Origin: Aeriscardovia sp.
GTDB lineage: Bacteria > Actinomycetota > Actinomycetes > Actinomycetales > Bifidobacteriaceae
Length of the DNA stretch: 64,000 nt
Reading direction: 5' to 3'
Assembly (NCBI GenBank): GCA_017413255.1
Contig: JAFPUC010000007.1
Span: 1-64,000, forward strand
Shown here in pieces: positions 1-64,000 of the stretch (the stretch's first letter is position 1; every line of letters begins with the position of its first letter). A program made the translations under genes and the position numbers. The notes below the pieces were generated by a model that saw nothing but the letters and a program-made list of their open reading frames with translations, had not been told where the DNA came from and made no database searches.

Positions 1-138
1 TCCACCTTCTCCACCGCCTCCGTGGAATCTTTTGAAAACTTCAGGAAGGGCCTGTTTAGGGGCTTTGCCTTCACTGCCTCGATGTTCCTGCTTTCTTTGG
101 GGGTGTGTTTTGCAGGATTCTTTATAGGCCTGGCGTAG
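1..138 (+). CDS. crcB: C-terminal end of a CrcB/FluC-like fluoride channel (partial)
   Basis: The forward frame is open from the window edge to a TAG at 136-138 and encodes 45 residues. It begins S-T-F-S-T-A-S-V-E, which matches the conserved Phe/Thr/Ser motif after the membrane-break glycines in FluC (GGxTTFSTxS-E), followed by a last hydrophobic helix rich in Gly and Leu. FluC proteins are small dual-topology fluoride exporters of the inner membrane. The gene is convergent with the sirtuin gene, only 9 bp away. Only the last third is visible, so the family call rests on one motif plus one membrane helix. Confidence 0.6.
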   Translation, partial: STFSTASVESFENFRKGLFRGFAFTASMFLLSLGVCFAGFFIGLA

Positions 139-147
139 GAAGGAAGG

Positions 148-858
148 CTACTTTATAACTTCTTCCACCATCTTTGGAATGACCTCATCTATCGGCTTCG
201 CTATGAGCTTGGATGCAAGGCGGTCATAGGGCGTCTCCCCCTGGTTTACGATGATTAAGGGGAGGCCCATCTGCACGGCAAGTGGCGCCAGGGAAGCTGC
301 AGGATACACCCCCAGGCTTGTCCCGATTACCCACATTTCATCGCATGAGCGCATTTCGTCTATGCACTTTTCCATAGATCCGGCCGGGAGCGGTTCTCCA
401 AAGTAGACTACGTCCGTCTTTAAGATTCCCCCGCATTTTTCGCATCTGGGGTCCGGAAACGCATCCAGTTTTTCCATAATTTTTTTCGTATCGTACTTTT
501 GTCCGCATTTCATGCAGTGGCTGGTAAGGATTGTTCCGTGAAGATCCACGACTTTTTTGTTTCCGGCCTTTTCATGCAGGCCGTCAAAGTTTTGCGTGGC
601 TAAAACTCCCAAACTGCCGGCCTTTTCAAGATCGGCTAACGCAAAGTGGGCATTTGTGCACCGGGCATTCCATACGGGGCTTTCCTTTTGCCACCTCCAA
701 GAAAACTCCCTCGCCTCTTTATTCTTCATAAAGGCGTCTATGTCGTAGACCTGCATTTGGTCGGGATGCTTTGTCCAAACGCCCTGAGGGCCCCTAAAAT
801 CGGGAATTCCGGCTGAAGTTGAAATGCCCGCTCCCGTTAAAACCGCGATCTTTTTCAC
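148..858 (-). CDS. SIR2-family NAD-dependent protein deacylase (sirtuin)
   Basis: 236-aa single-domain sirtuin. Visible motifs: GAGIS near the N terminus and GIPDFRG (NAD binding), TQNFDGLHEKAG, the catalytic histidine in DLHGT, a four-cysteine zinc module (HCMKCGQ and RCEKCGG), and GTSLGVYPA. It removes acyl groups from lysines using NAD+. The longer open frame to 1065 runs antisense-like over pduO; the start chosen is GTG at 856-858, preceded by AAGGAGGA and overlapping the pduO stop by 4 bp (GTGA), so translation is probably coupled. It is the last gene of the leftward nrdJ / cobalamin run, which suggests a link between NAD-dependent deacylation and this pathway; that link is inference. 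Confidence 0.92.
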   Translation of the reverse strand: MKKIAVLTGAGISTSAGIPDFRGPQGVWTKHPDQMQVYDIDAFMKNKEAREFSWRWQKESPVWNARCTNAHFALADLEKAGSLGVLATQNFDGLHEKAGNKKVVDLHGTILTSHCMKCGQKYDTKKIMEKLDAFPDPRCEKCGGILKTDVVYFGEPLPAGSMEKCIDEMRSCDEMWVIGTSLGVYPAASLAPLAVQMGLPLIIVNQGETPYDRLASKLIAKPIDEVIPKMVEEVIK

Positions 859-1421
859 TCTTCCTCCTTGGCTATAATCTCCTCTATGCCTTCCTTTTTG
901 TTTGCAAACCTTGCCATGGCAAAAAGAAAATCGGAGAGCCTGTTTATAAAGGCCAGATCTTCTTCCCGGATAGGCTCGGATCCCGTTTGGTTGTAAGCCA
1001 CACAGCTCCTCTCCGCCTTCCTTACCAGGGTGCGGGCAAAGTGAAGCCTGGCCGCCGTCGGGCATCCCGTGGGCAAAATGAACTCGTGAATGGGCTCTAC
1101 CTGTCCCATGAACTTGTCTATATCCTTTTCAAGATCCTCTATGTCGCTCTTGCTTATGATCGTTTTTCCTGCCGCAATATCGCACTGCAGCCTGTAGAAC
1201 CGGTGCTCCAGCTTTAGGAGGGATGGGCGGAGGACTGAAAGAGACGAGGGTATGGTGGATATCACCACTCCGATATAGGACTGGGCGGCGTCCAGGTTGC
1301 CCACGGCTTCCACTTTAAGGGCGGATTTTGGCGTCCTTGTCCCGTTGTACTGGCAGGTTATCCCGCCGTCCCCCTTGCGGGTGTAAAGCTTTGAAAAGCT
1401 TTCTTTTTTTTCTTCAGCCAT
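855..1421 (-). CDS. PduO-type ATP:cob(I)alamin adenosyltransferase
   Basis: 188 aa. The N terminus carries the family P-loop-like motif KLYTRKGDGGIT, followed by KVEAVGNLDAAQSYIG (Glu/Asn/Asp motif) and a C-terminal helix set with the conserved LNRLSDFLF-type segment (here INRLSDFLFAMAR). The enzyme transfers adenosyl from ATP to cob(I)alamin to make coenzyme B12, the cofactor required by the class II reductase encoded upstream in the same orientation. Start ATG has a strong AAGGAGG 6 nt upstream. The gap to the upstream cbrT-like gene is about 360 bp and contains a gene on the other strand, so a separate promoter for pduO-sirtuin is possible. Confidence 0.93.
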   Translation of the reverse strand: MAEEKKESFSKLYTRKGDGGITCQYNGTRTPKSALKVEAVGNLDAAQSYIGVVISTIPSSLSVLRPSLLKLEHRFYRLQCDIAAGKTIISKSDIEDLEKDIDKFMGQVEPIHEFILPTGCPTAARLHFARTLVRKAERSCVAYNQTGSEPIREEDLAFINRLSDFLFAMARFANKKEGIEEIIAKEEE

Positions 1422-1468
1422 TTTTTCCTCCTTGTAGGATTTAATAGGAATAAAAGAAAGCGAGGAAA

Positions 1469-1834
1469 ATGTTAAGCAGATTTTCGTGGTTCAATCTGGC
1501 CTCCCTTATATTCTCCGTCACTTCCATTGTTCTCCTCTTCCCCTTCCTTTGGGGTTGGGGGGCTTTTTGGTTTTCTTTGGACCTTTTCGCCCTTCTTTTT
1601 TCCCTTTCCCTTCCACTCTTTCCCGAAGGCTTTATGGGAAAAGGAAGGCGCCCCCACTATGTTCTTGTTTCTTTCAGCCTGGAGGCCCTTGCCTGCTCGC
1701 TTTCCTTCGCCTTCCCCTTCCCCATCTGGGTCCCCATACTTTTCGGGTGCCTTTTTTGCATTCTTTTGTTATTTCTTTTCATCCCTCCCCTCTCGCTCTT
1801 TTGCAAAGCTTTAAGGCCCAGGGCCAGGAAATAG
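1469..1834 (+). CDS. small multi-pass membrane protein, unknown
   Basis: 121-aa ORF with four strongly hydrophobic stretches rich in Phe, Leu and Trp (for example LWGWGAFWF near residue 30) and a basic C-terminal tail (RPRARK). ATG preceded by GAGG. It lies opposite the leftward cobalamin operon, divergent from pduO (47 bp) and overlapping the 3' end of the cbrT-like gene by 56 bp on the other strand. The general pattern recalls small DUF4190-like membrane proteins, but I do not recognise the family. A pyrimidine-rich strand can produce spurious hydrophobic ORFs, so this could be a shadow, although no better gene occupies the 360-bp gap. Confidence 0.45.
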   Translation: MLSRFSWFNLASLIFSVTSIVLLFPFLWGWGAFWFSLDLFALLFSLSLPLFPEGFMGKGRRPHYVLVSFSLEALACSLSFAFPFPIWVPILFGCLFCILLLFLFIPPLSLFCKALRPRARK

Positions 1835-2465
1835 CCAAAAACACCGCCGTACACACTCCGCTTAAAGTGTCTCCAAAAAAGCCCTGGGCGATGACGAAGC
1901 CAAGCATCTTCCAATCAAACTGGCGAAGGTAGAGGAAGTAGTAGAGGTTTAAAAGAAAGCCGTAGGCCCAGCCGGAAAAAAGACCTCCCAAAGCCAGAAC
2001 CCACCTTCTCGCCTTCCTGTCTTTAAAGGCCCCCGCCGCCATTCCCAAAAGCCCCCAGGCCAGCATCTGCCACGCCGTCCACGCGCCCTGGCCAAGATAA
2101 AAGTTCGACACGAGCGGCACCAGGGCTCCGGCCAGGAAGCCCTCGGAAGGCCCCATGGAAAGGCCTGCCAAAATCACGAGGAAATTGGTAAACTCTATGC
2201 CCTCCACCGGGATTCTTATAAGCCTCAGGGCGCAGGCGAGGGCCGTAAGGGAAGAGAGGAGGGCGACGCTTCTCGCAGATATTTTTTTTGCCTCCCACGC
2301 CCAGACGCTTAAAGCCGACAGGCACGGAATGGCCGCCGCCGCAAAGGCGAAGGCCAAAGAAGCCTTAAAAAAGCAGGTAAGGCATAAGAGGCCTACCGAG
2401 GCGAGGAAGCTTATGGCCAAAATCCACGCCCTCAACGCGGCACTGTTTTTTATTGCGGTTTTCAT
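1779..2465 (-). CDS. cbrT: ECF transporter substrate-binding (S) component, probably cobalamin (CbrT-like)
   Basis: 228-aa integral membrane protein, about six hydrophobic segments. The segment around residues 120-160 contains GPSEGFLAGA followed by SNFYLGQGAWTAWQMLAWG, very like the GQGPWTPWQM motif of the predicted cobalamin S component CbrT. S components bind the vitamin and dock on the shared energizing module. Start ATG overlaps the stop of the fused ATPase gene by 4 bp (ATGA). The same-strand neighbours are EcfA, EcfT, a B12-dependent reductase and a cobalamin adenosyltransferase, which supports cobalamin as the substrate. Related S-component families have similar motifs, so specificity is inferred from context. 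Confidence 0.8.
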   Translation of the reverse strand: MKTAIKNSAALRAWILAISFLASVGLLCLTCFFKASLAFAFAAAAIPCLSALSVWAWEAKKISARSVALLSSLTALACALRLIRIPVEGIEFTNFLVILAGLSMGPSEGFLAGALVPLVSNFYLGQGAWTAWQMLAWGLLGMAAGAFKDRKARRWVLALGGLFSGWAYGFLLNLYYFLYLRQFDWKMLGFVIAQGFFGDTLSGVCTAVFLAISWPWALKLCKRARGEG

Positions 2466-3874
2466 AAGCAGTCTTTCAAGGTAAGGATGTTTTTTTGCGG
2501 AAAGGCTCTGTTGAAGGGGGTGGTAAAGAAGGTGCGGCCGCCCACCAGCTCCCGGCTAGGCCCCAGAAAGGCCTTTTTTCCTTTAAGAAGGCAAAGGGCC
2601 CTGTCTGCAAAGGAGGCGCAAAAAGCGGGGTCGTGGGTGGAAAAAACTACAAGATCCCCGTTTTGCGCCCTCTGCCTGATTTTTTCCCCTACCTGCATTC
2701 GGGCAGAAGAATCCAGATTTTGGCTTGGCTCGTCTAAAAGGATTACTTTTTTCCCGCTTTCCAGCGCCAAAAAGTCGGCCCTTTTCTGCCTTTCTCCAGA
2801 GCTTAGGGGCAAAAGCTCCTCTCTTCCAAGGCTTTTGCCTTCCTCTAAGGCAAGGAGGGGGAGGGGATCTTGGGGAAGAAAGAAAATCTCCTTTTTTTCC
2901 TTTCTCCACACCTTCCCAAATCTCGGTTTCTTAAGGCCTGAAAGGAGGCTTAAAAGCGTGCTCTTCCCGCTCCCGTTTTCACCCACCAGGGCCAGGCTTT
3001 CTCCGAAAAAAGCGGAAAAGGAAAGGTCGAAAATATCTAGCGAAGGGGAAGAGGGCCATGCAAAAGAGAGGTGGGAGGCCCGGATGGCTTCTTCTTTCCC
3101 CGCTTCTTCTTCCCTTGTGGGGCAAGGGGGAAGGGAGAGGGGGATAAAAGAAGCCTCCTTTAAGGTCAGGGGAGGGGAAAAGCCTTTGGAAAGATAGAGC
3201 TTTTGAAAATCCGGTATCAGATCCTTTTCCCCCTTCTTCCAAAGATCTTCCATCGCTTCCTTCGCCGCGCCCATTGCCAGCACTTCTCCTTTTTCCAGTG
3301 CCAAAATGCGGGGAGAAAGGGAAAGGAGCCCTTCCAAGTCGTGCTCGGCTATGAGAAAGGAAATCCCGAGTTCCGAATTTAAAGAGGAGATGAGGGATGA
3401 AAGATGCCTTTTTGAGATGGCGTCCAAAGGCGAGAGGGGCTCGTCTAAAAGGACGAGGTCGGGGCTCTGGCAAAGGGCCGCGGCCAGGGCGCAGATTTCC
3501 AGCTGCCCTCTGGAAAGGGAAGAAAAGGGAGAGTCTAAAAGGTGGCTTATACCCAAAAAGGCCAGAACGTCGAAAACCTGAAGGTCATGGGCCCCCCATA
3601 TTTCCATTTCTTCCCTCAGGCATCCCCCCAGCATTGAGGAAGAGGGATTTTGGGGGACGAAGGCCAGGGAAAAGGAGGGGGAGGGAAGGAGGACGCTTCC
3701 GGCGCTCTTTTCCTTTTCTCCGCACAAAACCTTTAAAAGGGTGGTCTTTCCACTGCCGTTTCTGCCTAAAAGGGCGGTGACGGAAGAAGGGGGAATGGAA
3801 AAGGAGATGCCGCTTAGAACCTTCCTTCCCCCATTTGCAACTTCCAGCCCCTCTACCCTAAGGCAGCCGCCCAT
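2462..3874 (-). CDS. ECF transporter fused duplicated ATPase (EcfA1-EcfA2 type)
   Basis: 470 aa with two complete ABC ATPase domains in one chain. Domain 1 (about residues 5-205): Walker A GRNGSGKTT, signature LSRGQLEI, Walker B LVLLDEPLSPLD, H-loop AEHD. Domain 2 (about residues 265-440): Walker A GENGSGKST, signature LSSGERQKR, Walker B VILLDEPSQNLD, H-loop STHD. It powers the ECF vitamin importer. In most ECF systems the two ATPases are separate proteins; fusion gives a fixed heterodimer. Start ATG follows AAGGAGGGG. It overlaps the ecfT end by 22 bp and the cbrT-like start by 4 bp. Confidence 0.93.
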   Translation of the reverse strand: MGGCLRVEGLEVANGGRKVLSGISFSIPPSSVTALLGRNGSGKTTLLKVLCGEKEKSAGSVLLPSPSFSLAFVPQNPSSSMLGGCLREEMEIWGAHDLQVFDVLAFLGISHLLDSPFSSLSRGQLEICALAAALCQSPDLVLLDEPLSPLDAISKRHLSSLISSLNSELGISFLIAEHDLEGLLSLSPRILALEKGEVLAMGAAKEAMEDLWKKGEKDLIPDFQKLYLSKGFSPPLTLKEASFIPLSLPPCPTREEEAGKEEAIRASHLSFAWPSSPSLDIFDLSFSAFFGESLALVGENGSGKSTLLSLLSGLKKPRFGKVWRKEKKEIFFLPQDPLPLLALEEGKSLGREELLPLSSGERQKRADFLALESGKKVILLDEPSQNLDSSARMQVGEKIRQRAQNGDLVVFSTHDPAFCASFADRALCLLKGKKAFLGPSRELVGGRTFFTTPFNRAFPQKNILTLKDCL

Positions 3875-4656
3875 GCCCTTTCCCCTCCTTCAAGAAGGTA
3901 GGGAAGGGAGGCCAGGAGGGGGGAAGAAACCAGGGGGAAAACTTTCCAAAGAAAGCAGAGGGAGCAAAGAAGCAGGGAAAGGAAGATAAAAACCCAGGAC
4001 TTTAAGGGCATCTTTCCCCCTTTCTCCTTCCCCTTCTCCTTTTCCAAAAGCCTCAGCCTTTCTATCTTTTCCCCCGGCATGCAAAGCGCCATGGCCAAAA
4101 GGGCGTATATCATCTGCTTTGCATGCTCCCTTCCCTTCTTTTTAAAAAGGGAGGGCTTTTTGCCTTCGACTTTTAAAATGTCAAAAAGGTTGCGCGAAAG
4201 GGAGGCAAAGGAGAGCACCATAGCCGAGCTCACCTCCACCGTCAAAGCCGAAGTTGCAAAGGCCTTGCTTCTGATCTTTCCGCTCCCCTTCCTTTCCCTG
4301 GCCCTGTTTTGGAAAACCGCGGCCAGGCAGATGTTTATAAACCCTATAGAAAGGAACGCCGCTTCCTTCAGCGCGGGAAAAGTGGCTTTGAAAATGAAAA
4401 AGCGCCAGAAGGCATTTCCCTGGCCGAATGTAAAAAGGGTGATTATAAAAATTACGCAGGCGGGGGCCAAAGAAAAATAAAAGGCCCTGAAAATCCTCTT
4501 TCTCTCCCCAAAGATTGCTTCCGATCCCATGGCAACTGCAAAAAACTCCCCCTGGGCCCACAGGCTCTTCATGGAACTTAAAGCCGCCGTCTGGGCGGCA
4601 AAGTAGACCAAAAGGGAAAGGGAGGAGAGGCGGTAGAAGGGAAAGGAGCGGATCAT
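3853..4656 (-). CDS. ECF transporter transmembrane scaffold (EcfT-like)
   Basis: 267 aa with about five or six hydrophobic segments and a long basic cytoplasmic stretch around residues 120-215, as in EcfT, which couples the ATPases to the S component. The canonical Ala-Arg-Gly coupling motifs are not obvious: the region where they are expected reads CMPGEKIERLRLLEKEKG. The call therefore rests mainly on position between the fused ATPase and the reductase and on membrane topology. ATG overlaps the reductase stop by 4 bp (ATGA), so translation is likely coupled. The divergence suggests a module dedicated to one S component rather than a shared EcfT. Confidence 0.75.
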   Translation of the reverse strand: MIRSFPFYRLSSLSLLVYFAAQTAALSSMKSLWAQGEFFAVAMGSEAIFGERKRIFRAFYFSLAPACVIFIITLFTFGQGNAFWRFFIFKATFPALKEAAFLSIGFINICLAAVFQNRARERKGSGKIRSKAFATSALTVEVSSAMVLSFASLSRNLFDILKVEGKKPSLFKKKGREHAKQMIYALLAMALCMPGEKIERLRLLEKEKGKEKGGKMPLKSWVFIFLSLLLCSLCFLWKVFPLVSSPLLASLPYLLEGGERAWAAALG

Positions 4657-6830
4657 CGAACGGGGCAGGCGCCTCCGGCGCAGTCGCTTTGCCCCACAAT
4701 TTCCAACTGCGCTTCCTCGGTCGCATCCCCGAATGCGGCCTCGGGATCTGCGCTGATGGTCTCCTGCATGGCTTCGTACCTTTCCTCCCCTATGGCCTCT
4801 TTGGGCATTTGCGCGTATCCGCCGTCTACGTATTGGAGAAGGGAAGTCGACTTTATCTTTCCTGCGTAGGCAGAAAGGATGGAAGGCAGGCTCCCTTCTT
4901 CCTCTTTTCTAAAGGTCACGGTGCAGCTCACGGCGTTGTCTGACCAGTAGCGCTGAAGGAAGGCCTGGGTTGCCAGCTGCTCTGAAGCGGAGACGTCGCC
5001 TGCGCTGGCAAAAGTGTCGAGATCGGCCCCGAAGGGCTTTACCGGAAATTCCACGCACATTGTGTGCTTGTTATAGATGTCTGCCTCCACTTTGTATCCG
5101 CATTCCTTCAGCACCGTCACCAGGGGGTCTTGATCTTGGAAGCGGATCCTTTGTATAAAGTGTCTGGCCCACTGGAAGTGCATTCCTTCGCTGGCCCCCG
5201 CCAGCTTGGCCACGGTTCCGGACGGCTTTACGGTGGTCAGCTTTCTTGAAGGGAAGCATCCAAGGGCCTTGCTGTATTCTTCGTCCGCCTTTTTGACGCT
5301 CCCATAAAGATCGCTTAAAGCTTTCGCGATTTTTTCGTTGTATACGGGCTTTCCATCTTCCCAGCCGATTACCGCCCTGGAGCCGAAGCGGGAGAGGAAC
5401 CAGTCCTGTATCCCCGAAAGGCTTACCCCCAGCCTTCTGTTTCTTTCTATCGCATTCCTGCTTATCTGCCAGTCATAAGATCCGAAAGTGACCCTCTTGG
5501 CAAACCTGGCGGCAAGGGCCGCCACTTCCCCAAGGTCCCATCCGTTTTCCTCGGCGATCGCGGGAAAGATCTCAAACAGGTTGCAGGGCTCCCCGTCTTC
5601 GAGGGTAATTTCCCCGCACGGGTTGGTCCCCATGGCCAAAGGATCTGCTTCGGGGTTAAATCCGTCCGCGAGGCGCCCGAAGTTTCTAGACAGCTCCAGA
5701 TCCACTACGCCCGGTTCCCCGTTTATCACCACCTCCTTGGCCACTTCTCTGAACTGCTCTTTTTTGCCGTTGGTAACTACGGAGTTATTGGAGGCCCACC
5801 TGTGGTGCATGAGCTTTTCCGGGTCCTGCTTCATTTTCCTGAACGCTTCGTCATCCCAGTCCCCCAGCGCCAGCTCTGCGCTTCTTCTAACGTTTCCGGC
5901 GACAACCGCTTTTCCTATGAGGTTTCCGATGTCGGTGGCGTCTACCGAAGACAGCCGCCTTCCTACGGCCTCGTTTAGGATTTTATTTGCATCCAGCAGC
6001 ATCTCCACCAGGGGGCCGGCCCCAGAGGCCGTGCCTCCAAAGCCTTTTATCCTCTCTCCCCTGGCCCTAAGATCCGACACGTCTATAGAAAGGATAGGAG
6101 AGGGGCCGTAGGAAAAGTGCGAATCTACAAGGTAGGCCAGGGCTTCTACCCACCCCTCCCGGGAGTCTGTCACCCTGAGGGTTTCTTCCCCTTCCCTCTC
6201 TTCTTTTTGGGAGAGGGGAATGGCGCCCGCTTCTTTGGCCTCTTCAAAAGATCCGTTGGCCGAATCGATAAAGACTTTAAGATTTACCGGCCTTTCTACC
6301 GGAGGCATTTTGGAAATGTTGTCCCGGGTAACGGAAAAGCCTACCCCGCCCCCCTTCATAAGCTCGTCGAAAGTAAAGGCGAAGGGCATGGAGACGGCCT
6401 TTTGGTCAGGGGAAAGGTAAGGAGGCAGCACTTTGGATTGCCCGTAAGGCTGGGGCTTCATGGAAATAAACCAGCAGTTGTTTAGAGAATCGCCGTGCAT
6501 CCTCTGGTACCTGGTTCCGCTTACCCATAGGTTCCTTCCGGAGGGGGTGGCGGAAAGGGAGTAAATAAGGGAAAAGAGTTTTTTTGCCTCCTCCTGCATT
6601 TCGGCTTTGGCCTTTTCGTCCCCTTTTTCCAGCCTGGGATCGAGGTTTACGTTTCCCTCCACCACTCTCTTCACGGTTTCAGGCCAGGTCTCTGTCCTTT
6701 TTTCATCCTCCAAAAACCTTGCATAGGTCCTTTTGTAGGTGATCCATCCCAGGGGGCCCCAGTGGGGCTTTACGTCCCTTACGACTTTCCCTACAAAATC
6801 GGGACTTAGCTCCACCGCGTATCCACTCAT
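4653..6830 (-). CDS. nrdJ: Adenosylcobalamin-dependent ribonucleoside-triphosphate reductase (class II, monomeric)
   Basis: 725 aa from the chosen start. It follows the Lactobacillus leichmannii RTPR along its whole length: NNCWF places the first active-site Cys at residue 119, NPCGEI and EPCNLF give the other Cys/Glu/Cys site, and the tail CAGGACPVR supplies the re-reducing cysteine pair. It reduces NTPs to dNTPs with coenzyme B12 and thioredoxin. An in-frame ATG at 6864-6866 has little RBS; the ATG at 6828-6830 follows AGGGGGAAAG and matches the L. leichmannii N terminus, so it is preferred. First gene of the cobalamin-linked leftward run, with two NrdR-like boxes upstream. Confidence 0.97.
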   Translation of the reverse strand: MSGYAVELSPDFVGKVVRDVKPHWGPLGWITYKRTYARFLEDEKRTETWPETVKRVVEGNVNLDPRLEKGDEKAKAEMQEEAKKLFSLIYSLSATPSGRNLWVSGTRYQRMHGDSLNNCWFISMKPQPYGQSKVLPPYLSPDQKAVSMPFAFTFDELMKGGGVGFSVTRDNISKMPPVERPVNLKVFIDSANGSFEEAKEAGAIPLSQKEEREGEETLRVTDSREGWVEALAYLVDSHFSYGPSPILSIDVSDLRARGERIKGFGGTASGAGPLVEMLLDANKILNEAVGRRLSSVDATDIGNLIGKAVVAGNVRRSAELALGDWDDEAFRKMKQDPEKLMHHRWASNNSVVTNGKKEQFREVAKEVVINGEPGVVDLELSRNFGRLADGFNPEADPLAMGTNPCGEITLEDGEPCNLFEIFPAIAEENGWDLGEVAALAARFAKRVTFGSYDWQISRNAIERNRRLGVSLSGIQDWFLSRFGSRAVIGWEDGKPVYNEKIAKALSDLYGSVKKADEEYSKALGCFPSRKLTTVKPSGTVAKLAGASEGMHFQWARHFIQRIRFQDQDPLVTVLKECGYKVEADIYNKHTMCVEFPVKPFGADLDTFASAGDVSASEQLATQAFLQRYWSDNAVSCTVTFRKEEEGSLPSILSAYAGKIKSTSLLQYVDGGYAQMPKEAIGEERYEAMQETISADPEAAFGDATEEAQLEIVGQSDCAGGACPVR

Positions 6831-6911
6831 TCTTTCCCCCTGGGCTGTTTTAAATTTATTTCTCATCTTTTTCTTACTGAAAAAGATGATAGTTCAGATA
6901 AAGGATAATCC

Positions 6912-6927
6912 ACACTAGATATGGAGT
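6912..6927. promoter_or_regulatory. Putative NrdR box, proximal
   Basis: The 16 bp ACACTAGATATGGAGT resemble the NrdR consensus acaCwAtATaTwGtgt, the operator of the dNTP/ATP-sensing repressor of ribonucleotide reductase genes. It sits about 80 bp upstream of the nrdJ start and pairs with a second box whose centre is 21 bp away, two helical turns, as expected for cooperative NrdR binding. No nrdR gene lies in this window. Confidence 0.65.
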
Positions 6928-6932
6928 ACAGC

Positions 6933-6948
6933 CCACTACATGTAGTGG
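6933..6948. promoter_or_regulatory. Putative NrdR box, distal (perfect palindrome)
   Basis: The 16 bp CCACTACATGTAGTGG form a perfect inverted repeat matching the core of the NrdR consensus (CACTA...TAGTG). It lies between nrdJ (left) and rsmI (right), so it could in principle affect both, but NrdR control of nrdJ is the simple reading. Confidence 0.7.
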
Positions 6949-7008
6949 TTCGACACTTAATTTAATATAAATGTGACTTGCTTTGACATGCCGGAAAGGA
7001 GGGGGGAA

Positions 7009-7845
7009 ATGAAAGAAAACGCTGGGGTGCTCACCATCCTCTCTTCCCCCATAGGAAACGATTTGGATCTTTCTCTGAGGGCAAGAAAAGAGCTGGAAGA
7101 AGCGGATTTGATAGCAGCTGAGGACACGAGGCGGTTTTGGGATTTGTGCCGCAGGGAAAAAATAAGGCCCAGGGGGAGGGTTGTTTCCTACTACGACCAG
7201 GTGGAAAAAGAAAAAGCCGGGAAAATAGTGGAAACGGTTTTGAGGGGCGAGAGGGCGGTTTTGATTTCCGACGCCGGAACCCCCGTTATCAATGACCCGG
7301 GGTACGTGGTTGTAAACGAGGCTTTGGAAAAGGGGGCAAGGGTGACATCCTGCCCCGGGCCGTGCGCAGCGGTGTGTGCGCTGGTGCTCTCGGGCTTTCG
7401 TGCCGACAGGTTCTGCTACGAAGGGTTTATAGCCAGAAAGGAGGGGGAGAGGAGGGAGGAGTTTAGAAGGCTCAAAGACGAAGAGAGGACGAGCATCTTT
7501 TACGAATCTGCAAAAAGGCTGCAGGAAAGCCTAAAGGAGATGGAAGAGGAGATTGGGCCCGATCGCAGGATCTGCATCGCCAGGGAGCTTACAAAAGAGC
7601 ACGAACAGATCCTTCGCACCACACTCGGGGAAGCAAAAAACCTTAAAGGTATTATAGGAGAGATTGCGCTGGTGGTAGAAGGGCGGCCTGAAAGAAACGG
7701 GGACGCCCGAGACTTTGTCGAAGAGGCCGAGCAAAGGGCCCTGAAAGGCGAAAGGCTAAAGGACGCGGTTAAAGAAATCGCAAGAAGAGAAGCGGTCTCC
7801 CCTCGCGAGCTCTACCAGCTGGTTCTGGAGAAGAGAGAAAAATGA
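7009..7845 (+). CDS. rsmI: 16S rRNA (cytidine1402-2'-O)-methyltransferase RsmI
   Basis: 278 aa tetrapyrrole-methylase fold. Motifs: LSSPIGNDLDLSLRA, IAAEDTR near residue 40, LISDAGTPVINDPGY near residue 85, CPGPCAAVCAL, and ARELTKEHE. It 2'-O-methylates C1402 of 16S rRNA using SAM. The frame opens with GTG at 6973, but ATG 7009 follows AAGGAGG at 6996-7002 and fits the family N terminus. Its stop overlaps the metG start by 4 bp (ATGA), starting the rsmI-metG-tatD-gnd string. Confidence 0.95.
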   Translation: MKENAGVLTILSSPIGNDLDLSLRARKELEEADLIAAEDTRRFWDLCRREKIRPRGRVVSYYDQVEKEKAGKIVETVLRGERAVLISDAGTPVINDPGYVVVNEALEKGARVTSCPGPCAAVCALVLSGFRADRFCYEGFIARKEGERREEFRRLKDEERTSIFYESAKRLQESLKEMEEEIGPDRRICIARELTKEHEQILRTTLGEAKNLKGIIGEIALVVEGRPERNGDARDFVEEAEQRALKGERLKDAVKEIARREAVSPRELYQLVLEKREK

Positions 7846-9572
7846 CCCATATTTTAGTTGCCGTGGCATGGCCTTACGCCAACGGCCCCAGGCATATAGG
7901 ACACATCGCGGGCTTCGCCGTCCCCTCCGACATCTTCGCCCGCTATCAGAGGATGAAGGGAAACGACGTGCTGATGGTTTCCGGTACCGACGAACACGGC
8001 ACCCCCATCCTCGTGCAGGCGCAAAAAGAAGGGCTTTCGCCCCAGGCCCTCTCCCTCAAGTACCACGAGGTGATAACGGAGGATCTAAGGGACCTTGGGA
8101 TGAGTTACGACATATTCACCCGCACCAGCACCCTTACCCATGAAAAGGCCGTTCAAGAGCTTTTTTCATCCTCCCTTGAAAACGGGTACATAACCCTGGG
8201 CGAGCAGAAGGTGGCGATCTCCCCTGTCTCCGGGCGCACCCTTCCCGACCGCTATATCGAAGGGACCTGCCCGTTTTGCGGGGCGAAGGACGCGAGGGGG
8301 GACCAGTGCGACGAATGCGGAAAGGAATTGGATCCCACCGACCTTATAGGCCCCAGAAGCAAAATAGACGGCTCGGTTCCAATCTTCACTTCCAAAGAGC
8401 ACTACTTTTTGGATCTTCCCGCCTTAAAGCCCTACCTTGAAAAGTGGCTGGATGGCTGCAAAGGGTGGAGGGGTCCGGTCATGGCCTTCGCCAAGGCCCT
8501 TTTAAAGGACGCAAAGCCCAGGGCCATCACCAGAGACATCGACTGGGGCGTCCCGCTTCCCCCCGGCCCCTTCGCATCCGACCCCAACAAGAGGTTCTAC
8601 GTGTGGTTCGACGCTTTAGTGGGTTACCTTTCTTCCTCCCTTGAATGGGCGAAGAGGGAAGGAAAGGAAGAAGAGTGGGAAAAGTGGTGGAAAGGGGAGG
8701 CTGAAAGCTACTACTTTATGGGCAAAGACAACATCACCTTCCACACCGAAATCTGGCCCGCCATCCTCATGGCTTCAAGCGGGGTAAAGCCGGAAGACAA
8801 GCTCGGACCCTTTGGAAAGCTAAACCTTCCCACCCAGGTGGTGGCCTCCGGCTTTATGACCATGAAGGGGGCCAAGTTTTCAAGTTCCAGAGGGGTGGTG
8901 GTCTACTTAAGAGACCTTCTAAAGACCTGCCAGCCCGACGCCATACGCTACTTTATAGCTGCCTGCGGCCCGGAAAAGGAGGATTCGGACTTCTCCTTTG
9001 AAGAGATGGAAAGGAAAATTAACGGAGAGCTGGTGGCCTCCTGGGGGAATTTGGTAAACCGGGTCTGCACCCTGATCTACAGAAACTTTGGAAAAATCCC
9101 CTCCCCCGACCGCTTGGACGAGGGAGGGGAGGCGCTGCTTTCCTCCACCCTCAAAGGCTTTGAAGAGGTTGGGTCTTTGATTGAAAGAAACAGCCTGCAC
9201 GAGGCCCTTTCAAAAATAATGAGGCTGGCAGGCGAGACCAACGGGTACCTTTCCGACGCGGAGCCCTGGAAGGCAGAAGAGCCGCAAAAGTCCCGCATAC
9301 TTTTTGCCGCGGCCCAGGCGGTATCTGACCTAAACGTCATGCTCTCCCCCTTCCTCCCCTTCTCTTCGCCACAGGTCTTTTCCTTCCTCGGCCTCTCTTC
9401 CTCCCCCTGTCTTCCAAAAGTGAGGAAGGTGGAAGAAGAAGGCGAAGAGTGGAGCGAAATTTGCGGACCCTACGAAGCTGGAAAGTGGGAAAGGCATCCG
9501 ATTGCCCCATCTTCCCCCATTCCCGAGCCCCACGCCCTCTTTAGAAAATTTGAGGCAAAAAATGAAGCATAG
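7842..9572 (+). CDS. metG: Methionyl-tRNA synthetase
   Basis: 576 aa class I synthetase. HIGH-type motif in PYANGPRHIGHIAG at the N terminus, zinc knuckle with four cysteines (CPFCGAKDARGDQCDEC) in the connective region, FYVWFDALVGYLSS, and a variant KMSKS loop reading KFSSSRG. It ends after the anticodon-binding helix bundle and has no C-terminal EMAP-II-like tRNA-binding domain, which is usual for actinobacterial MetG. ATG overlaps rsmI by 4 bp. Confidence 0.97.
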   Translation: MTHILVAVAWPYANGPRHIGHIAGFAVPSDIFARYQRMKGNDVLMVSGTDEHGTPILVQAQKEGLSPQALSLKYHEVITEDLRDLGMSYDIFTRTSTLTHEKAVQELFSSSLENGYITLGEQKVAISPVSGRTLPDRYIEGTCPFCGAKDARGDQCDECGKELDPTDLIGPRSKIDGSVPIFTSKEHYFLDLPALKPYLEKWLDGCKGWRGPVMAFAKALLKDAKPRAITRDIDWGVPLPPGPFASDPNKRFYVWFDALVGYLSSSLEWAKREGKEEEWEKWWKGEAESYYFMGKDNITFHTEIWPAILMASSGVKPEDKLGPFGKLNLPTQVVASGFMTMKGAKFSSSRGVVVYLRDLLKTCQPDAIRYFIAACGPEKEDSDFSFEEMERKINGELVASWGNLVNRVCTLIYRNFGKIPSPDRLDEGGEALLSSTLKGFEEVGSLIERNSLHEALSKIMRLAGETNGYLSDAEPWKAEEPQKSRILFAAAQAVSDLNVMLSPFLPFSSPQVFSFLGLSSSPCLPKVRKVEEEGEEWSEICGPYEAGKWERHPIAPSSPIPEPHALFRKFEAKNEA

Positions 9573-10419
9573 GGAAAAAGGCTGGGCCCAGGGCCTGGGC
9601 GTCGAAGGGATGGCAGACGATCACACCCACATCCTCTCCCTTCCCTCCTTTGCAAAAGAGGAAGGCATAGCGGTTTTCTCCCCCGAAAAGATCCTGGATA
9701 TGAGCCGAAAAGCGGGGGTGAGGGAAATAATGGAGGTGGCCTGCGAGGAAAAGTACTTTGAAGAGGCCGCCAAATTTGCGGAGGGAAACGAAGGGGTCTA
9801 TTACGCTTTGGCGATCCACCCCCTGGAGGCGCTCAAATACGAAAGAAGGGAAGACTACGATTTGGCCTTTGAAAAAATGAAAAAGGTCATGCAGGACTTT
9901 CCAAAAAAGCTTTCGGCGGTGGGAGAGAGCGGAATGGACTTTTTCCACGCCCCCCTTTCCACTCTGCCCCTGCAGAAAAAAGCCCTTTTGGATCACGTCT
10001 CCCTTTCAAACGATCTGGGCCTTCCCCTCCAAATTCACGACCACCTGGCCCACCGGGAGGTTTTAGAAGCCTTAAAGGAAGGGGGCGCCAAAAAAGTGGT
10101 CTTCCACTCTTTTTCCGGGGACGCCGATTTTGCGAGGGCGGTGTGCCGGGAAGGCTGGTACCTTAGCTTTTCGGGAATGATAACTTTCAAAAACGCCTCC
10201 GAAGTGAGGGAGGCGTTTTTGGCCGCCCCCAGGGACAAAATCCTTGCGGAAACCGACGCGCCCTCCCTTACGCCTTCCCCTTTCAGAGGCCGGCCGAACG
10301 CGCCGTGGATGCTGGGCTACACCTTGAGGTTCATGGGCGACCTTTTAAACGTGCCCGCCTCTGAAATTGCTAAGATTACAAGGGAAAACGCTCTGAAGGC
10401 GTACGAAGCTTGGAGGTAA
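9562..10419 (+). CDS. TatD-family metal-dependent hydrolase
   Basis: 285 aa TIM-barrel hydrolase. Metal ligands visible: DDHTHI near residue 20, AVGESGMDFF, LQIHDHL, VFHSFSGD and LAETDAP, i.e. the His/Glu/His/His/Asp set of the family. TatD proteins act as metal-dependent DNases. The frame is open from 9502 inside metG; ATG 9562 has GAGG 6 nt upstream and overlaps the metG stop by 11 bp, so it is chosen. ATG 9610 is the alternative with a poorly spaced RBS. The rsmA and ispE genes that often follow tatD in Actinobacteria are absent here; gnd follows instead. Confidence 0.92.
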   Translation: MKHREKGWAQGLGVEGMADDHTHILSLPSFAKEEGIAVFSPEKILDMSRKAGVREIMEVACEEKYFEEAAKFAEGNEGVYYALAIHPLEALKYERREDYDLAFEKMKKVMQDFPKKLSAVGESGMDFFHAPLSTLPLQKKALLDHVSLSNDLGLPLQIHDHLAHREVLEALKEGGAKKVVFHSFSGDADFARAVCREGWYLSFSGMITFKNASEVREAFLAAPRDKILAETDAPSLTPSPFRGRPNAPWMLGYTLRFMGDLLNVPASEIAKITRENALKAYEAWR

Positions 10420-10421
10420 AA

Positions 10422-11828
10422 ATGAAAGGCTGCGTAGGAATAATAGGGCTGGGGTCCATGGGGGCCTCCATCGCCCTCAACCTTGCCAGAAACGGCTACG
10501 AGGTATCGGTGTACAACAGGACCTTGGAGAGGGCTGAGGACTTTGTAAAGGAAAACCCGAACAAGGGCTTTGTACTTTGCCGCACCCTGGAAGATCTGGC
10601 CTCCTCGCTTCCGGCTCCCAGGGTGGTGATGTCGGTCATTACCGCAGGAGCCCCCACTAAGGCCGCCCTCTCCAACCTTTCTTCCTTCCTGGATCCCGGA
10701 GACCTTGTAATCGACTGCGCCAACTCCTTCTACAAAGATTCCATGCAGCTGGGATCTGAAATGGAAAAGAAGGGGATACTTTTCGCAGACTGCGGAGTGT
10801 CGGGAGGAAAGATGGGGGCCCTCATGGGCCCCTCCATGATGTTTGGGGGCAGCCCCGAGGCCTGGAGGCTTTCGGAAGGGATAATAAAGGATATCTGCGC
10901 CAAGACCCCATCCGGACAAGCGTGCGCGGAGCGCCTGGGGCCTGTGGGCAGTGGCCACTTTGTGAAGATGGTCCACAACGGCATAGAGTACGCGCTCATG
11001 GGGGCCATAGCCGAAGTTTACGACATCTTTAGGCGCGAGGGCTTTTCTTCAGACCAGTGCTCTGAAATTTTCAAAAGGTGGGATGGGGGCGCCCTTCACG
11101 GCTACCTTACCGAAATCAGCGCCAAAGTACTCGGGCACAAGGATGCGAAGACCGGAAAGGGCTTTGTTGAGATAGTGAGCGACAAGGCCCACATGAACGG
11201 GACCGGAACCTGGACCATGCTTTCGGCCCTCGAACTCGGATGCTCCGTCCCTTCCATAGGGGAGGCAGTATTTGAAAGGATCTTTTCTTCAGAATCCTCC
11301 CTGCGCTCCGCTTTCAAACACGACTCCAAGGGACCCGGCGTTTCCATAGATTCGTCTGAAGCCATGCAGGCCCTCTACCTTTCCTTTGCTTCCATCTTTT
11401 CCCAAGGATTCGACCTTCTCCTTTCGGCTTCCAAAAAGTACGAATGGGGGATGGATCCGGCAAAGATTGCACAGATCTGGGAGGCGGGGTGCATCATCCG
11501 CTCCAGCTTCCTTCCCAAGATCCACTCCGCCTTCAAGAAGAACCCTCTTCTTCCCTCCCTCATGGCGGACCCCGAGTTCAAGTCCATGGAGGAAAAGAAC
11601 GGACAGTCCATGAGGAGGGTGGTGGCCAAAGGCGTTTTGGGAGAAATTCCCCTTCCCGTCCTAGATTCCTCCCTCTCTTACTTAGACGACCTTTCCCACC
11701 CCCTCCCCTCCAACCTCATAGGGGCGCAGAGGGACTACTTTGGGGCCCACGGCTACGAGAGGACGGATGAAGAAGGCTTTTTCCACACCGAATGGGAAAA
11801 GGGCGGACAAGAGGTCAAAAGGCAGTAG
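10422..11828 (+). CDS. gnd: 6-phosphogluconate dehydrogenase (decarboxylating)
   Basis: 468 aa. N-terminal Rossmann motif GIIGLGSMGASIALNLARNG with the NADP-binding VYNR, substrate motif CGVSGGKMGA, catalytic Lys/Asn in GHFVKMVHNGIEYA, and a C-terminal IGAQRDYFGAHGYER. It oxidises and decarboxylates 6-phosphogluconate to ribulose-5-phosphate. ATG 10422 has GGAGG 6 nt upstream, two bases after the tatD stop; an upstream in-frame TTG at 10410 is less likely. zwf, opcA and pgl lie 2-5 kb downstream on the opposite strand. Confidence 0.97.
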   Translation: MKGCVGIIGLGSMGASIALNLARNGYEVSVYNRTLERAEDFVKENPNKGFVLCRTLEDLASSLPAPRVVMSVITAGAPTKAALSNLSSFLDPGDLVIDCANSFYKDSMQLGSEMEKKGILFADCGVSGGKMGALMGPSMMFGGSPEAWRLSEGIIKDICAKTPSGQACAERLGPVGSGHFVKMVHNGIEYALMGAIAEVYDIFRREGFSSDQCSEIFKRWDGGALHGYLTEISAKVLGHKDAKTGKGFVEIVSDKAHMNGTGTWTMLSALELGCSVPSIGEAVFERIFSSESSLRSAFKHDSKGPGVSIDSSEAMQALYLSFASIFSQGFDLLLSASKKYEWGMDPAKIAQIWEAGCIIRSSFLPKIHSAFKKNPLLPSLMADPEFKSMEEKNGQSMRRVVAKGVLGEIPLPVLDSSLSYLDDLSHPLPSNLIGAQRDYFGAHGYERTDEEGFFHTEWEKGGQEVKRQ

Positions 11829-11842
11829 GCAAAGGCCGAAAA

Positions 11843-12916
11843 ATGGAACGCAATCGGGCCAGGATACAGGATGTGGCCAGGCTCGCCCACACCAGCGTCT
11901 CTACGGTTTCCAGGGTGCTTGGCGGGGGGAAAAACGTGGACCGGGCCACCAGGGAAAAAGTGGAGGAAGCCATAGGGGAGCTGGGATACATTCCCTCCGC
12001 CTCGGCCCGGGCGATGAGGCTGGAGCGCACTCACATGGCAGGCCTCTTGGTCCCCGATATGACCAGCGGATACCACGCCCTCCTTTCCCAAACGATAAAA
12101 GACGATTTGTTCAAGCGGGGGTACCTGACCATGATAGGCACCACCTTCGGGGACTCTGCCATGCAGCGCTCTTATATCTCTTCCTTCATTTCCCAAAGGG
12201 TGGACGGCCTTGTAATCCTCTCCTCCTTTTTCCACGATCCTTTGGAGCTTTCAAGCGTGAAGGGGGTTCCCGCCGTCTTTTTGGATACTTTTTTGGAAAA
12301 GTCTAAAATCCCCACCATAAACCAGGACGTTTCCAACGCCGTCTCCGACGCCCTTAAAGACCTGCGCTTTTACAGGCATGAAAAGGTGGGCTACATGCCG
12401 GGGCCCGTAGGAAAGCTCCCCCTTTTGGCGGAGTACAAGGAAGCTTTGGAAAAAAAGGCCCTGGAAATTTTTGGAAAGGGGGCGGTGGAGATTTCGGCCC
12501 AGACCGAGATCTCCATAATGTCTTCCTACGCCAACTTCCTCGCCCCTTCCTGCCCTTCGGACGGGAGCCTGGGCTTTAAAAGAAGGTGCGAAAAGGTGGG
12601 AAGCATTTTGGAAGCCCTGCTTTCGGAAGGGGCCAGGGCCGTGATCGCAGGCTACGGCCCCGACGCCCTGGCCCTCTACCTTTGCCTCAGGGCGAGGGGC
12701 ATACCCATAGGAAAGGGCGGGGTGAGCGTGATATCTTTCGACCACGTGTCTATGGGAGACTTCCTCTCTCCCCCCCTCTCCTCCATAGAAGTGCCCGTGG
12801 GGCAGATGGGGCTTATGGCCTCCGAAAGCCTGCAGAGGGTGATGGAGGGCGAAATTATAGAAAACAAGAAAGTCGTAGCCGGTTACGTCCACAGGCAGAG
12901 CGTGGGACTGGCGTAG
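11843..12916 (+). CDS. LacI-family transcriptional regulator
   Basis: 357 aa. The N-terminal helix-turn-helix reads ARIQDVARLAHTSVSTVSRV followed by the hinge helix ending SARAMRLERTH, then a periplasmic-binding-protein-like sensor domain (about residues 60-355). Such proteins repress sugar genes until a ligand binds. It sits directly between gnd and a ribokinase gene, 11 bp from the latter, so it may respond to ribose or a related pentose; this is inference. The best start is ATG 11843; the open frame upstream overlaps gnd. No operator was found immediately upstream. Confidence 0.93.
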   Translation: MERNRARIQDVARLAHTSVSTVSRVLGGGKNVDRATREKVEEAIGELGYIPSASARAMRLERTHMAGLLVPDMTSGYHALLSQTIKDDLFKRGYLTMIGTTFGDSAMQRSYISSFISQRVDGLVILSSFFHDPLELSSVKGVPAVFLDTFLEKSKIPTINQDVSNAVSDALKDLRFYRHEKVGYMPGPVGKLPLLAEYKEALEKKALEIFGKGAVEISAQTEISIMSSYANFLAPSCPSDGSLGFKRRCEKVGSILEALLSEGARAVIAGYGPDALALYLCLRARGIPIGKGGVSVISFDHVSMGDFLSPPLSSIEVPVGQMGLMASESLQRVMEGEIIENKKVVAGYVHRQSVGLA

Positions 12917-12927
12917 AAAGGGGAAAA

Positions 12928-13878
12928 ATGGAATCTTCTCTTTTTGAAATGCTGAAAGAGGGAAAGAAGGTAGGGGCCTTAGGGTCTTTGAACGCGGATT
13001 ACTCCTTTTCCGTCTCTTCCTTCCCCCAGCCCGGAAGCACCGTGACGGCCTCCTGCATGGTGGTAAGGCCCGGGGGCAAGAGCTCGAACCAGATTGTGCA
13101 GGCGTCCCTTTTGGGGATGGACTGCCAGATGTTTGGGCAGGTGGGAGAAGACCCAAGGGGCGGATGGCTTATAGAAAAGCTAAACGAAGTCGGAGTAAAT
13201 ACTCAAAAAATAGTAAAAAACGGCCCGGAATCGGGCCACGCCTTCATCATGGTAGACGACAAGGGCGAAAACGAGATTGTAGTCAGCTCCGGATCCAACG
13301 GATCTTTGGGGACAAAATACGTAGATGAAGTGAAGGAGGACCTTTCCTCTTTGGACGCCCTGGGTTTTTGCCTCGAAGTTCCCGTAGAAACCGTGGAAAA
13401 GGCCTTGAGGGAAGTTGAGGGGCCGATAAAGGTTCTAAACGTCTCCCCCATCCCTTCCTCCCCTTCCCTAGACATCGCCCAGGGGGCGGATGTGGTGATA
13501 GTTAACGAAGAGGAAGCGAAAAGCGTCATAGGAAAGCCCATCCCTTCCTCCCCCGACAGCTTCCTTTGGGCCGCGGCGGCCAAAATGCTGAAAAAAAGGA
13601 GCCTTCCTTCGGTGGTAGTCACTTTAGGGTCCAAAGGAAGCGTGGCATTGGAAGATGGGAAGGCGTGGCCCATATCCCCCAGGCCCGTCACCCCCAAAGA
13701 CACCACCGGCTGCGGAGATTCTTTTGCAGGATCCCTTCTGGCCGCGCTGGCATCCGGGATGAGCCTTCCCGACGCCTGCCGCCTCGCCTCTTTTGCCTCG
13801 GCATATTCCGCCCTCGGCGACGGCGCCCAGAGCTCGTACGGGACGAAAGAGGGAATTAGAAAGTTTGCGGAAGAGTAA
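12928..13878 (+). CDS. rbsK: PfkB-family sugar kinase, probable ribokinase
   Basis: 316 aa. GSLNADYSF near the N terminus (substrate Asn/Asp), the glycine pair in VRPGGKSSNQ (usual GGKGAN), NEEEAK near residue 195, and the catalytic DTTGCGDSFAGSL near residue 265 (anion hole plus base). It would phosphorylate ribose or a close sugar for entry into the pentose phosphate route. The open frame reaches back to 12586 inside lacI, but ATG 12928 with AAAGGGG upstream matches the family N terminus. No ribose transporter is adjacent. The C terminus overlaps pgl (opposite strand) by 23 bp. Confidence 0.88.
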   Translation: MESSLFEMLKEGKKVGALGSLNADYSFSVSSFPQPGSTVTASCMVVRPGGKSSNQIVQASLLGMDCQMFGQVGEDPRGGWLIEKLNEVGVNTQKIVKNGPESGHAFIMVDDKGENEIVVSSGSNGSLGTKYVDEVKEDLSSLDALGFCLEVPVETVEKALREVEGPIKVLNVSPIPSSPSLDIAQGADVVIVNEEEAKSVIGKPIPSSPDSFLWAAAAKMLKKRSLPSVVVTLGSKGSVALEDGKAWPISPRPVTPKDTTGCGDSFAGSLLAALASGMSLPDACRLASFASAYSALGDGAQSSYGTKEGIRKFAEE

Positions 13879-14572
13879 GGGAGGAAAAGCGCCATGCGCT
13901 CTTTTCCTTTCCCTGGCAAAAGGTGGCGGGAATAAGGGGATCTGCCCAGATCCTTACGGCCTTTTCCACAATTTCCCTTTTTTCTTTTTGAGCGGCCACT
14001 AAAAATACTTCAAGGCTGCTTTGTATAAATTCCATAGAAACGCTCATGCGGGATGCCGGAGGCTTTGGAGAGTCGCCCACCCAGGTGGTAAGGCCCCTGC
14101 CGAGGCCCTTTCCGGGAAAGAGGGAGGCCACGTGCCCGTCGGGGCCGCAGGAAAGCCATGAGACGGAGCATCCTTCCCCAAACCCCAGGCTTAAAATTTC
14201 CTCTTCGTACGCCTTTGCCCCCTCTTTTGCAGAGCCTAACTGTGGGAAGGGGTGGATGTTTTCTTCCGGCATCCCCCAGCCCTTCAAAACGTCTAAGAAG
14301 AAAGAAAGCCGGTTAAAGTTCAAAAGGGAAGGGTCTGAAGAGTACCTTTCGTCTGCAAAAAAGATGTGCAAGGAAGAGAGGCAAAGCCCTTCCAAAAGGG
14401 GGCTGGAAGCAATGGATCTGGCCACTTTTTCCCCGTCCCTCCCTCCGGATACCAGCCAGGAAGCCCTCTTCCCCCTTTTTAAAATGCGGTGGGTGTCTAA
14501 GAGGATTTCAGAGGCCACGGCGGGTCCGAAAGCCTCCTCTTTCCAAATTTCTATCTGCCTGTCAGCCAACAT
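13856..14572 (-). CDS. pgl: 6-phosphogluconolactonase
   Basis: 238 aa of the SugarP_isomerase/NagB fold. Family motifs: LVSGGRDG, FADERY in LHIFFADERYS, NFNRLSFFL, and SCGPDGHVASLFPG (usual GxGxDGHxASLFPG). It hydrolyses 6-phosphogluconolactone, the step between zwf and gnd. ATG 14572 follows AGGGGGCG; a TTG at 14593 is an alternative. It overlaps the opcA 3' end by 11 bp, so the three genes zwf-opcA-pgl form one leftward unit. Confidence 0.95.
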   Translation of the reverse strand: MLADRQIEIWKEEAFGPAVASEILLDTHRILKRGKRASWLVSGGRDGEKVARSIASSPLLEGLCLSSLHIFFADERYSSDPSLLNFNRLSFFLDVLKGWGMPEENIHPFPQLGSAKEGAKAYEEEILSLGFGEGCSVSWLSCGPDGHVASLFPGKGLGRGLTTWVGDSPKPPASRMSVSMEFIQSSLEVFLVAAQKEKREIVEKAVRIWADPLIPATFCQGKEKSAWRFSSLTLPQTF

Positions 14573-15407
14573 CTTTCGCCCCCTGGACTTCAAAATCCAA
14601 ACACCTGAAGTAAAGGGGGTCGGGGTAAAGGAGCTCCACCTGCCTTACCAAAAGGTCCCCTCTCTCTTCTTCCCCCTTTGGAGCTTCAAAAGTCCTTTGC
14701 TCCTCTTCTATTTCAAAGGCCTTTCCCCCATCTTCCTCTTTCAGGCGGATTTGCCATCCCGGGGCTCCCAGGGTAAGGGAGCAAACCGAAGAGGAGTAGG
14801 AAGGAGCCTGCTTGAAGCGGGCGGGAATCGAGAACTGTTCCCTTGCCCACCCCGCCAAAATCAGGCTGAGGGCGTCCAAACTCCCGGTCTCCACTTCAAA
14901 AAAGGCGGGCGGCCTCGAAAGGAGCGCGGCTTCAAGCCTTTCCCTCCACTTTTCGCTTCTTTCCCAGGAAAGGTCTATCGCCTTTTTCCCCGCCTGCTTT
15001 AGGAGGGAGAAGTTTTTTAAAACCTCTCTGGATCCGATGTCTGTTACGTAGCAGCAAGACATCGAGTAAAGCTCGGCCTTTACTTCCGCCTTCCCCGGAT
15101 CGAATACCACAAGGGAGGCTTCTTCGGGGAGGAGGGGGGAAAGAAGGTGCGAAAGGGGTGCGTCTTTAGGTTTTTTCATTCTGACAACTTCCCCTCCCCC
15201 GGGAAGGGATGAAAGAAAGTAAGAGGCCTCCCTCCCCTCCCCTTCTTCCACGCAAAAGGCCGCGCAGGAAAAGGCCGAGGCCACTTTCAGAGCATCCTTT
15301 TTTGCTCCCCCTAAAGCCAAAAAGGCCAGAGAAGAATTGGCGGCGGAGGGAAGGGCCGATCCCTCCTCCAGCCTTCTTTCCCCGCCCTCTTTTACAGTTT
15401 CCTCCAT
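14562..15407 (-). CDS. opcA: Glucose-6-phosphate dehydrogenase assembly protein OpcA
   Basis: 281 aa. No catalytic motif; the OpcA pattern is seen in VVFDPGKAE, the DIGSREVL segment and IDLSWERSEKWRERL near residue 150, followed by a C-terminal beta-rich part. OpcA is an allosteric partner of G6PDH in cyanobacteria and Actinobacteria. Start is ATG with GAGAAAA upstream. It sits between zwf and pgl with 16- and 11-bp overlaps. The Ser/Leu/Glu-rich sequence is more diverged than its neighbours, but order and length fit. Confidence 0.9.
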   Translation of the reverse strand: MEETVKEGGERRLEEGSALPSAANSSLAFLALGGAKKDALKVASAFSCAAFCVEEGEGREASYFLSSLPGGGEVVRMKKPKDAPLSHLLSPLLPEEASLVVFDPGKAEVKAELYSMSCCYVTDIGSREVLKNFSLLKQAGKKAIDLSWERSEKWRERLEAALLSRPPAFFEVETGSLDALSLILAGWAREQFSIPARFKQAPSYSSSVCSLTLGAPGWQIRLKEEDGGKAFEIEEEQRTFEAPKGEEERGDLLVRQVELLYPDPLYFRCLDFEVQGAKDVG

Positions 15408-16858
15408 TTTCTCCCATCCCTTTCCATAAGCTTGTCTGAAGAAGCAGGACCCCTTGAACCCGCTTTGTAAAACTCCAGTGTGGAGGGGTTTTGGTTCCAG
15501 AAGTCTTCCAGCTGGTCGATTATCTTCCAGCTGTATTCCGTCTCCTCTTCCGAAGGGAAGAGGGAGGATCTGCCGAGCATGGCGTCTTCTATCAGCTCTT
15601 CATAAGCTTCCGGGCATTTTTCCGCAAATTCCTTTTCATAGGAAAAGCCCATGCGCGCCTTTCGCATCAGGTTCTCCCCGGGAAGTTTTGACAAGATCTC
15701 CACATCCACCCCCTCATCCGGCTGGATTTTAAACACTACGCTCCCCTTCATCCCTTCTTTTTCTCCGGCTCCCCCCTTTAAAATAAGGGCGATTTCCGCC
15801 GTGCGTTTGGGGAGCCTTTTTCCGGCGCGCAGGTAGAAGGGGCATCCCTGCCAGCGGGGGGCGTCGACGTTTATTTTGAGGGCGGCAAAGGTGTCGGTGA
15901 GGGAAGCGGGATCCACCCCTTCTTCCTGCCTGTAGCCCTTTACAAATCTCCCCCCCTCAAATCCTTCGCTGTACTGGCCCCTGGCCGAGGTCCTTTCAAG
16001 GTTTTCTATTTTGCATCTTTTAAGGACTTCGATCTTTCTTTCCCTCTCCCCTTCTTGCCCTTCCGGCTTTTCCATGGCCGTAAGGGCAAGAAGCTGCATG
16101 AGGTGGTTTTGAAGAACGTCTCTGGCGGCTCCGGCCTGCTCGTAGTAAGCGCTCCTTCCTTCCACTCCCGCGCTCTCGGCCACGCTGATCTGCACGTGGT
16201 CTATGATTTCTCCTGACCACAGGGAGCTAAAGAGGGGGTTTTCAAAGCGGAGGGGGAGGAGGTTTTGAACCATTTCCTTACCCAGGTAGTGGTCGATTCT
16301 GAAAATCTGAGGCGAGCTGAAGGCCGACTTTACAAGAGAATCCAACTTTTTTGCGCTCTCAAGATCGCGGCCGAAGGGCTTTTCGACCATAACCTTTTGC
16401 AGGGGGTTTTCAGGGTCTGCAACTCCGGATTCTTTCAGCCTCTCTATCACCAAAGGGAAGCTGGCGGGGGGAATGGAAAGGTAGAAGAGGGTGCGCCCCT
16501 GCGTGCCCTGATCTTTTGAAGCCCCTTCGATTATTTCTTTAAGGTTTTCAAAGCTTTTTTCGTCGTCAAACGTCCCTTTGGCGAAGTAAAAGTGGGGGGC
16601 CATGAGGGAAAACGCTTCCTCATCAAATCCGGTCCTGCAGTTTTGCTCTATTTCCTTTTTGGCCCAAAGGACAAATTCCTCCCTCGACCACTCCCTTCTG
16701 GCAAAGCCCAAAAGGCCGAAGCCCGCGGGCATGAGGCCTCTGTGAAAGAGGTCATAAAAGGCAGGCAGGAGCTTATGCCTGGACAAATGCCCCGTCACGC
16801 CGAAGAGCACGATTGTGCAGGGCTCCGGGATTTTTTTTGCGTAATCGTTCTTTTCCAA
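15392..16858 (-). CDS. zwf: Glucose-6-phosphate 1-dehydrogenase
   Basis: 488 aa. N-terminal nucleotide motif IVLFGVTGHLSRHKLLPA (usual GASGDLAKRKL), VEKPFGRDL, and the active-site signature RIDHYLGKEMVQN. It oxidises glucose-6-phosphate with NADP+ to the lactone. The usual GxxGDL is GVTGHLS here, which could shift coenzyme handling. The start is TTG at 16856-16858 with GGAGGA and AAGGAG just upstream; no ATG fits. The promoter lies in the 38-bp gap to the divergent HD-domain gene. Confidence 0.96.
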   Translation of the reverse strand: MEKNDYAKKIPEPCTIVLFGVTGHLSRHKLLPAFYDLFHRGLMPAGFGLLGFARREWSREEFVLWAKKEIEQNCRTGFDEEAFSLMAPHFYFAKGTFDDEKSFENLKEIIEGASKDQGTQGRTLFYLSIPPASFPLVIERLKESGVADPENPLQKVMVEKPFGRDLESAKKLDSLVKSAFSSPQIFRIDHYLGKEMVQNLLPLRFENPLFSSLWSGEIIDHVQISVAESAGVEGRSAYYEQAGAARDVLQNHLMQLLALTAMEKPEGQEGERERKIEVLKRCKIENLERTSARGQYSEGFEGGRFVKGYRQEEGVDPASLTDTFAALKINVDAPRWQGCPFYLRAGKRLPKRTAEIALILKGGAGEKEGMKGSVVFKIQPDEGVDVEILSKLPGENLMRKARMGFSYEKEFAEKCPEAYEELIEDAMLGRSSLFPSEEETEYSWKIIDQLEDFWNQNPSTLEFYKAGSRGPASSDKLMERDGRKWRKL

Positions 16859-16882
16859 CTTCTCCTTCTTCCTCCCAAGGCC

Positions 16883-16888
16883 TATAAA
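16883..16888 (+). promoter_or_regulatory. Candidate -10 element for a leaderless HD-domain mRNA
   Basis: TATAAA 8 nt before the ATG at 16897 with no ribosome binding site in between, which would place the transcript start at or next to the start codon. No convincing -35 hexamer is seen. Confidence 0.4.
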
Positions 16889-16896
16889 ATGTGATC

Positions 16897-17694
16897 ATGT
16901 CCCTTATAGATTCATGGATGGCGGTATGCCCGGAGGGCGAGTTTGCCGGCGTCAAAGACCAATTTTCCAAAACCATAACCCTGCAAAGGATTTTTGACCT
17001 CCATTCTTCCCTCGCTCCCTCCCAGTTTCTCTTGAACCTCGTATGGACCCACTCAAAAATAGTAGCCGCTATCGTTTTTGCCCTCTGCCTAAGGTCTAGG
17101 GAGGGAAAGGAAGATGGCGTAGACATTTCCCTCATGCGCTTTGGTGCCAGGGCAGCCTCTGGCCTGAAGGGCATGTCTTCTTCGCTTCCGCGTCCCCACG
17201 CCCTGGAAAGGCGGCCCAATATCACCCTGGCGGTAGCCGGGGCCCTGGTGCACGATGTGGGGGCTTATAAAGTTTCGAAGGATGGGTATTCCTTTGACGA
17301 CTCCTACCTTTTTCACGGCCTGTACGGCTACCTTGAATTGCACAAGGCCGGATTTGGAGAAGAGATGGCTCTTTTTGCCAGAAACCATACCGGCAGCGGC
17401 ATAACCCGCCAGGAGGTAGTTAGGGAAAATCTCCTGCTTCCTCCTCAAGACTACCTTCCCACCACAGTTGAGCAGAAAGTCGTAGCTTACGGAGACTGCT
17501 TTCACACCAAAAGCAACCCTCCGGCCTTTGTGAGTTTTGAAGAGGCTGAAAAGAGGATAGCGCGCTTTGGCAAGGGCCCAAAAAACCGCTTTGAAGAAAT
17601 GGAGGCCCGGTTTGGAAAAGTGGACCTCCTAGGAATTTCGCAGGAGTGTCAAATGCCTATTTTGGGTCGCCAACTACCGTCTTGCGGTCAATGA
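16897..17694 (+). CDS. HD-domain phosphohydrolase-like protein
   Basis: 265 aa. The HD-superfamily core is visible: LNLVWTHSKIVA near residue 50 (first His), ALVHDVGAYKV near residue 115 (His-Asp pair), YLFHGLYGYLEL and FARNHTGSGI (further metal ligands). Such proteins cleave phosphate esters or act on nucleotides; the substrate cannot be read from sequence. Divergent from zwf and convergent with the P-type ATPase, overlapping its 3' end by 38 bp. GTG 16891 is the alternative start. Missing Shine-Dalgarno suggests leaderless translation. Confidence 0.85.
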   Translation: MSLIDSWMAVCPEGEFAGVKDQFSKTITLQRIFDLHSSLAPSQFLLNLVWTHSKIVAAIVFALCLRSREGKEDGVDISLMRFGARAASGLKGMSSSLPRPHALERRPNITLAVAGALVHDVGAYKVSKDGYSFDDSYLFHGLYGYLELHKAGFGEEMALFARNHTGSGITRQEVVRENLLLPPQDYLPTTVEQKVVAYGDCFHTKSNPPAFVSFEEAEKRIARFGKGPKNRFEEMEARFGKVDLLGISQECQMPILGRQLPSCGQ

Positions 17695-19648
17695 TGGCTC
17701 CGAGGGCGTAAAAGATCGCAACCGAGTCTATAACTTCCTGAAGGATCGCGCCCACCACTACGGGTATCAGGTTGCATGCAGCCAAAATCATCAGCACCAA
17801 GGCCAGGCCTATGCCCAAAAGCACGGCCTGAAGCATGATGTTTTTAGTTTGGCGCGAAATTGCTATAGCTCTGGGCACGGCAAGGATTTCGTCGTTCATT
17901 ATCACGGCCTGGGCGCTTTCGCTGGCCACCGTGGCCGAGCCGTCGGTCATGGCTATGCCGATGTCGGAAGAGGCGAGGACGGGGGCGTCGTTTACGCCGT
18001 CTCCCACCATCATCGTCACGTGCTCTCCTCCCGCCCCGAAGAAGCGCCCCAGTTTCTTCTTTCCGCCTTCTGCCTGTCTGTCAGTCTTTTTGTCGTGGGA
18101 GACTACGGCGAGCTTTTCTTCGGGAAGGAGCCTTGCCTTTACGTCGGAAATTCCAAGCTGGGAGGCTATGGCGTCGGCAGTCCCCTGCCTGTCTCCCGTC
18201 ACCATGGTGATCTTGTAAATTCCAAGCTTCTTTAGATTTTCAATGGCGGCTTTGGAATTTGGCCTAGGCAGATCCTTTAGGACTATCCTGCCTGCAATCC
18301 GGCCGTTTTCCGCCACAAAGACCCCTATCTCATCGGGAGCCAGATCTGGGAAGGAAACCGATCCTCCAAACATCCCTTCGAGCCACTGGAGTTTTCCTGC
18401 AGCTACTTTTTTGCCTTCTACAATGCCTCTAATCCCGTTTCCGGGGTTCTCTTCCACTTCTTCTGCGGCGGGCGTACCACCCTCCCCCCAGAGCGGATCT
18501 GCGGCCTTTGAAATGCCCTTGGCAAGAATATGCACCGAGTAGGCTTCAAGGGCGCCTGCAAGCTTTAAAACTTCATTTTGGTCAAATCCGGGCAGGCACT
18601 CTACGCGGTAGACCTGGGGGTCTTTGGATGTGAGGGTGCCAGTTTTGTCGAAGAAGATATGGCTGACCCTGCTCATCTGCTCCACGACGCCTTGGGATTT
18701 TACGATGATGCTGTGCTTGGCAAGCCTTCCGATTCCCCCCATATAGGCCACTGGGGCCGCTATGAGCAGGGGGCAGGGGGTGGCCAAAACCATCACCTGC
18801 ACAAAGCGGACCGGATCTCGGCTGCAGGCCCAGCCTATTATTCCTATTACCAAGGAAACCACGGTGAAGGGAACGGCCAGAATGTCGGCGGTTTTGACGA
18901 TGGGGGCCCTGGAATCCCTGGCGTTTTCAACCAGCTTTAGAATTTGTTGGTACTCGGAGTCCTTGGCTGCAGCCGTAGCCTTCATGTACAGGGCGACCGA
19001 CTGATTCACCCCTCCCGAAAGCACCTTGTCTCCCGCCACAAGATCGGCCGGAACGGGCTCTCCGTTTATCATCGACATGTCTACGGATGCTTCCTGGCTT
19101 ACAAGAACGCCGTCTACCGGTATGGTTTCTCCCGGCTTTACGAGAAGCACCTCTCCTACGGCTATTTTTTCTACCGGCACGTCTTTTACCGCGTCTGCGT
19201 TACCTGGGTTTACAAGGTGGGCCGTCTTGGGCGCGTTTTCCATGAGCTTTGTAAGGTTCTCTCCGGCCTTGGATTGGGCAAAGTCTTCGATGGCCCCACC
19301 CGTAAATACCATGAGATCTATGATCCACGCCGCCCAAAATGTCCCCACGAGGGTGGCCGAGATGATCGCTATTACGGCCAAGATGTCTGAGCCGGCCCTG
19401 TGAGCCATCCAGCCTTTGATGATGTCGATGATCTCTATTGCCAGGGTATAGATGGATAAAAGAATAAATATGATTATTGCAACAATTCTTGCAGCTCTTG
19501 CATCATTCCAAAGAATGCCGCATATAATTCCAACCGCTATGGATACAAGCATCATTGGGGAAGAAATGAAAAATTTTCCAAATCCTCTCCAGAACACCGC
19601 CATCTTTCCGTGCCCTTTGTCAGGCATGGTTGCAGCAGCTTCAGTCAA
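17657..19648 (-). CDS. P1B-type heavy-metal-transporting ATPase with TPC motif
   Basis: 663 aa. No N-terminal metal-binding domain is seen. Actuator motif INGEPVP (usual TGE family), ion-path motif VLATPCPLLIAAPVA (TPC in place of the CPC of copper/zinc pumps), phosphorylation site DKTGTLT, a variant HP motif reading SVHILAK, ATP-binding MVTGDRQGTA and hinge MVGDGVNDAPVL. It exports or imports a transition metal at ATP cost; the metal is not decidable, since TPC pumps are poorly characterised. Start TTG 19646-19648 has AAAGGAT upstream; ATG 19627 is an alternative. Two hairpins lie in the leader. Confidence 0.93.
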   Translation of the reverse strand: MTEAAATMPDKGHGKMAVFWRGFGKFFISSPMMLVSIAVGIICGILWNDARAARIVAIIIFILLSIYTLAIEIIDIIKGWMAHRAGSDILAVIAIISATLVGTFWAAWIIDLMVFTGGAIEDFAQSKAGENLTKLMENAPKTAHLVNPGNADAVKDVPVEKIAVGEVLLVKPGETIPVDGVLVSQEASVDMSMINGEPVPADLVAGDKVLSGGVNQSVALYMKATAAAKDSEYQQILKLVENARDSRAPIVKTADILAVPFTVVSLVIGIIGWACSRDPVRFVQVMVLATPCPLLIAAPVAYMGGIGRLAKHSIIVKSQGVVEQMSRVSHIFFDKTGTLTSKDPQVYRVECLPGFDQNEVLKLAGALEAYSVHILAKGISKAADPLWGEGGTPAAEEVEENPGNGIRGIVEGKKVAAGKLQWLEGMFGGSVSFPDLAPDEIGVFVAENGRIAGRIVLKDLPRPNSKAAIENLKKLGIYKITMVTGDRQGTADAIASQLGISDVKARLLPEEKLAVVSHDKKTDRQAEGGKKKLGRFFGAGGEHVTMMVGDGVNDAPVLASSDIGIAMTDGSATVASESAQAVIMNDEILAVPRAIAISRQTKNIMLQAVLLGIGLALVLMILAACNLIPVVVGAILQEVIDSVAIFYALGAIIDRKTVVGDPK

Positions 19649-19662
19649 GGCAAATCCTTTCT

Positions 19663-19700
19663 CCGCCTAAGCGGATGCCCGAGGATCTGAAAATCTCGGG
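19663..19700 (-). promoter_or_regulatory. Two hairpins in the 5' leader of the P-type ATPase gene
   Basis: CCGC-CTAA-GCGG (19663-19674) lies just upstream of the AAAGGAT ribosome site, and a CCCGAG(G)AT ... ATCTCGGG stem with one bulge spans 19678-19700. Neither has a U-tract, so they are not simple terminators. They could be an operator or a small metal-responsive leader; no known riboswitch consensus was recognised. Confidence 0.35.
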
Positions 19701-19831
19701 ACTTTGGCTAGATTAACTCGATGACAAAAAACTTATTGATTGCTCAATTTGGCCAAGAATGAATTCCCAGGTTTTGTTGATACATATCTTAATATATGGG
19801 ATCTAAAAAGCCAGACTTGGCCTAAGCAGTG

Positions 19832-20146
19832 CTATTTGTGCTTCCTTTTCCTCTTCTCCGCTTGAGGGTTCTCTACTTTTACCGTAGAGGCGGCAATGGA
19901 TCCTGCCACGTATGCCTGGAGGCGCAGCCACTCGGGAAAAAGCTTCATTCCGTCCGCCATCGAATCTATATCCGTAAGGGCACTAAAGCTTTTGTCTTTC
20001 ATTGTCAGTTTCATTGTCAGCTCGCCCTTTTCGTCACATGAGCACTCAAAGACTATTCCGCTTGACTGATATTCCCTGCTGTAATGAATGGAAGTTTTAA
20101 AAGTTTCGTCGGAACCTAGGATAGGAAGGTGAAATTTGTCTTCTAT
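19832..20146 (-). CDS. Small conserved-looking protein, unknown, with no canonical start codon
   Basis: About 104 residues after a GAGGGGGG purine run at 20151-20158. The chain looks like a folded protein: HLPILGSDETFK, SGIVFECSCDEKGEL, SALTDIDSMADGMKLFPEW, then VAGSIAASTVKVEN and a very basic tail (KRKRKHK). No ATG, GTG or TTG occurs in frame between the tRNA-Ser gene and the folded region; the codon at the right distance from the purine run is ATA (20144-20146). Either AUA initiates, or the start is internal (ATG codons exist only about 48 residues in), or the gene has lost its start. Function unknown. Confidence 0.5.
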   Translation of the reverse strand: MEDKFHLPILGSDETFKTSIHYSREYQSSGIVFECSCDEKGELTMKLTMKDKSFSALTDIDSMADGMKLFPEWLRLQAYVAGSIAASTVKVENPQAEKRKRKHK

Positions 20147-20172
20147 GTTTCCCCCCTCAGGGCATAAAAAAG

Positions 20173-20257
20173 CGGAGGATGCGAGATTCGAACTCGCGAG
20201 GGCGTGAACCCAACACGCTTTCCAAGCGTGCGCCATAGGCCTCTAGGCGAATCCTCC
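20173..20257 (-). tRNA. tRNA-Ser(GGA)
   Basis: 85-nt class II tRNA. Acceptor stem GGAGGAT / ATCCTCC closes with G discriminator at 20173; D-loop GCCTAGAGGCCTATGGC; anticodon loop CTTGGAAAG gives anticodon GGA; a long variable arm follows; T-arm is GCGAGTTCGAATCTCGC. CCA is not encoded. Confidence 0.95.
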
Positions 20258-20376
20258 ATGTGCTGCTAACACTGTCAACAAGTGTATCACTTTTAAAGGG
20301 AAAGTGCTAAACACGGAATTATAATTGTCTGATTACAGGAACGAGAATATGAGCGGATTGCATTTGGAGGGAGATT

Positions 20377-22587
20377 TTGAAAAAGAAAAAAATATTTGAG
20401 GTAGCCGTATCCATTTTGGGATGTACTGCCGTAACCCTGATGCTGGCCGGATGCGGTCAGTCCTCCTCTTCCCCTTCAACGTCCCAGTCTTCTACGCCTT
20501 CTTCGGCGCAGGGAAGTTCAAACAAGAGCAGCGCCTCTTCGTCATCTAAATCCAGTTCTTCTGCTTCATCTTCGTCTGCGCCCTCCTCCCCTTCAGGATC
20601 TTCGGAAACAAAGTCTCCCTCTTCCTCAGGTTCTTCAGGGGCATCTTCCTTTTCTTCGGGGATGGCTTCGGGCGGCGCAACCTCAGAATCTTCTTCTCTT
20701 TCGCACTACACCAACGATCCCTCAGTCTCGCTTCCTAAATCTATAAGTCCCTCTATCCCCGACAATGCCTCGGTAGTAGCTCCCGGCTACGCTCAGATGC
20801 CGGATGGGAAAGTCGTAAATCTCTCCACTGGGAAAGAAGTCACTAACCCCAAACTTGTAGGAACTTCTTCCACCCCTCCCGATCCCGGAGCTCTCAGTAA
20901 TGGCATGAATTTCATACCCGAACAGGTGGGAAATGTCAGAAAACAGATGGAAAAGCTGCAGCAGAGCAACAGCAATTTGGATAAAGCGGATACCAGCGCT
21001 TATTTTGTAAGTACTGCCTCATACATACCCAATGGGAATTACGGCGCCTTTTGGGGATCAAATTCCAATGGAGAAGTTTTTTATGACGCCCAGGGAGAGC
21101 CTTTTGTCCAACAGGCCAAAGGCGTTATAGACGTTTCTGCGTGGAATGGACAAATTAATTGGCAAGAACTTCAGAGCGAAGGAGTCCAAGGAGCCATAAT
21201 AAGGCTGGATTACGGATCTTATAACGGCTATGACAGCGAGGCCCTAAACAATATAAAGCAGTGCATGAGTCTTGGCATTCCGATCGGGGTTTACGTTTAC
21301 TCTTATGCCTACGATGCAGGTACTGGCTACCAAGAAGGGAGTTACGCAGCTTCTTTGCTCCAACAGGCTGGAGTTTCTCCTTCCGATCTTCCATTGGGCA
21401 TTTATTACGATCTGGAGCCCTATGTGTGGTCCGCTCATCCACATCCCACCAATCCTGGAGTGTACCAACAAATAGTTTCCAACTTCTTTGCAGGCCTTTC
21501 TTCCCAGGGATACACGAACGCCTCAGTTTATTCCTACCCCGACTACCTTGAATCTGATCTCGATAACTCTTATATCTACCGGCATGTAGGGTGGGTAGCA
21601 AGTTATTCGTCATACCCGGGTTTTTATCAATGGAATACGAACTTTCGAGGTTGGCAATATTACGATGAGGGAACATTAAACGGAATTAACGGATACGTCG
21701 ATCTGGATGCATTTGGTTATGCCTCTTACGAACCCAATGCGTGGAGCGCTCCCCTCAACCTTTCTTCCTACCCTGCAGCAGATCTTCCTGACGGAGACTA
21801 CTACATAGATTTGGCTTCCAACCTTTCCACTTCCCTCCAGGCTCCTTCTTCCCAGGAAGGCATCCAGATGAACAGCGCCAACGGCAATCGCTCTCAGGGC
21901 CAGATTTGGTACCTTCACAGGAATGCCAACGGTTCATACGGGATTTTGAATACTGATAGCAATTATTGGTTAGATGTTCATTGGGCCTTTATGAATCAGG
22001 GCAACATCATAGACCAATGGATCGGAAATGGAACTCCAGCTCAGCAGTGGTTCATAAGGAAAGTAAACAACGCCTACGTCCTTCAGTCGGAACTTGGAAA
22101 TATCTGTCTGGGCCTTTCCGGGGGAAATGCGGAGGTTCAGACCCCCACGGCTTCCTCCTCCCAGCTTTTCAGGCTTTCGGCCGTAAATAATTCCATACCC
22201 CTCAACACCCCCGTTTCTCTTACTCAGGGCGATTCGGCCATGCAGTCTCCCAGTTCTGGCCGGTTGGCGCAACTGACCACTTCCCCCTTGGCCTACTCTC
22301 CTTCCCAAAAGTGGGAGATTAGCGAAAGCGGGGACGGGGTTTACTCTATAAAATCCCTGTCTTCAGGATTTATGGTCGACGATCAATACGCCCAGACTAA
22401 CCCGGGGACAATAGTCGACCAGTACTCTTCCAATGGGACAGGGAGCCAGATGTGGCTCTTGACTACTCCTAACGGGGTATCTTTTACCAGCTCTAACGGA
22501 TACGGGGTTATAACTGCCTCCTCTTCAGGCCTTACCCTTCAAAACTACGGACAGGGCGCCCAAAACTGGGATGTTAAGGCGTTTTAA
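20377..22587 (+). CDS. Lipoprotein with GH25 lysozyme domain and ricin-type lectin repeats
   Basis: 736 aa. Signal peptide MKKKKIFEVAVSILGC.. ends in lipobox LAGC (Cys26). Residues 28-115 are a Ser-rich linker. A GH25 muramidase domain spans about 248-455: Asp in VIDVSAWNG (D252) and the catalytic DxE in YYDLEPY (D345, E347). From about 475 to the end there are beta-trefoil lectin repeats with QxW-like motifs (GQIWYL, AQQWFI, SQKWEI, SQMWLL, AQNWDV). It would cleave peptidoglycan while tethered to the membrane, with lectin modules holding a cell-wall sugar. Start TTG with GGAGG at 20367-20371. Located next to the glycan cluster; its stop overlaps the opposite gene by 4 bp. Confidence 0.93.
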   Translation: MKKKKIFEVAVSILGCTAVTLMLAGCGQSSSSPSTSQSSTPSSAQGSSNKSSASSSSKSSSSASSSSAPSSPSGSSETKSPSSSGSSGASSFSSGMASGGATSESSSLSHYTNDPSVSLPKSISPSIPDNASVVAPGYAQMPDGKVVNLSTGKEVTNPKLVGTSSTPPDPGALSNGMNFIPEQVGNVRKQMEKLQQSNSNLDKADTSAYFVSTASYIPNGNYGAFWGSNSNGEVFYDAQGEPFVQQAKGVIDVSAWNGQINWQELQSEGVQGAIIRLDYGSYNGYDSEALNNIKQCMSLGIPIGVYVYSYAYDAGTGYQEGSYAASLLQQAGVSPSDLPLGIYYDLEPYVWSAHPHPTNPGVYQQIVSNFFAGLSSQGYTNASVYSYPDYLESDLDNSYIYRHVGWVASYSSYPGFYQWNTNFRGWQYYDEGTLNGINGYVDLDAFGYASYEPNAWSAPLNLSSYPAADLPDGDYYIDLASNLSTSLQAPSSQEGIQMNSANGNRSQGQIWYLHRNANGSYGILNTDSNYWLDVHWAFMNQGNIIDQWIGNGTPAQQWFIRKVNNAYVLQSELGNICLGLSGGNAEVQTPTASSSQLFRLSAVNNSIPLNTPVSLTQGDSAMQSPSSGRLAQLTTSPLAYSPSQKWEISESGDGVYSIKSLSSGFMVDDQYAQTNPGTIVDQYSSNGTGSQMWLLTTPNGVSFTSSNGYGVITASSSGLTLQNYGQGAQNWDVKAF

Positions 22588-24464
22588 TAAAGCTTTACAG
22601 CTTTGGCCAGATACTGCCCCCAAAATTCGGGAGTTGTAAGTTCTTTACCTCCGGTTCTCCAGATTCGCTTCAAGTAATCTAAATGAGTTTTGTAATAGTG
22701 TAAATCTGTCTTATAACGCTTCGAGATTTCTTCATACTTCTTTACGTCTTTTACCCGTATGCATCCTTTTTGATTAAACCAGTCAACCATTATTAGATAT
22801 TTCTTTTCACGTATGATTCCAGCAGGGAAAGTCCAACCGTTGGCAGGAATTACGGCAAATCCCTCCCCATTGGTTTGGAGTATGCGCTGCTTATTGACAA
22901 AGTATCTGTCTATCCTTTCTTCCCTGCGGCTTCTCGGTTTATCTTTATCTATGATTTGACGAGTTAGCTCTCTTACATTTAAGCCCTGCTTTTTTAACTC
23001 AGGTATCTCGTTTATCTGTTTTTGTAGTTCGTCCAAATCTACAAATTTTTCCGTATCCCTCCAGAGTTGATCAAAGCGCTTTTTATTGAGGGCAGGATTT
23101 GCAAGGAAGTTAGGACCCCTAAAGAAGTCTTCAAGAGCTTCCAGAGCAAAAGTTGCATTAGTGTAACCGAATTTATGGAGTTCCAAATCTACGGCTCCGC
23201 ACAAGGGAGCCATAAAGTTAGAGTGCGGGGCGAATCCCGTTGCAAGCTGGGCGCAAAGAGTATTTCTGAGCGTGTAGTATCTGTCTATCACGGCGCTGTA
23301 CTTTGTGGGGAAGTCTTTATGCCAGGTGCAGATAGAATTCATTGTTATAAATTTCGGCTTTGCCCTGAATCCGTATTCGGCATCATCTCCCCGGACGAAT
23401 ATTGGGAGGGGAAGACCGTTTTCTTCTATTATCTTTACTGGCATCGCGCAGTACCACCATGCTGCGTAAGTATTTTTTTTCATTTCTTCGGAAGGCTCTA
23501 AAGTCTCATTTAGCACTAGGTCCTCTGTCAGCGACATACGCAAAATAGGCTTTTGCGAGATGCATCCTCCTTGAGGCGTTACCCAACCTACGTCCTCCCT
23601 TTGCATATCTTTGATATCGAAATTAAGCATGGCTCCTGAAATGAAAGATCTTTGCCATTCGGGTTTCAGTATGCTTATTAAGTTAATCGTGCGCTTTATG
23701 CTTTCTGCGCATAAGGAGACGTCGTCATCCATTAGAAGCACATGCGTGAAGTTAGCTTTATTTTTAAGAACTTCAAGCATTCCCCGGGCAAAGCCCCCGG
23801 AACCGCCTACATTAGGGTTAGGGAGAATAGATATACTTTTGTCTTCAAGTGTATGGTTTAAGGTCCTACCATTATCTATAACAAAAAAATAAGAATTTTT
23901 GCCAATATCATCAGCGAAGAAATTTGCTTTTAGGTAGGAGATATTTCTCTCTATATATTCTTCTTTCTTAAAAGTAGGTGTAACCAGAGCCAACTTCACT
24001 TTTTCAGGCTGCGATTTAGTTTCTACACCCCAATAGCAGTTTCTTATTTTCACATCTTCGCTATGGGTTTTTATAATAAATCCCTCGATTACATCTTCTT
24101 TTCCGGGAATTATAGGAATATCTAAGGTTTGCCATGTCTGGTTTTGGTTGATTTTTGTAACTTCTCCCGTGTGCTGTGTGTTATGGGAAAAATTATCAGC
24201 ATAGGTTCTTTCTATTTCGCTTCCTGGTCCCATTATCTCTATATGGAGGTAAAAACTGACTGCTTTGGAATACATAGAAAGTTTATAGACAGAGAGAGAA
24301 TTGAAGTAGGTTGTAAAGTCATACTCACCTTCTTCAATCAAGCGTAGGGATTTGTCTTTTTGCTCGACAATCGTTTTATTGGAAAGATAATACAGGCTGT
24401 TGCAGCTTTGCGGATTGTATGAGACGTCATTTAGCACAATATTGGCAAATCTCAACTTTGGCAC
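22584..24464 (-). CDS. GT2 galactofuranosyltransferase-like protein (GlfT2 family), copy A
   Basis: 626 aa. GlfT2-like layout: N-terminal beta-rich domain (1-160), GT-A domain with NPNVGGSGGFARGM, metal site LMDDDVSL (DDD), acceptor site VRGDDAEYGFRA and ICTWHKDFP, then a C-terminal helical domain. GlfT2 adds galactofuranose from UDP-Galf to a lipid-linked galactan. It is about the same length as and clearly paralogous to copy B at 33003-34868, but its DNA is much more AT-rich and its Lys/Asn content higher. GTG start with AGGGGAG upstream. Acceptor and sugar specificity are inferred from family. Confidence 0.88.
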   Translation of the reverse strand: MPKLRFANIVLNDVSYNPQSCNSLYYLSNKTIVEQKDKSLRLIEEGEYDFTTYFNSLSVYKLSMYSKAVSFYLHIEIMGPGSEIERTYADNFSHNTQHTGEVTKINQNQTWQTLDIPIIPGKEDVIEGFIIKTHSEDVKIRNCYWGVETKSQPEKVKLALVTPTFKKEEYIERNISYLKANFFADDIGKNSYFFVIDNGRTLNHTLEDKSISILPNPNVGGSGGFARGMLEVLKNKANFTHVLLMDDDVSLCAESIKRTINLISILKPEWQRSFISGAMLNFDIKDMQREDVGWVTPQGGCISQKPILRMSLTEDLVLNETLEPSEEMKKNTYAAWWYCAMPVKIIEENGLPLPIFVRGDDAEYGFRAKPKFITMNSICTWHKDFPTKYSAVIDRYYTLRNTLCAQLATGFAPHSNFMAPLCGAVDLELHKFGYTNATFALEALEDFFRGPNFLANPALNKKRFDQLWRDTEKFVDLDELQKQINEIPELKKQGLNVRELTRQIIDKDKPRSRREERIDRYFVNKQRILQTNGEGFAVIPANGWTFPAGIIREKKYLIMVDWFNQKGCIRVKDVKKYEEISKRYKTDLHYYKTHLDYLKRIWRTGGKELTTPEFWGQYLAKAVKLY

Positions 24465-24816
24465 TTTTTCACTCCCCTAAACTACGATGGAAAACACTAT
24501 GGCTAAGTATAATTTTCACCTATAACTGGAGTACTCCTTCCTATCTCTTAGCCTGGAAATAACTAAGGTTTTCCGATTTTCAGTTTTAAGTTTGGTATGT
24601 AATTGTAATACGGTGTTAAAGCAGAACTATGAAATTATTTTCCAAATTTGCTGTATATCTAAGTTATTTGCAAACGTTACCAAAAAAGAGCTAGCTTGTA
24701 AGAAGGCGATAAAACCGCATCCGGTTCTTTGGCGCCAATCATAAGAATTTCTGCGCCTGCCTCTTTCCGGAATTATTTTCAGCAGCCAATGAGCAAAAGA
24801 TGGTTAGGAGAGTAAA
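24465..24816. other. 352-bp AT-rich divergent intergenic region
   Basis: No ORF of note. It carries a LacI-type operator match at 24669-24682, a 10-bp palindrome GGAGTACTCC near 24526, and presumably promoters for copy A (left) and the membrane protein (right). No clear -35/-10 pair could be picked. Confidence 0.6.
24669..24682. promoter_or_regulatory. Candidate LacI-family operator
   Basis: TGCAAACGTTACCA matches the general LacI/GalR operator pattern TGNAANCGNTNNCA with the central CG. It lies between the two divergent genes, so it could control either. The LacI regulator in this window is 12 kb away; which regulator binds is unknown. Confidence 0.4.
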
Positions 24817-25872
24817 TTGTTTAAGAATTACAGGCATAAGCCTTATAGTTTTCTTTTAAGGCTCATAACCCTGTCTATGACTGCTTTCACATTGGGATTT
24901 GGATTTTACCTCCTTTTTGGGCGAGGCAGCATCCTTCCCGGAAAATTCATGGTTGCCCTAAGTTCCGTCACTTTTGCCCTTTATACGGTAGTGGCGAGCA
25001 GTATGAGGCCTGAAGAAGGGGTAAGTCCTATTTGGCCATTTCCCGTGATGGGTTATGCCGCGGGCTGGGCTGTGACAATATGGGGCATTACCATATTGGC
25101 CAGGTTCCCCCATGCGGCCCTCGGGATAGTTTCTGGCCACTTGGTTTTTGGTGTAGGAATGATTGCGATCTGCATTTCTACAATCTCCATGACACTAATA
25201 GACTGGATACGCCTGTTCGTCAAGCAGCCCACTACCAGCCAGGAAGCAGATAAGGCGGCTGGAAAGGCAAACAAGTACGCCTACATTGAAATCTGGATCC
25301 TGACTTCCATCCCGTCCTTCTTTGCCATTGTGGGATTTGTTTATGCGATAGTGTCTCTGTGCCTTCCCTCCCCTGCCCAGCAGATCGGAGGAGATGCCCT
25401 GATGGCCCAGTCTTTTGTCTGCTTGGCTTTGGTATTCCTCATTCACATTCTTTCCAAACAGGCAAACAATATTTACCTCAAGCGCTTCAGGTGGCGCTAT
25501 TCCATCTATATCGTGGGAACCGGAACCATAAACATCATATGGGGAATATGCGTGGCAGCCATTAGGGGGGGAAGTTTCATTCCGCCCGGGTTTGGAATGA
25601 TAGGCCTGGGCCTCGTTTGCTTTGCAATCTGCGGGAAGGCGCACAGGGTCATAGGTAGCTGGCGCAATATTCCCGACATCGACTTTTTGGCCTCCTATTT
25701 CCCGATTCTGACTCTCGTGGCAGGCCTTTTGATAAGTATCGTCCTCTTCTCAACTTCGCTAACGAACCCCAACTACACCTATGCGGCATACATAATGTCC
25801 GGCCTGTCTTGCGTATGCCTGTCTATATTCGGCATTGTGGCCCTCCCCTCTGTTGACGCTTCCGGAGTATAA
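24817..25872 (+). CDS. Multi-pass membrane protein, unknown function
   Basis: 351 aa with about nine or ten hydrophobic segments evenly spaced along the chain and short loops; the longest hydrophilic stretch (VKQPTTSQEADKAAGKANKY) is near residue 140. Start TTG 24817 with AGGAG 5 nt upstream. The pattern may correspond to the DUF2776 family of bacterial membrane proteins, but I cannot confirm this. It lies between a galactofuranosyltransferase and a MATE transporter; a role in glycan or metabolite export is possible but unproven. Confidence 0.75.
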   Translation: MFKNYRHKPYSFLLRLITLSMTAFTLGFGFYLLFGRGSILPGKFMVALSSVTFALYTVVASSMRPEEGVSPIWPFPVMGYAAGWAVTIWGITILARFPHAALGIVSGHLVFGVGMIAICISTISMTLIDWIRLFVKQPTTSQEADKAAGKANKYAYIEIWILTSIPSFFAIVGFVYAIVSLCLPSPAQQIGGDALMAQSFVCLALVFLIHILSKQANNIYLKRFRWRYSIYIVGTGTINIIWGICVAAIRGGSFIPPGFGMIGLGLVCFAICGKAHRVIGSWRNIPDIDFLASYFPILTLVAGLLISIVLFSTSLTNPNYTYAAYIMSGLSCVCLSIFGIVALPSVDASGV

Positions 25873-25957
25873 AGGGTTTTCGCCAGCGGCCGAAGTTTGA
25901 TCCTGATATTATAAATACATCGCCTTTCTGTGTGCGATGTAGATAGGATCGACGATC

Positions 25958-27343
25958 ATGCAAGACCGCCCATATTCCCATATGGTGTCTTCGCCGGTAG
26001 GCAAGTTGTTGACCCAAATGGCCCTTCCTGCCATAGTGAGCAATCTTGTTACCGTAATTTACAGCCTTGTAGATGCCCTTTATTTGGGCCATTTAAGCGT
26101 GGCCGCTTTGGCGGCCAGCGGAGCTGTAATGCCTTTGACGATTATTTTTAAATCTTTTTCCCTGCTCTTCGGCATGGGAGCGGCAAACAAGGTGTCCGTA
26201 TGCCTTGGAAAGAAAGAAAAGGAAGAAGCAAGCGCCTACGCCTTTCAGGGATTTTGGTCTTCCATTGCCTTTTGCGCCCTTTTGGCCGTAGTATGCCTCT
26301 GCTTAATCCATCCCATTTTGCGCCTCTTGGGTTCCACTTCCCAAGCGCTTCCCTTGGCGGTTTTATACCTTATTCCAATTTTGATAGCCAGCCCCATAAA
26401 CGGTGCTAATTATGTGTTAAATCCGCTTCTTCGCTTCCAAGGTCATGCGACTATGGCGATGGAGGGGATTTGCTCCGGCTTGGTTTTGAATATTATTTTT
26501 GAACCCCTGTTTATTTTCAAGATGGGGCTGGGAATACTGGGGGCTGGCATTTGCACGGCGCTTTGCCAGGTATTTTCTTTCATCGTTCTTTTAATCTTCT
26601 TCGAGGTTAAAAGCGAAGCGAAGATTAGATTTAAAAAGAAATATTTCCGTTCCTCCGTTTTCCGCAATCTCCTGTTTACAGGGCTGCCAAGCCTTCTCCG
26701 AAACGGGATGAGGGCCCTTAGCTTAAACCTCGTGGATTTAGCGTGCAGCCCATTTGGGACTGCGGCCCTGGCGGGAGTTACAGTTGCAAACCGCGTAATT
26801 ACTCTGTTTGCTTCCGTAAGAGGCGGCATCGGACAAGGCTACCAGCCTATTTGCGGTTACGCATTTGGGGCCGGTGAGTACGGAAGGATTAAAAAGGCCT
26901 TTAAAACGAGCATCATATCGTGCGCTGTATTTTTGGTGTCCGCAAGCGCAATTTCCCTGATCTTTGCGCCGCAGATAGTTTCGCTTTTTCAAAAAAATCC
27001 GGCCGTCATATCGAAGGGCGGCAGCTACCTTAGGTTTCTGTCTGCGACCTTGTCTCTCACAACCCTGATCGCGATGTTTAACATGAATTGCCAAACGCTG
27101 GGGAGAAACGTTATGGCAAGCTGCGTGCCTCTGCTCAGACACGGCCTCTACCTTATCCCCTGGCTTTTTATTCTCCCCCACTATTTCGGATATGCGGGTG
27201 TGGAAATCTGCCAACCTATAGCAGACGTGTGTACATTCATCACGGTAATCCCCATGCAGGTTTACGTGCATAAATGGATTGGCAATTTAGAAGGGAAATA
27301 TCCGAAGGGAGCACGTAAAAGTAAACTTAGACCTAAAATTTAG
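25958..27343 (+). CDS. MATE-family efflux protein
   Basis: 461 aa with twelve predicted helices in two repeats. N-terminal motif SSPVGKLLTQMALPAIVSNL and VDALYLGHLSVAALAASGA, then GMGAANKVSVCLG, and the second repeat's RGGIGQGYQPICGYAFGAG, all typical of MATE antiporters that export drugs or lipid-linked or cationic substrates using Na+ or H+. ATG lies inside a short palindrome (GATCGACGATC at 25949-25959) and its ribosome site is weak. Being inside the glycan region it might export a pathway compound, but a drug exporter is equally possible. Confidence 0.9.
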   Translation: MQDRPYSHMVSSPVGKLLTQMALPAIVSNLVTVIYSLVDALYLGHLSVAALAASGAVMPLTIIFKSFSLLFGMGAANKVSVCLGKKEKEEASAYAFQGFWSSIAFCALLAVVCLCLIHPILRLLGSTSQALPLAVLYLIPILIASPINGANYVLNPLLRFQGHATMAMEGICSGLVLNIIFEPLFIFKMGLGILGAGICTALCQVFSFIVLLIFFEVKSEAKIRFKKKYFRSSVFRNLLFTGLPSLLRNGMRALSLNLVDLACSPFGTAALAGVTVANRVITLFASVRGGIGQGYQPICGYAFGAGEYGRIKKAFKTSIISCAVFLVSASAISLIFAPQIVSLFQKNPAVISKGGSYLRFLSATLSLTTLIAMFNMNCQTLGRNVMASCVPLLRHGLYLIPWLFILPHYFGYAGVEICQPIADVCTFITVIPMQVYVHKWIGNLEGKYPKGARKSKLRPKI

Positions 27344-27452
27344 GTTACATCTACACAGCTTCCAAACTGTTGGATTTAAAGAAGCTTTCCACCTATTGGT
27401 TATTATCCTTCGGATCTACAAGCTTCCAAACCTTTATATTATATTTAGACCT

Positions 27453-29657
27453 ATGGTCGATCCTCCAAGCCCCCCCATTCAGTTCCTGCGGAGAAGGCAG
27501 CACTTTATTCCGGATTGGCGTCTATTTTTCAAGACAAGGTGGAAAGTCATAACAGCGTGCCTGTTAGGAGTCCTTATTCTGGAAGTTTTTGTTTTTAATC
27601 TCCCCACCTGGCAAACCTTAAGGGCAATTCCGGAAACAGAAAATGTTTCTTTTCTCCCTGCAGAAGACGTTAAACCTGTCGCAGGGGGATTTGTAACTAC
27701 AAAGGCAAATGCCACTATTAGACTTACTTCAAGCAAAATCATAAAGTATCTGTACTTGCAGTCCTCCCCGATGGAAAGGGGAGCTTTTAAGCTTATTAAT
27801 TACACAGTTGGGATTTCATATGTTGGGGATAAGTATGTGCACTATGGAAGCCAACTCGCTATGGATTTAGGCGTCAAAGATAGTAGGTATATAAACGCCG
27901 GATCTTATGTTCATACTGTTACTCTCCAGTTTAATGAGCCAAAAGGCACCTTCATCCCTGTGACGCAAATCGTAATAAACCCAAAGGTTCCTTACAGGTT
28001 TTCCACTTTGCGCCTCTTTCTTCTCCTCCTATTTGCATTCCTCTGGGTTTTGCTGGGCCCGGGAAGCATCTTGTGGAAGATGGAGTTGGACGCAAAGTCT
28101 CTCTTTCAGATGGTGCTACTCGTATTAGCTACATTGGGCGTAATGTTCTTCTATTTTGTGACATGGTATTCAAATGGAAATTACTACGCGTGGCATGGAA
28201 TTGTAAAAACCTCAAATGGTCTGTGGACGAACTTCAGCCAGTACGGGGATCTTGCAAATTCCCTCCTTCACGGGCATACATATCTCAATCTTCCTGTCTC
28301 TCCGGGATTGAAGGCACTTAAAAATCCATATAGCCTTTCCGCAAGACTGGCTATTGGAAAACAAGGGCAATTTTCATTTTGGGATCATGCTTTCTACCAT
28401 GGAAAGTACTACTGCTACTTTGGGGTTGTGCCTGCAATCCTCTTCTTTATGCCTTATGAACTACTCACGGGCAAGATGCTACTGACTGGCTGGGCAATTT
28501 TTACCGCACTGATAATCGCAAATATATTCGCCACTCTTCTCGTGGTCCGTATGGCACAGTTTTACTTTGAAGATGCTTCTTTAGCGACAACAGTTTTGGC
28601 CATATGGATACTGGGCATAGGGAGCAGCATGCTTCAAGCCGCATTTATAGCAGACTTTTATGAAGTCCCCGAGGCTACGAGTTATATGCTCTCAATGATA
28701 GGACTCTGGTGTTGGCTGAAATCCATGAAGAGGAAGAGAAGGTCAAAAGAGAAATACGTATCATCGGCGTGGATTTTTTTTGGATCGTTGTGCATGGCGT
28801 GTAATTTGGGGAGCAGACCTCAATTTCTTTTCTTGGCCCTTCTTGCGATCCCCATTTATTGGACATCTGTGTTCAAAGACAGGACTTTATTCAGCAGAAA
28901 GGGCCTTTGGCCGACAATATTTGGAATCCTTCCATATTTCCTCGTCTATATACCTATTTTTATATACAACTGCGCCCGATTTGGATCTGCTTTGAACTTT
29001 GGAGAAAAATACAATTTGACTGGGTTTGATATGACTCGTGCTACCAGCCCTGACTCTCCGTTTTTAGCGGCTCTAATAATTTTTTTCTACTATTTCAGAC
29101 CAGTTACCTTTGTAGCCGCGTTCCCGTTTATAACGCAACCTGCCAGCCTTACGCCCCTTTGGTACCCCATAGACCCCCCTGTGGGCGGAGGCTATTTTAC
29201 TTTTATAGCGCCCTTTACTTTAATTCTCTTCGCTTCTCCATGGATTTTAGCTAGGGGCAGGCGCAGCGAATTGGATAGGATTTTTTCCAAGCGATACGCA
29301 CATGTAAGAAGCGTAAAAAATACAGTTATATCCATCATGGCTATGCTTGTTGCTTCAGCAGTCATCATAACTTGCCTTGATGGCCAAGAATGTGGGTATA
29401 GCCAACGTTATTACGCAGCCATAGGCACTTGTTTTGCTCTTGCCTCTGTATTTCTTATTTTTGTTAGTTTCCCCACATGGCTCTGTCGTGAAAAAGATAG
29501 CAGCTCCTTTTTTGTGTCAGCTAAAATGTTGCTAGTATTTTTATTAATCCTAACTTGCACATTAGAGTTTTTAGGGTTATACGATCCTGGGAGGCTCGGG
29601 CGGATTCCGACTGTCAACCTTTACAGAGTCGCTTCGTGGTTCCTATTCATGAATTGA
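27453..29657 (+). CDS. GT-C-like integral membrane glycosyltransferase, copy 1
   Basis: 734 aa from ATG 27453 (an in-frame TTG at 27396 would add 19 residues). Topology: short cytoplasmic N terminus, one helix (near residue 40), an extracellular beta-rich segment of about 120 residues, then about ten helices. The first extracytoplasmic loop after the helices start carries YGDLANSLLHGHTYLNLPV and WDHAFYHGKYYCYFG, a pattern seen in putative polyprenyl-phosphate-sugar-dependent GT-C proteins. Paralogue of the next gene with the same order of motifs but AT-rich DNA. A TATATT at 27440-27445 sits 7 nt before the ATG, with no ribosome site, hinting at a leaderless message. Substrate unknown. Confidence 0.75.
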   Translation: MVDPPSPPIQFLRRRQHFIPDWRLFFKTRWKVITACLLGVLILEVFVFNLPTWQTLRAIPETENVSFLPAEDVKPVAGGFVTTKANATIRLTSSKIIKYLYLQSSPMERGAFKLINYTVGISYVGDKYVHYGSQLAMDLGVKDSRYINAGSYVHTVTLQFNEPKGTFIPVTQIVINPKVPYRFSTLRLFLLLLFAFLWVLLGPGSILWKMELDAKSLFQMVLLVLATLGVMFFYFVTWYSNGNYYAWHGIVKTSNGLWTNFSQYGDLANSLLHGHTYLNLPVSPGLKALKNPYSLSARLAIGKQGQFSFWDHAFYHGKYYCYFGVVPAILFFMPYELLTGKMLLTGWAIFTALIIANIFATLLVVRMAQFYFEDASLATTVLAIWILGIGSSMLQAAFIADFYEVPEATSYMLSMIGLWCWLKSMKRKRRSKEKYVSSAWIFFGSLCMACNLGSRPQFLFLALLAIPIYWTSVFKDRTLFSRKGLWPTIFGILPYFLVYIPIFIYNCARFGSALNFGEKYNLTGFDMTRATSPDSPFLAALIIFFYYFRPVTFVAAFPFITQPASLTPLWYPIDPPVGGGYFTFIAPFTLILFASPWILARGRRSELDRIFSKRYAHVRSVKNTVISIMAMLVASAVIITCLDGQECGYSQRYYAAIGTCFALASVFLIFVSFPTWLCREKDSSSFFVSAKMLLVFLLILTCTLEFLGLYDPGRLGRIPTVNLYRVASWFLFMN

Positions 29658-29667
29658 CGGGAAGGGT

Positions 29668-31983
29668 ATGGAATCGAACAGCCGCATTCTCGAATTGAGG
29701 CAAATTAGGAGTCGACGGTCAAAAGAATCGGCGGCCGGCAGATATGCCAGAAGCCATATGGCTGGAGAGCAGGCCTTCCCCAACGGAAGCTCCGGAAGTT
29801 ATATGCCCAGAGAATCTTCAAGTTTTGGAATGTTTGCAAAGCGCAGATGGAAAGTGGCGCTTTTAACCCTGTGCATAATCCTTTTCTTGGAAATTTTTAT
29901 CTTTAACATGCCGTTTTGGAGCAGCAGAACTACCAAAACCCGCACCGTTACCCTTTCTTCCTCGAATTTCACAAATGTAACCCCCGTCGCGGGAGGGTTT
30001 ACCGTAACCGGGCCTAACCCTTCCGTGACAATAGACAACCCCGCAAACCAGAAGATAAAGTACATCCACATAGACCAGTCCTCTTCAGCCCCCTCATGGG
30101 CTACCTATGACTTTACGGTCTTCACCTTTTTTGGAAACGGCCAGACTCCCAACTCGAATTATGACAAGGGCAATCTTTCCACCGGCCTTTACAGAAGCCG
30201 ATACGTCAATGTGGGAGGAACCTGCCACAAGGTGCGGATTCTGTTCGACATGCCCGTGGGGCGATTTCTCCCCTTCGTCTCTATAACTGTAAATCCGCAC
30301 GTCTCCTTCCACTTCAGCCTGGTGCGTTTTGCCTTCATGATTCTTTTAGGGCTATTTGCCGTGTTCCTGGGGCCCAACAGCCCCCTGTGGCGCTGGAAGA
30401 TGCAGGACGGGGGAGCCTTCCAGATTTGGACCCTTTGCGTCAGCACGGTTTTTATCATGCTCTTTTATGCCATGATTTTTTACACTTCCGAAAGCTGGAG
30501 CGCATGGACGGGAAGCAGTATGGCGGGAGTGGGCTGGAGCCAGTGGGCGAACTTTAACCAGTACGGTGATCTTGCAAATTCCCTGCTCCATGGGCACACC
30601 TGGCTAGATCTCCCCGTTCCCCCTCCCCTAAAGGCGATGCAAAACCCCTATGATCCCTACCTGCGCCAGCAGTTAATCTTCCAGAACGGGGGACCCCAGA
30701 AAGTCAAAATTTACTGGGATCACGCTTTTTACCACGGAAAGTACTACTGCTACTTTGGGGTAATACCGGCAATAGTCTTCTTTATGCCCTTTGAAATAAT
30801 GACGGGCAAAGAGATGGAAAGCTGTTGGGCCATTTTGATGGCAGTGCTGATCGCGGCCATTTTTGCAACCCTGCTCTTGGTTAGGATGAGCAAGATTTGG
30901 TTCCCCAACGTTTCCTTCGGAGCCGTGCTTCTGGCATCGTGGATGCTGGGAATGGGCGGGGGAATCCTTTACCACGTCTTTACCGCATCCTTCTACTCGG
31001 TGCCCGAATCCTGCAGCTACATGTTTTCCATGATCGGGCTATGGTGCTGGTTTGAATCTATAAGGCAGAGAAAGGACGGGAGGCGAAGAAGGGTGTCGGC
31101 ATGGTGGATCTTTTTCGGATCCCTGTTTATGGCGTGCAACTTGGGATGCAGGCCTCAGTACATTTTTCTTTGCCTGCTGGGGCTTCCAATCTTTTGGACG
31201 GCAATTTTTAAGGAAAGGATGCTCTTTTCAAAATCCAGCATCTTTGCCACGGTCATGGCCTTCGTTCCCTTCTTCCTCGTCTTTATTCCGCTTTTCATCT
31301 ACAACTTCGTAAGGTTCGGGTTCTTCTTTACTTTTGGCAATACCTACCAGCTGACGAACTTCGACGCCACCGATCCGGGTTTCACCCACCTGTCGGCCGC
31401 AAAAGGAATTTTCTACTACCTCTTCCAGCCCATGAACCTGACCACCTCATTCCCCTTCGTGGGCCTCACCAACACTTCAACCCTCCTCTTCTACCCGATG
31501 GAGCCCAGCGAGGGGGGGTACTTCACCTTCGTAGCGCCCTTCGCCGTCATCCTTTTTGCCGCCCCGTGGATCTTTTCCAGAAGCCGCAGGGGGGAACTTA
31601 CAGAGGAAATGAGCGGAAGCATCTTTGAAGGGGCGAGCGTCAGGCGCTCGGTGACGTCTTTCGTCTGGACCGCCATCGCTTCCGGAATTTGCGTTATGTG
31701 CGCAGATGCTTACCTCGGAGGCGTATCCCAGCGCTACATCAGCGACTTTGGAGTGCTGTTCATATTGGGGGCCATCTGTTGTTTCTTTGCCGTTTTGCCT
31801 AGAACCGGCCAGAGGATAGGGCCTGCAGGAAAGCTTCTCATTCTCGCCTCCGTCATAGCGGTATGTATTTGTTTGATTATAGAATTTTTTGGAATCTTTA
31901 CAATCGGAAGGTACGGTTCGCTTCTCTCCAGCTTCCCCGGCCACTACTTCCCCGTAAAAGATTGGTTCCTCTTCCTTAGCTGA
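29668..31983 (+). CDS. GT-C-like integral membrane glycosyltransferase, copy 2
   Basis: 771 aa, paralogue of the preceding gene (10 bp apart). A hydrophilic N-terminal 60 residues (Arg/Ser rich), one helix, an extracellular domain to about residue 200, then about ten helices. Shared motifs: YGDLANSLLHGHTWLDLPVP, YWDHAFYHGKYYCYFGV, and a C-terminal SQRYISDF. GT-C enzymes use lipid-phosphate sugars on the outer face of the membrane; the GtrB/Dpm-like GT2 encoded 12 bp downstream could supply the donor. ATG has GGGAAGGG upstream. GC content looks like the genome average, unlike copy 1. Confidence 0.75.
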   Translation: MESNSRILELRQIRSRRSKESAAGRYARSHMAGEQAFPNGSSGSYMPRESSSFGMFAKRRWKVALLTLCIILFLEIFIFNMPFWSSRTTKTRTVTLSSSNFTNVTPVAGGFTVTGPNPSVTIDNPANQKIKYIHIDQSSSAPSWATYDFTVFTFFGNGQTPNSNYDKGNLSTGLYRSRYVNVGGTCHKVRILFDMPVGRFLPFVSITVNPHVSFHFSLVRFAFMILLGLFAVFLGPNSPLWRWKMQDGGAFQIWTLCVSTVFIMLFYAMIFYTSESWSAWTGSSMAGVGWSQWANFNQYGDLANSLLHGHTWLDLPVPPPLKAMQNPYDPYLRQQLIFQNGGPQKVKIYWDHAFYHGKYYCYFGVIPAIVFFMPFEIMTGKEMESCWAILMAVLIAAIFATLLLVRMSKIWFPNVSFGAVLLASWMLGMGGGILYHVFTASFYSVPESCSYMFSMIGLWCWFESIRQRKDGRRRRVSAWWIFFGSLFMACNLGCRPQYIFLCLLGLPIFWTAIFKERMLFSKSSIFATVMAFVPFFLVFIPLFIYNFVRFGFFFTFGNTYQLTNFDATDPGFTHLSAAKGIFYYLFQPMNLTTSFPFVGLTNTSTLLFYPMEPSEGGYFTFVAPFAVILFAAPWIFSRSRRGELTEEMSGSIFEGASVRRSVTSFVWTAIASGICVMCADAYLGGVSQRYISDFGVLFILGAICCFFAVLPRTGQRIGPAGKLLILASVIAVCICLIIEFFGIFTIGRYGSLLSSFPGHYFPVKDWFLFLS

Positions 31984-31995
31984 TTGGAGTAAAAA

Positions 31996-32940
31996 GTGAG
32001 CTCGGAAATAGCAGTCTTGGTTCCCTGTTACAACGAGGGGCAGACCGTGGGAAAGGTTGTAAGAGACTTCCGAGAAGTGCTCCCGGAAGCCACAGTGTAT
32101 GTGTACGACAACAATTCCACCGATAACACCGCTCAGGAGGCCGAGGCTGCCGGCGCGGTGGTCAGAAAGGAACCTCAACAGGGCAAGGGGAACGTAGTGC
32201 GCAGCATGTTTCGCGATATAGACGCGGATGTGTACCTGATGGTGGACGGAGATGACACCTATCCTGCAGAGGCCGCCAGGGAGATGATAGACAAAGTCTT
32301 AAACGAGGGCTACGACATGGTGGTTGGAGACAGGCTCTCCTCCACTTATTTTTCCGAAAACAAGCGTTTTTCCAGAAGCCTGGGAAATGAAATGGCCAAG
32401 TGGTGGATCAACCTGCTTTTTCACGCCCATCTCCACGACATCCTCACTGGCTACAGGGCTATGAGTTTTGATTTTGTAAAAACCTACCCCACCCTCCACC
32501 CCGGTTTTGAATTGGAAACGGAAATGACGATGCAGGCCTTGGACAAGCGCTGCAGAATTATCGAAATCCCCGTGCAGTTTCGCGAGAGGCCCGCGGGATC
32601 CTTTTCAAAAATGAAGCCTTTTTCCGACGGCCTGGGCGTGGCCAAGTCTTTTTACGTCATGGTCTCCCGTTTCAGGCCCGTGATTTTTTTCGGACTCATC
32701 GCCTCCATTCTTTTTGCAGCCGCCATAGGGCTGTGGATCTGGGGGGGCCTCGCCTTCGGATGCCTAAATACTACTTCCGAAGCGTTCGTGCTCATAGGAG
32801 GGGCCTTGTGCGCGCTGTGCGGATTTTTCAGCATTGCAGTGGGGGCGGTACTGAATATGCAGGCAAAGCATGCGAGGGAAAAATACATTGTCGACTGCAA
32901 TATCTTTACCCTCAAAAGAAAAGAAATGAAAAAGCCCTAA
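31996..32940 (+). CDS. GT2 polyprenyl-phosphate sugar synthase (Dpm1/GtrB-like)
   Basis: 314 aa. GT-A domain 1-220: VLVPCYNEGQTV at the N terminus, DNNSTDNTAQ, VDGDDTYPAE (DxD), TGYRAMS and FELETEM, all as in dolichol/undecaprenyl-phosphate glycosyltransferases. Two membrane helices follow (about 232-255 and 262-290). It moves a sugar from a nucleotide donor to polyprenyl phosphate at the inner leaflet. GTG start with GGAG upstream. It follows the two GT-C genes and probably feeds them. Confidence 0.88.
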   Translation: MSSEIAVLVPCYNEGQTVGKVVRDFREVLPEATVYVYDNNSTDNTAQEAEAAGAVVRKEPQQGKGNVVRSMFRDIDADVYLMVDGDDTYPAEAAREMIDKVLNEGYDMVVGDRLSSTYFSENKRFSRSLGNEMAKWWINLLFHAHLHDILTGYRAMSFDFVKTYPTLHPGFELETEMTMQALDKRCRIIEIPVQFRERPAGSFSKMKPFSDGLGVAKSFYVMVSRFRPVIFFGLIASILFAAAIGLWIWGGLAFGCLNTTSEAFVLIGGALCALCGFFSIAVGAVLNMQAKHAREKYIVDCNIFTLKRKEMKKP

Positions 32941-32967
32941 GCCCTATGCAAAATCCATCTCTTTTCC

Positions 32968-32984
32968 TTTAAACTCTGTTTAAA
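32968..32984. promoter_or_regulatory. 17-bp palindrome upstream of GlfT-like copy B
   Basis: TTTAAACTCTGTTTAAA is a perfect inverted repeat with a 3-bp spacer (TTTAAAC-TCT-GTTTAAA), 18 bp before the copy B start codon and just upstream of its ribosome site. It could be an operator, or a small hairpin affecting translation; no U-tract follows. Confidence 0.4.
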
Positions 32985-33002
32985 AGCACAAAGGGAGGGC
33001 CA

Positions 33003-34868
33003 ATGGGCAAAATAAGATTTGCAAACATCATCTTTGAAAACAGCCTGCAGGAAGATCGCCACTCCAGGCTCTTTTACAGGGGGAGCGGGCAGGCGTGGAA
33101 AGAAGGAAAAACCTACTTCCTCTCTCCCAACTCCTTTTTCGACTTCACCACTTACTTCAATTCCCTTTCCGTAGGGAAGCTGCGCCTTTATACTTCAGCT
33201 TCCTCTTTTTCCCTGCACCTCGAACTTAGAGGGGGCAGATGCGAAATCCAAAAGGGAAGGGCCGGAAGCTTTTCGCATAACGGGGAATTTGAAAAAGAGG
33301 GCCTGAGCGTCCCGGCATCGCAGGAATGGCAGTCTTTTTCCATACCCTTCAGCCCGAAAGAAAGCGACGTCCTCCTCTCTTTCGCCATAAAGACGCATGA
33401 AGAGAAAGTGGAAGTGGGGAAGTGCTACTGGGAACTTGAAGTGGAAGAAAAAGAGGATGTCAGGCTCGCCATAGTCTCTACCACTTTTAAGAAGGAGGCC
33501 TACATTCAAAAAACGATAAAGGCCCTTAAAGAGGATTTCTTTAAGGATTTTGAAAACTGCCGCTTCTTTGTAATAGATAACGGAAGGAGTCTAGATCCCT
33601 CTCTGGGGGATGAAAACATATCCATCATCGCCAATCCCAACGTGGGGGGCTCCGGGGGCTTTGCCAGGGGAATGCTGGAAGCTACAAAGCGGGAGGGGGA
33701 ATTTACCCACGTTCTTTTGATGGATGACGACGTGGAAATATGCCCGGAGTCTGTGAAGAGGACGGTTCGCCTCCTTTCGATCTTAAAGCCCGAATGGAAG
33801 AAGGCCTTTGTTGCCGGGGCGATGCTTAATTTCGACAACCAAAACCTTCAGATGGAAGACGCCGGATTTATGACTAAAAGGGGCCGCTTCGCTCCTCAAA
33901 AGCCCGTGCTGGGAATGGATCAGGTGGAGGGGCTGGTAAGGAACGAAACCTTTGAGCCTTTGGAAGAGATGAAGAAGCAGGGTTACGCTTCGTGGTGGTA
34001 CTGCGCCATTGCCGTAAAGGAAATAGAAAGGGTGGGCCTTCCCCTGCCCCTGTTTTTGAGGGGAGACGATGCGGAGTACTCCCTGAGGGCCGGGGCGAAG
34101 ATTATCACCATGAATTCAATAGGGCTTTGGCATATGGCCTTCCAGGTAAAGTACAGCGCGGCGGTGGAAAGGTACCAGGTGGTCAGAAACGTTTTTGCCG
34201 CCAGGTTTGCCACGGGCTTTGCGCCGGATTCGGATTTCTTGTTCGACATGAAAAATTCCATCAGGCTGGAACTTAAAAAATTCGGCTATGACAACGCTTC
34301 CTTAGTGCTTGACGGATTTGAGGACTTTCTAAAGGGTCCCCGCTTTCTTTCCAATCCTTTAAGGGCCCAGGAGGCTTTCATAAGGGCCAATAAAGCCCAG
34401 GAGCAAATGGTGGACTTTTCTACTTTGCAGGCGCGGGCATCCGACATCCCGGAGCTTCAAAACTTCGACGTGTCTTCCCTGTCCTACCAAGATATTTATT
34501 TCAGGCGCGAGAGGATGCTTCCCGAACGAATCTTTGACTTCGCCTCGCAAAACGGGCAAAGGTTTGTAAAAACCCGAGGCGAAGGGTACGCCGTAATCCC
34601 GGCCGAAGGATGGGACTACCCGGCGAGTGAAATCCGCGGGAAAAGGGTTCTGGTCCTCATTGACTGGTTCAACCAAAAAGGGTGCATAAGGACGAAAGAC
34701 AGGGAAAGGTTTGATCAGATTTCCAGGCGCTTTGAGAGGGATATGCGCTACTTTAAGACACACCTTTTCCACCTTAAGAGCATTTGGGCATCTGCCGGAA
34801 TGGCCTTTACGACCGAACGCTTTTGGGAAGGGTACCTTCGCAGGGCAAAAGCGCTTATGGAGGAATAA
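33003..34868 (+). CDS. GT2 galactofuranosyltransferase-like protein (GlfT2 family), copy B
   Basis: 621 aa, same design as copy A: MGKIRFANII N terminus, GT-A domain with NPNVGGSGGFARGM, DDD metal site LMDDDVEI, RGDDAEYSLRA, LWHMAFQ, and a helical C-terminal domain ending near SIWASAGMAF. It would transfer a hexofuranose, probably galactofuranose, to a membrane-bound acceptor. ATG with AAGGGAGG upstream. Copies A and B share most motifs, while the 637-aa glfT2 at 38803 is more distant, so A and B may have a different linkage specificity. Confidence 0.88.
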   Translation: MGKIRFANIIFENSLQEDRHSRLFYRGSGQAWKEGKTYFLSPNSFFDFTTYFNSLSVGKLRLYTSASSFSLHLELRGGRCEIQKGRAGSFSHNGEFEKEGLSVPASQEWQSFSIPFSPKESDVLLSFAIKTHEEKVEVGKCYWELEVEEKEDVRLAIVSTTFKKEAYIQKTIKALKEDFFKDFENCRFFVIDNGRSLDPSLGDENISIIANPNVGGSGGFARGMLEATKREGEFTHVLLMDDDVEICPESVKRTVRLLSILKPEWKKAFVAGAMLNFDNQNLQMEDAGFMTKRGRFAPQKPVLGMDQVEGLVRNETFEPLEEMKKQGYASWWYCAIAVKEIERVGLPLPLFLRGDDAEYSLRAGAKIITMNSIGLWHMAFQVKYSAAVERYQVVRNVFAARFATGFAPDSDFLFDMKNSIRLELKKFGYDNASLVLDGFEDFLKGPRFLSNPLRAQEAFIRANKAQEQMVDFSTLQARASDIPELQNFDVSSLSYQDIYFRRERMLPERIFDFASQNGQRFVKTRGEGYAVIPAEGWDYPASEIRGKRVLVLIDWFNQKGCIRTKDRERFDQISRRFERDMRYFKTHLFHLKSIWASAGMAFTTERFWEGYLRRAKALMEE

Positions 34869-34937
34869 AGATACGTTTTCAGGTGTTGAAATATAAAATC
34901 AAAATAGGAGAAAATCCCCTCCAGCAAGGAGAAATTT

Positions 34938-36167
34938 ATGAAATACATGGCATATGAGGACGCAGATCTGGCGCTCAAGAGCGCGGGGGATCTGAGCGCC
35001 CTGGCCGCGAAGAAAGTGCTGGTCCTTGGGGCCACCGGCATGGTAGGGTCTGTCCTTTCCTACGCCCTGGCTAAGGCGGGAGCTTATGTGAGCGCCGCGG
35101 GCAGGAATGCAAAACTCCTGACCGAAAGGTTTGACGATGCCCAGATTAAGACCGTAGAGATCTTCGACGTCACCAACCCCGTAATAATCCGCCAGGCCAT
35201 GACTTCCGACTCTTTTGACTTTATAGTCGACTGCGCCGCACCGGCAGATCCCAAGGCGGCTATGGAAGATCCCGTAGAGGTTTTGAGGGATAACTTCTTT
35301 GGCCTCGATAACATTCTTTCCGTGCTGGCTGAAGACGTGAAAGCTGCCGAAAGGCGCGGAAGAAAGCCTGAAACCCCGGTCGTCCTGTTTGTATCAAGCA
35401 ATGCCGTATATGGCCAGGGAGAAGACGGCGCCGCATGCGAAAAGTGCGCGGGGGTTATAGATTTTACCTGCCCCTTCGCAGCTTACGCGGTAGCAAAGGG
35501 GGCTTCGGAAGCTTTGGCAGCGGCATACTCCCGCCAGTTTGGGCTTGACGTCAGGGTGGCAAGGCCCGGAATCGTTTACGGACCGGAATTTATTCCGGGG
35601 GACACCAGGCCCTTTGCCGTAGCGCTTTCGCAGGCCGCTTCCGGAAAAGATCTCCTCCTTCCCGAGGGGATGGGAAGTGTCAAGGCCGACGTCACCTATG
35701 TTTCAGACTGCGTGGCAGGCCTTTTGGCCATTCTCGCCCGTGGAGAAAAGGGATGCTACAACATCTCTAATAATGAAGCCGAAATAGACCTTTCCACCGC
35801 GCTTAAAGACATTGCTAAGGAGGCCGGAGTGGAAGTGAAAGAAGGATCTTGCTGCGCCCATAAGTGCTCGGACGGTTCTTGCTGCGGAGGATCTTCCTCT
35901 TGCTGCGGCGTGGAGAAGGTAGATGGCAAATGCGGCAAGCAGGACTCAGGCGAATGCTCTGACGGCTCATGCTGCACTATGAAGAAGCAGTCCTGCTCTG
36001 ATGGATCTTGCTGCGGAGGATCTGACTGCTGCGTGAAAGAAAAGGGAGAGTGCAAGTTCCCTCGCCTTACCCGCCTAAACTGCGATAAGCTTCAAAAGCT
36101 GGGTTGGGAACCCAAGATCGGTCCCGAAGACGGGATTGGCTTCTCTTTGAAGGCTTTGAAAAAGTAG
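34938..36167 (+). CDS. NAD-dependent epimerase/dehydratase (extended SDR) with metallothionein-like Cys-rich insert
   Basis: 409 aa. Rossmann motif GATGMVG (31-37), VSSNAVYG (catalytic Ser region), YxxxK as Y183-K187, and RPGIVYGPE, as in UDP-sugar epimerases. Between about residues 302 and 374 sits a 70-residue insertion with 17 cysteines, including CSDGSCC three times (310-316, 340-346, 353-359), before the C-terminal domain resumes at RLTRLNCDKLQKLGW. ATG with AAGGAG upstream. The SDR half would modify a nucleotide sugar for the surrounding cluster. The insert looks able to bind several thiophilic metal ions. The insertion is intact in frame. Confidence 0.88.
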   Translation: MKYMAYEDADLALKSAGDLSALAAKKVLVLGATGMVGSVLSYALAKAGAYVSAAGRNAKLLTERFDDAQIKTVEIFDVTNPVIIRQAMTSDSFDFIVDCAAPADPKAAMEDPVEVLRDNFFGLDNILSVLAEDVKAAERRGRKPETPVVLFVSSNAVYGQGEDGAACEKCAGVIDFTCPFAAYAVAKGASEALAAAYSRQFGLDVRVARPGIVYGPEFIPGDTRPFAVALSQAASGKDLLLPEGMGSVKADVTYVSDCVAGLLAILARGEKGCYNISNNEAEIDLSTALKDIAKEAGVEVKEGSCCAHKCSDGSCCGGSSSCCGVEKVDGKCGKQDSGECSDGSCCTMKKQSCSDGSCCGGSDCCVKEKGECKFPRLTRLNCDKLQKLGWEPKIGPEDGIGFSLKALKK

Positions 36168-36182
36168 GCTTGTCTTTTAACG

Positions 36183-36224
36183 GCGAATCTTCTGTCTAGA
36201 AGGTTCGCTTTTATTATTTTTGTT
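36183..36224 (+). terminator. Rho-independent terminator after the epimerase gene
   Basis: GCGAATCTTCT (36183-36193) pairs with AGAAGGTTCGC (36198-36208) through one G-U pair and a 4-nt loop, followed by TTTTATTATTTTTGTT. The -10-like TATTAT of the next gene sits inside the T-rich tail. Confidence 0.85.
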
Positions 36225-36236
36225 ATTATAAGCTCT

Positions 36237-37097
36237 GTGAAACGAGCGCACGCAGCAGCAAATGCGATCAAGCCCTCTACGAGCAAAATTCGGCGCAATT
36301 GGATTATTCTCAAGGCCCTTGTCCACACCGATTTCAAGCTTCGTTATCAGGGATCTTTTTTGGGGGTCATTTGGTCGGTGCTCGAACCCCTCATGATGTT
36401 TGCAGTTATGTATGTCGTATTTGCAAAGTTTTTGAGGATGTCGGATGGAACGAGGACATACCCGGTAGTGCTGCTTTTGGGCATAAGCTCCTGGCAGTTT
36501 GTAACCGACTCTACCAATGTGGGGCTTAGATCCATTGTCGACCGCGGAGACATGCTCAGAAAAGTGCATTTCCCCAACTACATAGTCGTGGTTGCGGCCA
36601 CAATGGGAGCGCTCATAACCTATGGGATAAACCTCGGGGTGGTTCTAATCTTCGCCTTTGGCTACAGGGTGCATTTCACCTGGCGAGTCGTGCTGGTTCC
36701 CCTAAACATCATCGAACTCTACTGCGTCACTTTAGGCCTTACTTTAATTATGGCCACCATGTATGCCTACTACAGGGACATAGCCCACATTTGGGACGTC
36801 CTCCAGCAGGTGATAATGTACGGGATGCCTATAGTGTACCCTTTGAGTTACGTTTTAAGGCGCAGGGGGATTGTAGGAAAGCTGGGAAAGCTGGAACTTT
36901 TAAACCCCTTTGCCCAATTCATACAGGATATCCGACACAACCTTATAGCCCCGGCCACTCAGCAGACTATTTGGAATCTCTATCCAAACAGCCTCTGGTA
37001 TCTTAAAGCCGTCCCGATAGTGTTGATGCTTTTGCTCTTTTTCTTAGGAATCTTTATCTTTAGCAAGAACAGCAAGAGGTTTGCAGAGGTGATGTAA
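36237..37097 (+). CDS. wzm: ABC-2 type polysaccharide export permease (Wzm)
   Basis: 286 aa with six predicted helices. The ABC-2 signature lies near residues 40-60: LVHTDFKLRYQGSFLGVIWS and LEPLMMFAVMYVVF. Paired by a 1-bp overlap with the ATPase gene. Wzm/Wzt exports lipid-linked glycan across the membrane; in mycobacteria the homologues export the galactan precursor. GTG 36237 has no ribosome site, but TATTAT (36224-36229) is 7 nt before it, suggesting a leaderless mRNA starting after the epimerase terminator. Confidence 0.92.
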   Translation: MKRAHAAANAIKPSTSKIRRNWIILKALVHTDFKLRYQGSFLGVIWSVLEPLMMFAVMYVVFAKFLRMSDGTRTYPVVLLLGISSWQFVTDSTNVGLRSIVDRGDMLRKVHFPNYIVVVAATMGALITYGINLGVVLIFAFGYRVHFTWRVVLVPLNIIELYCVTLGLTLIMATMYAYYRDIAHIWDVLQQVIMYGMPIVYPLSYVLRRRGIVGKLGKLELLNPFAQFIQDIRHNLIAPATQQTIWNLYPNSLWYLKAVPIVLMLLLFFLGIFIFSKNSKRFAEVM

Positions 37098-38806
37098 TGG
37101 AAGAGGAGGGAAAGAAGGCCGCACCCAATGAGGTGTTCCCCTTCATGGATGCTCCAACAGTCCTTCGGTGCAAAAACGTTTACAAGGACTTTAAACTTCC
37201 CACCGAACAGGCCACGGGCCTAAAGCAGGCCGTCATTAACTGGACCAAAGGCGTTAGGGGCTACAAGACCCAGCACGTTTTAAAAGGCATTACGTTTTCG
37301 GTGCATAAGGGCGAATTTTTCGGAATCGTCGGAAGAAACGGCGGAGGGAAAAGCACCCTCTTGAAGATAATTTCCCAAATCTACTACCCCAATAAAGGAA
37401 GCGTGTCGGTAAAAGGGAGGCTGGTCCCCTTCATAGAGCTGGGAGTGGGGTTTAATCCGGAGCTGACGGGAAGGGAGAACGTATACCTGAACGGTGCCAT
37501 GCTGGGCTTTTCAAAGGCTGAAATGGACGCCATGTATGAAAGCATCGTCTCTTTTGCCGAGCTCGAAGACTTTATGGACCAAAAGCTTAAAAACTACTCT
37601 TCCGGAATGCAGGTGCGCCTCGCTTTTTCCGTGGCGGTAAAGGCTCAGGCCGACGTTTTGGTCCTGGATGAAGTTTTGGCCGTGGGAGACGAATCTTTCC
37701 AAAGAAAATGCGACGACTACTTTACCCAGATAAAAAAAGATCCCGAAAAGACGGTAATCCTTGTCACCCACGACATGAATGCGGTAAAGAGGTACTGCTC
37801 GAGGGCCATGCTTATAAAAGACGGCCAAATCGCCTCCATCGGGGATAAAAACGCCGTAGCAGAGCAGTACACCCTGCTAAACCTTGAGGCCGACCGGCAG
37901 ATGGCCGCCGCAAGAAATGCCAAGAGGGAAAATGGGAAAGTGTGGCCGGAGGGCCTGAGCGAAAGGTGCCCCGTGCTTCGCACCTTCGCCGTCTCCAAGC
38001 CCCTTATAGGAAGCGACGAGAAGTTCGTATTCGGAGTGGAGTACGAATTTAACGAGGACAGCGATTTTTATTTGGCAATAGCCATAAACGACGTGAGAAG
38101 GGGAGGCATTACCTACGACAGCGGGGCTAAGACCTTCAGGATGACAAAGCGCGGCAGAAATACGGTGTATTTCAGCTTCCCGGTCAACCTCTTCAACAAC
38201 GGCGAATTTACCATTTACACTTCCCTCCGCGTCCCATCCGTAAAAGACGACGGATTTACCGAAATGGTGGGGGTGGCCACGGGAGACAATGCCTGCTCTT
38301 TTATAATCAGAGACCCGAGGAACGCCGACTACGCCCTCCTTTCAGACAGGGCGGCCGTAATAACGGCAAAGTCCGACGACGTCGAGACTTTGCAATGGAA
38401 CGGCTGGAGGCCGGGCACCGCCCAGGTAACGGCTGAGGCCAGAAGGAGGGAGGAGCGGACAAAAGATCCCCTGGAGCGAAGGCGAACGCAGCTTTTGGAA
38501 AGGATAGAGGAAATAGAGGGGATAAGGCTGAGGATTTTAAACGAGGCCAAGTTGGAAAAGCTTAGGAAAGAGAAGGCCGAAGGGGTGGAAAGGGTGGTGC
38601 CCATAGCCCCGGGGGTGTTGAGGCGCCTGTCGGGGGTGGACCTGAGCGGAAAAGTGGCCCAGATCACCTTAGACGACGTGACGCTTAGCGAAGAGGAACT
38701 GAGCGAGCTGACGGGTTCTAGCGAGGAAGCGCACCTTATAGACCAGCTAAATACAGTAAACGACCAGATTATCGCAAAGGCAGAGCAGGAAAAGGGGAAG
38801 AAATGA
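37097..38806 (+). CDS. wzt: ABC polysaccharide export ATPase (Wzt) with long C-terminal extension
   Basis: 569 aa. ABC domain (about 20-265): Walker A GRNGGGKST, signature YSSGMQVRL, Walker B VLVLDEVLAVGDE, H-loop THDMN. Then a Wzt C-terminal beta-sandwich (about 290-410), which in Wzt binds the exported chain's terminal sugar. The last 150 residues (about 415-569) are charged and helical (RREERTKDPLERRRTQLLER) with LSEEELSEL, an unusual coiled-coil-like tail. It overlaps wzm by 1 bp and glfT2 by 4 bp, forming one unit. Confidence 0.92.
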   Translation: MEEEGKKAAPNEVFPFMDAPTVLRCKNVYKDFKLPTEQATGLKQAVINWTKGVRGYKTQHVLKGITFSVHKGEFFGIVGRNGGGKSTLLKIISQIYYPNKGSVSVKGRLVPFIELGVGFNPELTGRENVYLNGAMLGFSKAEMDAMYESIVSFAELEDFMDQKLKNYSSGMQVRLAFSVAVKAQADVLVLDEVLAVGDESFQRKCDDYFTQIKKDPEKTVILVTHDMNAVKRYCSRAMLIKDGQIASIGDKNAVAEQYTLLNLEADRQMAAARNAKRENGKVWPEGLSERCPVLRTFAVSKPLIGSDEKFVFGVEYEFNEDSDFYLAIAINDVRRGGITYDSGAKTFRMTKRGRNTVYFSFPVNLFNNGEFTIYTSLRVPSVKDDGFTEMVGVATGDNACSFIIRDPRNADYALLSDRAAVITAKSDDVETLQWNGWRPGTAQVTAEARRREERTKDPLERRRTQLLERIEEIEGIRLRILNEAKLEKLRKEKAEGVERVVPIAPGVLRRLSGVDLSGKVAQITLDDVTLSEEELSELTGSSEEAHLIDQLNTVNDQIIAKAEQEKGKK

Positions 38807-40716
38807 GGAAAAGCGAAGCGAAGGAGTGGGAAGAGGCTGACAGAATCGTTTTCCCTTCCGCCCCGCAGGGGTGCGATCTTTCCATTCTCCCCCTCTACGC
38901 TTTGGATTGGACGCCCCCCCTGCAGAAAAAGGAGCTTTTTGATCCCGCTTTTGCCTCGCGCCCCTTCCGCCCTTCTTCCCTCCCGGCCTTCAGGAGCATT
39001 CCCCGCACGCTCCCTGCGTCATTCGACGGTTTTCGCGTGGAAAGCAGAAGGAAGATTTCCATAAGGGAGGGGAAAGCGGTCAGCCTCTGCTCCTACTTCA
39101 ACGCCTTTCCCGCAGGCTTTTGGGCCAGGTTTACGGATGTAAAGTCTGTAAGGCTTCTGGTTAAAGTGCAGGGAAAGGGAAGAATTGAAGTTTGGAAGAG
39201 CGATGCGCACGGAAGGGAGAGAAGGGAGTGGGCAGAGGGGTTTGAAGGGGAAAAAACCTTTAACCCCTCTTTCTCCATTTCCTCCATGGCCGAGGGCGGC
39301 TATCTTTGGGTAGACGTCCACGCCCAGACCCCCTCGTCTTTGGATTTTTCCTCATGGCAGGTCCCTTCTTCAAAGAAGGAGGGGGGAGAGGACGTGTGCC
39401 TTACAACTTTCAATTCCCCCCTTTCGGCGGCCAGGGCGCTTTCTTCCATAAAGGGGAGGGAAGTAAAAAAGGTCTTTTGCGTAGATCAGGGCTCCCGCCC
39501 TGCGGAGGAAGACAAAGATTTTGCCGGGGCTTCAAAGTCGCTTCCCGGCTTTAAATACATAAGGCAAAAAAACCTGGGCGGTTCCGGAGGCTTTGCCAGG
39601 GGGATGGTGGAAGCTTTAAAAGGGGAAGACCCCTTTTTCGTGCTCATGGACGATGACGCGATCCTGGAAGAAGAGAGCCTGGAGAGGATTTCGGTTTTCC
39701 AAAAGCACTGCCTTTCTCCTGTGATCGTGGGGGCGGGGATGTTTCACAGGGACTGCCCCTCCTCCCTCTTTACCTTCGGGGAAAATCTGGATTTAAGAAG
39801 GCTCTGGTACTACCCCTCCCTGGATTTGGGATACAACCACGATTTTTCAGCCCATCCCTTAAGAGAGAGCCCCAGGCTGCACAGAAGATGCGCCGAAGAC
39901 TACCAGGGCTGGTGGCTCTGCTCTGTCCCAAGGAAAGTAGTGGAGAAAATAGGCCTTCCCCTTCCCGTCTTCATAAAATTTGACGACATAGAGTACGGGC
40001 TGAGGGCGAAAAAGGAGGGGGTGGCATCCCTATGCCTTCCGGGGACGGCCGTCTGGCATCCGGCATGGCATTTAAAGGATCAGACCAGAAACTGGGTGGA
40101 GTATTTTGCCGAGAGGAACCGCTTCCTTACGGGCCTCCTCTACAAAGATAACGCATCGGGGATTTTTGAAGCATCCTTAAGGGATGAGAGCAACCTCGCC
40201 CTTCGCATGGAGTACGCTTCCATGGCCCTTAAAAACCTGGCCCTAAAAGATCTTCTTTCAGGCCCCTCCCTCTTTCTAAAAGGGCAGGAAGAAAAGAAGA
40301 AAAGGGCTGAAAAGATAAGGCTTTCGATGGAGGGAAGGCCCCTCCCCGCTTCTTCGCTCCCCCTCCCCTCCGTCCAGGCCCCGGACCCCCGGGCCGCCTC
40401 GAGGGCGAAAAGGGCGACGAAAGCCGCCCTCGGGCTTATTTACTGCGCCATGGGAAAGAGCGCCCCAAATCCCGAGCGCGAAGTCTCTTCCGCAGATTCC
40501 TGGCTTTCTTTAGCCTTCTGCTCCAACGCCCAGGTCTACGGGGAAAACGGCCTTGTAAAGATCGTGAAAAAAAACGCCCCCCTCTTTAGGAGGCTTTACA
40601 AAGAAAATCTGGCACTCACGGCCGAACTTGTAAAAAGGTGGCCCGAGCTTTCAAAGGCCTACAGGAAGGCCGACATGGCCTCCATTAAAAACTGGGAGGC
40701 TATTTTCCGCTCCTGA
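38803..40716 (+). CDS. glfT2: Galactofuranosyltransferase GlfT2
   Basis: 637 aa, the length usual for mycobacterial GlfT2. Motifs: N-terminal CSYFNAFPAGFWARF, NLGGSGGFARGMVEAL, DDD metal site LMDDDAIL, acceptor site FIKFDDIEYGLRA, and AVWHPAWHLKDQ. It polymerises galactofuranose with alternating linkages in mycobacteria. It overlaps wzt by 4 bp (ATGA) and converges on glf by 17 bp. Downstream Glf would make its donor UDP-Galf. Confidence 0.92.
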   Translation: MRKSEAKEWEEADRIVFPSAPQGCDLSILPLYALDWTPPLQKKELFDPAFASRPFRPSSLPAFRSIPRTLPASFDGFRVESRRKISIREGKAVSLCSYFNAFPAGFWARFTDVKSVRLLVKVQGKGRIEVWKSDAHGRERREWAEGFEGEKTFNPSFSISSMAEGGYLWVDVHAQTPSSLDFSSWQVPSSKKEGGEDVCLTTFNSPLSAARALSSIKGREVKKVFCVDQGSRPAEEDKDFAGASKSLPGFKYIRQKNLGGSGGFARGMVEALKGEDPFFVLMDDDAILEEESLERISVFQKHCLSPVIVGAGMFHRDCPSSLFTFGENLDLRRLWYYPSLDLGYNHDFSAHPLRESPRLHRRCAEDYQGWWLCSVPRKVVEKIGLPLPVFIKFDDIEYGLRAKKEGVASLCLPGTAVWHPAWHLKDQTRNWVEYFAERNRFLTGLLYKDNASGIFEASLRDESNLALRMEYASMALKNLALKDLLSGPSLFLKGQEEKKKRAEKIRLSMEGRPLPASSLPLPSVQAPDPRAASRAKRATKAALGLIYCAMGKSAPNPEREVSSADSWLSLAFCSNAQVYGENGLVKIVKKNAPLFRRLYKENLALTAELVKRWPELSKAYRKADMASIKNWEAIFRS

Positions 40717-41845
40717 GCATGCAGAGCACCTTGTTTTCAAAGGTGTCAAGGGCCGAAGCGATGGTCTGATCCATGTTGTAGTAGGCGTATTCGCCCAGCC
40801 TTCCTCCGAAGATTACGTTCTTTTCCCCTTTCTCCAAGGCCTCGTAGTTTGAAAGGATTTCCTTGTCTTTTTGGGTGCCTATGGGGTAATAGGGCTCGTC
40901 TTCCTTTCCTGCAAACCTGGAGTATTCGTCCCACACCACGGTCTTTTCGCTTTCAAACACTTCCTTCCTTTCCGGGTTGAAAGCCTTAAACTCTATAGAC
41001 CTTGTGGAGGGGTCTGTCATATCCGACTTGTTGAGCACCGAACATCCCTGAAAACTTCTCAGATCGTACCTTTTTTCCTTAAAGTCTATGGTCCTCCACC
41101 CCAGGACCCCGTAGCGGTATCCGAAGTACCTGTCGATGGGGCCGGTGTATACGGTGGGCAGATCTTTTGGAAGGGAGGGATCTTCAAAGTAGTCGCACTC
41201 CAGCCTCACTTCGATCTTGGGGTCTTTGATCATGGCCCCAAACAGGCTGCAGAACCCCTCTTTGGGCTGTCCCTGATAGGGGTCGGAAAAGTAGGAGCTT
41301 TCGTAGTTGAAGCGGATGGGAAGGCGGGTAAAGATGGAGGCGGGAAGGTCTCTGGGGTCGGTCTGCCACTGCTTGCAGGTGTAGTCGCGGATGAAGGCCT
41401 CGTAGAGGTCGCGGCCTATGAGGGCTATCGCCCGCTCTTCCAGGTTCTTTGCGTCCTTTGCCGCTCCCTCGGTTTTGGATTCTACGAGTTTTTCCGCCTC
41501 TTTGGGGCTCATGGCGGCGCTGTAGTACTGGTTTATGGTGCCCAGGTTTATGGGCATGGGGTAGATCCTGCCCTCGTGGAGGGTAAAGACGTGGTGCCTG
41601 TAATTTGTAAAGGAAGAGAAGCGGTTTACGTACTTCCAAACCTTTTCGTTTTTCGTGTGGAAGAGGTGGGCCCCGTACTTGTGGATCTCAATTCCGGTTT
41701 CCCTGTCGAAATAGGAATAGGCGTTTCCCCCTATGTGGCTTCTCTTGTCTATAACAAGGGTGCTGTAGCCCTCTTCTGCAGCCCTCTGGCTGATTGTGAG
41801 GCCGAAAAGCCCTGCCCCCACTACCAAAAGGTCGTATTTTTTCAC
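40700..41845 (-). CDS. glf: UDP-galactopyranose mutase
   Basis: 381 aa flavoprotein. FAD-binding YDLLVVGAGLFGLTISQRAA at the N terminus, IDKRSHIGGNAYSY, KYGAHLFHT, and late YTGPIDRYFGYRYGVLGWR with ARG-type active-site residues; C-terminal GRLGEYAYYNMDQTI. It interconverts UDP-Galp and UDP-Galf, the donor for the GlfT enzymes. The frame opens at 41956, but GTG 41843-41845 has AAAGGGG upstream and fits the family; an ATG at 41881 is an alternative. The SRP RNA promoter overlaps its upstream region. Confidence 0.95.
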   Translation of the reverse strand: MKKYDLLVVGAGLFGLTISQRAAEEGYSTLVIDKRSHIGGNAYSYFDRETGIEIHKYGAHLFHTKNEKVWKYVNRFSSFTNYRHHVFTLHEGRIYPMPINLGTINQYYSAAMSPKEAEKLVESKTEGAAKDAKNLEERAIALIGRDLYEAFIRDYTCKQWQTDPRDLPASIFTRLPIRFNYESSYFSDPYQGQPKEGFCSLFGAMIKDPKIEVRLECDYFEDPSLPKDLPTVYTGPIDRYFGYRYGVLGWRTIDFKEKRYDLRSFQGCSVLNKSDMTDPSTRSIEFKAFNPERKEVFESEKTVVWDEYSRFAGKEDEPYYPIGTQKDKEILSNYEALEKGEKNVIFGGRLGEYAYYNMDQTIASALDTFENKVLCMLRSGK

Positions 41846-41870
41846 TTTTTCCCCTTTCTCTACTTCAAAA

Positions 41871-41899
41871 TTGTAAGGCATGGGGGTATTTGCTATACT
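41871..41899 (+). promoter_or_regulatory. Promoter of the SRP RNA gene
   Basis: -35 TTGTAA (41871-41876), 17-bp spacer, extended -10 TGCTATACT (hexamer TATACT at 41894-41899). Expected transcript start about 41906, matching the RNA 5' end. Confidence 0.8.
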
Positions 41900-41905
41900 G
41901 AAAGG

Positions 41906-41990
41906 GCCTCGGCGCGGTGCCACATCGCCAAACCCCCCAGGGCAGAAATGCAGCAAGGGTAGGCGGTCCCTGGCAGGTGCGCCGGGGTTT
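41906..41990 (+). ncRNA. ffs: Small signal recognition particle RNA (4.5S)
   Basis: A hairpin RNA closing CCTCGGCGC with GCGCCGGGG. The helix 8 core is visible at 41937-41966: CCAGGGCAGAAATGCAGCAA with a GAAA tetraloop and the conserved GCAGCAAGGGTA loop, very like the actinobacterial 4.5S RNA. The closing stem followed by seven Ts (41988-41994) acts as terminator. It binds Ffh to target membrane proteins. Confidence 0.95.
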
Positions 41991-42068
41991 TTTTAATCCT
42001 CCCCCCTTTTTTATGTAGTCTTGTATATAGTAAGTGTCCCTTTTTGCACGCCCTTTAAGGAGGAGGAA

Positions 42069-45000
42069 TTGGAAAACGCGCGCCCGCTTTACCCCCTGGC
42101 CTTTAAAGATCTCTCTAAAACCCCGGATTTTCCCCGGATGGAAAAGGAAATCCTTTCCTATTGGAGAGATGAAGACACCTTTGAAAAGTCGATGGAGAAA
42201 AGAAGGGGGGAAGGGGAGTTCGTCTTCTTTGACGGCCCTCCCTTTGCAAACGGCCTTCCCCACTACGGCCACCTTCTTACCGGCTACGCCAAGGATGTGA
42301 TTCCGCGCTACCAGACCATGCGCGGAAAGCGGGTGGAAAGGGTGTTTAACTGGGACACCCACGGCCTTCCGGCCGAGCTGGAAGCCGAAAGGGAGCTGGG
42401 CCTTACCTGCAAGGCCCAAATAGACCAGATGGGGATAGCTGTTTTTAACAGAAAGTGCAAAGAGAGCGTTTTAAAGTACTCTTCAAAGTGGCAGGAGTAC
42501 ATAAACCGGCAGGGCAGGTGGGTGAGCTTTGAAAGCGGGATAAAGACCATGGACCTTCCCTACATGGAGTCGGTCATATGGGCCTTTAAGGAGCTTTTCA
42601 AAAAGGGGCTTATTTACAACAGCGAGAGGGTGCTTCCCTACTGCCCGCTGGATGAGACCCCGCTTTCCAACCACGAGCTCCACATGGATTCGGATGTTTA
42701 CAGGCCCAAGCAGGACAGGACCGTCACCGTGGCCGCAAAACTTAAAAATTCTTCCGCCTACCTGCTGTTTTGGACTACCACCCCATGGACCCTCCCCTCC
42801 AACATGGCCATGGTGGTAGGGCCGGAAATCGAGTACGTGAAAGTAAGGTGCTCTTCGGGGCCCATGGCGGGCAAAAGCGCCTACCTTGCCAAAAGCAGGC
42901 TGGAAGCCTACAAAAAGGCGTTGGGAGAAGTCGAAATTGAAGAAACCCTCAAAGGAAAGAATATGGAAGGGTGGGAGTACTACCCCCCCATGACCTACCT
43001 TGAAGACCCCTCCTCCCCCTTCTACCCCGGGCAAAACGCGTGGAAGGTGTATGAGGCGGACTTTGTCACGCAAGACGACGGAACCGGCATAGTGCACCAG
43101 GCCCCCTACGGCGAAGACGACATGGAAACTATCCACGCCCACGGCATTTTGCCTTTTGACGTGACAGATTCGTCTGCCAGGTTCAAAGATCTTGTGGAAG
43201 ACTACAAGGGCCTGGGGGTCTTTGAGGCCTCCCCCAAAATCATCCGCGACTTTAAAAACTCATCGGGCTCGCTGTCAAAGATCCCCGAGGAAAGGAGGGC
43301 GATCCTTGTGGAAGACAAGGATTTTGTGCACTCCTACCCCCACTGCTGGCGCTGCGGCACACCCCTCATTTACAAGCCGGTTTCCAGCTGGTTTGTAAAG
43401 GTAACCGCCATAAAAGACAAGCTCCTTAAGGGAAACCAGAAGATCAACTGGATACCGGAAAACGTCAAAAACGGCCAGTTCGGAAAATGGCTCGAGGGGG
43501 CGAGGGACTGGTCGGTGACAAGGAACCGCTACTGGGGCACCCCCATCCCCATTTGGATCTCCACCGATCCCGCCTACCCTAGGATGGACGTTTACGGATC
43601 TTTGGAAGAGATTGAAAAGGACTTTGGCGCTCTTCCGAAAAACGAGGCGGGCGAGGTCGACCTTCACAGGCCCTGGATAGATTCTCTTGTAAGAAAGAAC
43701 CCCGACGACCCCACTGGAAAATCGGAAATGCGAAGGGTAAAAGACATTTTGGACGTGTGGTTCGATTCTGCCTGCATTTCCTTTGCCCAAAAGCACTTTC
43801 CCTTTGAAAACAAGGAGGAGTTCCTTTCCCGCTTTCCCGCAGACTTTGTCGTCGAATACATAGGGCAGACCAGGGGCTGGTTCTACGTGCAAAACGTGAT
43901 GACGGAGGCCCTCTTTGACTCCATCCCCTTCAAAAACGTGGTCTGCCACGGGATAGTTTTGGGCTCGGATGGAAACAAGATGAGCAAGCACCTGAGAAAC
44001 TATCCGGACGTCTCCGAAGTTTTTGATGAATTCGGATCCGACGCCCTGCGCTGGTTTCTTATGAGTTCCCCCATCCTTCGGGGAGGGAACCTCATCGTCA
44101 CCTCCCAGGGCATAAAAGATGCTGTCAGGAAGGTGCTAATCCCCCTTTGGAACGCCTATTCCTTCTTCGCCCTCTACGCCAACGCCTGCAGGGGGAAAAA
44201 GGGCTACAGGGCAAAGAGAGTGGAAGGTGGGGAGAGATTAACCGAGCTCGACCGCTTCATCCTTTCCTCCCTTTCTTCCGCCCTCTCTTCCATCCAGGCC
44301 TCCCTGGACGCCTTCTGCATAAGCGATGCGTGCAAGGCCGGGGCTGACTTTATAGACTGCCTGACGAACTGGTACATCAGAAACAGCAGGAAAAGGTTCT
44401 GGGAGGAGGAAGAAGCCGCCTTCGACACCCTCTACACCGTCCTTGAAACCTTCTCCAAAGCCATGGCCCCCCTCCTCCCCTTTGAAGCCGAGGCCATTTT
44501 CAGATCCCTTACAGGCAAAGAATCGGTGCACCTGGAAGAGTGGCCGAGCTCTTTTTCCCTTGAAAAGTACCTTGACAAAGATCTTGAATCCGACATGAAC
44601 TTTGCCAGGGAAGTCGTGTCCTGCGCCCTGTCCATAAGGAAAGAGCAAAATATCCGTGTGCGCCAGCCTTTGAGCAAACTCGGCGTCGTCTCCAAAGAGA
44701 AGGGCCTTGAAAGGTTTGAAAGGATAGTAAAAAGGGAGCTCGACGTAAAAGAGGTCGAGTTTTTGAACTTTGAAGAGGCGGAAGCCAAAGGGCTTAAGGT
44801 AGAAAGAAAGCTTTCCATAAACCCCAGGGTCCTGGGGCCCAGAATCGGGGGAAAAGTGCAGGATGCCATAAGGTCGTCCAAGGAAGGGAAGTGGGAGGAA
44901 AAGGGCGGAAGCGTATTTGTGGAAGTTAAAGGGGAAAAGGTGAGCCTCCTTCCCGAAGAGTACTCCCTCTCTTCCACCCTCCTCCTCCCCTCTTCTTCCT

Positions 45001-45284
45001 TCGCCAAACCCCTTTCAGGAGGAGGGTTTGCGATCCTGGATTGCTCGATAGACGAAAGCCTGAAAGAGGAAGGGGAGGTAAGAGACCTTATCCGCCGGGT
45101 GCAGGAAGAGAGGAAGGAAGCGAACTTTAAAATCACGGACAGAATCTCCCTTAAAATCTGCGCCCCCTCGCCCCTCTACTCCTCCCTTGAAAAGTACAAA
45201 GATCAGATTGCTCTGGAAACTCTGGCTTCCAGCATGGAGTTTGAAAAAGGAGAAGATCTGAAAATAAACATGGAGCTGGCCTAA
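42069..45284 (+). CDS. ileS: Isoleucyl-tRNA synthetase, eukaryotic-like (type 2)
   Basis: 1071 aa from TTG 42069, whose ribosome site AAGGAGGAGG is ideal; an upstream in-frame codon at 42021 lacks one. HYGH in LPHYGHLLTGYAKD replaces HIGH, the editing domain has WTTTPWTLPSN, and the KMSKS loop reads GNKMSKHLRNYPD. The long C-terminal part lacks the zinc knuckle of type 1 IleRS. Type 2 enzymes such as this resemble eukaryotic IleRS and are known from bifidobacteria and other mupirocin-resistant bacteria. It charges tRNA-Ile. No T-box leader is visible in the 72-bp gap after the SRP RNA. Confidence 0.97.
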   Translation: MENARPLYPLAFKDLSKTPDFPRMEKEILSYWRDEDTFEKSMEKRRGEGEFVFFDGPPFANGLPHYGHLLTGYAKDVIPRYQTMRGKRVERVFNWDTHGLPAELEAERELGLTCKAQIDQMGIAVFNRKCKESVLKYSSKWQEYINRQGRWVSFESGIKTMDLPYMESVIWAFKELFKKGLIYNSERVLPYCPLDETPLSNHELHMDSDVYRPKQDRTVTVAAKLKNSSAYLLFWTTTPWTLPSNMAMVVGPEIEYVKVRCSSGPMAGKSAYLAKSRLEAYKKALGEVEIEETLKGKNMEGWEYYPPMTYLEDPSSPFYPGQNAWKVYEADFVTQDDGTGIVHQAPYGEDDMETIHAHGILPFDVTDSSARFKDLVEDYKGLGVFEASPKIIRDFKNSSGSLSKIPEERRAILVEDKDFVHSYPHCWRCGTPLIYKPVSSWFVKVTAIKDKLLKGNQKINWIPENVKNGQFGKWLEGARDWSVTRNRYWGTPIPIWISTDPAYPRMDVYGSLEEIEKDFGALPKNEAGEVDLHRPWIDSLVRKNPDDPTGKSEMRRVKDILDVWFDSACISFAQKHFPFENKEEFLSRFPADFVVEYIGQTRGWFYVQNVMTEALFDSIPFKNVVCHGIVLGSDGNKMSKHLRNYPDVSEVFDEFGSDALRWFLMSSPILRGGNLIVTSQGIKDAVRKVLIPLWNAYSFFALYANACRGKKGYRAKRVEGGERLTELDRFILSSLSSALSSIQASLDAFCISDACKAGADFIDCLTNWYIRNSRKRFWEEEEAAFDTLYTVLETFSKAMAPLLPFEAEAIFRSLTGKESVHLEEWPSSFSLEKYLDKDLESDMNFAREVVSCALSIRKEQNIRVRQPLSKLGVVSKEKGLERFERIVKRELDVKEVEFLNFEEAEAKGLKVERKLSINPRVLGPRIGGKVQDAIRSSKEGKWEEKGGSVFVEVKGEKVSLLPEEYSLSSTLLLPSSSFAKPLSGGGFAILDCSIDESLKEEGEVRDLIRRVQEERKEANFKITDRISLKICAPSPLYSSLEKYKDQIALETLASSMEFEKGEDLKINMELA

Positions 45285-45305
45285 GCCCCTTTTGGAGGCC
45301 GCAAA

Positions 45306-46073
45306 ATGCTTTTAGCCGCGCAGATTTCCATCTCCACCCCTATGCCGCTGGAGAGCAACTGGTTCTTCCTCATAGTCGAATACCTTGCCACTTTCTTTTG
45401 CGGCATGATCGGGGGAATGGCTGCATGCAGGAGAGAGTTCGATTCTTTTTCCATCATGATAGCTGCATGGTTTACAGCTCTCGGAGGCGGCACCATAAGG
45501 GACGTTTTGATAGGCTGCATCCCCCCCACCAACCTTACAAACTACTGGTACCTGGGAATCGCAATCCTGGCGGGGCTGTGCGTGATATTTTTGCACCCCG
45601 AGGTGGAAAAGCTCTACTGGACAAATACCATTTTCGATGCCCTCGCCCTCGCCCTCTTTGCAATTGACGGAACTACCAAGGGCCTGGCCTACCATATGCC
45701 CGCAATAACTGCGATATTTGTAGGAGTTGTGACCGGAGTGGGGGGAGGGGTGTGCAGGGATGTAATCTTAAACGAAGTGCCGGTAATCATAAGAGACAAG
45801 CACCTCTACCTCGTTCCCGCCATCGTGGCCTCAATCCTTACGGTTTTCGTTTGCAAGGCCTACATATACAACTGGATTAACTTCACTTCCGAAATCCTTT
45901 TAGACATCTTGATAGTGATCATAACGGTGACGCTGAGACTGCTGTCGGTAAAGTTGGACTGGACCATGCCGGGAGCCGTAAAAAGGAGCCAGCCTCTCTC
46001 CCTGCACTCCTCGAGAAGGGTGGAAAAGAAGAGCAAGAAGGGATCTTCGAGGGGCCTTTTGCACCACAAGTAA
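45306..46073 (+). CDS. TRIC/UPF0126-family membrane channel protein
   Basis: 255 aa with seven predicted helices made of two repeats, each with a glycine motif before an Arg-Asp pair: GGGTIRDVL near residue 60 and GGGVCRDVI near residue 148. These trimeric proteins are cation channels or are sometimes called glycine-transporter domain proteins. The C-terminal tail is basic (RRVEKKSKKG). ATG with GGAGG, 21 bp after ileS. Its stop is adjacent to the stop of the opposite VKOR gene (46073/46074). Confidence 0.9.
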   Translation: MLLAAQISISTPMPLESNWFFLIVEYLATFFCGMIGGMAACRREFDSFSIMIAAWFTALGGGTIRDVLIGCIPPTNLTNYWYLGIAILAGLCVIFLHPEVEKLYWTNTIFDALALALFAIDGTTKGLAYHMPAITAIFVGVVTGVGGGVCRDVILNEVPVIIRDKHLYLVPAIVASILTVFVCKAYIYNWINFTSEILLDILIVIITVTLRLLSVKLDWTMPGAVKRSQPLSLHSSRRVEKKSKKGSSRGLLHHK

Positions 46074-46694
46074 TCAAAAGATCCTAGATCCGTCCCGTAG
46101 GAAGATTAGAAGGATTAAAACGAGAATCCATGCCGCATCTACGAATAGATCCAGCGAGGGGCGGTAGTAGGAATAGAGGGCTTTTTTAATCCTGCCTTTG
46201 CCCAGATCCTGCACGGTTACGCAGGCATGGCTTTGGGACATAAACTGCACGGTGGAAGAAAACATAAGCGTCAGGCACCACGGGCAGATCGCGTTTATGG
46301 AGTAAAGCTCCTGGGAAAAAAGCCAATAGGAAAAAATCAGGGCTGCAAGGTTTCCCAGCCAAGAACAAAGGGAAAACCACTTGGGGAGTTTGGCCCTGGA
46401 AAGTCCGAGGACTGCCACGGTCACAAATACGGCTTCAAAGCATATTCCCAAAAAGCAGTTTGGAATCTTTAAGCTTCCGAAATTTAAAAAATCGGCCTGC
46501 CAGCTCTTGGCTACAGTGGAGCAGGAGATGACGGCATTTATGTCGCAGCCCAATTCCACCTTGGGGTTTTGGGCGATTTTAAGGGTGTCGGAAGCGAGGG
46601 CGAAGGAAACGGCTTCGGCCAGAAGGGAGGAGATGAGCATTAGGCAGTAAAGCCAAACGGGACCGTGCCTCCACTTCTCTTTCCATGATGCCAT
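46074..46694 (-). CDS. Vitamin K epoxide reductase (VKOR) family protein
   Basis: 206 aa with four or five helices. The redox motif CPWC (AICPWCLTL) sits at the helix start near residue 136, and loop cysteines CDINAVISC occur near residues 50-58, giving the four conserved cysteines. In bacteria VKOR reoxidises a DsbA-like protein with quinone, driving disulfide formation outside the cell. No DsbA partner is encoded nearby. Start abuts the DUF3107 stop by 1 bp. Confidence 0.92.
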   Translation of the reverse strand: MASWKEKWRHGPVWLYCLMLISSLLAEAVSFALASDTLKIAQNPKVELGCDINAVISCSTVAKSWQADFLNFGSLKIPNCFLGICFEAVFVTVAVLGLSRAKLPKWFSLCSWLGNLAALIFSYWLFSQELYSINAICPWCLTLMFSSTVQFMSQSHACVTVQDLGKGRIKKALYSYYRPSLDLFVDAAWILVLILLIFLRDGSRIF

Positions 46695-46939
46695 CAGGCG
46701 GTTCTCATATATCCCATCATGGGGTGAATCACGGGTTCCACCCTGGCAAACCCTACGCAGGAACCGGAAATCAAAAGCTGCTGGCCTTCCTGCCCCTCTA
46801 TGATGCAGTGGCCGTTTTCGCTCACGGCTTTTTCAATTTTTTCCATAACTTCTTTCGCGTCTTCCTGGGTGGTTATGGCTACCGATCCCTGGATGTTTTT
46901 TAGGCCTATCGTGACCATTATTTCTTTTTTTTCACTCAT
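46694..46939 (-). CDS. DUF3107 family small protein
   Basis: 81 aa, small alpha/beta protein conserved in Actinobacteria. Pattern: IMVTIGLKNIQGSVAITT, an amphipathic helix (AKEVMEKIEKAVSENG), then LLISGSCVGFARVEP. Function not established. ATG 46937-46939 overlaps the stop of the kinase-like gene by 8 bp (ATGAGTGA); a farther TTG 46954 and ATG 46945 are possible but less coupled. Confidence 0.8.
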   Translation of the reverse strand: MSEKKEIMVTIGLKNIQGSVAITTQEDAKEVMEKIEKAVSENGHCIIEGQEGQQLLISGSCVGFARVEPVIHPMMGYMRTA

Positions 46940-48458
46940 TTGCATTCCCGTCAATTCTATCTACTACTTTAGTCTGGGTTTGGCTTTCGGTGCGGGGGGC
47001 CACCTCGGGGGAGGGCGCGGAAGGGGTAGGGGCAAAGTAAGAGGCGGAAGCTGCGGCGCCGGCCCCTTTTTCCATCGCGCTCCCTCCGTCTTTAAGGTGC
47101 ACGGAGGCCGGCGAAGAAGATAGGCTGGAGGGGGCATCTACCTGCTTCAATACCGCAGTATCCCTATCCTGCGGGTTTTTTTCTTCCTGGGCCCTTTTTT
47201 CTGCCTCCAGTTCCGCCCTTAAATCCCTTCCTTCCCTTTTTGCCAAGGCCGCCCTCACGACAACCCTCCACATGGCGGACTTTAAAGCGGGATCTACAGG
47301 CGGCTGCTCTGGCGCCTCTTCTTCCTCCATTCCCTCTATTTCCTCCACTTTCTCTTCCCCTCCGCCGCTTTCCTGGGGAGAGGACATTTGAGAAGTGGCC
47401 AAAGGAGGTTGGCAAGCGGAGGGGAGGGGGGATTCTTCCAAATCCTTAACTCCGCGCTGCGCGGGGGAAAGGGGGTCGGGTGGGACGCGGAGAGCTTCGC
47501 CGGGCAAAGGGCCCTCCGGCTTTTGGGGAGCTATGGAGCGAAGGTCGGCGCTCAGGCGCAAAAGCTTTTGGGAAAGAAGGAGGGAGCTTTCCTTTTCCCC
47601 CTTTCTTTGTGCTTCCAAGAGGGCCGCCCCCATTTTCATTTGCCTCCATAATTTTGCCCGGGGAAGGATGAAGGGATCCATGGCCTCGTTCATGCTCATA
47701 GCGTATCCCTGCATGAAAGAGTCGATCTGCTTTTGGGCCATCCCTTCTGCAAACATCCACTCCAGATCCCTTGCCGGATCGCTTATCTGGGCCTCTTCCC
47801 ACTTGGAAAAGGAGCATACTGCCCCTCCGGCAAAGCCTGCCTGCCCCCTCTTCCATCCTCCATGGATAAGGGAGGGGGAAAAGTCCCAGAGGGCGTCCAT
47901 CTGCCCCAGTTCCTCCCAGACATCCAAAATCCTAGAATCTATCCTTCCCGAGCCCCTTAGCCTCTTAATCCATGAATCCAATTCAAAACGGATAGAGGGG
48001 GCTGAAAAAGACAGGAAGCCCTCGAAGGCTTGGCCCAAAGAGTGGAGAAATCCCACCCCCTGCCCGAAGGAGCGGCATTCTTCCTCGTTTAAGGAAGCAA
48101 AGGCGGGAAAGGATCCGGGGGAAAAGGAACAAATCAAGATGAGGTACTTCTTTTTCTCCAGATCCTCCTGCTCTCCTTCCAGCAGGCATTTTTCAATTTT
48201 TATCCCTTTTTGGGAAAAATCCAGTTTTCCTTCCAAAAGGGCCTCGGATCGGGCCCGGGAATTTAAAACCTCCCGCCCGGCCTTGGTATAGGAAAGGTAG
48301 GAGACGCACCTGCGGTTGCGTGCCGTCCTTATTTGCAGGGCATTGATACCGATCTTTTCATCTTCCTCCCCTGTCTGGTGCCCGGCTTCTATTACGTCGA
48401 GCTTGGGGGCTGCAGCCGAAGTGAGGGCGCAGGCCTTGAAAAAATCGATATACGTCAC
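46932..48458 (-). CDS. APH/macrolide-phosphotransferase-fold protein, probable pseudokinase
   Basis: 508 aa from GTG 48456-48458. The frame runs on to 48944 but that part is antisense to the helicase gene, so it is left out. Residues 1-300 show a reduced APH fold. The catalytic loop reads LIHGGWKRGQAGFAGG (HGG 199-201 instead of HGD, no Asn), and the metal loop reads FSKWEEAQISDPARDLEW (SKW instead of IDW). Both key Asp residues are missing. Residues 310-508 are Pro/Glu/Ser-rich and probably disordered. A TATTAT lies 6 nt upstream of GTG, suggesting a leaderless mRNA. Divergent from the UvrD gene and first of a unit with DUF3107 and VKOR. Role unknown. Confidence 0.8.
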   Translation of the reverse strand: MTYIDFFKACALTSAAAPKLDVIEAGHQTGEEDEKIGINALQIRTARNRRCVSYLSYTKAGREVLNSRARSEALLEGKLDFSQKGIKIEKCLLEGEQEDLEKKKYLILICSFSPGSFPAFASLNEEECRSFGQGVGFLHSLGQAFEGFLSFSAPSIRFELDSWIKRLRGSGRIDSRILDVWEELGQMDALWDFSPSLIHGGWKRGQAGFAGGAVCSFSKWEEAQISDPARDLEWMFAEGMAQKQIDSFMQGYAMSMNEAMDPFILPRAKLWRQMKMGAALLEAQRKGEKESSLLLSQKLLRLSADLRSIAPQKPEGPLPGEALRVPPDPLSPAQRGVKDLEESPLPSACQPPLATSQMSSPQESGGGEEKVEEIEGMEEEEAPEQPPVDPALKSAMWRVVVRAALAKREGRDLRAELEAEKRAQEEKNPQDRDTAVLKQVDAPSSLSSSPASVHLKDGGSAMEKGAGAAASASYFAPTPSAPSPEVAPRTESQTQTKVVDRIDGNANE

Positions 48459-48522
48459 AAAAAAATAATACAATCTGAGATGTAACGAGTAATGACTTAC
48501 GGGCCTTGAAAAAGAAAAGAAA

Positions 48523-49860
48523 ATGAAGCCGGAATCTCGCCTCCTTTCCTCCTTAGATCCCTTCCAGAAGGAAGCTGCGCTCCAGCGGGAGGGGACGCTT
48601 TGCCTTATAGCAGGGGCGGGGAGCGGGAAGACCAGTACCGTAACCTCCCGAATAGCCCTGGCGCTGGAGGAGGGGGCGTGGAATCCTTCAAAAACGGCTG
48701 CCATAGCCTTTTCAAACCAGGCCGCCCTGTCTTTGCGTTCCAGGCTTTCATGCATGACGGAGAAAAAAATCAGGGTCTCAACTTTCCATTCCCTAGCTTT
48801 CTCCCAGCTGCGCAGGCTCTGGTCGCTTTTTGCCCTCTCCCCCTTCCCCTCACTTATGGGAGACAGAGATTCTCTTCTTCTTTTGAAGCGCTCTTCCCCC
48901 TCCCTTTCAGCCCCCCGCCTCCTTTCCGCCATCAAATGGGCCAAAAGCTCCTTGGTTTCCCCGGACGAATTTGGGAAAGCGTGCGCCTATTTTTCTTTTT
49001 CCCTGCCTTCCGGCTTTAAAGAGGCGTGGGAAAGGTACGAAAGGCTGAAAAGCGAAAAAGGTGCCATAGATTTCGACGACATCTTCCTGCTCCTTCTTCG
49101 CATTTTAAAATCGAGCAGGGAGGCAAGGCGGATGGTGTCTAGATCCTTTGAGTCGGTGACGGTAGACGAGTACCAGGACGTCTCCGCGGCCCAGCACGCC
49201 GTTTTGAAATTTTGGACGAGCGGTGCCGAAAGCGTGTGCGTAGTAGGCGATCTTGCCCAAACCATCTATTCTTTTGCCGGATCTTCAAGCTGGTTTTTAG
49301 AGCATGCAAAAGGGGACTTTCCCCCTCCCTACAGGCAAATCAACCTGGCCTCCAATTACCGATCGGCCAGGCAGATCATAAGATGGGCAAACAGCGTCCT
49401 GGCCCCTTCTTCCAAAAAATACGTCAGGCTCCGGCCGGCTTTAAAGTCTAAAGGCTCCGTCTCAAAAGAATCTTTTTCCGATTTTTCAAGCCTTGCCAAA
49501 AGGGCGGCAGAGCTGGCGCAAACCATGGAAGAGGGCAAAAGCGTAGCCATTCTTGCAAGATCCAGGCGCGATCTTGAAGCCCTGAAAAAGGAGCTCTCCT
49601 CCCGGTTTGTCCCGTTTTCAGATTCCGATCGCCCCCGGGAGGGGGGAGTGCTCCTTTCCACCATTCACGCGGCCAAGGGGCTGGAGTGGGACAGGGTTAT
49701 TTTGGTAATAGGCACCGAAAAGGTGGAAAGCTCGGAAGAAGAGAGGAGGATACTCTTCGTCGCCTGCACGCGGGCAAAGGAGAGGCTGGATATACTTTTT
49801 ACCCCTTCCGGCCAAAATTTAAGCCGTTTTCTTCCTTTCAGTCTTTCAAAAGATTTGTAA
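48523..49860 (+). CDS. Compact UvrD/Rep-family superfamily 1 helicase
   Basis: 445 aa, much shorter than the 650-750 aa usual for UvrD. All core motifs are present: GAGSGKTS (I), STFHSLAF, DEYQDVS (II), GDLAQTIYSFAG (III), ASNYRSARQI (IV), STIHAAKGLEWDRV (V), VACTRAKERL (VI). The 1B/2B insert domains are shortened, and no HRDC or C-terminal domain follows. It would unwind DNA 3' to 5' with ATP. The context with DUF2342 and the Lon-like protease matches the mycobacterial UvrD2 neighbourhood. Start ATG has only a weak purine-rich ribosome site. Confidence 0.92.
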   Translation: MKPESRLLSSLDPFQKEAALQREGTLCLIAGAGSGKTSTVTSRIALALEEGAWNPSKTAAIAFSNQAALSLRSRLSCMTEKKIRVSTFHSLAFSQLRRLWSLFALSPFPSLMGDRDSLLLLKRSSPSLSAPRLLSAIKWAKSSLVSPDEFGKACAYFSFSLPSGFKEAWERYERLKSEKGAIDFDDIFLLLLRILKSSREARRMVSRSFESVTVDEYQDVSAAQHAVLKFWTSGAESVCVVGDLAQTIYSFAGSSSWFLEHAKGDFPPPYRQINLASNYRSARQIIRWANSVLAPSSKKYVRLRPALKSKGSVSKESFSDFSSLAKRAAELAQTMEEGKSVAILARSRRDLEALKKELSSRFVPFSDSDRPREGGVLLSTIHAAKGLEWDRVILVIGTEKVESSEEERRILFVACTRAKERLDILFTPSGQNLSRFLPFSLSKDL

Positions 49861-51178
49861 AGTCCAAATCCCAGTCGTTTCCGTTTTCCCCTTCTTCCTC
49901 CTCCTTTCCATCCACTTTGGAAAGAAGCCTCGGGTGCGACCAAAGCCTGTCTCTTTCTTCTACGTTTCCGCTCAGTTTGTCCCACTTGGCGCACATTTCC
50001 CTAAGGTACTTGGGATCCAATCCCAGCCCCATGAGCTTTGCCAGGATTTTCCCCGTCATTTCGCCTTCGGCGCGCCTTCGCCTCATCATTTCCCTCAGCT
50101 CTGAAATGTGGGGGATGAAGGCGCTTCCCGCCCGCCATGTCACGCAGTCGACCCAGCTTTCTACCAGAGTTAGAAGCCTTTGCAGGCTTTCTTTAGCCTT
50201 TTTCTGCCCTTCGCTGTCTTTGGCCTTGAAGGTGGAGAGGTTTACCAGGTTGCTTAGCCCGCTGGGGTTCATGAAGTCTGCGGTTGAAGTGTCGGGGGCC
50301 GAATCGGAATTTTCAAGATCCATATCGCGCGAGTACTTGTACACGAGCGTGCAAATCTGCCCCTCTATCCATGGGGCGGAGTTGTAAAGCCTGGCGTAAG
50401 CCATTTCCCGAAGGGCGTAGAAAGCGTACGCCTCTTCCTTGGGCAGCTGTGCGTCTTGGGCGAAAGCGTCCAGGTTCTCGGCTATGAGAGCCCCGGCCTT
50501 CCCTCCCACCGTTCTTACTCCGTAGTCAAAACTGGCGAGGGTAAGAATGCTCATTTCGCCTATAGCCGAGCCCAGCTGTATGGCAAAGTTGGTCTTTACT
50601 ACGTTTTGGATTATGGACTGGCGGTCTGCATTGATGCCGGGCAAAGGTATCCCGCCGGCAAAAATTTCGTAATCATAATCGCCACTGCCCATAAACTTTA
50701 AGAAATAATTCGTCGCCGACTCTTCCATGGCCTGGGCCATGGGGGTGACGAGGCGTGTCCATGCCTTTATCGACCCCTCTGTCCATTGGTGCGGGGTAAG
50801 GATTTTGGTCTTTTCGGGCAGGGGGAGGGTGGAAGAGGCAGAGTCGAGCCAGAGGTTGGCAGAGCTGGTGGCCTGGGAGAGACGGTCGAACTGGAGGGCC
50901 GAAATAGTATTTTTGAAGTGCTTTTCTTCGGCGGTCTTAAGGGCCATTTGAGTGATCAGCGGCTGGTTTACCGCCCCCTTGTCTTCTTGGCCTTCCCGCC
51001 CTGCGGCCTGGAAGGCAGAATAAATTTTTCGCATTTCCGAAGGAGAGGGAAGACGCGATTGGGAAAGCAGCTCATCTTTTATGGAGTCGGGCAGGGAGGA
51101 AAACTTTTCCCACGCCATTTTCCCGCCTTCTTCTCCAAAAGATTCAATGAGCCACCTATGAAATTCGTTGGAGTCCAT
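49838..51178 (-). CDS. DUF2342-family zincin-like protein, metal site lost
   Basis: 446 aa, mostly helical. In the family an HExxH motif gives the zinc site; here the equivalent stretch (residues 255-265) reads ALREMAYARLY, so His becomes Arg257 and His becomes Tyr261, while Glu258 remains. The DYGVRTVGGKAGALI segment near residue 218 and the helix NLDAFAQD follow family layout. The C-terminal 20 residues are acidic. It is convergent with uvrD (23-bp overlap) and divergent from the Lon-like protease. Probably inactive as a protease, so a structural or binding role is likelier. Confidence 0.8.
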   Translation of the reverse strand: MDSNEFHRWLIESFGEEGGKMAWEKFSSLPDSIKDELLSQSRLPSPSEMRKIYSAFQAAGREGQEDKGAVNQPLITQMALKTAEEKHFKNTISALQFDRLSQATSSANLWLDSASSTLPLPEKTKILTPHQWTEGSIKAWTRLVTPMAQAMEESATNYFLKFMGSGDYDYEIFAGGIPLPGINADRQSIIQNVVKTNFAIQLGSAIGEMSILTLASFDYGVRTVGGKAGALIAENLDAFAQDAQLPKEEAYAFYALREMAYARLYNSAPWIEGQICTLVYKYSRDMDLENSDSAPDTSTADFMNPSGLSNLVNLSTFKAKDSEGQKKAKESLQRLLTLVESWVDCVTWRAGSAFIPHISELREMMRRRRAEGEMTGKILAKLMGLGLDPKYLREMCAKWDKLSGNVEERDRLWSHPRLLSKVDGKEEEEGENGNDWDLDFTNLLKD

Positions 51179-51276
51179 AATGTCTTTCTTTTCATTCCGT
51201 TTATTTTCATGTATTATCTCAAAATCATGGGAAATACACAGGCTTTCACCGGCCTTGCGTCTTTGGATGCAAAGTT

Positions 51277-52137
51277 ATGGCTTTAAAACCTCAGGGGCCC
51301 TCCAGCTCTTTTAAGGCGTATCTAAGCTGGATCGCAAGGCACGGCTACTGGGGGGTGGCGGTGCTTTTAATAGCCTTCCTTTTCTTCCCCACAAACTACG
51401 TCATGGAAAGGCCAGGTCCTACCATGAACGTTTTGGGCAATGCCGTTTTAAATTACGGCAGCAAAAAGGTGAACCTCGGGGGAAAAGCTATTGAAGTGGG
51501 AAACTCCTCTTTTTCCCCTTCAGGCGCCCTGGACATCGTCACCGTGAACGTAGTGGGATCCCCCTCCAGCACGCTGCCGGTTTTCATGGCCATAGCAAAT
51601 TATTTCGACCCCTCCTCTAGGGTTTTGCCTAAAGAAGTGGTCTTCCCCATCGGCTCCTCCCTTTCCCAGGATGAAAAGAGCCAGCAGGGCCTTATGAACG
51701 GGGCCAAGCAGGCGGCCAAGCAGGCGGCCTTTTCCTTCCTGAAATCCAAGGGCCTCTGGGCGCAGAAAATAGAAGGGGCGAAAATTAATTCAGGCCCCAT
51801 AGGCGGCCCATCGGCCGGAATGGTTTTCGCCCTGGGCCTGATAGAAAAGACTACGGGGGAGAACCTGACGGGGGGAAAGGACGTGGCAGGCACGGGCACC
51901 CTCTCCGATTCTGGGCAGGTGGGCGCCATCGGCGGGATATCTTCCAAAATGATTGCGGCGCGAAGGGACGGAGCCTCCTTCTTTCTGGCCCCGGAGGCAA
52001 ACTGCGCCCAGGTGCTTTCTTCAAAAGTCCCCTCCGGCCTTAGGGTCATTCCCGTTTCTTCCCTTTCAGGGGCCCTTTCGGCCCTGAAAGACATTTCCTC
52101 GGGCCGACTTTCCCTTCTTCCCTACTGCAAGGCCTGA
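51277..52137 (+). CDS. Membrane-anchored Lon-like (S16) serine protease without PDZ domain
   Basis: 286 aa. N-terminal membrane anchor (about 24-38, VAVLLIAFLFFP), an extracytoplasmic N-terminal domain, then the S16 protease domain: catalytic Ser179 in GGPSAGMVFAL and Lys224 in GGISSKMIAARRDGA. Homologues (YlbL, mycobacterial Rv3194c) carry a PDZ domain between these parts; here only about 40 residues separate them, so it is gone. Faces outside the membrane. ATG with GGATGCAAAG upstream. Divergent from DUF2342 across a 98-bp gap. Confidence 0.88.
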   Translation: MALKPQGPSSSFKAYLSWIARHGYWGVAVLLIAFLFFPTNYVMERPGPTMNVLGNAVLNYGSKKVNLGGKAIEVGNSSFSPSGALDIVTVNVVGSPSSTLPVFMAIANYFDPSSRVLPKEVVFPIGSSLSQDEKSQQGLMNGAKQAAKQAAFSFLKSKGLWAQKIEGAKINSGPIGGPSAGMVFALGLIEKTTGENLTGGKDVAGTGTLSDSGQVGAIGGISSKMIAARRDGASFFLAPEANCAQVLSSKVPSGLRVIPVSSLSGALSALKDISSGRLSLLPYCKA

Positions 52138-52182
52138 TTTCGCCATATGCAAAAACAGGGGGCAATTTAAAGGCTTAAAGGT

Positions 52183-52617
52183 ATGTTTATAAGAATGGAT
52201 AATAGTGCAATCTTGAACAAGCTGGGATTTAAGCCCGGAGTCTCAGTCAAAGAATACATGTGGGGAGAGGATGTAGAGGGCGAGTTGAGGGATGCCATAT
52301 GCGAGTGCATAGGCTCCGATCTTTTGGATGAAGGTTCCGGGGACGGGGCGGATATGTCGTGCGTGTGGTGGAGGGATGGAAATGACGAGGAGGCCTTGAG
52401 CGACTGCCTCCTTGACGCATCTTCATCCATAGCACCCGGGCGCAAAATATGCGTCTTAACTCCGAAGCCCGGATTTGAAGGGGCGGGCTCTCCGGGTTTT
52501 GTGGCGGAAGTGGCATCGAAAGAAGGCCTTAACGCCTCCACTCCCGTGAGCGTCAACAGCGAATGGAACGCCATTTGCCTTTACCCCTTTGGTCACGGAG
52601 CTAAGCGCTCTTCCTAA
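52183..52617 (+). CDS. DUF3052 family protein
   Basis: 144 aa. Family pattern: LNKLGFKPGVSVKEYMWGED, ELRDAICECIGSDLLDE, CVWWRDGNDEEALSDCL and ICVLTPKPGFEGAGSP. Conserved in Actinobacteria; function unknown. ATG 52195 is an alternative start that removes MFIR. It lies between the Lon-like protease and a PAP2 phosphatase with short gaps. Confidence 0.85.
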   Translation: MFIRMDNSAILNKLGFKPGVSVKEYMWGEDVEGELRDAICECIGSDLLDEGSGDGADMSCVWWRDGNDEEALSDCLLDASSSIAPGRKICVLTPKPGFEGAGSPGFVAEVASKEGLNASTPVSVNSEWNAICLYPFGHGAKRSS

Positions 52618-52696
52618 ACCCCTTTGCCCGATCTGATATATTATCGAGTGGTTTAAGTTTTATGGTCGGGCGTTTCCAGCCATGAGGAGGAACGGA

Positions 52697-53746
52697 GTGC
52701 TGGGAGGAGATAATAAATCGGCAGGCTCAGGTGTCCACAGAGCTCCTTCGGAGCGCAGCTCCCCTCTAGATCCCCTTCTTTCAAAGCCCCGCCCGTCTTC
52801 TACGGCCTTGTGCGCGGTTTTGGGGACGCTGATGCTGGCAGCTTCCCTGGTCATATATTTTCTTTCCGTCCACACCCTTTTCGGGCAGGAATTCGACGAA
52901 GTGGTGTGGGAGGGGTTTTACCCCCTGTTTACAAAAAAGATTCCCTATCTGGCCTTCCTGCCCAGCCTTTTCACTACCGAGGGGTTCATAATCTCTCTGA
53001 TTTGCGTGCTGGGCCTGGGGGGATTTGCCTGGGCCATAGCGCGCAAAAAATTCGGCCTGGCTTTGCAGATGTTTTGCTTTGCCGTGGTGGCCGGAGTTTC
53101 TTCCACCCTTTGGAAGCACCTTACGCCCAGGCCGGATTTGCTTTCCAAGGCCCACGTTTTAAACACTTCACCTTCCGGCCACTCCACGGCCATGCTCATA
53201 GCCTGCCTCCTTCTTTTGATGGGATCTTCCCCTTCCTCCCGGGCGTGGATAGTCGTGCTCGACTGGATCTTGGCCTCCATTTTGGGGATTACCCTCGTGG
53301 TAGAAAGGTGGCACAGGCCCTCGGACGTGGTTACGGCTTTCTTCTTTGTCTCTTCCATTGGGCTTTACAGCATGATGTTTACCAGAAAGTCGAGAATGGA
53401 TGACCCCGGAAAGAGGAGGTCCCGGCCCTGGCTGCAGGTTTTGTGCACGCTCATGATAGTCCTGTCGGCCTTCGGCCTGGCCTGGGGATTTTATCTGGTT
53501 TTCCAGGTTTCTCCAGGAGTTCAGTTCGATGCGTTGTGGATTCAGGCTCCGGCATGCCTGGCAGCCTCCCTTCTCATCTCATCTTCTGCAATGCTGGGAA
53601 TCGGGCTGTTTGGCATGATGCACCAGCTCACATCCTCCCCCCTAAGCCCCGTGGGCCTTATAGGGCCGCCCCCGAAGCCTAAGAGCCAAAGAAGGCGAAA
53701 AAGAGAAGAGGTTAAAGAGCGAGAGCAAAGGATAAAAATTGGGTAA
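52697..53746 (+). CDS. PAP2-family membrane phosphatase
   Basis: 349 aa from GTG 52697, which has AGGAGG 6 nt upstream; ATG 52682 lacks a ribosome site. Six to seven helices with the three PAP2 motifs: KHLTPRP near residue 140, PSGHSTA near residue 165, and ERWHRPSDV near residue 213. It dephosphorylates a lipid or polyprenyl diphosphate outside the membrane, perhaps recycling the undecaprenyl carrier used by the glycan cluster. C terminus is basic. It overlaps topA by 8 bp. Confidence 0.9.
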   Translation: MLGGDNKSAGSGVHRAPSERSSPLDPLLSKPRPSSTALCAVLGTLMLAASLVIYFLSVHTLFGQEFDEVVWEGFYPLFTKKIPYLAFLPSLFTTEGFIISLICVLGLGGFAWAIARKKFGLALQMFCFAVVAGVSSTLWKHLTPRPDLLSKAHVLNTSPSGHSTAMLIACLLLLMGSSPSSRAWIVVLDWILASILGITLVVERWHRPSDVVTAFFFVSSIGLYSMMFTRKSRMDDPGKRRSRPWLQVLCTLMIVLSAFGLAWGFYLVFQVSPGVQFDALWIQAPACLAASLLISSSAMLGIGLFGMMHQLTSSPLSPVGLIGPPPKPKSQRRRKREEVKEREQRIKIG

Positions 53747-56288
53747 GAAACTGGAGAAAAACGCTACAGGGGAAAAACTGGTTATAGTCGAGTCGCCCGC
53801 AAAAGCCAAAAAGATTCAAAACTACCTGGGCGAAGGGTACAAAGTGGCGGCCAGCGTAGGGCATATCAGGATCTTGGCTCAGTCATCCCAGGTTCCTGCC
53901 TCCGAAAAGAAGAAGTACGGCAGGTTCGGAGTAGATATAGAGGACGGCTTTAAGCCTTACTATGTGACCGATCCTGAAAAGAAATCCACCATCACCTCCT
54001 TAAAAGCCCTCCTAAAAGACGCTTCCGAGCTCTACCTTGCCACCGACGAAGACAGGGAGGGGGAAGCTATAGCCTGGCACCTTATCCAAGTTTTAAAGCC
54101 AAAGGTTCCCGTAAAGCGCATGGTGTTTCAGGAAATTACCAAAAGCGCGATAGAAGAGAGCGTGGAAAACACCAGGTCCATCGACATGGATATGGTGGAG
54201 GCCCAGGAGACGCGCAGAATTCTAGACAGGCTTTACGGCTACGAGCTTTCCCCCATTTTATGGAGGAAGGTCGCTTCCAGGACCAGTGCAGGGAGGGTGC
54301 AGTCGGTGGCCACGAGAATGATTGTGGAAAGGGAAAGGGAGAGGGAAAAGTTCAAAGAGGCACAGTGGAGGGAGGTGAAAGCGGAGTTTTCATCCATGAG
54401 CGCCAGGCTTTCTTTCCTCGGGGGAAGGCCCGTGGCCCAGGGAAAGGATTTTGATTCTGCGGCAAAAACCCAAGATCCCGATTTAAAAATCCTTTCAAAA
54501 GAGGACTGTGAAGCTTTAAAGTCCCTGGAAGGGCGGGCAATCGAAGTGGCCCAGGTAAAAGAGAAAGCCTTCCGCCGCTCCTCTCCGCCCCCCTTCACCA
54601 CTTCCACCCTTCAGCAGGTTGCGGGAAATAAGCTGGGGCTTTCAAGCCGGACCATAATGCGATCTGCCCAAAGCCTCTACGAAAACGGCTTTATCACCTA
54701 TATGAGGACAGATTCTACCGATCTGAGCCGGGAGGCTCTGGATGCGGCCAGGGAAGAAATTTCAAAGCTCTACCCCAAAGCCCTTCCCGACTCTCCGAAA
54801 AAGTACGAAAACCGATCCCCCGGAGCCCAGGAGGCCCACGAAGCCATCAGGCCTGCAGGCAGCAAGTTTCATTCTCCCGAGGAGCTTAAAACCACCCTCA
54901 GCCTTGTAGACTACAGGATTTACTCGCTAATTTACAAGAGGACCCTGGAATCTCAAATGAAGGACGCCTGCGGAAAGTCTTTGTCCGTAGTCCTCAAATC
55001 CCCCTCCCCTCTCGGCGAAGCCCTGTTTGAAACGGGGTTCCAGGTGATAGAAGATCCTGGATTTTTGGCCCTTGGCGCAGAAAATGAAAAAACCTCCTTC
55101 CTTCCCTCCCTAAAGCCCGGACAAAAATTTGTCATAGAGAAAATAGAAGAGGGCCTCCACAGCACCCAGCCGCCCGCCCGCTACACCGAGGCCTCCCTTG
55201 TAAAGGCCCTTGAAGCCAAGGGCATAGGCAGGCCTTCCACCTATGCCGCCATCATCTCCACCATAATCGACCGGGGCTACGCCAAGGAGCGCGGAAGGGC
55301 GCTGGTTCCCTCCTGGTTGGCCGTAATAGTTACCACCATCATGGAGAAATACTTCTCCAGCCTTGTCGATTACTCCTTTACAGCCCGCATGGAGGAGGGG
55401 CTCGACCAGATCGCAAAAGGCGAAGAGGGGGAGGAAAAATGGCTTTCCGACTTTTACTTTGGAGATTCGGGGGAAAAGGGGCTTAAAGAGCTGGCCCAGG
55501 GCGCAGAATCTATCGACCCAAAGGTTTCTTCCAGAGTGGATTTGGGGCCGGATTTGAGCGTGAGGGTAAACCATTTCGGAGCGTACGTGGAAAAGAGGGA
55601 GGGGGAGGAAAGAAAGGCCACGGCCCCCATTCCGGATGATTTGTCTCCAGACGAACTTACCTATTCCCTCGCCCAGGACCTTATTTCCAAAGCCCAAATG
55701 TTTCCCCGGGTCCTTAAAGACGAAGGGGGAAGAAAGATAGAGGTGTGTAACGGGAGGTTCGGCTACTACGTAAGCTCCCAAAACGAAGCCGGGGAAGTCA
55801 AGACGGCCTCCATCCCCGAGGGCTACGACCCCCTCCTCCTTACGGTAGAAGAAGCCAAAAAGTTTCTTTCCCTTCCCAGGCTTGTAGGATCCTACTCAGG
55901 AGAAAAGGGAGAATACGAAGTTGTCTCCAACATCGGCCGCTACGGGGCGTATTTGTCTTTGTGCAAGAAGGGGAGGGGGAGCTCAAGAAAAGTCCTGAAG
56001 CGCGTGAGCATGCCGAACGGAGAAGTGTTTAGCATGGGCCTTGAAGAGGCCAGATCCCTCCTCTCTTCCTCCGATCCCCTTTCCACCATGGCCTTTAAAA
56101 CCTTTCCCCCAGACCCCGTGACGGGAAGGAAGGTAGTTTTGAAAAACGGGCCCTTCGGGCCTTACGTCACAGACGGTATCACCAACGCCGCCCTCCCCAA
56201 GGGAGAAAACGTAAACAAGGTAGACGAGTTTACGGCCTACAGGCTTTTGGAGAAGAAAAGGGATGGGAAAAAGAAAAACGAGGGGTAA
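53739..56288 (+). CDS. topA: DNA topoisomerase I
   Basis: 849 aa type IA topoisomerase. Toprim domain: LVIVESPAKAKKIQNYLG, DEDREGEAIAWHL; catalytic Tyr in FITYMRTDST near residue 325; GRPSTYAAIISTI. C-terminal half has actinobacterial repeat motifs (NGRFGYYV, IGRYGAYLSL, NGPFGPYVTDG) without zinc cysteines and a basic tail. It relaxes negative supercoils. Start TTG with AAAGGAT upstream. Overlaps PAP2 by 8 bp and tmk by 26 bp. Confidence 0.97.
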   Translation: MGKKLEKNATGEKLVIVESPAKAKKIQNYLGEGYKVAASVGHIRILAQSSQVPASEKKKYGRFGVDIEDGFKPYYVTDPEKKSTITSLKALLKDASELYLATDEDREGEAIAWHLIQVLKPKVPVKRMVFQEITKSAIEESVENTRSIDMDMVEAQETRRILDRLYGYELSPILWRKVASRTSAGRVQSVATRMIVEREREREKFKEAQWREVKAEFSSMSARLSFLGGRPVAQGKDFDSAAKTQDPDLKILSKEDCEALKSLEGRAIEVAQVKEKAFRRSSPPPFTTSTLQQVAGNKLGLSSRTIMRSAQSLYENGFITYMRTDSTDLSREALDAAREEISKLYPKALPDSPKKYENRSPGAQEAHEAIRPAGSKFHSPEELKTTLSLVDYRIYSLIYKRTLESQMKDACGKSLSVVLKSPSPLGEALFETGFQVIEDPGFLALGAENEKTSFLPSLKPGQKFVIEKIEEGLHSTQPPARYTEASLVKALEAKGIGRPSTYAAIISTIIDRGYAKERGRALVPSWLAVIVTTIMEKYFSSLVDYSFTARMEEGLDQIAKGEEGEEKWLSDFYFGDSGEKGLKELAQGAESIDPKVSSRVDLGPDLSVRVNHFGAYVEKREGEERKATAPIPDDLSPDELTYSLAQDLISKAQMFPRVLKDEGGRKIEVCNGRFGYYVSSQNEAGEVKTASIPEGYDPLLLTVEEAKKFLSLPRLVGSYSGEKGEYEVVSNIGRYGAYLSLCKKGRGSSRKVLKRVSMPNGEVFSMGLEEARSLLSSSDPLSTMAFKTFPPDPVTGRKVVLKNGPFGPYVTDGITNAALPKGENVNKVDEFTAYRLLEKKRDGKKKNEG

Positions 56289-56874
56289 ATTCATAGCGCT
56301 GGAAGGTCCCGACGGGACGGGAAAGAGCACTCAGGCCCTGCTTTTGGCCTCCTTTCTCAAGGGTCTGGGAATCGAAGCCAAAGTTACGAGGGAGCCTTAT
56401 GATCCTGAAATCCTAAAGGCCCTGGAAAAGAGCGAATCTAAAGAGGCTTCCTGCCTTCTTTTTGCAGCCGACAGGGCCATTCACTCGCAAAAAATAGAAA
56501 GGCTTCTCGAAAAGGGGTATTGGGTCATTTCAGACAGGTTTACAGACTCTTCTTTGGCTTACCAGGCCGGGGGATGGGGGATGGATCTTGAAAGAGTGGA
56601 GAAGATAAACGCTTTTGCCACCTCCCTTCGGCCGGATCTCACCCTCATCTTTTCCTGCCCTCCCGGCATTTGCGCAAGGCGCATGCAAAGGCGGGGGAAG
56701 GAAAGCGGATTTGACAGCGATTTTCTCCTCCAAAAAAAGGTGGGCTGCCTTTACGGGCTGCTGGCAAGAAGGGGCGGGGGAAGAAAGATCGTAGACGCCT
56801 CTCAAGATCTTGGAAAAGTGGAGGCAAGAGTAAAGAGGGAAGTGAAAAGAAAGTGGAGGCTGGAGAAAAAGTAA
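56263..56874 (+). CDS. tmk: Thymidylate kinase
   Basis: 203 aa. P-loop ALEGPDGTGKST, DRX motif VISDRFTDSSLAYQ, and a lid-region RRGKESGFD. Converts dTMP to dTDP. ATG lies 26 bp inside topA; its C terminus overlaps holB by 22 bp. Confidence 0.95.
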   Translation: MGKRKTRGKFIALEGPDGTGKSTQALLLASFLKGLGIEAKVTREPYDPEILKALEKSESKEASCLLFAADRAIHSQKIERLLEKGYWVISDRFTDSSLAYQAGGWGMDLERVEKINAFATSLRPDLTLIFSCPPGICARRMQRRGKESGFDSDFLLQKKVGCLYGLLARRGGGRKIVDASQDLGKVEARVKREVKRKWRLEKK

Positions 56875-57653
56875 AGGCCATGCTGGGAACCCTTCCGGAC
56901 TTTTCCTGCCCCGTGCTGGTGTCTGGGGGGAGCCGGTCTTCTCGCATGGAGTGCGCCAAAGAGCTTTGCTGCCTAATCGAAGGAAAGAGGGTTCCCTTAA
57001 ATTCCAGAGACATCCTCCTTTTACCTTCTTCCCCCGCCCCCACCATTTCCCAGGTGAGAGAAGCGGTAGATTTCATGCAAAAATTCCCCATTTCGCTTCC
57101 CCGCCGGATTGGAATTGTGGAAAACATTTCTTCCCTTTCCGAAGCCGCCCAGGACGCTCTTCTGAAGAATTTGGAAGAGCCTTCAAAAAGGAGTTCGTGG
57201 CTCCTGTTTTCCCCGTCCCTTTTGGGAGTGGCGCCGGCCATAAAGTCAAGGTGCCATTCTTACTTCCTTTCTTCCCGCCAAGGGGAGGATGAAGAAGAAG
57301 AGGGGGAAGCTTTTCAAACCCTTTCCTCCCTCCTCTCCCTTAAGAGCATGTCGGGGGCCTTAACCCTCGCTTCAGATGTGGCAGGAAAGGCAAAGGAAGC
57401 TGAAAACAAGAAGGAGTTTTGTTTTTCCTTCCTTTCTTCGCTCCTCTTGATCTTTTCCAGGGCCCTTATGGAAAAAGATGGCGTTTCCTCCGCGGGGGAA
57501 GGGGCCCAGTCTCTTTTACCCCTCTCCCGCCCTTCCCTTTTGTTTTTGACGGAGGAAGTGAAAACCTCGTTTGCAAAGGTGGAGGCCAACGTTTCTCCCC
57601 AGCTCATTTTCGAGAGCCTTTTTTGCCAAATTCTTTTTCAATGGCGTTTCTAG
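56853..57653 (+). CDS. holB: DNA polymerase III delta-prime-like subunit
   Basis: 266 aa. A degenerate P-loop VSGGSRSSRMEC with no Walker lysine, then ENISSLSEAAQDALLKNLEEP and APAIKSRCHSYFL, typical of clamp-loader delta-prime. Zinc-module cysteines are absent. Shorter than the usual 330-380 aa. Pairs with tmk as in many bacteria. Start uncertain: GTG 56853 (chosen) or ATG 56880; neither has an ideal ribosome site. Confidence 0.88.
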   Translation: MEAGEKVKAMLGTLPDFSCPVLVSGGSRSSRMECAKELCCLIEGKRVPLNSRDILLLPSSPAPTISQVREAVDFMQKFPISLPRRIGIVENISSLSEAAQDALLKNLEEPSKRSSWLLFSPSLLGVAPAIKSRCHSYFLSSRQGEDEEEEGEAFQTLSSLLSLKSMSGALTLASDVAGKAKEAENKKEFCFSFLSSLLLIFSRALMEKDGVSSAGEGAQSLLPLSRPSLLFLTEEVKTSFAKVEANVSPQLIFESLFCQILFQWRF

Positions 57654-57669
57654 AAAAATAAACGGATAC

Positions 57670-57689
57670 TGAGAGTATGCATATTCTCA
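57670..57689. promoter_or_regulatory. 20-bp palindrome over the ybhB start codon
   Basis: TGAGAGTATGCATATTCTCA pairs in 9 of 10 positions and contains the ATG at 57677-57679. A GATACT at 57665-57670 would serve as -10, so a repressor here would block a leaderless message at the transcript start. The regulated run is ybhB-alsS-budA. Confidence 0.45.
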
Positions 57690-58231
57690 CTGATTTTGAA
57701 GCAATCCCGGACGCCTTCTCCAAGTACGCCCCCGATCAGAACAAGATAGATGGGCACACTGTCGTGTCTTTCCCCTTCAAGGTGGAAGGTATAGAACCCG
57801 GATTTAACTACCTCCACATCTCCATGACCGATCCCGATTCCATTCCTGTGGCCGGATTTGCGTGGATCCACTGGTGCGCAGCCAATATAAGGATTTCAGA
57901 TGCCTCGGGGGAGGCTAAAATTCCGGAGGACTTCAGCAGGCAGATGAAAGAGCTAGCCCCAGGGTCGCAGCAAGGCAGAAATTCTCTGGCTTCAAGGTTT
58001 GTAGGACAGGGCTCTTCCCCCGTTTCCTCCCTTTACATCGGCCCCACTCCCCCCGACAAGACCCACTTCTACCTCCTCAGGGTGTGGGCCACCGAAGAAA
58101 AGCTGGAGCTTAAAGACGGCTTCTACCTTTCCGATCTTTTGAGTGGCCTTATAAAGGCCGGGAGCGCCCCAGATGTCTCCTCTACCCTCAAAGTTCCCCA
58201 GGCCTGCATCCGGCTGGCAGGAAGGGCATGA
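57677..58231 (+). CDS. YbhB/YbcL-type phosphatidylethanolamine-binding (PEBP) protein
   Basis: 184 aa single-domain PEBP. Ligand-pocket motifs: TDPDSIPVAGFAWIHWCA near residue 60 (DPDxP and H) and YIGPTPPDKTHFYLLRVWA near residue 118 (GPxPP..HxY). Bacterial members are cytosolic with no agreed role. ATG has no ribosome site. One base separates its stop from the alsS start, so it may be in the same mRNA as the acetoin genes. Confidence 0.9.
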   Translation: MHILTDFEAIPDAFSKYAPDQNKIDGHTVVSFPFKVEGIEPGFNYLHISMTDPDSIPVAGFAWIHWCAANIRISDASGEAKIPEDFSRQMKELAPGSQQGRNSLASRFVGQGSSPVSSLYIGPTPPDKTHFYLLRVWATEEKLELKDGFYLSDLLSGLIKAGSAPDVSSTLKVPQACIRLAGRA

Positions 58232-58232
58232 A

Positions 58233-59849
58233 ATGAAGGGCAGCGATCTTGTTGTCGAAAGCCTGGAAAAGGCCGGGACAAAATGGGCATTCGGCATTCC
58301 GGGGGCCAAGATAGATGCCCTCTTTGACGCTCTGGCAGATTCTTCCATCCAGACAATCGTATGCAGGCACGAGCAAAATGCGGCCTTTATGGCCCAGGCT
58401 ATAGGGCGCATGACGGGAGAGCCCGGGGTTGCGATCGCCACCTCCGGCCCCGGCACGTCAAATCTGGCCACCGGCCTTTTGACCGCCAATACCGAGGGAG
58501 ATCCCGTGGTCGCCCTGTGCGGGGATGTGCCAAGGGATATGCAGATGAAGCGCACCCACCAGGCCTTTGATTCCCTTGCGCTTTTAAAGTCCGTCTCCAA
58601 AGGGGCGGAAAAGGTGATAGACCCCGGCCAAATTCAAGAGGCCTTGTTTAACGCGATAAGAAAGTCTTTGATTTATCCGCGCGGAGCTCAGAGTTTGGTC
58701 TTTTGCCAGGATGTGCTGTCCCAGGATGCTACGGGAGGCATGCCCCTTCTCATGCCTCCCTTGCGCTCTGCGGCCCCCATAGAAGTTCTGCACGAAACCG
58801 CAGAAAGAATAAGGAAGGCGCAGCTTCCGGTGTTCTTTGTGGGCAGAAGGGGATCGTCTAGAAGATCTGTAGAAGCCCTTCACCTTCTTTTGAGGCAGGC
58901 TCCGATTCCGGTTGTGGAAACCTTCCAGGGAAGCGGGGCTGTGAGCCACGATCTTGAATCCCTCTACATGGGAAGGGTCGGAATTTTTGGAAACCAGCCC
59001 GGCGACGAACTTCTCAGGCGCTCGGACTGCGTGGTCGCCATAGGCTACGATCCCGTCGAATACGATGCCAAACTCTGGAACCAGGGGGAGGAAGATAGAG
59101 AGCTCATACATATAGACGAGCTCCCCTGCCAGGTGGACAGGGATTACTCCCCCAACCTCGAAGCCACAGGAGACATAGAAAAGAGCCTGCTCGCCCTTGC
59201 CCCCATGCTTTCAGGGCTTCGCCCAAAGTCTGAGGCTCTGGCCGAAATGAGGAAGCTTTCCCAAGAGCTGGAAGAAGAGCCCTGTTTAGAGCAAAGCGGA
59301 AGAGTGGACCCGGTAGAAGCCGTAAAGGCCATAAGGAGGGCCGTTCCCGACAGCGGAACCGTAATCTCTGATGTGGGGAGCGTGTACATCTACATGGCCC
59401 GTTACTTTAGATCTTACGTTCCCGGGCACCTCTTCTTCTCCAACGGGCAGCAGACTTTGGGAGTGGCCCTTCCCTGGGCCATTGCGGCTAGCATATCGGG
59501 AAGGGACCCTGTGGTATCGGTATCCGGAGACGGGGGCTTTCTTTTTTCTGCAGCCGAGCTGGAAACCGCCGTGCGGATAGGCGCAAGGTTTGTACACGTG
59601 GTTTTTGATGACGGAAGTTATGACATGGTGGGCTTCCAGGAAGAAATGAAATACCGAAGGAGAAGCGGGGTAAACTTGGGAGCCGTAGATATCCCGGAGT
59701 TTGCAAAATCCTTTGGAGCAGACGGATTTGTGGCTAGAAGCCCAAGGGAGCTTGAAGACATCATTCGGGCGTCTTTGTCAGCTCCGCGCCCCGTCGTAAT
59801 AGACGTTCCCGTAAATTACAGCGGCAATATATCCGCCCTGGCCCAGTAG
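58233..59849 (+). CDS. alsS: Acetolactate synthase, catabolic (AlsS/BudB type)
   Basis: 538 aa thiamine-diphosphate enzyme. Motifs: VVESLEKAGTKWAFGIPGAK, RHEQNAAFMAQAIGR (catalytic Glu), ATSGPGTSNLATGL, ThDP site VSVSGDGGFLFSAAELETA ... FDDGSYDM. Condenses two pyruvates to acetolactate. The sequence is closer to the FAD-independent catabolic type than to IlvB, and it is not beside ilvN/ilvC. The open frame begins at 58173, but ATG 58233 with GGAAGGG matches the family N terminus. Confidence 0.92.
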   Translation: MKGSDLVVESLEKAGTKWAFGIPGAKIDALFDALADSSIQTIVCRHEQNAAFMAQAIGRMTGEPGVAIATSGPGTSNLATGLLTANTEGDPVVALCGDVPRDMQMKRTHQAFDSLALLKSVSKGAEKVIDPGQIQEALFNAIRKSLIYPRGAQSLVFCQDVLSQDATGGMPLLMPPLRSAAPIEVLHETAERIRKAQLPVFFVGRRGSSRRSVEALHLLLRQAPIPVVETFQGSGAVSHDLESLYMGRVGIFGNQPGDELLRRSDCVVAIGYDPVEYDAKLWNQGEEDRELIHIDELPCQVDRDYSPNLEATGDIEKSLLALAPMLSGLRPKSEALAEMRKLSQELEEEPCLEQSGRVDPVEAVKAIRRAVPDSGTVISDVGSVYIYMARYFRSYVPGHLFFSNGQQTLGVALPWAIAASISGRDPVVSVSGDGGFLFSAAELETAVRIGARFVHVVFDDGSYDMVGFQEEMKYRRRSGVNLGAVDIPEFAKSFGADGFVARSPRELEDIIRASLSAPRPVVIDVPVNYSGNISALAQ

Positions 59850-59857
59850 GAGGGAAA

Positions 59858-60577
59858 ATGGATGTTTTAAAGCCCTGCCCCCTCTTTCAAAACTCGCTTA
59901 TGAGCGCCCTTTTGGCGGGAGACTTCGAGGGGAAGATGACGGTAGGAGAGCTCCTTGAAAAGGGAGACACGGGCCTGGGCACTTTTGAAGGCCTGGATGG
60001 GGAAATGGCCGTAATAGACGGGAAGGCCTACAAGATGACATCCGACGGGAAGGCCAGGGAGGCTTCAAACGAAGAAAAGTCCCCATTTGCCGCTGTAACC
60101 GCCTTTTGCCCATCCATCTTCCTTGAAGCGGGAGAAAGCGAGGACTTGGAGGGCCAAATCCGGAGCCATCTGCCAGGATCCAACTACCCCTGCGCACTGA
60201 AGTGCTCCGGGGAGTTTAAGAAAGTTACCACCCGAACCGTCTCCAAAAGAGAAAAGCCGTGGGGCCCCATGAAGGAGGCCGTAGACGAGCAGAAGGTGTG
60301 CGAATTTGAAAAAGTTAAAGGGGATGTAGTGGGGTTTTGGACTCCCAAAGCCTTTGAAGGGCCCTGCGTGTCGGGGTTCCACCTGCACTTTATAAGCGAG
60401 AGCAGAGATTTTGGAGGGCACATCCTTTCGGTGGAAGCTAAGCAGGTTTTTGTTCAGATTGCCTTTTGCCCCCTCATTACTTTTTCCCTGCCTCAAAGCT
60501 CTTTGTTTGCAAGCGCGCAACTAACTCCCGAAGACCTTTCTTCCCAGATCGCCTACGCAGAAAAAACACACGAATAA
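59858..60577 (+). CDS. budA: Alpha-acetolactate decarboxylase
   Basis: 239 aa. Motifs: ALLAGDFEGKMTVGELLEKG, GTFEGLDGEMAVIDGKAYK (Glu), and the zinc site CVSGFHLHFISESRDFGGHI (HxH ... H). Converts acetolactate to acetoin. 8 bp downstream of alsS with GGAGGGAAA before ATG. With alsS it makes a pyruvate-to-acetoin branch that avoids acid formation. Confidence 0.93.
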   Translation: MDVLKPCPLFQNSLMSALLAGDFEGKMTVGELLEKGDTGLGTFEGLDGEMAVIDGKAYKMTSDGKAREASNEEKSPFAAVTAFCPSIFLEAGESEDLEGQIRSHLPGSNYPCALKCSGEFKKVTTRTVSKREKPWGPMKEAVDEQKVCEFEKVKGDVVGFWTPKAFEGPCVSGFHLHFISESRDFGGHILSVEAKQVFVQIAFCPLITFSLPQSSLFASAQLTPEDLSSQIAYAEKTHE

Positions 60578-60586
60578 CTGTTATTC
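60572..60586. repeat. 15-bp palindrome at the budA stop
   Basis: GAATAACTGTTATTC (GAATAAC-T-GTTATTC) includes the budA TAA and is followed by CTCTTACTAAAGAG. Without a T-tract it is a poor terminator; an operator for pepD is possible. Confidence 0.35.
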
Positions 60587-60640
60587 TCTTACTAAAGAGC
60601 TGATAATGGTTTATGTAGTTCTAGAAAAGAGGACAAAGAT

Positions 60641-62170
60641 ATGCCATGCACTACACTCCTCGTAGGTAAAAATGCCAGCTACGACGGTTCTACGATTATG
60701 GCCAGAAACGAAGACACCCCCAACGGAATGTTCAACGTTAAGAAATTCGTAGTCGTTCAGCCCGAAGATCAGCCCAGGCATTATAAGTCCGTATGCAGCC
60801 ACATTGAGCTCGAACTTCCGGACGATCCCATTCGTTACACCTGCGTGCCGGATTCTGTCAGACAGGACGGCGTATGGGGTGAGGCCGGCATCAATGCGGC
60901 CAATGTAGCCATGACGGCTACCGAAACCATCACCACCAACTCCAGAGTTTTGGGGGCAGATCCCTATGTGGTTCTCCAGCCCGCCAAGGGCAAGCCCGGA
61001 GAGAGCGGATACGTGCCGGAGGTGGCAGGCGGCATCGGAGAAGAAGATCTCGTAACGATTGTCCTTCCTTACGTAAAGACCGCAAGAGAGGGAGCTAAGA
61101 GGCTTGGCTCCCTTTTGGAGAAGTATGGCACTTACGAACCCAACGCGATAGGTTTTTGCGACGGCGACGAAATATGGTGGCTGGAAACCATTGGGGGCCA
61201 CCACTGGATCGCAAAGAGGGTTCCCGACGACTGCTATGTGACCATGCCCAACCAGCTTGGGATAGATGAGTTCGACCTTATTGACGCCATGGGAGACCAA
61301 AAGAACTATATGTGCTCTTCCGATCTTCGCGAGTTCATAAAGGACAACCACCTCAACACCAACATTGACGGCGACCAGGATCACTTCAACCCCAGGGACG
61401 TATTCGGATCCAGATCCGATCTCGATCACGTATACAACACCCCCAGGGCATGGTTCATGCAGAGGTACCTCAACCCCTACGATGAGGACTGGGACAACCC
61501 ACAGGCCCTCCACACCCCCGAATCCGACGACATCCCCTGGTCCAGGAGCCCGGAGAGGAAAATTTCCATAGAGGACGTGCACTACTGCATGGCTGGCCAC
61601 TATCAGTCCACCATCTACGACCCCTACGGCCCCAAGGGAACAAAGGCATCCCGCAAGCTTTACAGGCCTATCGGAATCAATCGTACCAGCGAGCTGTCTA
61701 TCCTTCAGATTCGCCCCTACGCCGGAGAAAGCTACAGGGCAATACAGTGGATAGCCTACGGATCCATTCCTTATGCAACCCTTCTGCCCATCTACACCAA
61801 TATCGATAAGAGCGTGGATTACATAGAGGGCGCCAGGGCTAAGGTGGACACCAACTACCTCTACTGGCAAGACAGGCTTATAGCCTGCATGGCAGATGCC
61901 CACTTCAGCTCCATGGAGATGGATCTGAGCAACTACCAGCTCGACACCATCGCCATAGGCCACAATGACGTCATGCGTACCGACAAGCTCATCGAGGACA
62001 AGGGCCTTAGGGACGCAAATATGGATGACAAGCAAGTTCGCTCCATCCTCGAAGAGGCCAACGAGAAGCTTTGCGCCCGGATAAAGGAGAAGACAGACGA
62101 GCTTCTGGAGAAGGTTACCTACTCTGCCAGCATGCAGATGAACAACTCCTTCTACCTTTCCGACAACTAA
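60641..62170 (+). CDS. pepD: C69-family dipeptidase (PepD)
   Basis: 509 aa Ntn-hydrolase. MPCTTLLVGKNASYDGSTIM: Cys3 is the nucleophile exposed after removal of MP. Family features ARNEDTPNG, WGEAGINAANVAMTATET, and YEPNAIGFCDGDEIWWLETIGG follow. Cleaves dipeptides in the cytoplasm, common in lactobacilli and bifidobacteria. ATG has AGAGGA upstream, with its own short intergenic region after budA; a strong terminator follows. Confidence 0.95.
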   Translation: MPCTTLLVGKNASYDGSTIMARNEDTPNGMFNVKKFVVVQPEDQPRHYKSVCSHIELELPDDPIRYTCVPDSVRQDGVWGEAGINAANVAMTATETITTNSRVLGADPYVVLQPAKGKPGESGYVPEVAGGIGEEDLVTIVLPYVKTAREGAKRLGSLLEKYGTYEPNAIGFCDGDEIWWLETIGGHHWIAKRVPDDCYVTMPNQLGIDEFDLIDAMGDQKNYMCSSDLREFIKDNHLNTNIDGDQDHFNPRDVFGSRSDLDHVYNTPRAWFMQRYLNPYDEDWDNPQALHTPESDDIPWSRSPERKISIEDVHYCMAGHYQSTIYDPYGPKGTKASRKLYRPIGINRTSELSILQIRPYAGESYRAIQWIAYGSIPYATLLPIYTNIDKSVDYIEGARAKVDTNYLYWQDRLIACMADAHFSSMEMDLSNYQLDTIAIGHNDVMRTDKLIEDKGLRDANMDDKQVRSILEEANEKLCARIKEKTDELLEKVTYSASMQMNNSFYLSDN

Positions 62171-62195
62171 AGCCAAAAGAGGCTAAATTCTGAAA

Positions 62196-62230
62196 CTACA
62201 CCGGGAGGAGCCTTCCGGTGTAGCTTTTTT
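62196..62230 (+). terminator. Rho-independent terminator after pepD
   Basis: CTACACCGG (62196-62204) and CCGGTGTAG (62215-62223) form a perfect 9-bp stem with a 10-nt loop, then C and TTTTTT. Confidence 0.93.
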
Positions 62231-62244
62231 AAAAGGGGAGTTTT

Positions 62245-63642
62245 TTGACAAGTTTTAATACCCGAGATGCCTTTCTTGAAACCGGTAAAGCGAGAGGCAA
62301 ACTCGTCCTCGTTACAGCAGCTCCCCCAGTAGCTGCTTCAAAAGGAGAGGGTAAAACCAGCTGCACTTTGGCCCTTTTGGATGCCGTAAGGCTGGCAGGG
62401 GCCTCGGCATGCGCAGTTTTAAGGCAGCCCAGCATGGGCATAAGCGCAGCCGGTGCCAAGGGGGGCGCCAGCGGAGTTGGAAAGTCTGCACTAAAAGAAG
62501 CTGCGCAGGCCGATTTTGGCCTGCAGGGGCAGATGCTTAGAATTGGGGCCTACCAAAACCTTTTAGTGAGCTTTGGGGAAAAAGAGGGGCAGGAGGAGGG
62601 TCAAATCCTTCTTCCAAGAACTTCGTGCGTGCCGACAAAATATTTAAGAAAGGTGCAGGCTGGGCCCTACGGCGAGTCTTTTGTCCTCATTCCCACCTGC
62701 GAAATGGAACAGGTACGGGTTCTTTCCCTTTCGGAAAAAGAGGCCAAAAAGGCCGTCGATGAGGTAACGGTCGCAAAATGCAGGGGAAAGTACCTGAGGG
62801 CAAAAGATCTCCCCATTTTTGCATCATGGCCTGTTTTGTCTCCGGCTTTCCAAATTTCTCTTTTAAGCACTTTTAGAGGTTCGCCCGTCCTCATGTACTG
62901 CGGTCCCTTTGCCAATGTTTCCCTGGGCATTCCGGGGCTCTGCGCCCTTAAGCTGGCCCTGTCAAAATACGATTGGGTGCTTATGGAGGCGGGCTACGGC
63001 TTTGATATGGGAATGCAAAAATACCTGGAAGTCGCCTCCAAAAAGGGATGCGCCCTTCCCGTAGGCGCCGTGGTAGTGAGGCGAAAGAAAAGCGGGGAAG
63101 GGCAATACCAATGGAAAATCCTTCAGGGTCAAAGATGCATGCGCGAGCTTGGACTTTTTTCCTTCCCTCTTTTAAACATTTTCGAGGGAGAAGAGAGAAA
63201 GGCGCCTTTGAAAGGCATGGCTTTAAACCCCGCAAAGGATGAAGAAAAGGAGCTTTTGCCTATAGGAGAAAAATTCCTATCGCTTCTTGAGGGGCAAAAG
63301 GGCATGAGGAAAGGGGCCTATAAGGGCTCGCTTCCCCTAATCACAAAAATTTCCTATATCTGCTCTGCTTTTTACGGCGTTCCTTCGGGAAGGGTGAAAT
63401 TTACAAGGGCTTTTAAAAAGGCTTATCTTCAAGCCGCCGGCCAGGCAAAATCTGAGGGGGCAAATCTTAAGGAATTTATAGTAAACGTCGTAAAGTCCCC
63501 TTCAACCCTAACCGACGACGACCTTAAAAAGTTTTCAAAGCGCACCGTAACCGTAAGGGCCATTTCTTTAAACACGGGCTCCAAAGTGGCAAACATCCGC
63601 CTCACACTGGCTCCTACCACATTTCTCCCCAGGGTTGTATAA
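62245..63642 (+). CDS. Reduced formate-tetrahydrofolate-ligase-like protein
   Basis: 465 aa against about 555 for Fhs. Recognisable parts: P-loop region ending KGEGKTSCTLALLDAV (usual PAGEGKTT), LRQPSMGISAAGAKGGASG (usual REPSLGPxFGxKGGAAGGG), GPFANVSLGIPG, and MEAGYGFDMGMQKYLEV (usual TEAGFGADLGAEKF). Missing or weak are the FNLHFTGD segment and the C-terminal PGLP region; the C end retains KSPSTLTDDDL. The frame is intact. It may be an altered ligase, or have lost activity. Start TTG with AAAAGGGGAG upstream, 14 bp after the pepD terminator. Confidence 0.75.
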   Translation: MTSFNTRDAFLETGKARGKLVLVTAAPPVAASKGEGKTSCTLALLDAVRLAGASACAVLRQPSMGISAAGAKGGASGVGKSALKEAAQADFGLQGQMLRIGAYQNLLVSFGEKEGQEEGQILLPRTSCVPTKYLRKVQAGPYGESFVLIPTCEMEQVRVLSLSEKEAKKAVDEVTVAKCRGKYLRAKDLPIFASWPVLSPAFQISLLSTFRGSPVLMYCGPFANVSLGIPGLCALKLALSKYDWVLMEAGYGFDMGMQKYLEVASKKGCALPVGAVVVRRKKSGEGQYQWKILQGQRCMRELGLFSFPLLNIFEGEERKAPLKGMALNPAKDEEKELLPIGEKFLSLLEGQKGMRKGAYKGSLPLITKISYICSAFYGVPSGRVKFTRAFKKAYLQAAGQAKSEGANLKEFIVNVVKSPSTLTDDDLKKFSKRTVTVRAISLNTGSKVANIRLTLAPTTFLPRVV

Positions 63643-63664
63643 AAGGAAAAACCTGTGCTACAAT
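63635..63664 (+). promoter_or_regulatory. Promoter of tRNA-Lys
   Basis: -35 TTGTAT (63635-63640, overlapping the end of the Fhs-like gene), 18-bp spacer, extended -10 TGCTACAAT (hexamer 63659-63664). Transcript start about 63671, just before the tRNA. Confidence 0.65.
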
Positions 63665-63674
63665 CTTGGTTGTC

Positions 63675-63748
63675 GCCTCCATAGCTCAGTTGGCTAGAGC
63701 AGCGGACTCTTAATCCGCGTGTCCAGGGTTCGAGTCCCTGTGGGGGCA
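63675..63748 (+). tRNA. tRNA-Lys(CTT)
   Basis: Acceptor GCCTCCA / TGGGGGC with A discriminator, D-arm GCTCAGTTGGCTAGAGC, anticodon loop CTCTTAA giving CTT, T-arm CCAGGGTTCGAGTCCCTG. No encoded CCA; a run of Ts follows. Confidence 0.95.
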
Positions 63749-63846
63749 CTTTTTTATGGGATTTTGCAGAGTTGTCATTTTTTCTATTATTTTGCATATA
63801 AGATAAGTCACAGTATCAACAGGGCAATTTTGGAGGATTCCGATTT

Positions 63847-64000
63847 ATGAAAAGTAATGGTGATAATGAAGAGACCCAGGCCATCCCTCCAATTCCGCCC
63901 AATCCATCACAGCCCAGCAAACCCAGCGTTCCGCTCCCTCCTAAATCTAAAAATGAAGAGGAAACCCAGGTAATCTCCCCTGTCACACAGACCCACATAA
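63847..64000 (+). CDS. N terminus of a Pro/Ser-rich protein (partial), unknown
   Basis: ATG 63847 with TTGGAGGA upstream; the frame is open to the window end (51 codons). The visible part is low-complexity: MKSNGDNEETQAIPPIPPNP, then a Pro-rich linker, then EEETQVISPVTQTHI. The two repeats ETQAI and ETQVI fit the phospho-Thr-x-x-Ile pattern bound by FHA domains. Family unknown. TTGTCA (63772-63777) and TATAAG (63797-63802), 19 bp apart, may be its promoter. Confidence 0.7.
   Translation, partial: MKSNGDNEETQAIPPIPPNPSQPSKPSVPLPPKSKNEEETQVISPVTQTHI

Follow-up and report, generated by a model that had tools for sequence, protein, structure and literature searches.

Metallothioneins are small stand-alone proteins (PMC7387436). 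The described types, such as SmtA/BmtA, the Pseudomonas metallothioneins, MymT, and the eukaryotic metallothioneins, have a high cysteine content, CC and CxC motifs, and predicted disorder in the metal-free state. The bacterial Zn metallothioneins contain histidines and show a GATA-type zinc-finger fold (PMC10612145). On the enzyme side, the closest described systems are extended SDRs, including the UDP-glucuronate decarboxylase 2b69, the Campylobacter CDP-glucitol-pathway reductase 8v4g, and the UDP-glucose 4-epimerases 4zrn and 7ys8. These share their fold, the glycine motif, and the Ser-Tyr-Lys residues with residues 1–304 and 375–409 of the SDR described here, which is encoded in the window (the whole stretch of 64,000 nucleotides analyzed). 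None of the PDB SDR alignments examined contained a cysteine-rich insert in the loop, unlike the SDR of the window. The literature searched yielded neither a cysteine-rich insert in an SDR or epimerase nor a natural metallothionein–enzyme fusion.

The SDR gene and its neighborhood

The features of the locus are as follows.

33003–34868, + strand: upstream glycosyltransferase of the GT2 family, GlfT2-like (Pfam PF00535, E=7e-7)
34869–34937, + strand: intergenic leader with a conserved TATAAAAT box and a Shine-Dalgarno region, from a five-species alignment
34938–36167, + strand: extended SDR of the NAD-dependent epimerase/dehydratase family, intact ORF of 409 aa
35397–35498, + strand: catalytic residues S154 (35397–35399), Y183 (35484–35486), and K187 (35496–35498)
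35436–35471, + strand: core cysteines C167 and C170 (CEKC) and C178, the last located 5 residues before the catalytic Tyr183, from alignments
35841–36059, + strand: cysteine-rich insert, aa 302–374, with 17 Cys and 6 CC pairs, predicted disordered at 305–372
35865–35885, + strand: CSDGSCC unit 1, aa 310–316
35955–35975, + strand: CSDGSCC unit 2, aa 340–346
35994–36014, + strand: CSDGSCC unit 3, aa 353–359
36060–36164, + strand: SDR C-terminal segment 3' of the insert (PRLTRLNCDKLQKLGWEPKIGPEDG...), from alignment to insert-free orthologues and PDB SDRs
36237–38806, + strand: downstream ABC exporter pair, Wzm-like permease and Wzt-like ATPase
38803–41923: GlfT2 galactofuranosyltransferase (+) and UDP-galactopyranose mutase Glf (−), from Pfam Glft2_N and GLF

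The 409-aa protein matched the Pfam family PF01370 (Epimerase) with 118 bits against a cut-off of 20.9 (E=5.7e-34). The glycine motif GxxGxxG is present as GATGMVG (aa 31–37); among 19 diverse SDRs compared, G31 and G34 are invariant and G37 is nearly so, and Y183 and K187 are likewise invariant. S154 was assigned from its motif position (SSNAVYG). The C-terminal end is of the usual type (...LGWEPKIGPEDG...), with the LGWEP segment intact, so that the sequence-only reading was right in describing the SDR motifs and the C-terminal segment as preserved around the insert. The protein is a member of the extended SDR family, all of the features tested being present. Its designation as an "epimerase" in that reading was borne out for the extended SDR fold but could not be extended to a specific activity: the protein scored 19.3 bits against the GalE-specific equivalog TIGR01179, where 262.3 are required, and it fell below all cut-offs among the 25 NCBIfam equivalog families listed. 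The name is therefore a fold-level label only, as decarboxylases and reductases are found among the nearest structures alongside epimerases. The N-terminus shows no obvious signal peptide, and the insert is thus expected to reside in the reducing cytosol.

As judged from domain matches and gene order, the SDR gene sits in a syntenic galactofuranose-type polysaccharide export cluster. The upstream glycosyltransferase is syntenic in all species of the genus and at the loci of the insert-free orthologues. The exporter ATPase matched PF00005; the Wzm-like permease had no Pfam match, and its assignment rests on synteny and sequence. A role in CDP-alditol metabolism, hinted at by the 8v4g match and by IspD-like neighbors of distant homologues, was unsupported: of the seven genomes of the genus, six have only one IspD-family gene each, which in the present genome lies on another contig.

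The window also encodes a P1B-type heavy-metal ATPase (17660–19627, −), which scored above the cut-offs of TIGR01525 and the Cd/Zn-like TIGR01512 and had no HMA domain match, and a VKOR family membrane protein (46077–46751, −), for which nothing suggested a connection with the SDR. The sequence-only reading had noted both as present in the window. They do lie there, but the VKOR gene is ~10 kb and the ATPase gene ~15 kb from the SDR gene, on the opposite strand and outside the syntenic cluster. We rejected a link of either to the SDR, as the window is all that they share with it.

Content, rarity, and spread of the insert

The segment from C305 to C372 contains 17 cysteines in 68 residues, with three CSDGSCC units and six CC pairs, exactly as first counted. 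We surveyed the cysteine content of the predicted genes (928,029 bases) in 70-aa windows. Cysteine accounts for 1.44% of the residues, and the insert has the highest cysteine density of all protein segments in the 928-kb genome; the runners-up contain 10 Cys, in an ORF of spurious appearance, and then 9 Cys. The binomial chance of at least 17 Cys in 68 residues is ~1e-16, or ~3e-11 after multiplication by all proteome positions, and a chance origin of this density is excluded. The survey detected no further metallothionein-like ORF in the genome. Tandem Repeats Finder called no DNA tandem repeat at the insert, because the repeat units have diverged at synonymous sites.

We found the insert at the identical site in each of the six genomes of the genus with a detected SDR gene (five complete genes and one partial, from independent assemblies), in frame and with intact flanks. 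The inserts are 45, 48, 73, 82, 106, and 106 (partial gene) residues long, with 11, 11, 17, 20, 24, and 25 Cys, respectively. This comparison of lengths, which had been proposed as a check, agrees with the interpretation of the insert as an internal repeat expansion rather than a frameshift or fusion. CC pairs occur in all of the inserts, together with 0–2 His and 0–1 aromatic residues. The inserts of three species (L036, L037, and L019) also carry a CxCxCx4CxC block (CACGCDQDPCGC, CSCGCGGDPCKC, and CACGCGGDPCTC), absent from the species of the window, which by eye brings metallothionein motifs to mind. The seventh genus genome (87% complete) had no match to the SDR gene. The genomes with the insert are reduced (0.6–0.93 Mb). 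The named close relatives are MAGs of Aeriscardovia sp. (Bifidobacteriaceae) recovered from stomach compartments of yak and water buffalo; all carry one isolate-name series (RGIG) and probably stem from a single project. One genome, G003, holds, besides a full copy, a contig-end fragment (G003:C27:2-295) that matches SDR residues 1–98 at 80% identity; this fragment represents either a paralogue or contamination from another strain.

Two orthologues with 41–43% identity, L104 (G016) and L105 (G029), come from a sister genus within the family. Their loci keep the gene order of glycosyltransferase, SDR, permease, and ATPase, while their loop comprises ~12–17 residues with 0–1 Cys and no Cys array. 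The simplest history would be a gain of the insert in the lineage of the genus, after which it lengthened and shortened in frame.

The insert had no match in Pfam, NCBIfam, or the PDB. Among ~395 Actinomycetes genomes, we obtained weak matches only, and those whose frames were inspected were Cys/Arg-rich and apparently out of frame. The DNA pattern for CSDG-x-CC, scanned in 396 genomes of the phylum, matched in five other genomes, in frames that look spurious and in no SDR, and at about the rate of a reversed-pattern control. In these scans, no SDR outside the genus showed CSDGSCC-like repeats. The prokaryotic metallothionein family PF02069 matched none of four insert variants and was absent from the genus genomes. 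The search for similar inserts covered ~400 genomes of the class, the 396-genome pattern scan of the phylum, and whole-protein degenerate-pattern scans of GTDB contigs. The sequence-only reading knew of no described epimerase with such an insert, and none came to light in these databases, genomes, and the literature searched.

Selection on the protein and its predicted structure

The dN/dS values of the SDR core between species (0.036–0.097) point to strong purifying selection. Between the CSDGSCC copies within one gene, 16 codons differ synonymously and 2 non-synonymously (D/E and S/D). Random changes would be ~80% non-synonymous (p ~6e-8 by a conservative count), which argues for purifying selection on the amino-acid unit. 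We argue that this unit is probably maintained while its copy number drifts. In the insert alignment, identity is 90% in the Cys-containing columns and 51% in the remaining ones, a difference that is supportive only, since this alignment contains many gaps and is prone to anchoring on Cys.

AlphaFold2 was run on 19 sequences. The SDR core was predicted with confidence (most blocks >85 pLDDT), and the sole stretch of very low confidence, predicted to be disordered, was 305–372. In the model, the insert exits the core after the strand 300–303 and re-enters before the helix 383–386, in a loop of the C-terminal substrate domain. Comparison of the core with nucleotide-sugar SDRs in the PDB gave VIA Z values of 32–35 (34.9 for 8v4g). 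In GalE-type enzymes, the loop at this position carries nucleotide-contacting residues, and the insert is thus probably located at the edge of the pocket for the substrate.

The core cysteines C167, C170, and C178 (CxxC...C) do not vary among the five complete sequences of the genus, 5–16 residues before Tyr183, and the insert-free orthologues L104 and L105 lack CEKC...C. Like the insert, these cysteines are specific to the genus. The three may act together with the insert, or may form a small metal or disulfide site of their own.

The genome contains a complete and compact copY-copA-copZ operon (L176, L177, and L088; G000 contig C14:129820-132847), on a contig different from that of the SDR, which indicates that copper handling exists independently of the insert. 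The operator core in the copYAZ promoter reads TACATTTGTA (GTCTACATTTGTAGAC), and the CopY tail is Cys-rich (CRC-x5-CGC) and ends with CRCKGGKNGCGC. An operator scan of the SDR promoter region detected no CopY operator or cop box, and no metal-responsive operator was recognized at the SDR gene. Copper control of the SDR via CopY was rejected, as the cop box is present at copYAZ but not at the SDR gene.

What the loop may do

With moderate confidence, we read the insert as a metallothionein-like Cu(I)/Zn(II) thiolate loop in a cytosolic extended-SDR enzyme of glycan synthesis. The SDR would be a cytosolic nucleotide-sugar enzyme of the galactofuranose-type polysaccharide export cluster, in which a loop of the C-terminal substrate domain grew into a flexible chain of 45–106 residues with 11–25 Cys. 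From its composition, we infer that this loop binds metal; it would most likely chelate soft metal ions, either Cu(I) or Zn(II), as thiolate clusters, and the metal may protect or modulate the enzyme. The loop would then provide an enzyme that has a different primary task with its own buffer for metal and thiols, in cells without another metallothionein-like ORF.

We favor this reading because the insert occupies the same site in 6/6 genomes and is absent from the sister-genus orthologues, and because the 16:2 codon ratio and the retained Cys columns accompany a strongly constrained core. The CC pairs, the CxCxC-x4-CxC block in three species, the few His, and the near absence of aromatics also speak for it, and here the initial description of the insert as metallothionein-like proved apt as far as composition goes. 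Furthermore, the disorder predicted for 305–372 is expected of an apo-metallothionein-like chain, and the insert is the densest Cys segment of a genome with no other metallothionein-like ORF, in a genus where PF02069 is absent. Several observations count against it. The insert has no sequence match to metallothionein families or structures, so the likeness is compositional; the Cys vary in number and spacing between the inserts, which speaks against a single defined metal cluster; and no metal-responsive operator was recognized, while CopY, CopA, and CopZ are already present. The insert differs from the metallothioneins in being a loop inside a 409-aa enzyme, without detectable homology to them, and its 0–2 His place it closer to the Cu-thioneins and the eukaryotic metallothioneins than to the bacterial Zn metallothioneins (PMC10612145). 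It is not a member of any metallothionein family, given the lack of an HMM match and of a stand-alone form, but it may work like one.

The location of the insert raises another explanation, in which the metallated or oxidized loop, together with CxxC...C near Tyr183, blocks or deforms the active site, thereby tying glycan synthesis to the metal or redox state. According to the model and literature knowledge, the insert would emerge in a segment lining the nucleotide pocket of GalE-like SDRs, and this site and the co-acquired, genus-invariant cysteines shortly ahead of the catalytic Tyr make gating by metal or redox possible. The hypervariable length (45–106 aa) is, however, unusual for a specific gate and fits a buffer-like role better than a precise switch, and we consider gating unlikely. 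Alternatively, the loop might be mainly a sacrificial thiol or disulfide reservoir and not a metal binder. This fits its very high thiol content and disorder, as well as a family from host-gut niches with oxygen exposure; bifidobacteria are not known to have glutathione or mycothiol, which also counts for a reservoir. The CC-rich and CxCxC composition with few His and aromatics is, on the other hand, typical of metal thiolates, and there is no adjoining thioredoxin-like partner, VKOR being a membrane protein ~10 kb away. We regard such a reservoir as rather improbable.

The drift in length could also reflect a near-neutral repeat expansion, that is, a tolerated low-complexity loop without function, lengthened and shortened by unequal exchange and Cys-rich by descent. 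Two species with 95% identical proteins differ in frame by 73 versus 45 aa of insert, and the L036 insert holds a duplicated block. The codon data disfavor a purely neutral repeat, the Cys are preferentially kept, the insert persists in every one of the six reduced genomes, and cytosolic thiols are costly and reactive, which together make this account slightly less credible than a thiol reservoir. All named members of the genus are MAGs, and an assembly artefact had been named as what would overturn the finding. The independent assemblies, five with a complete gene and one with a partial gene, show in-frame inserts, intact flanks, and conserved synteny and render an assembly or frameshift artefact negligible, and the synonymous divergence between species indicates that the inserts are not copies of a single error; we take the artefact as practically ruled out.

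Metallothioneins are usually conceived as separate small proteins. If the metallothionein-like reading is true, metal buffering or control has been grafted naturally onto glycan biosynthesis, inside the loop of a metabolic enzyme. A bolder version, which we hold to be improbable, is that this lineage of genome-reduced bifidobacterial relatives placed its metallothionein inside an enzyme of cell-surface glycans, with the loaded or oxidized loop and CxxC...C switching nucleotide-sugar metabolism by copper, zinc, or redox. The small gene, the readily deletable insert, and the insert-free orthologues make the question directly testable.

One of these orthologues, L104, has apparently lost the catalytic Tyr (DDLQATAK, versus DSYAVAK in L105), and it may thus be inactive or altered.
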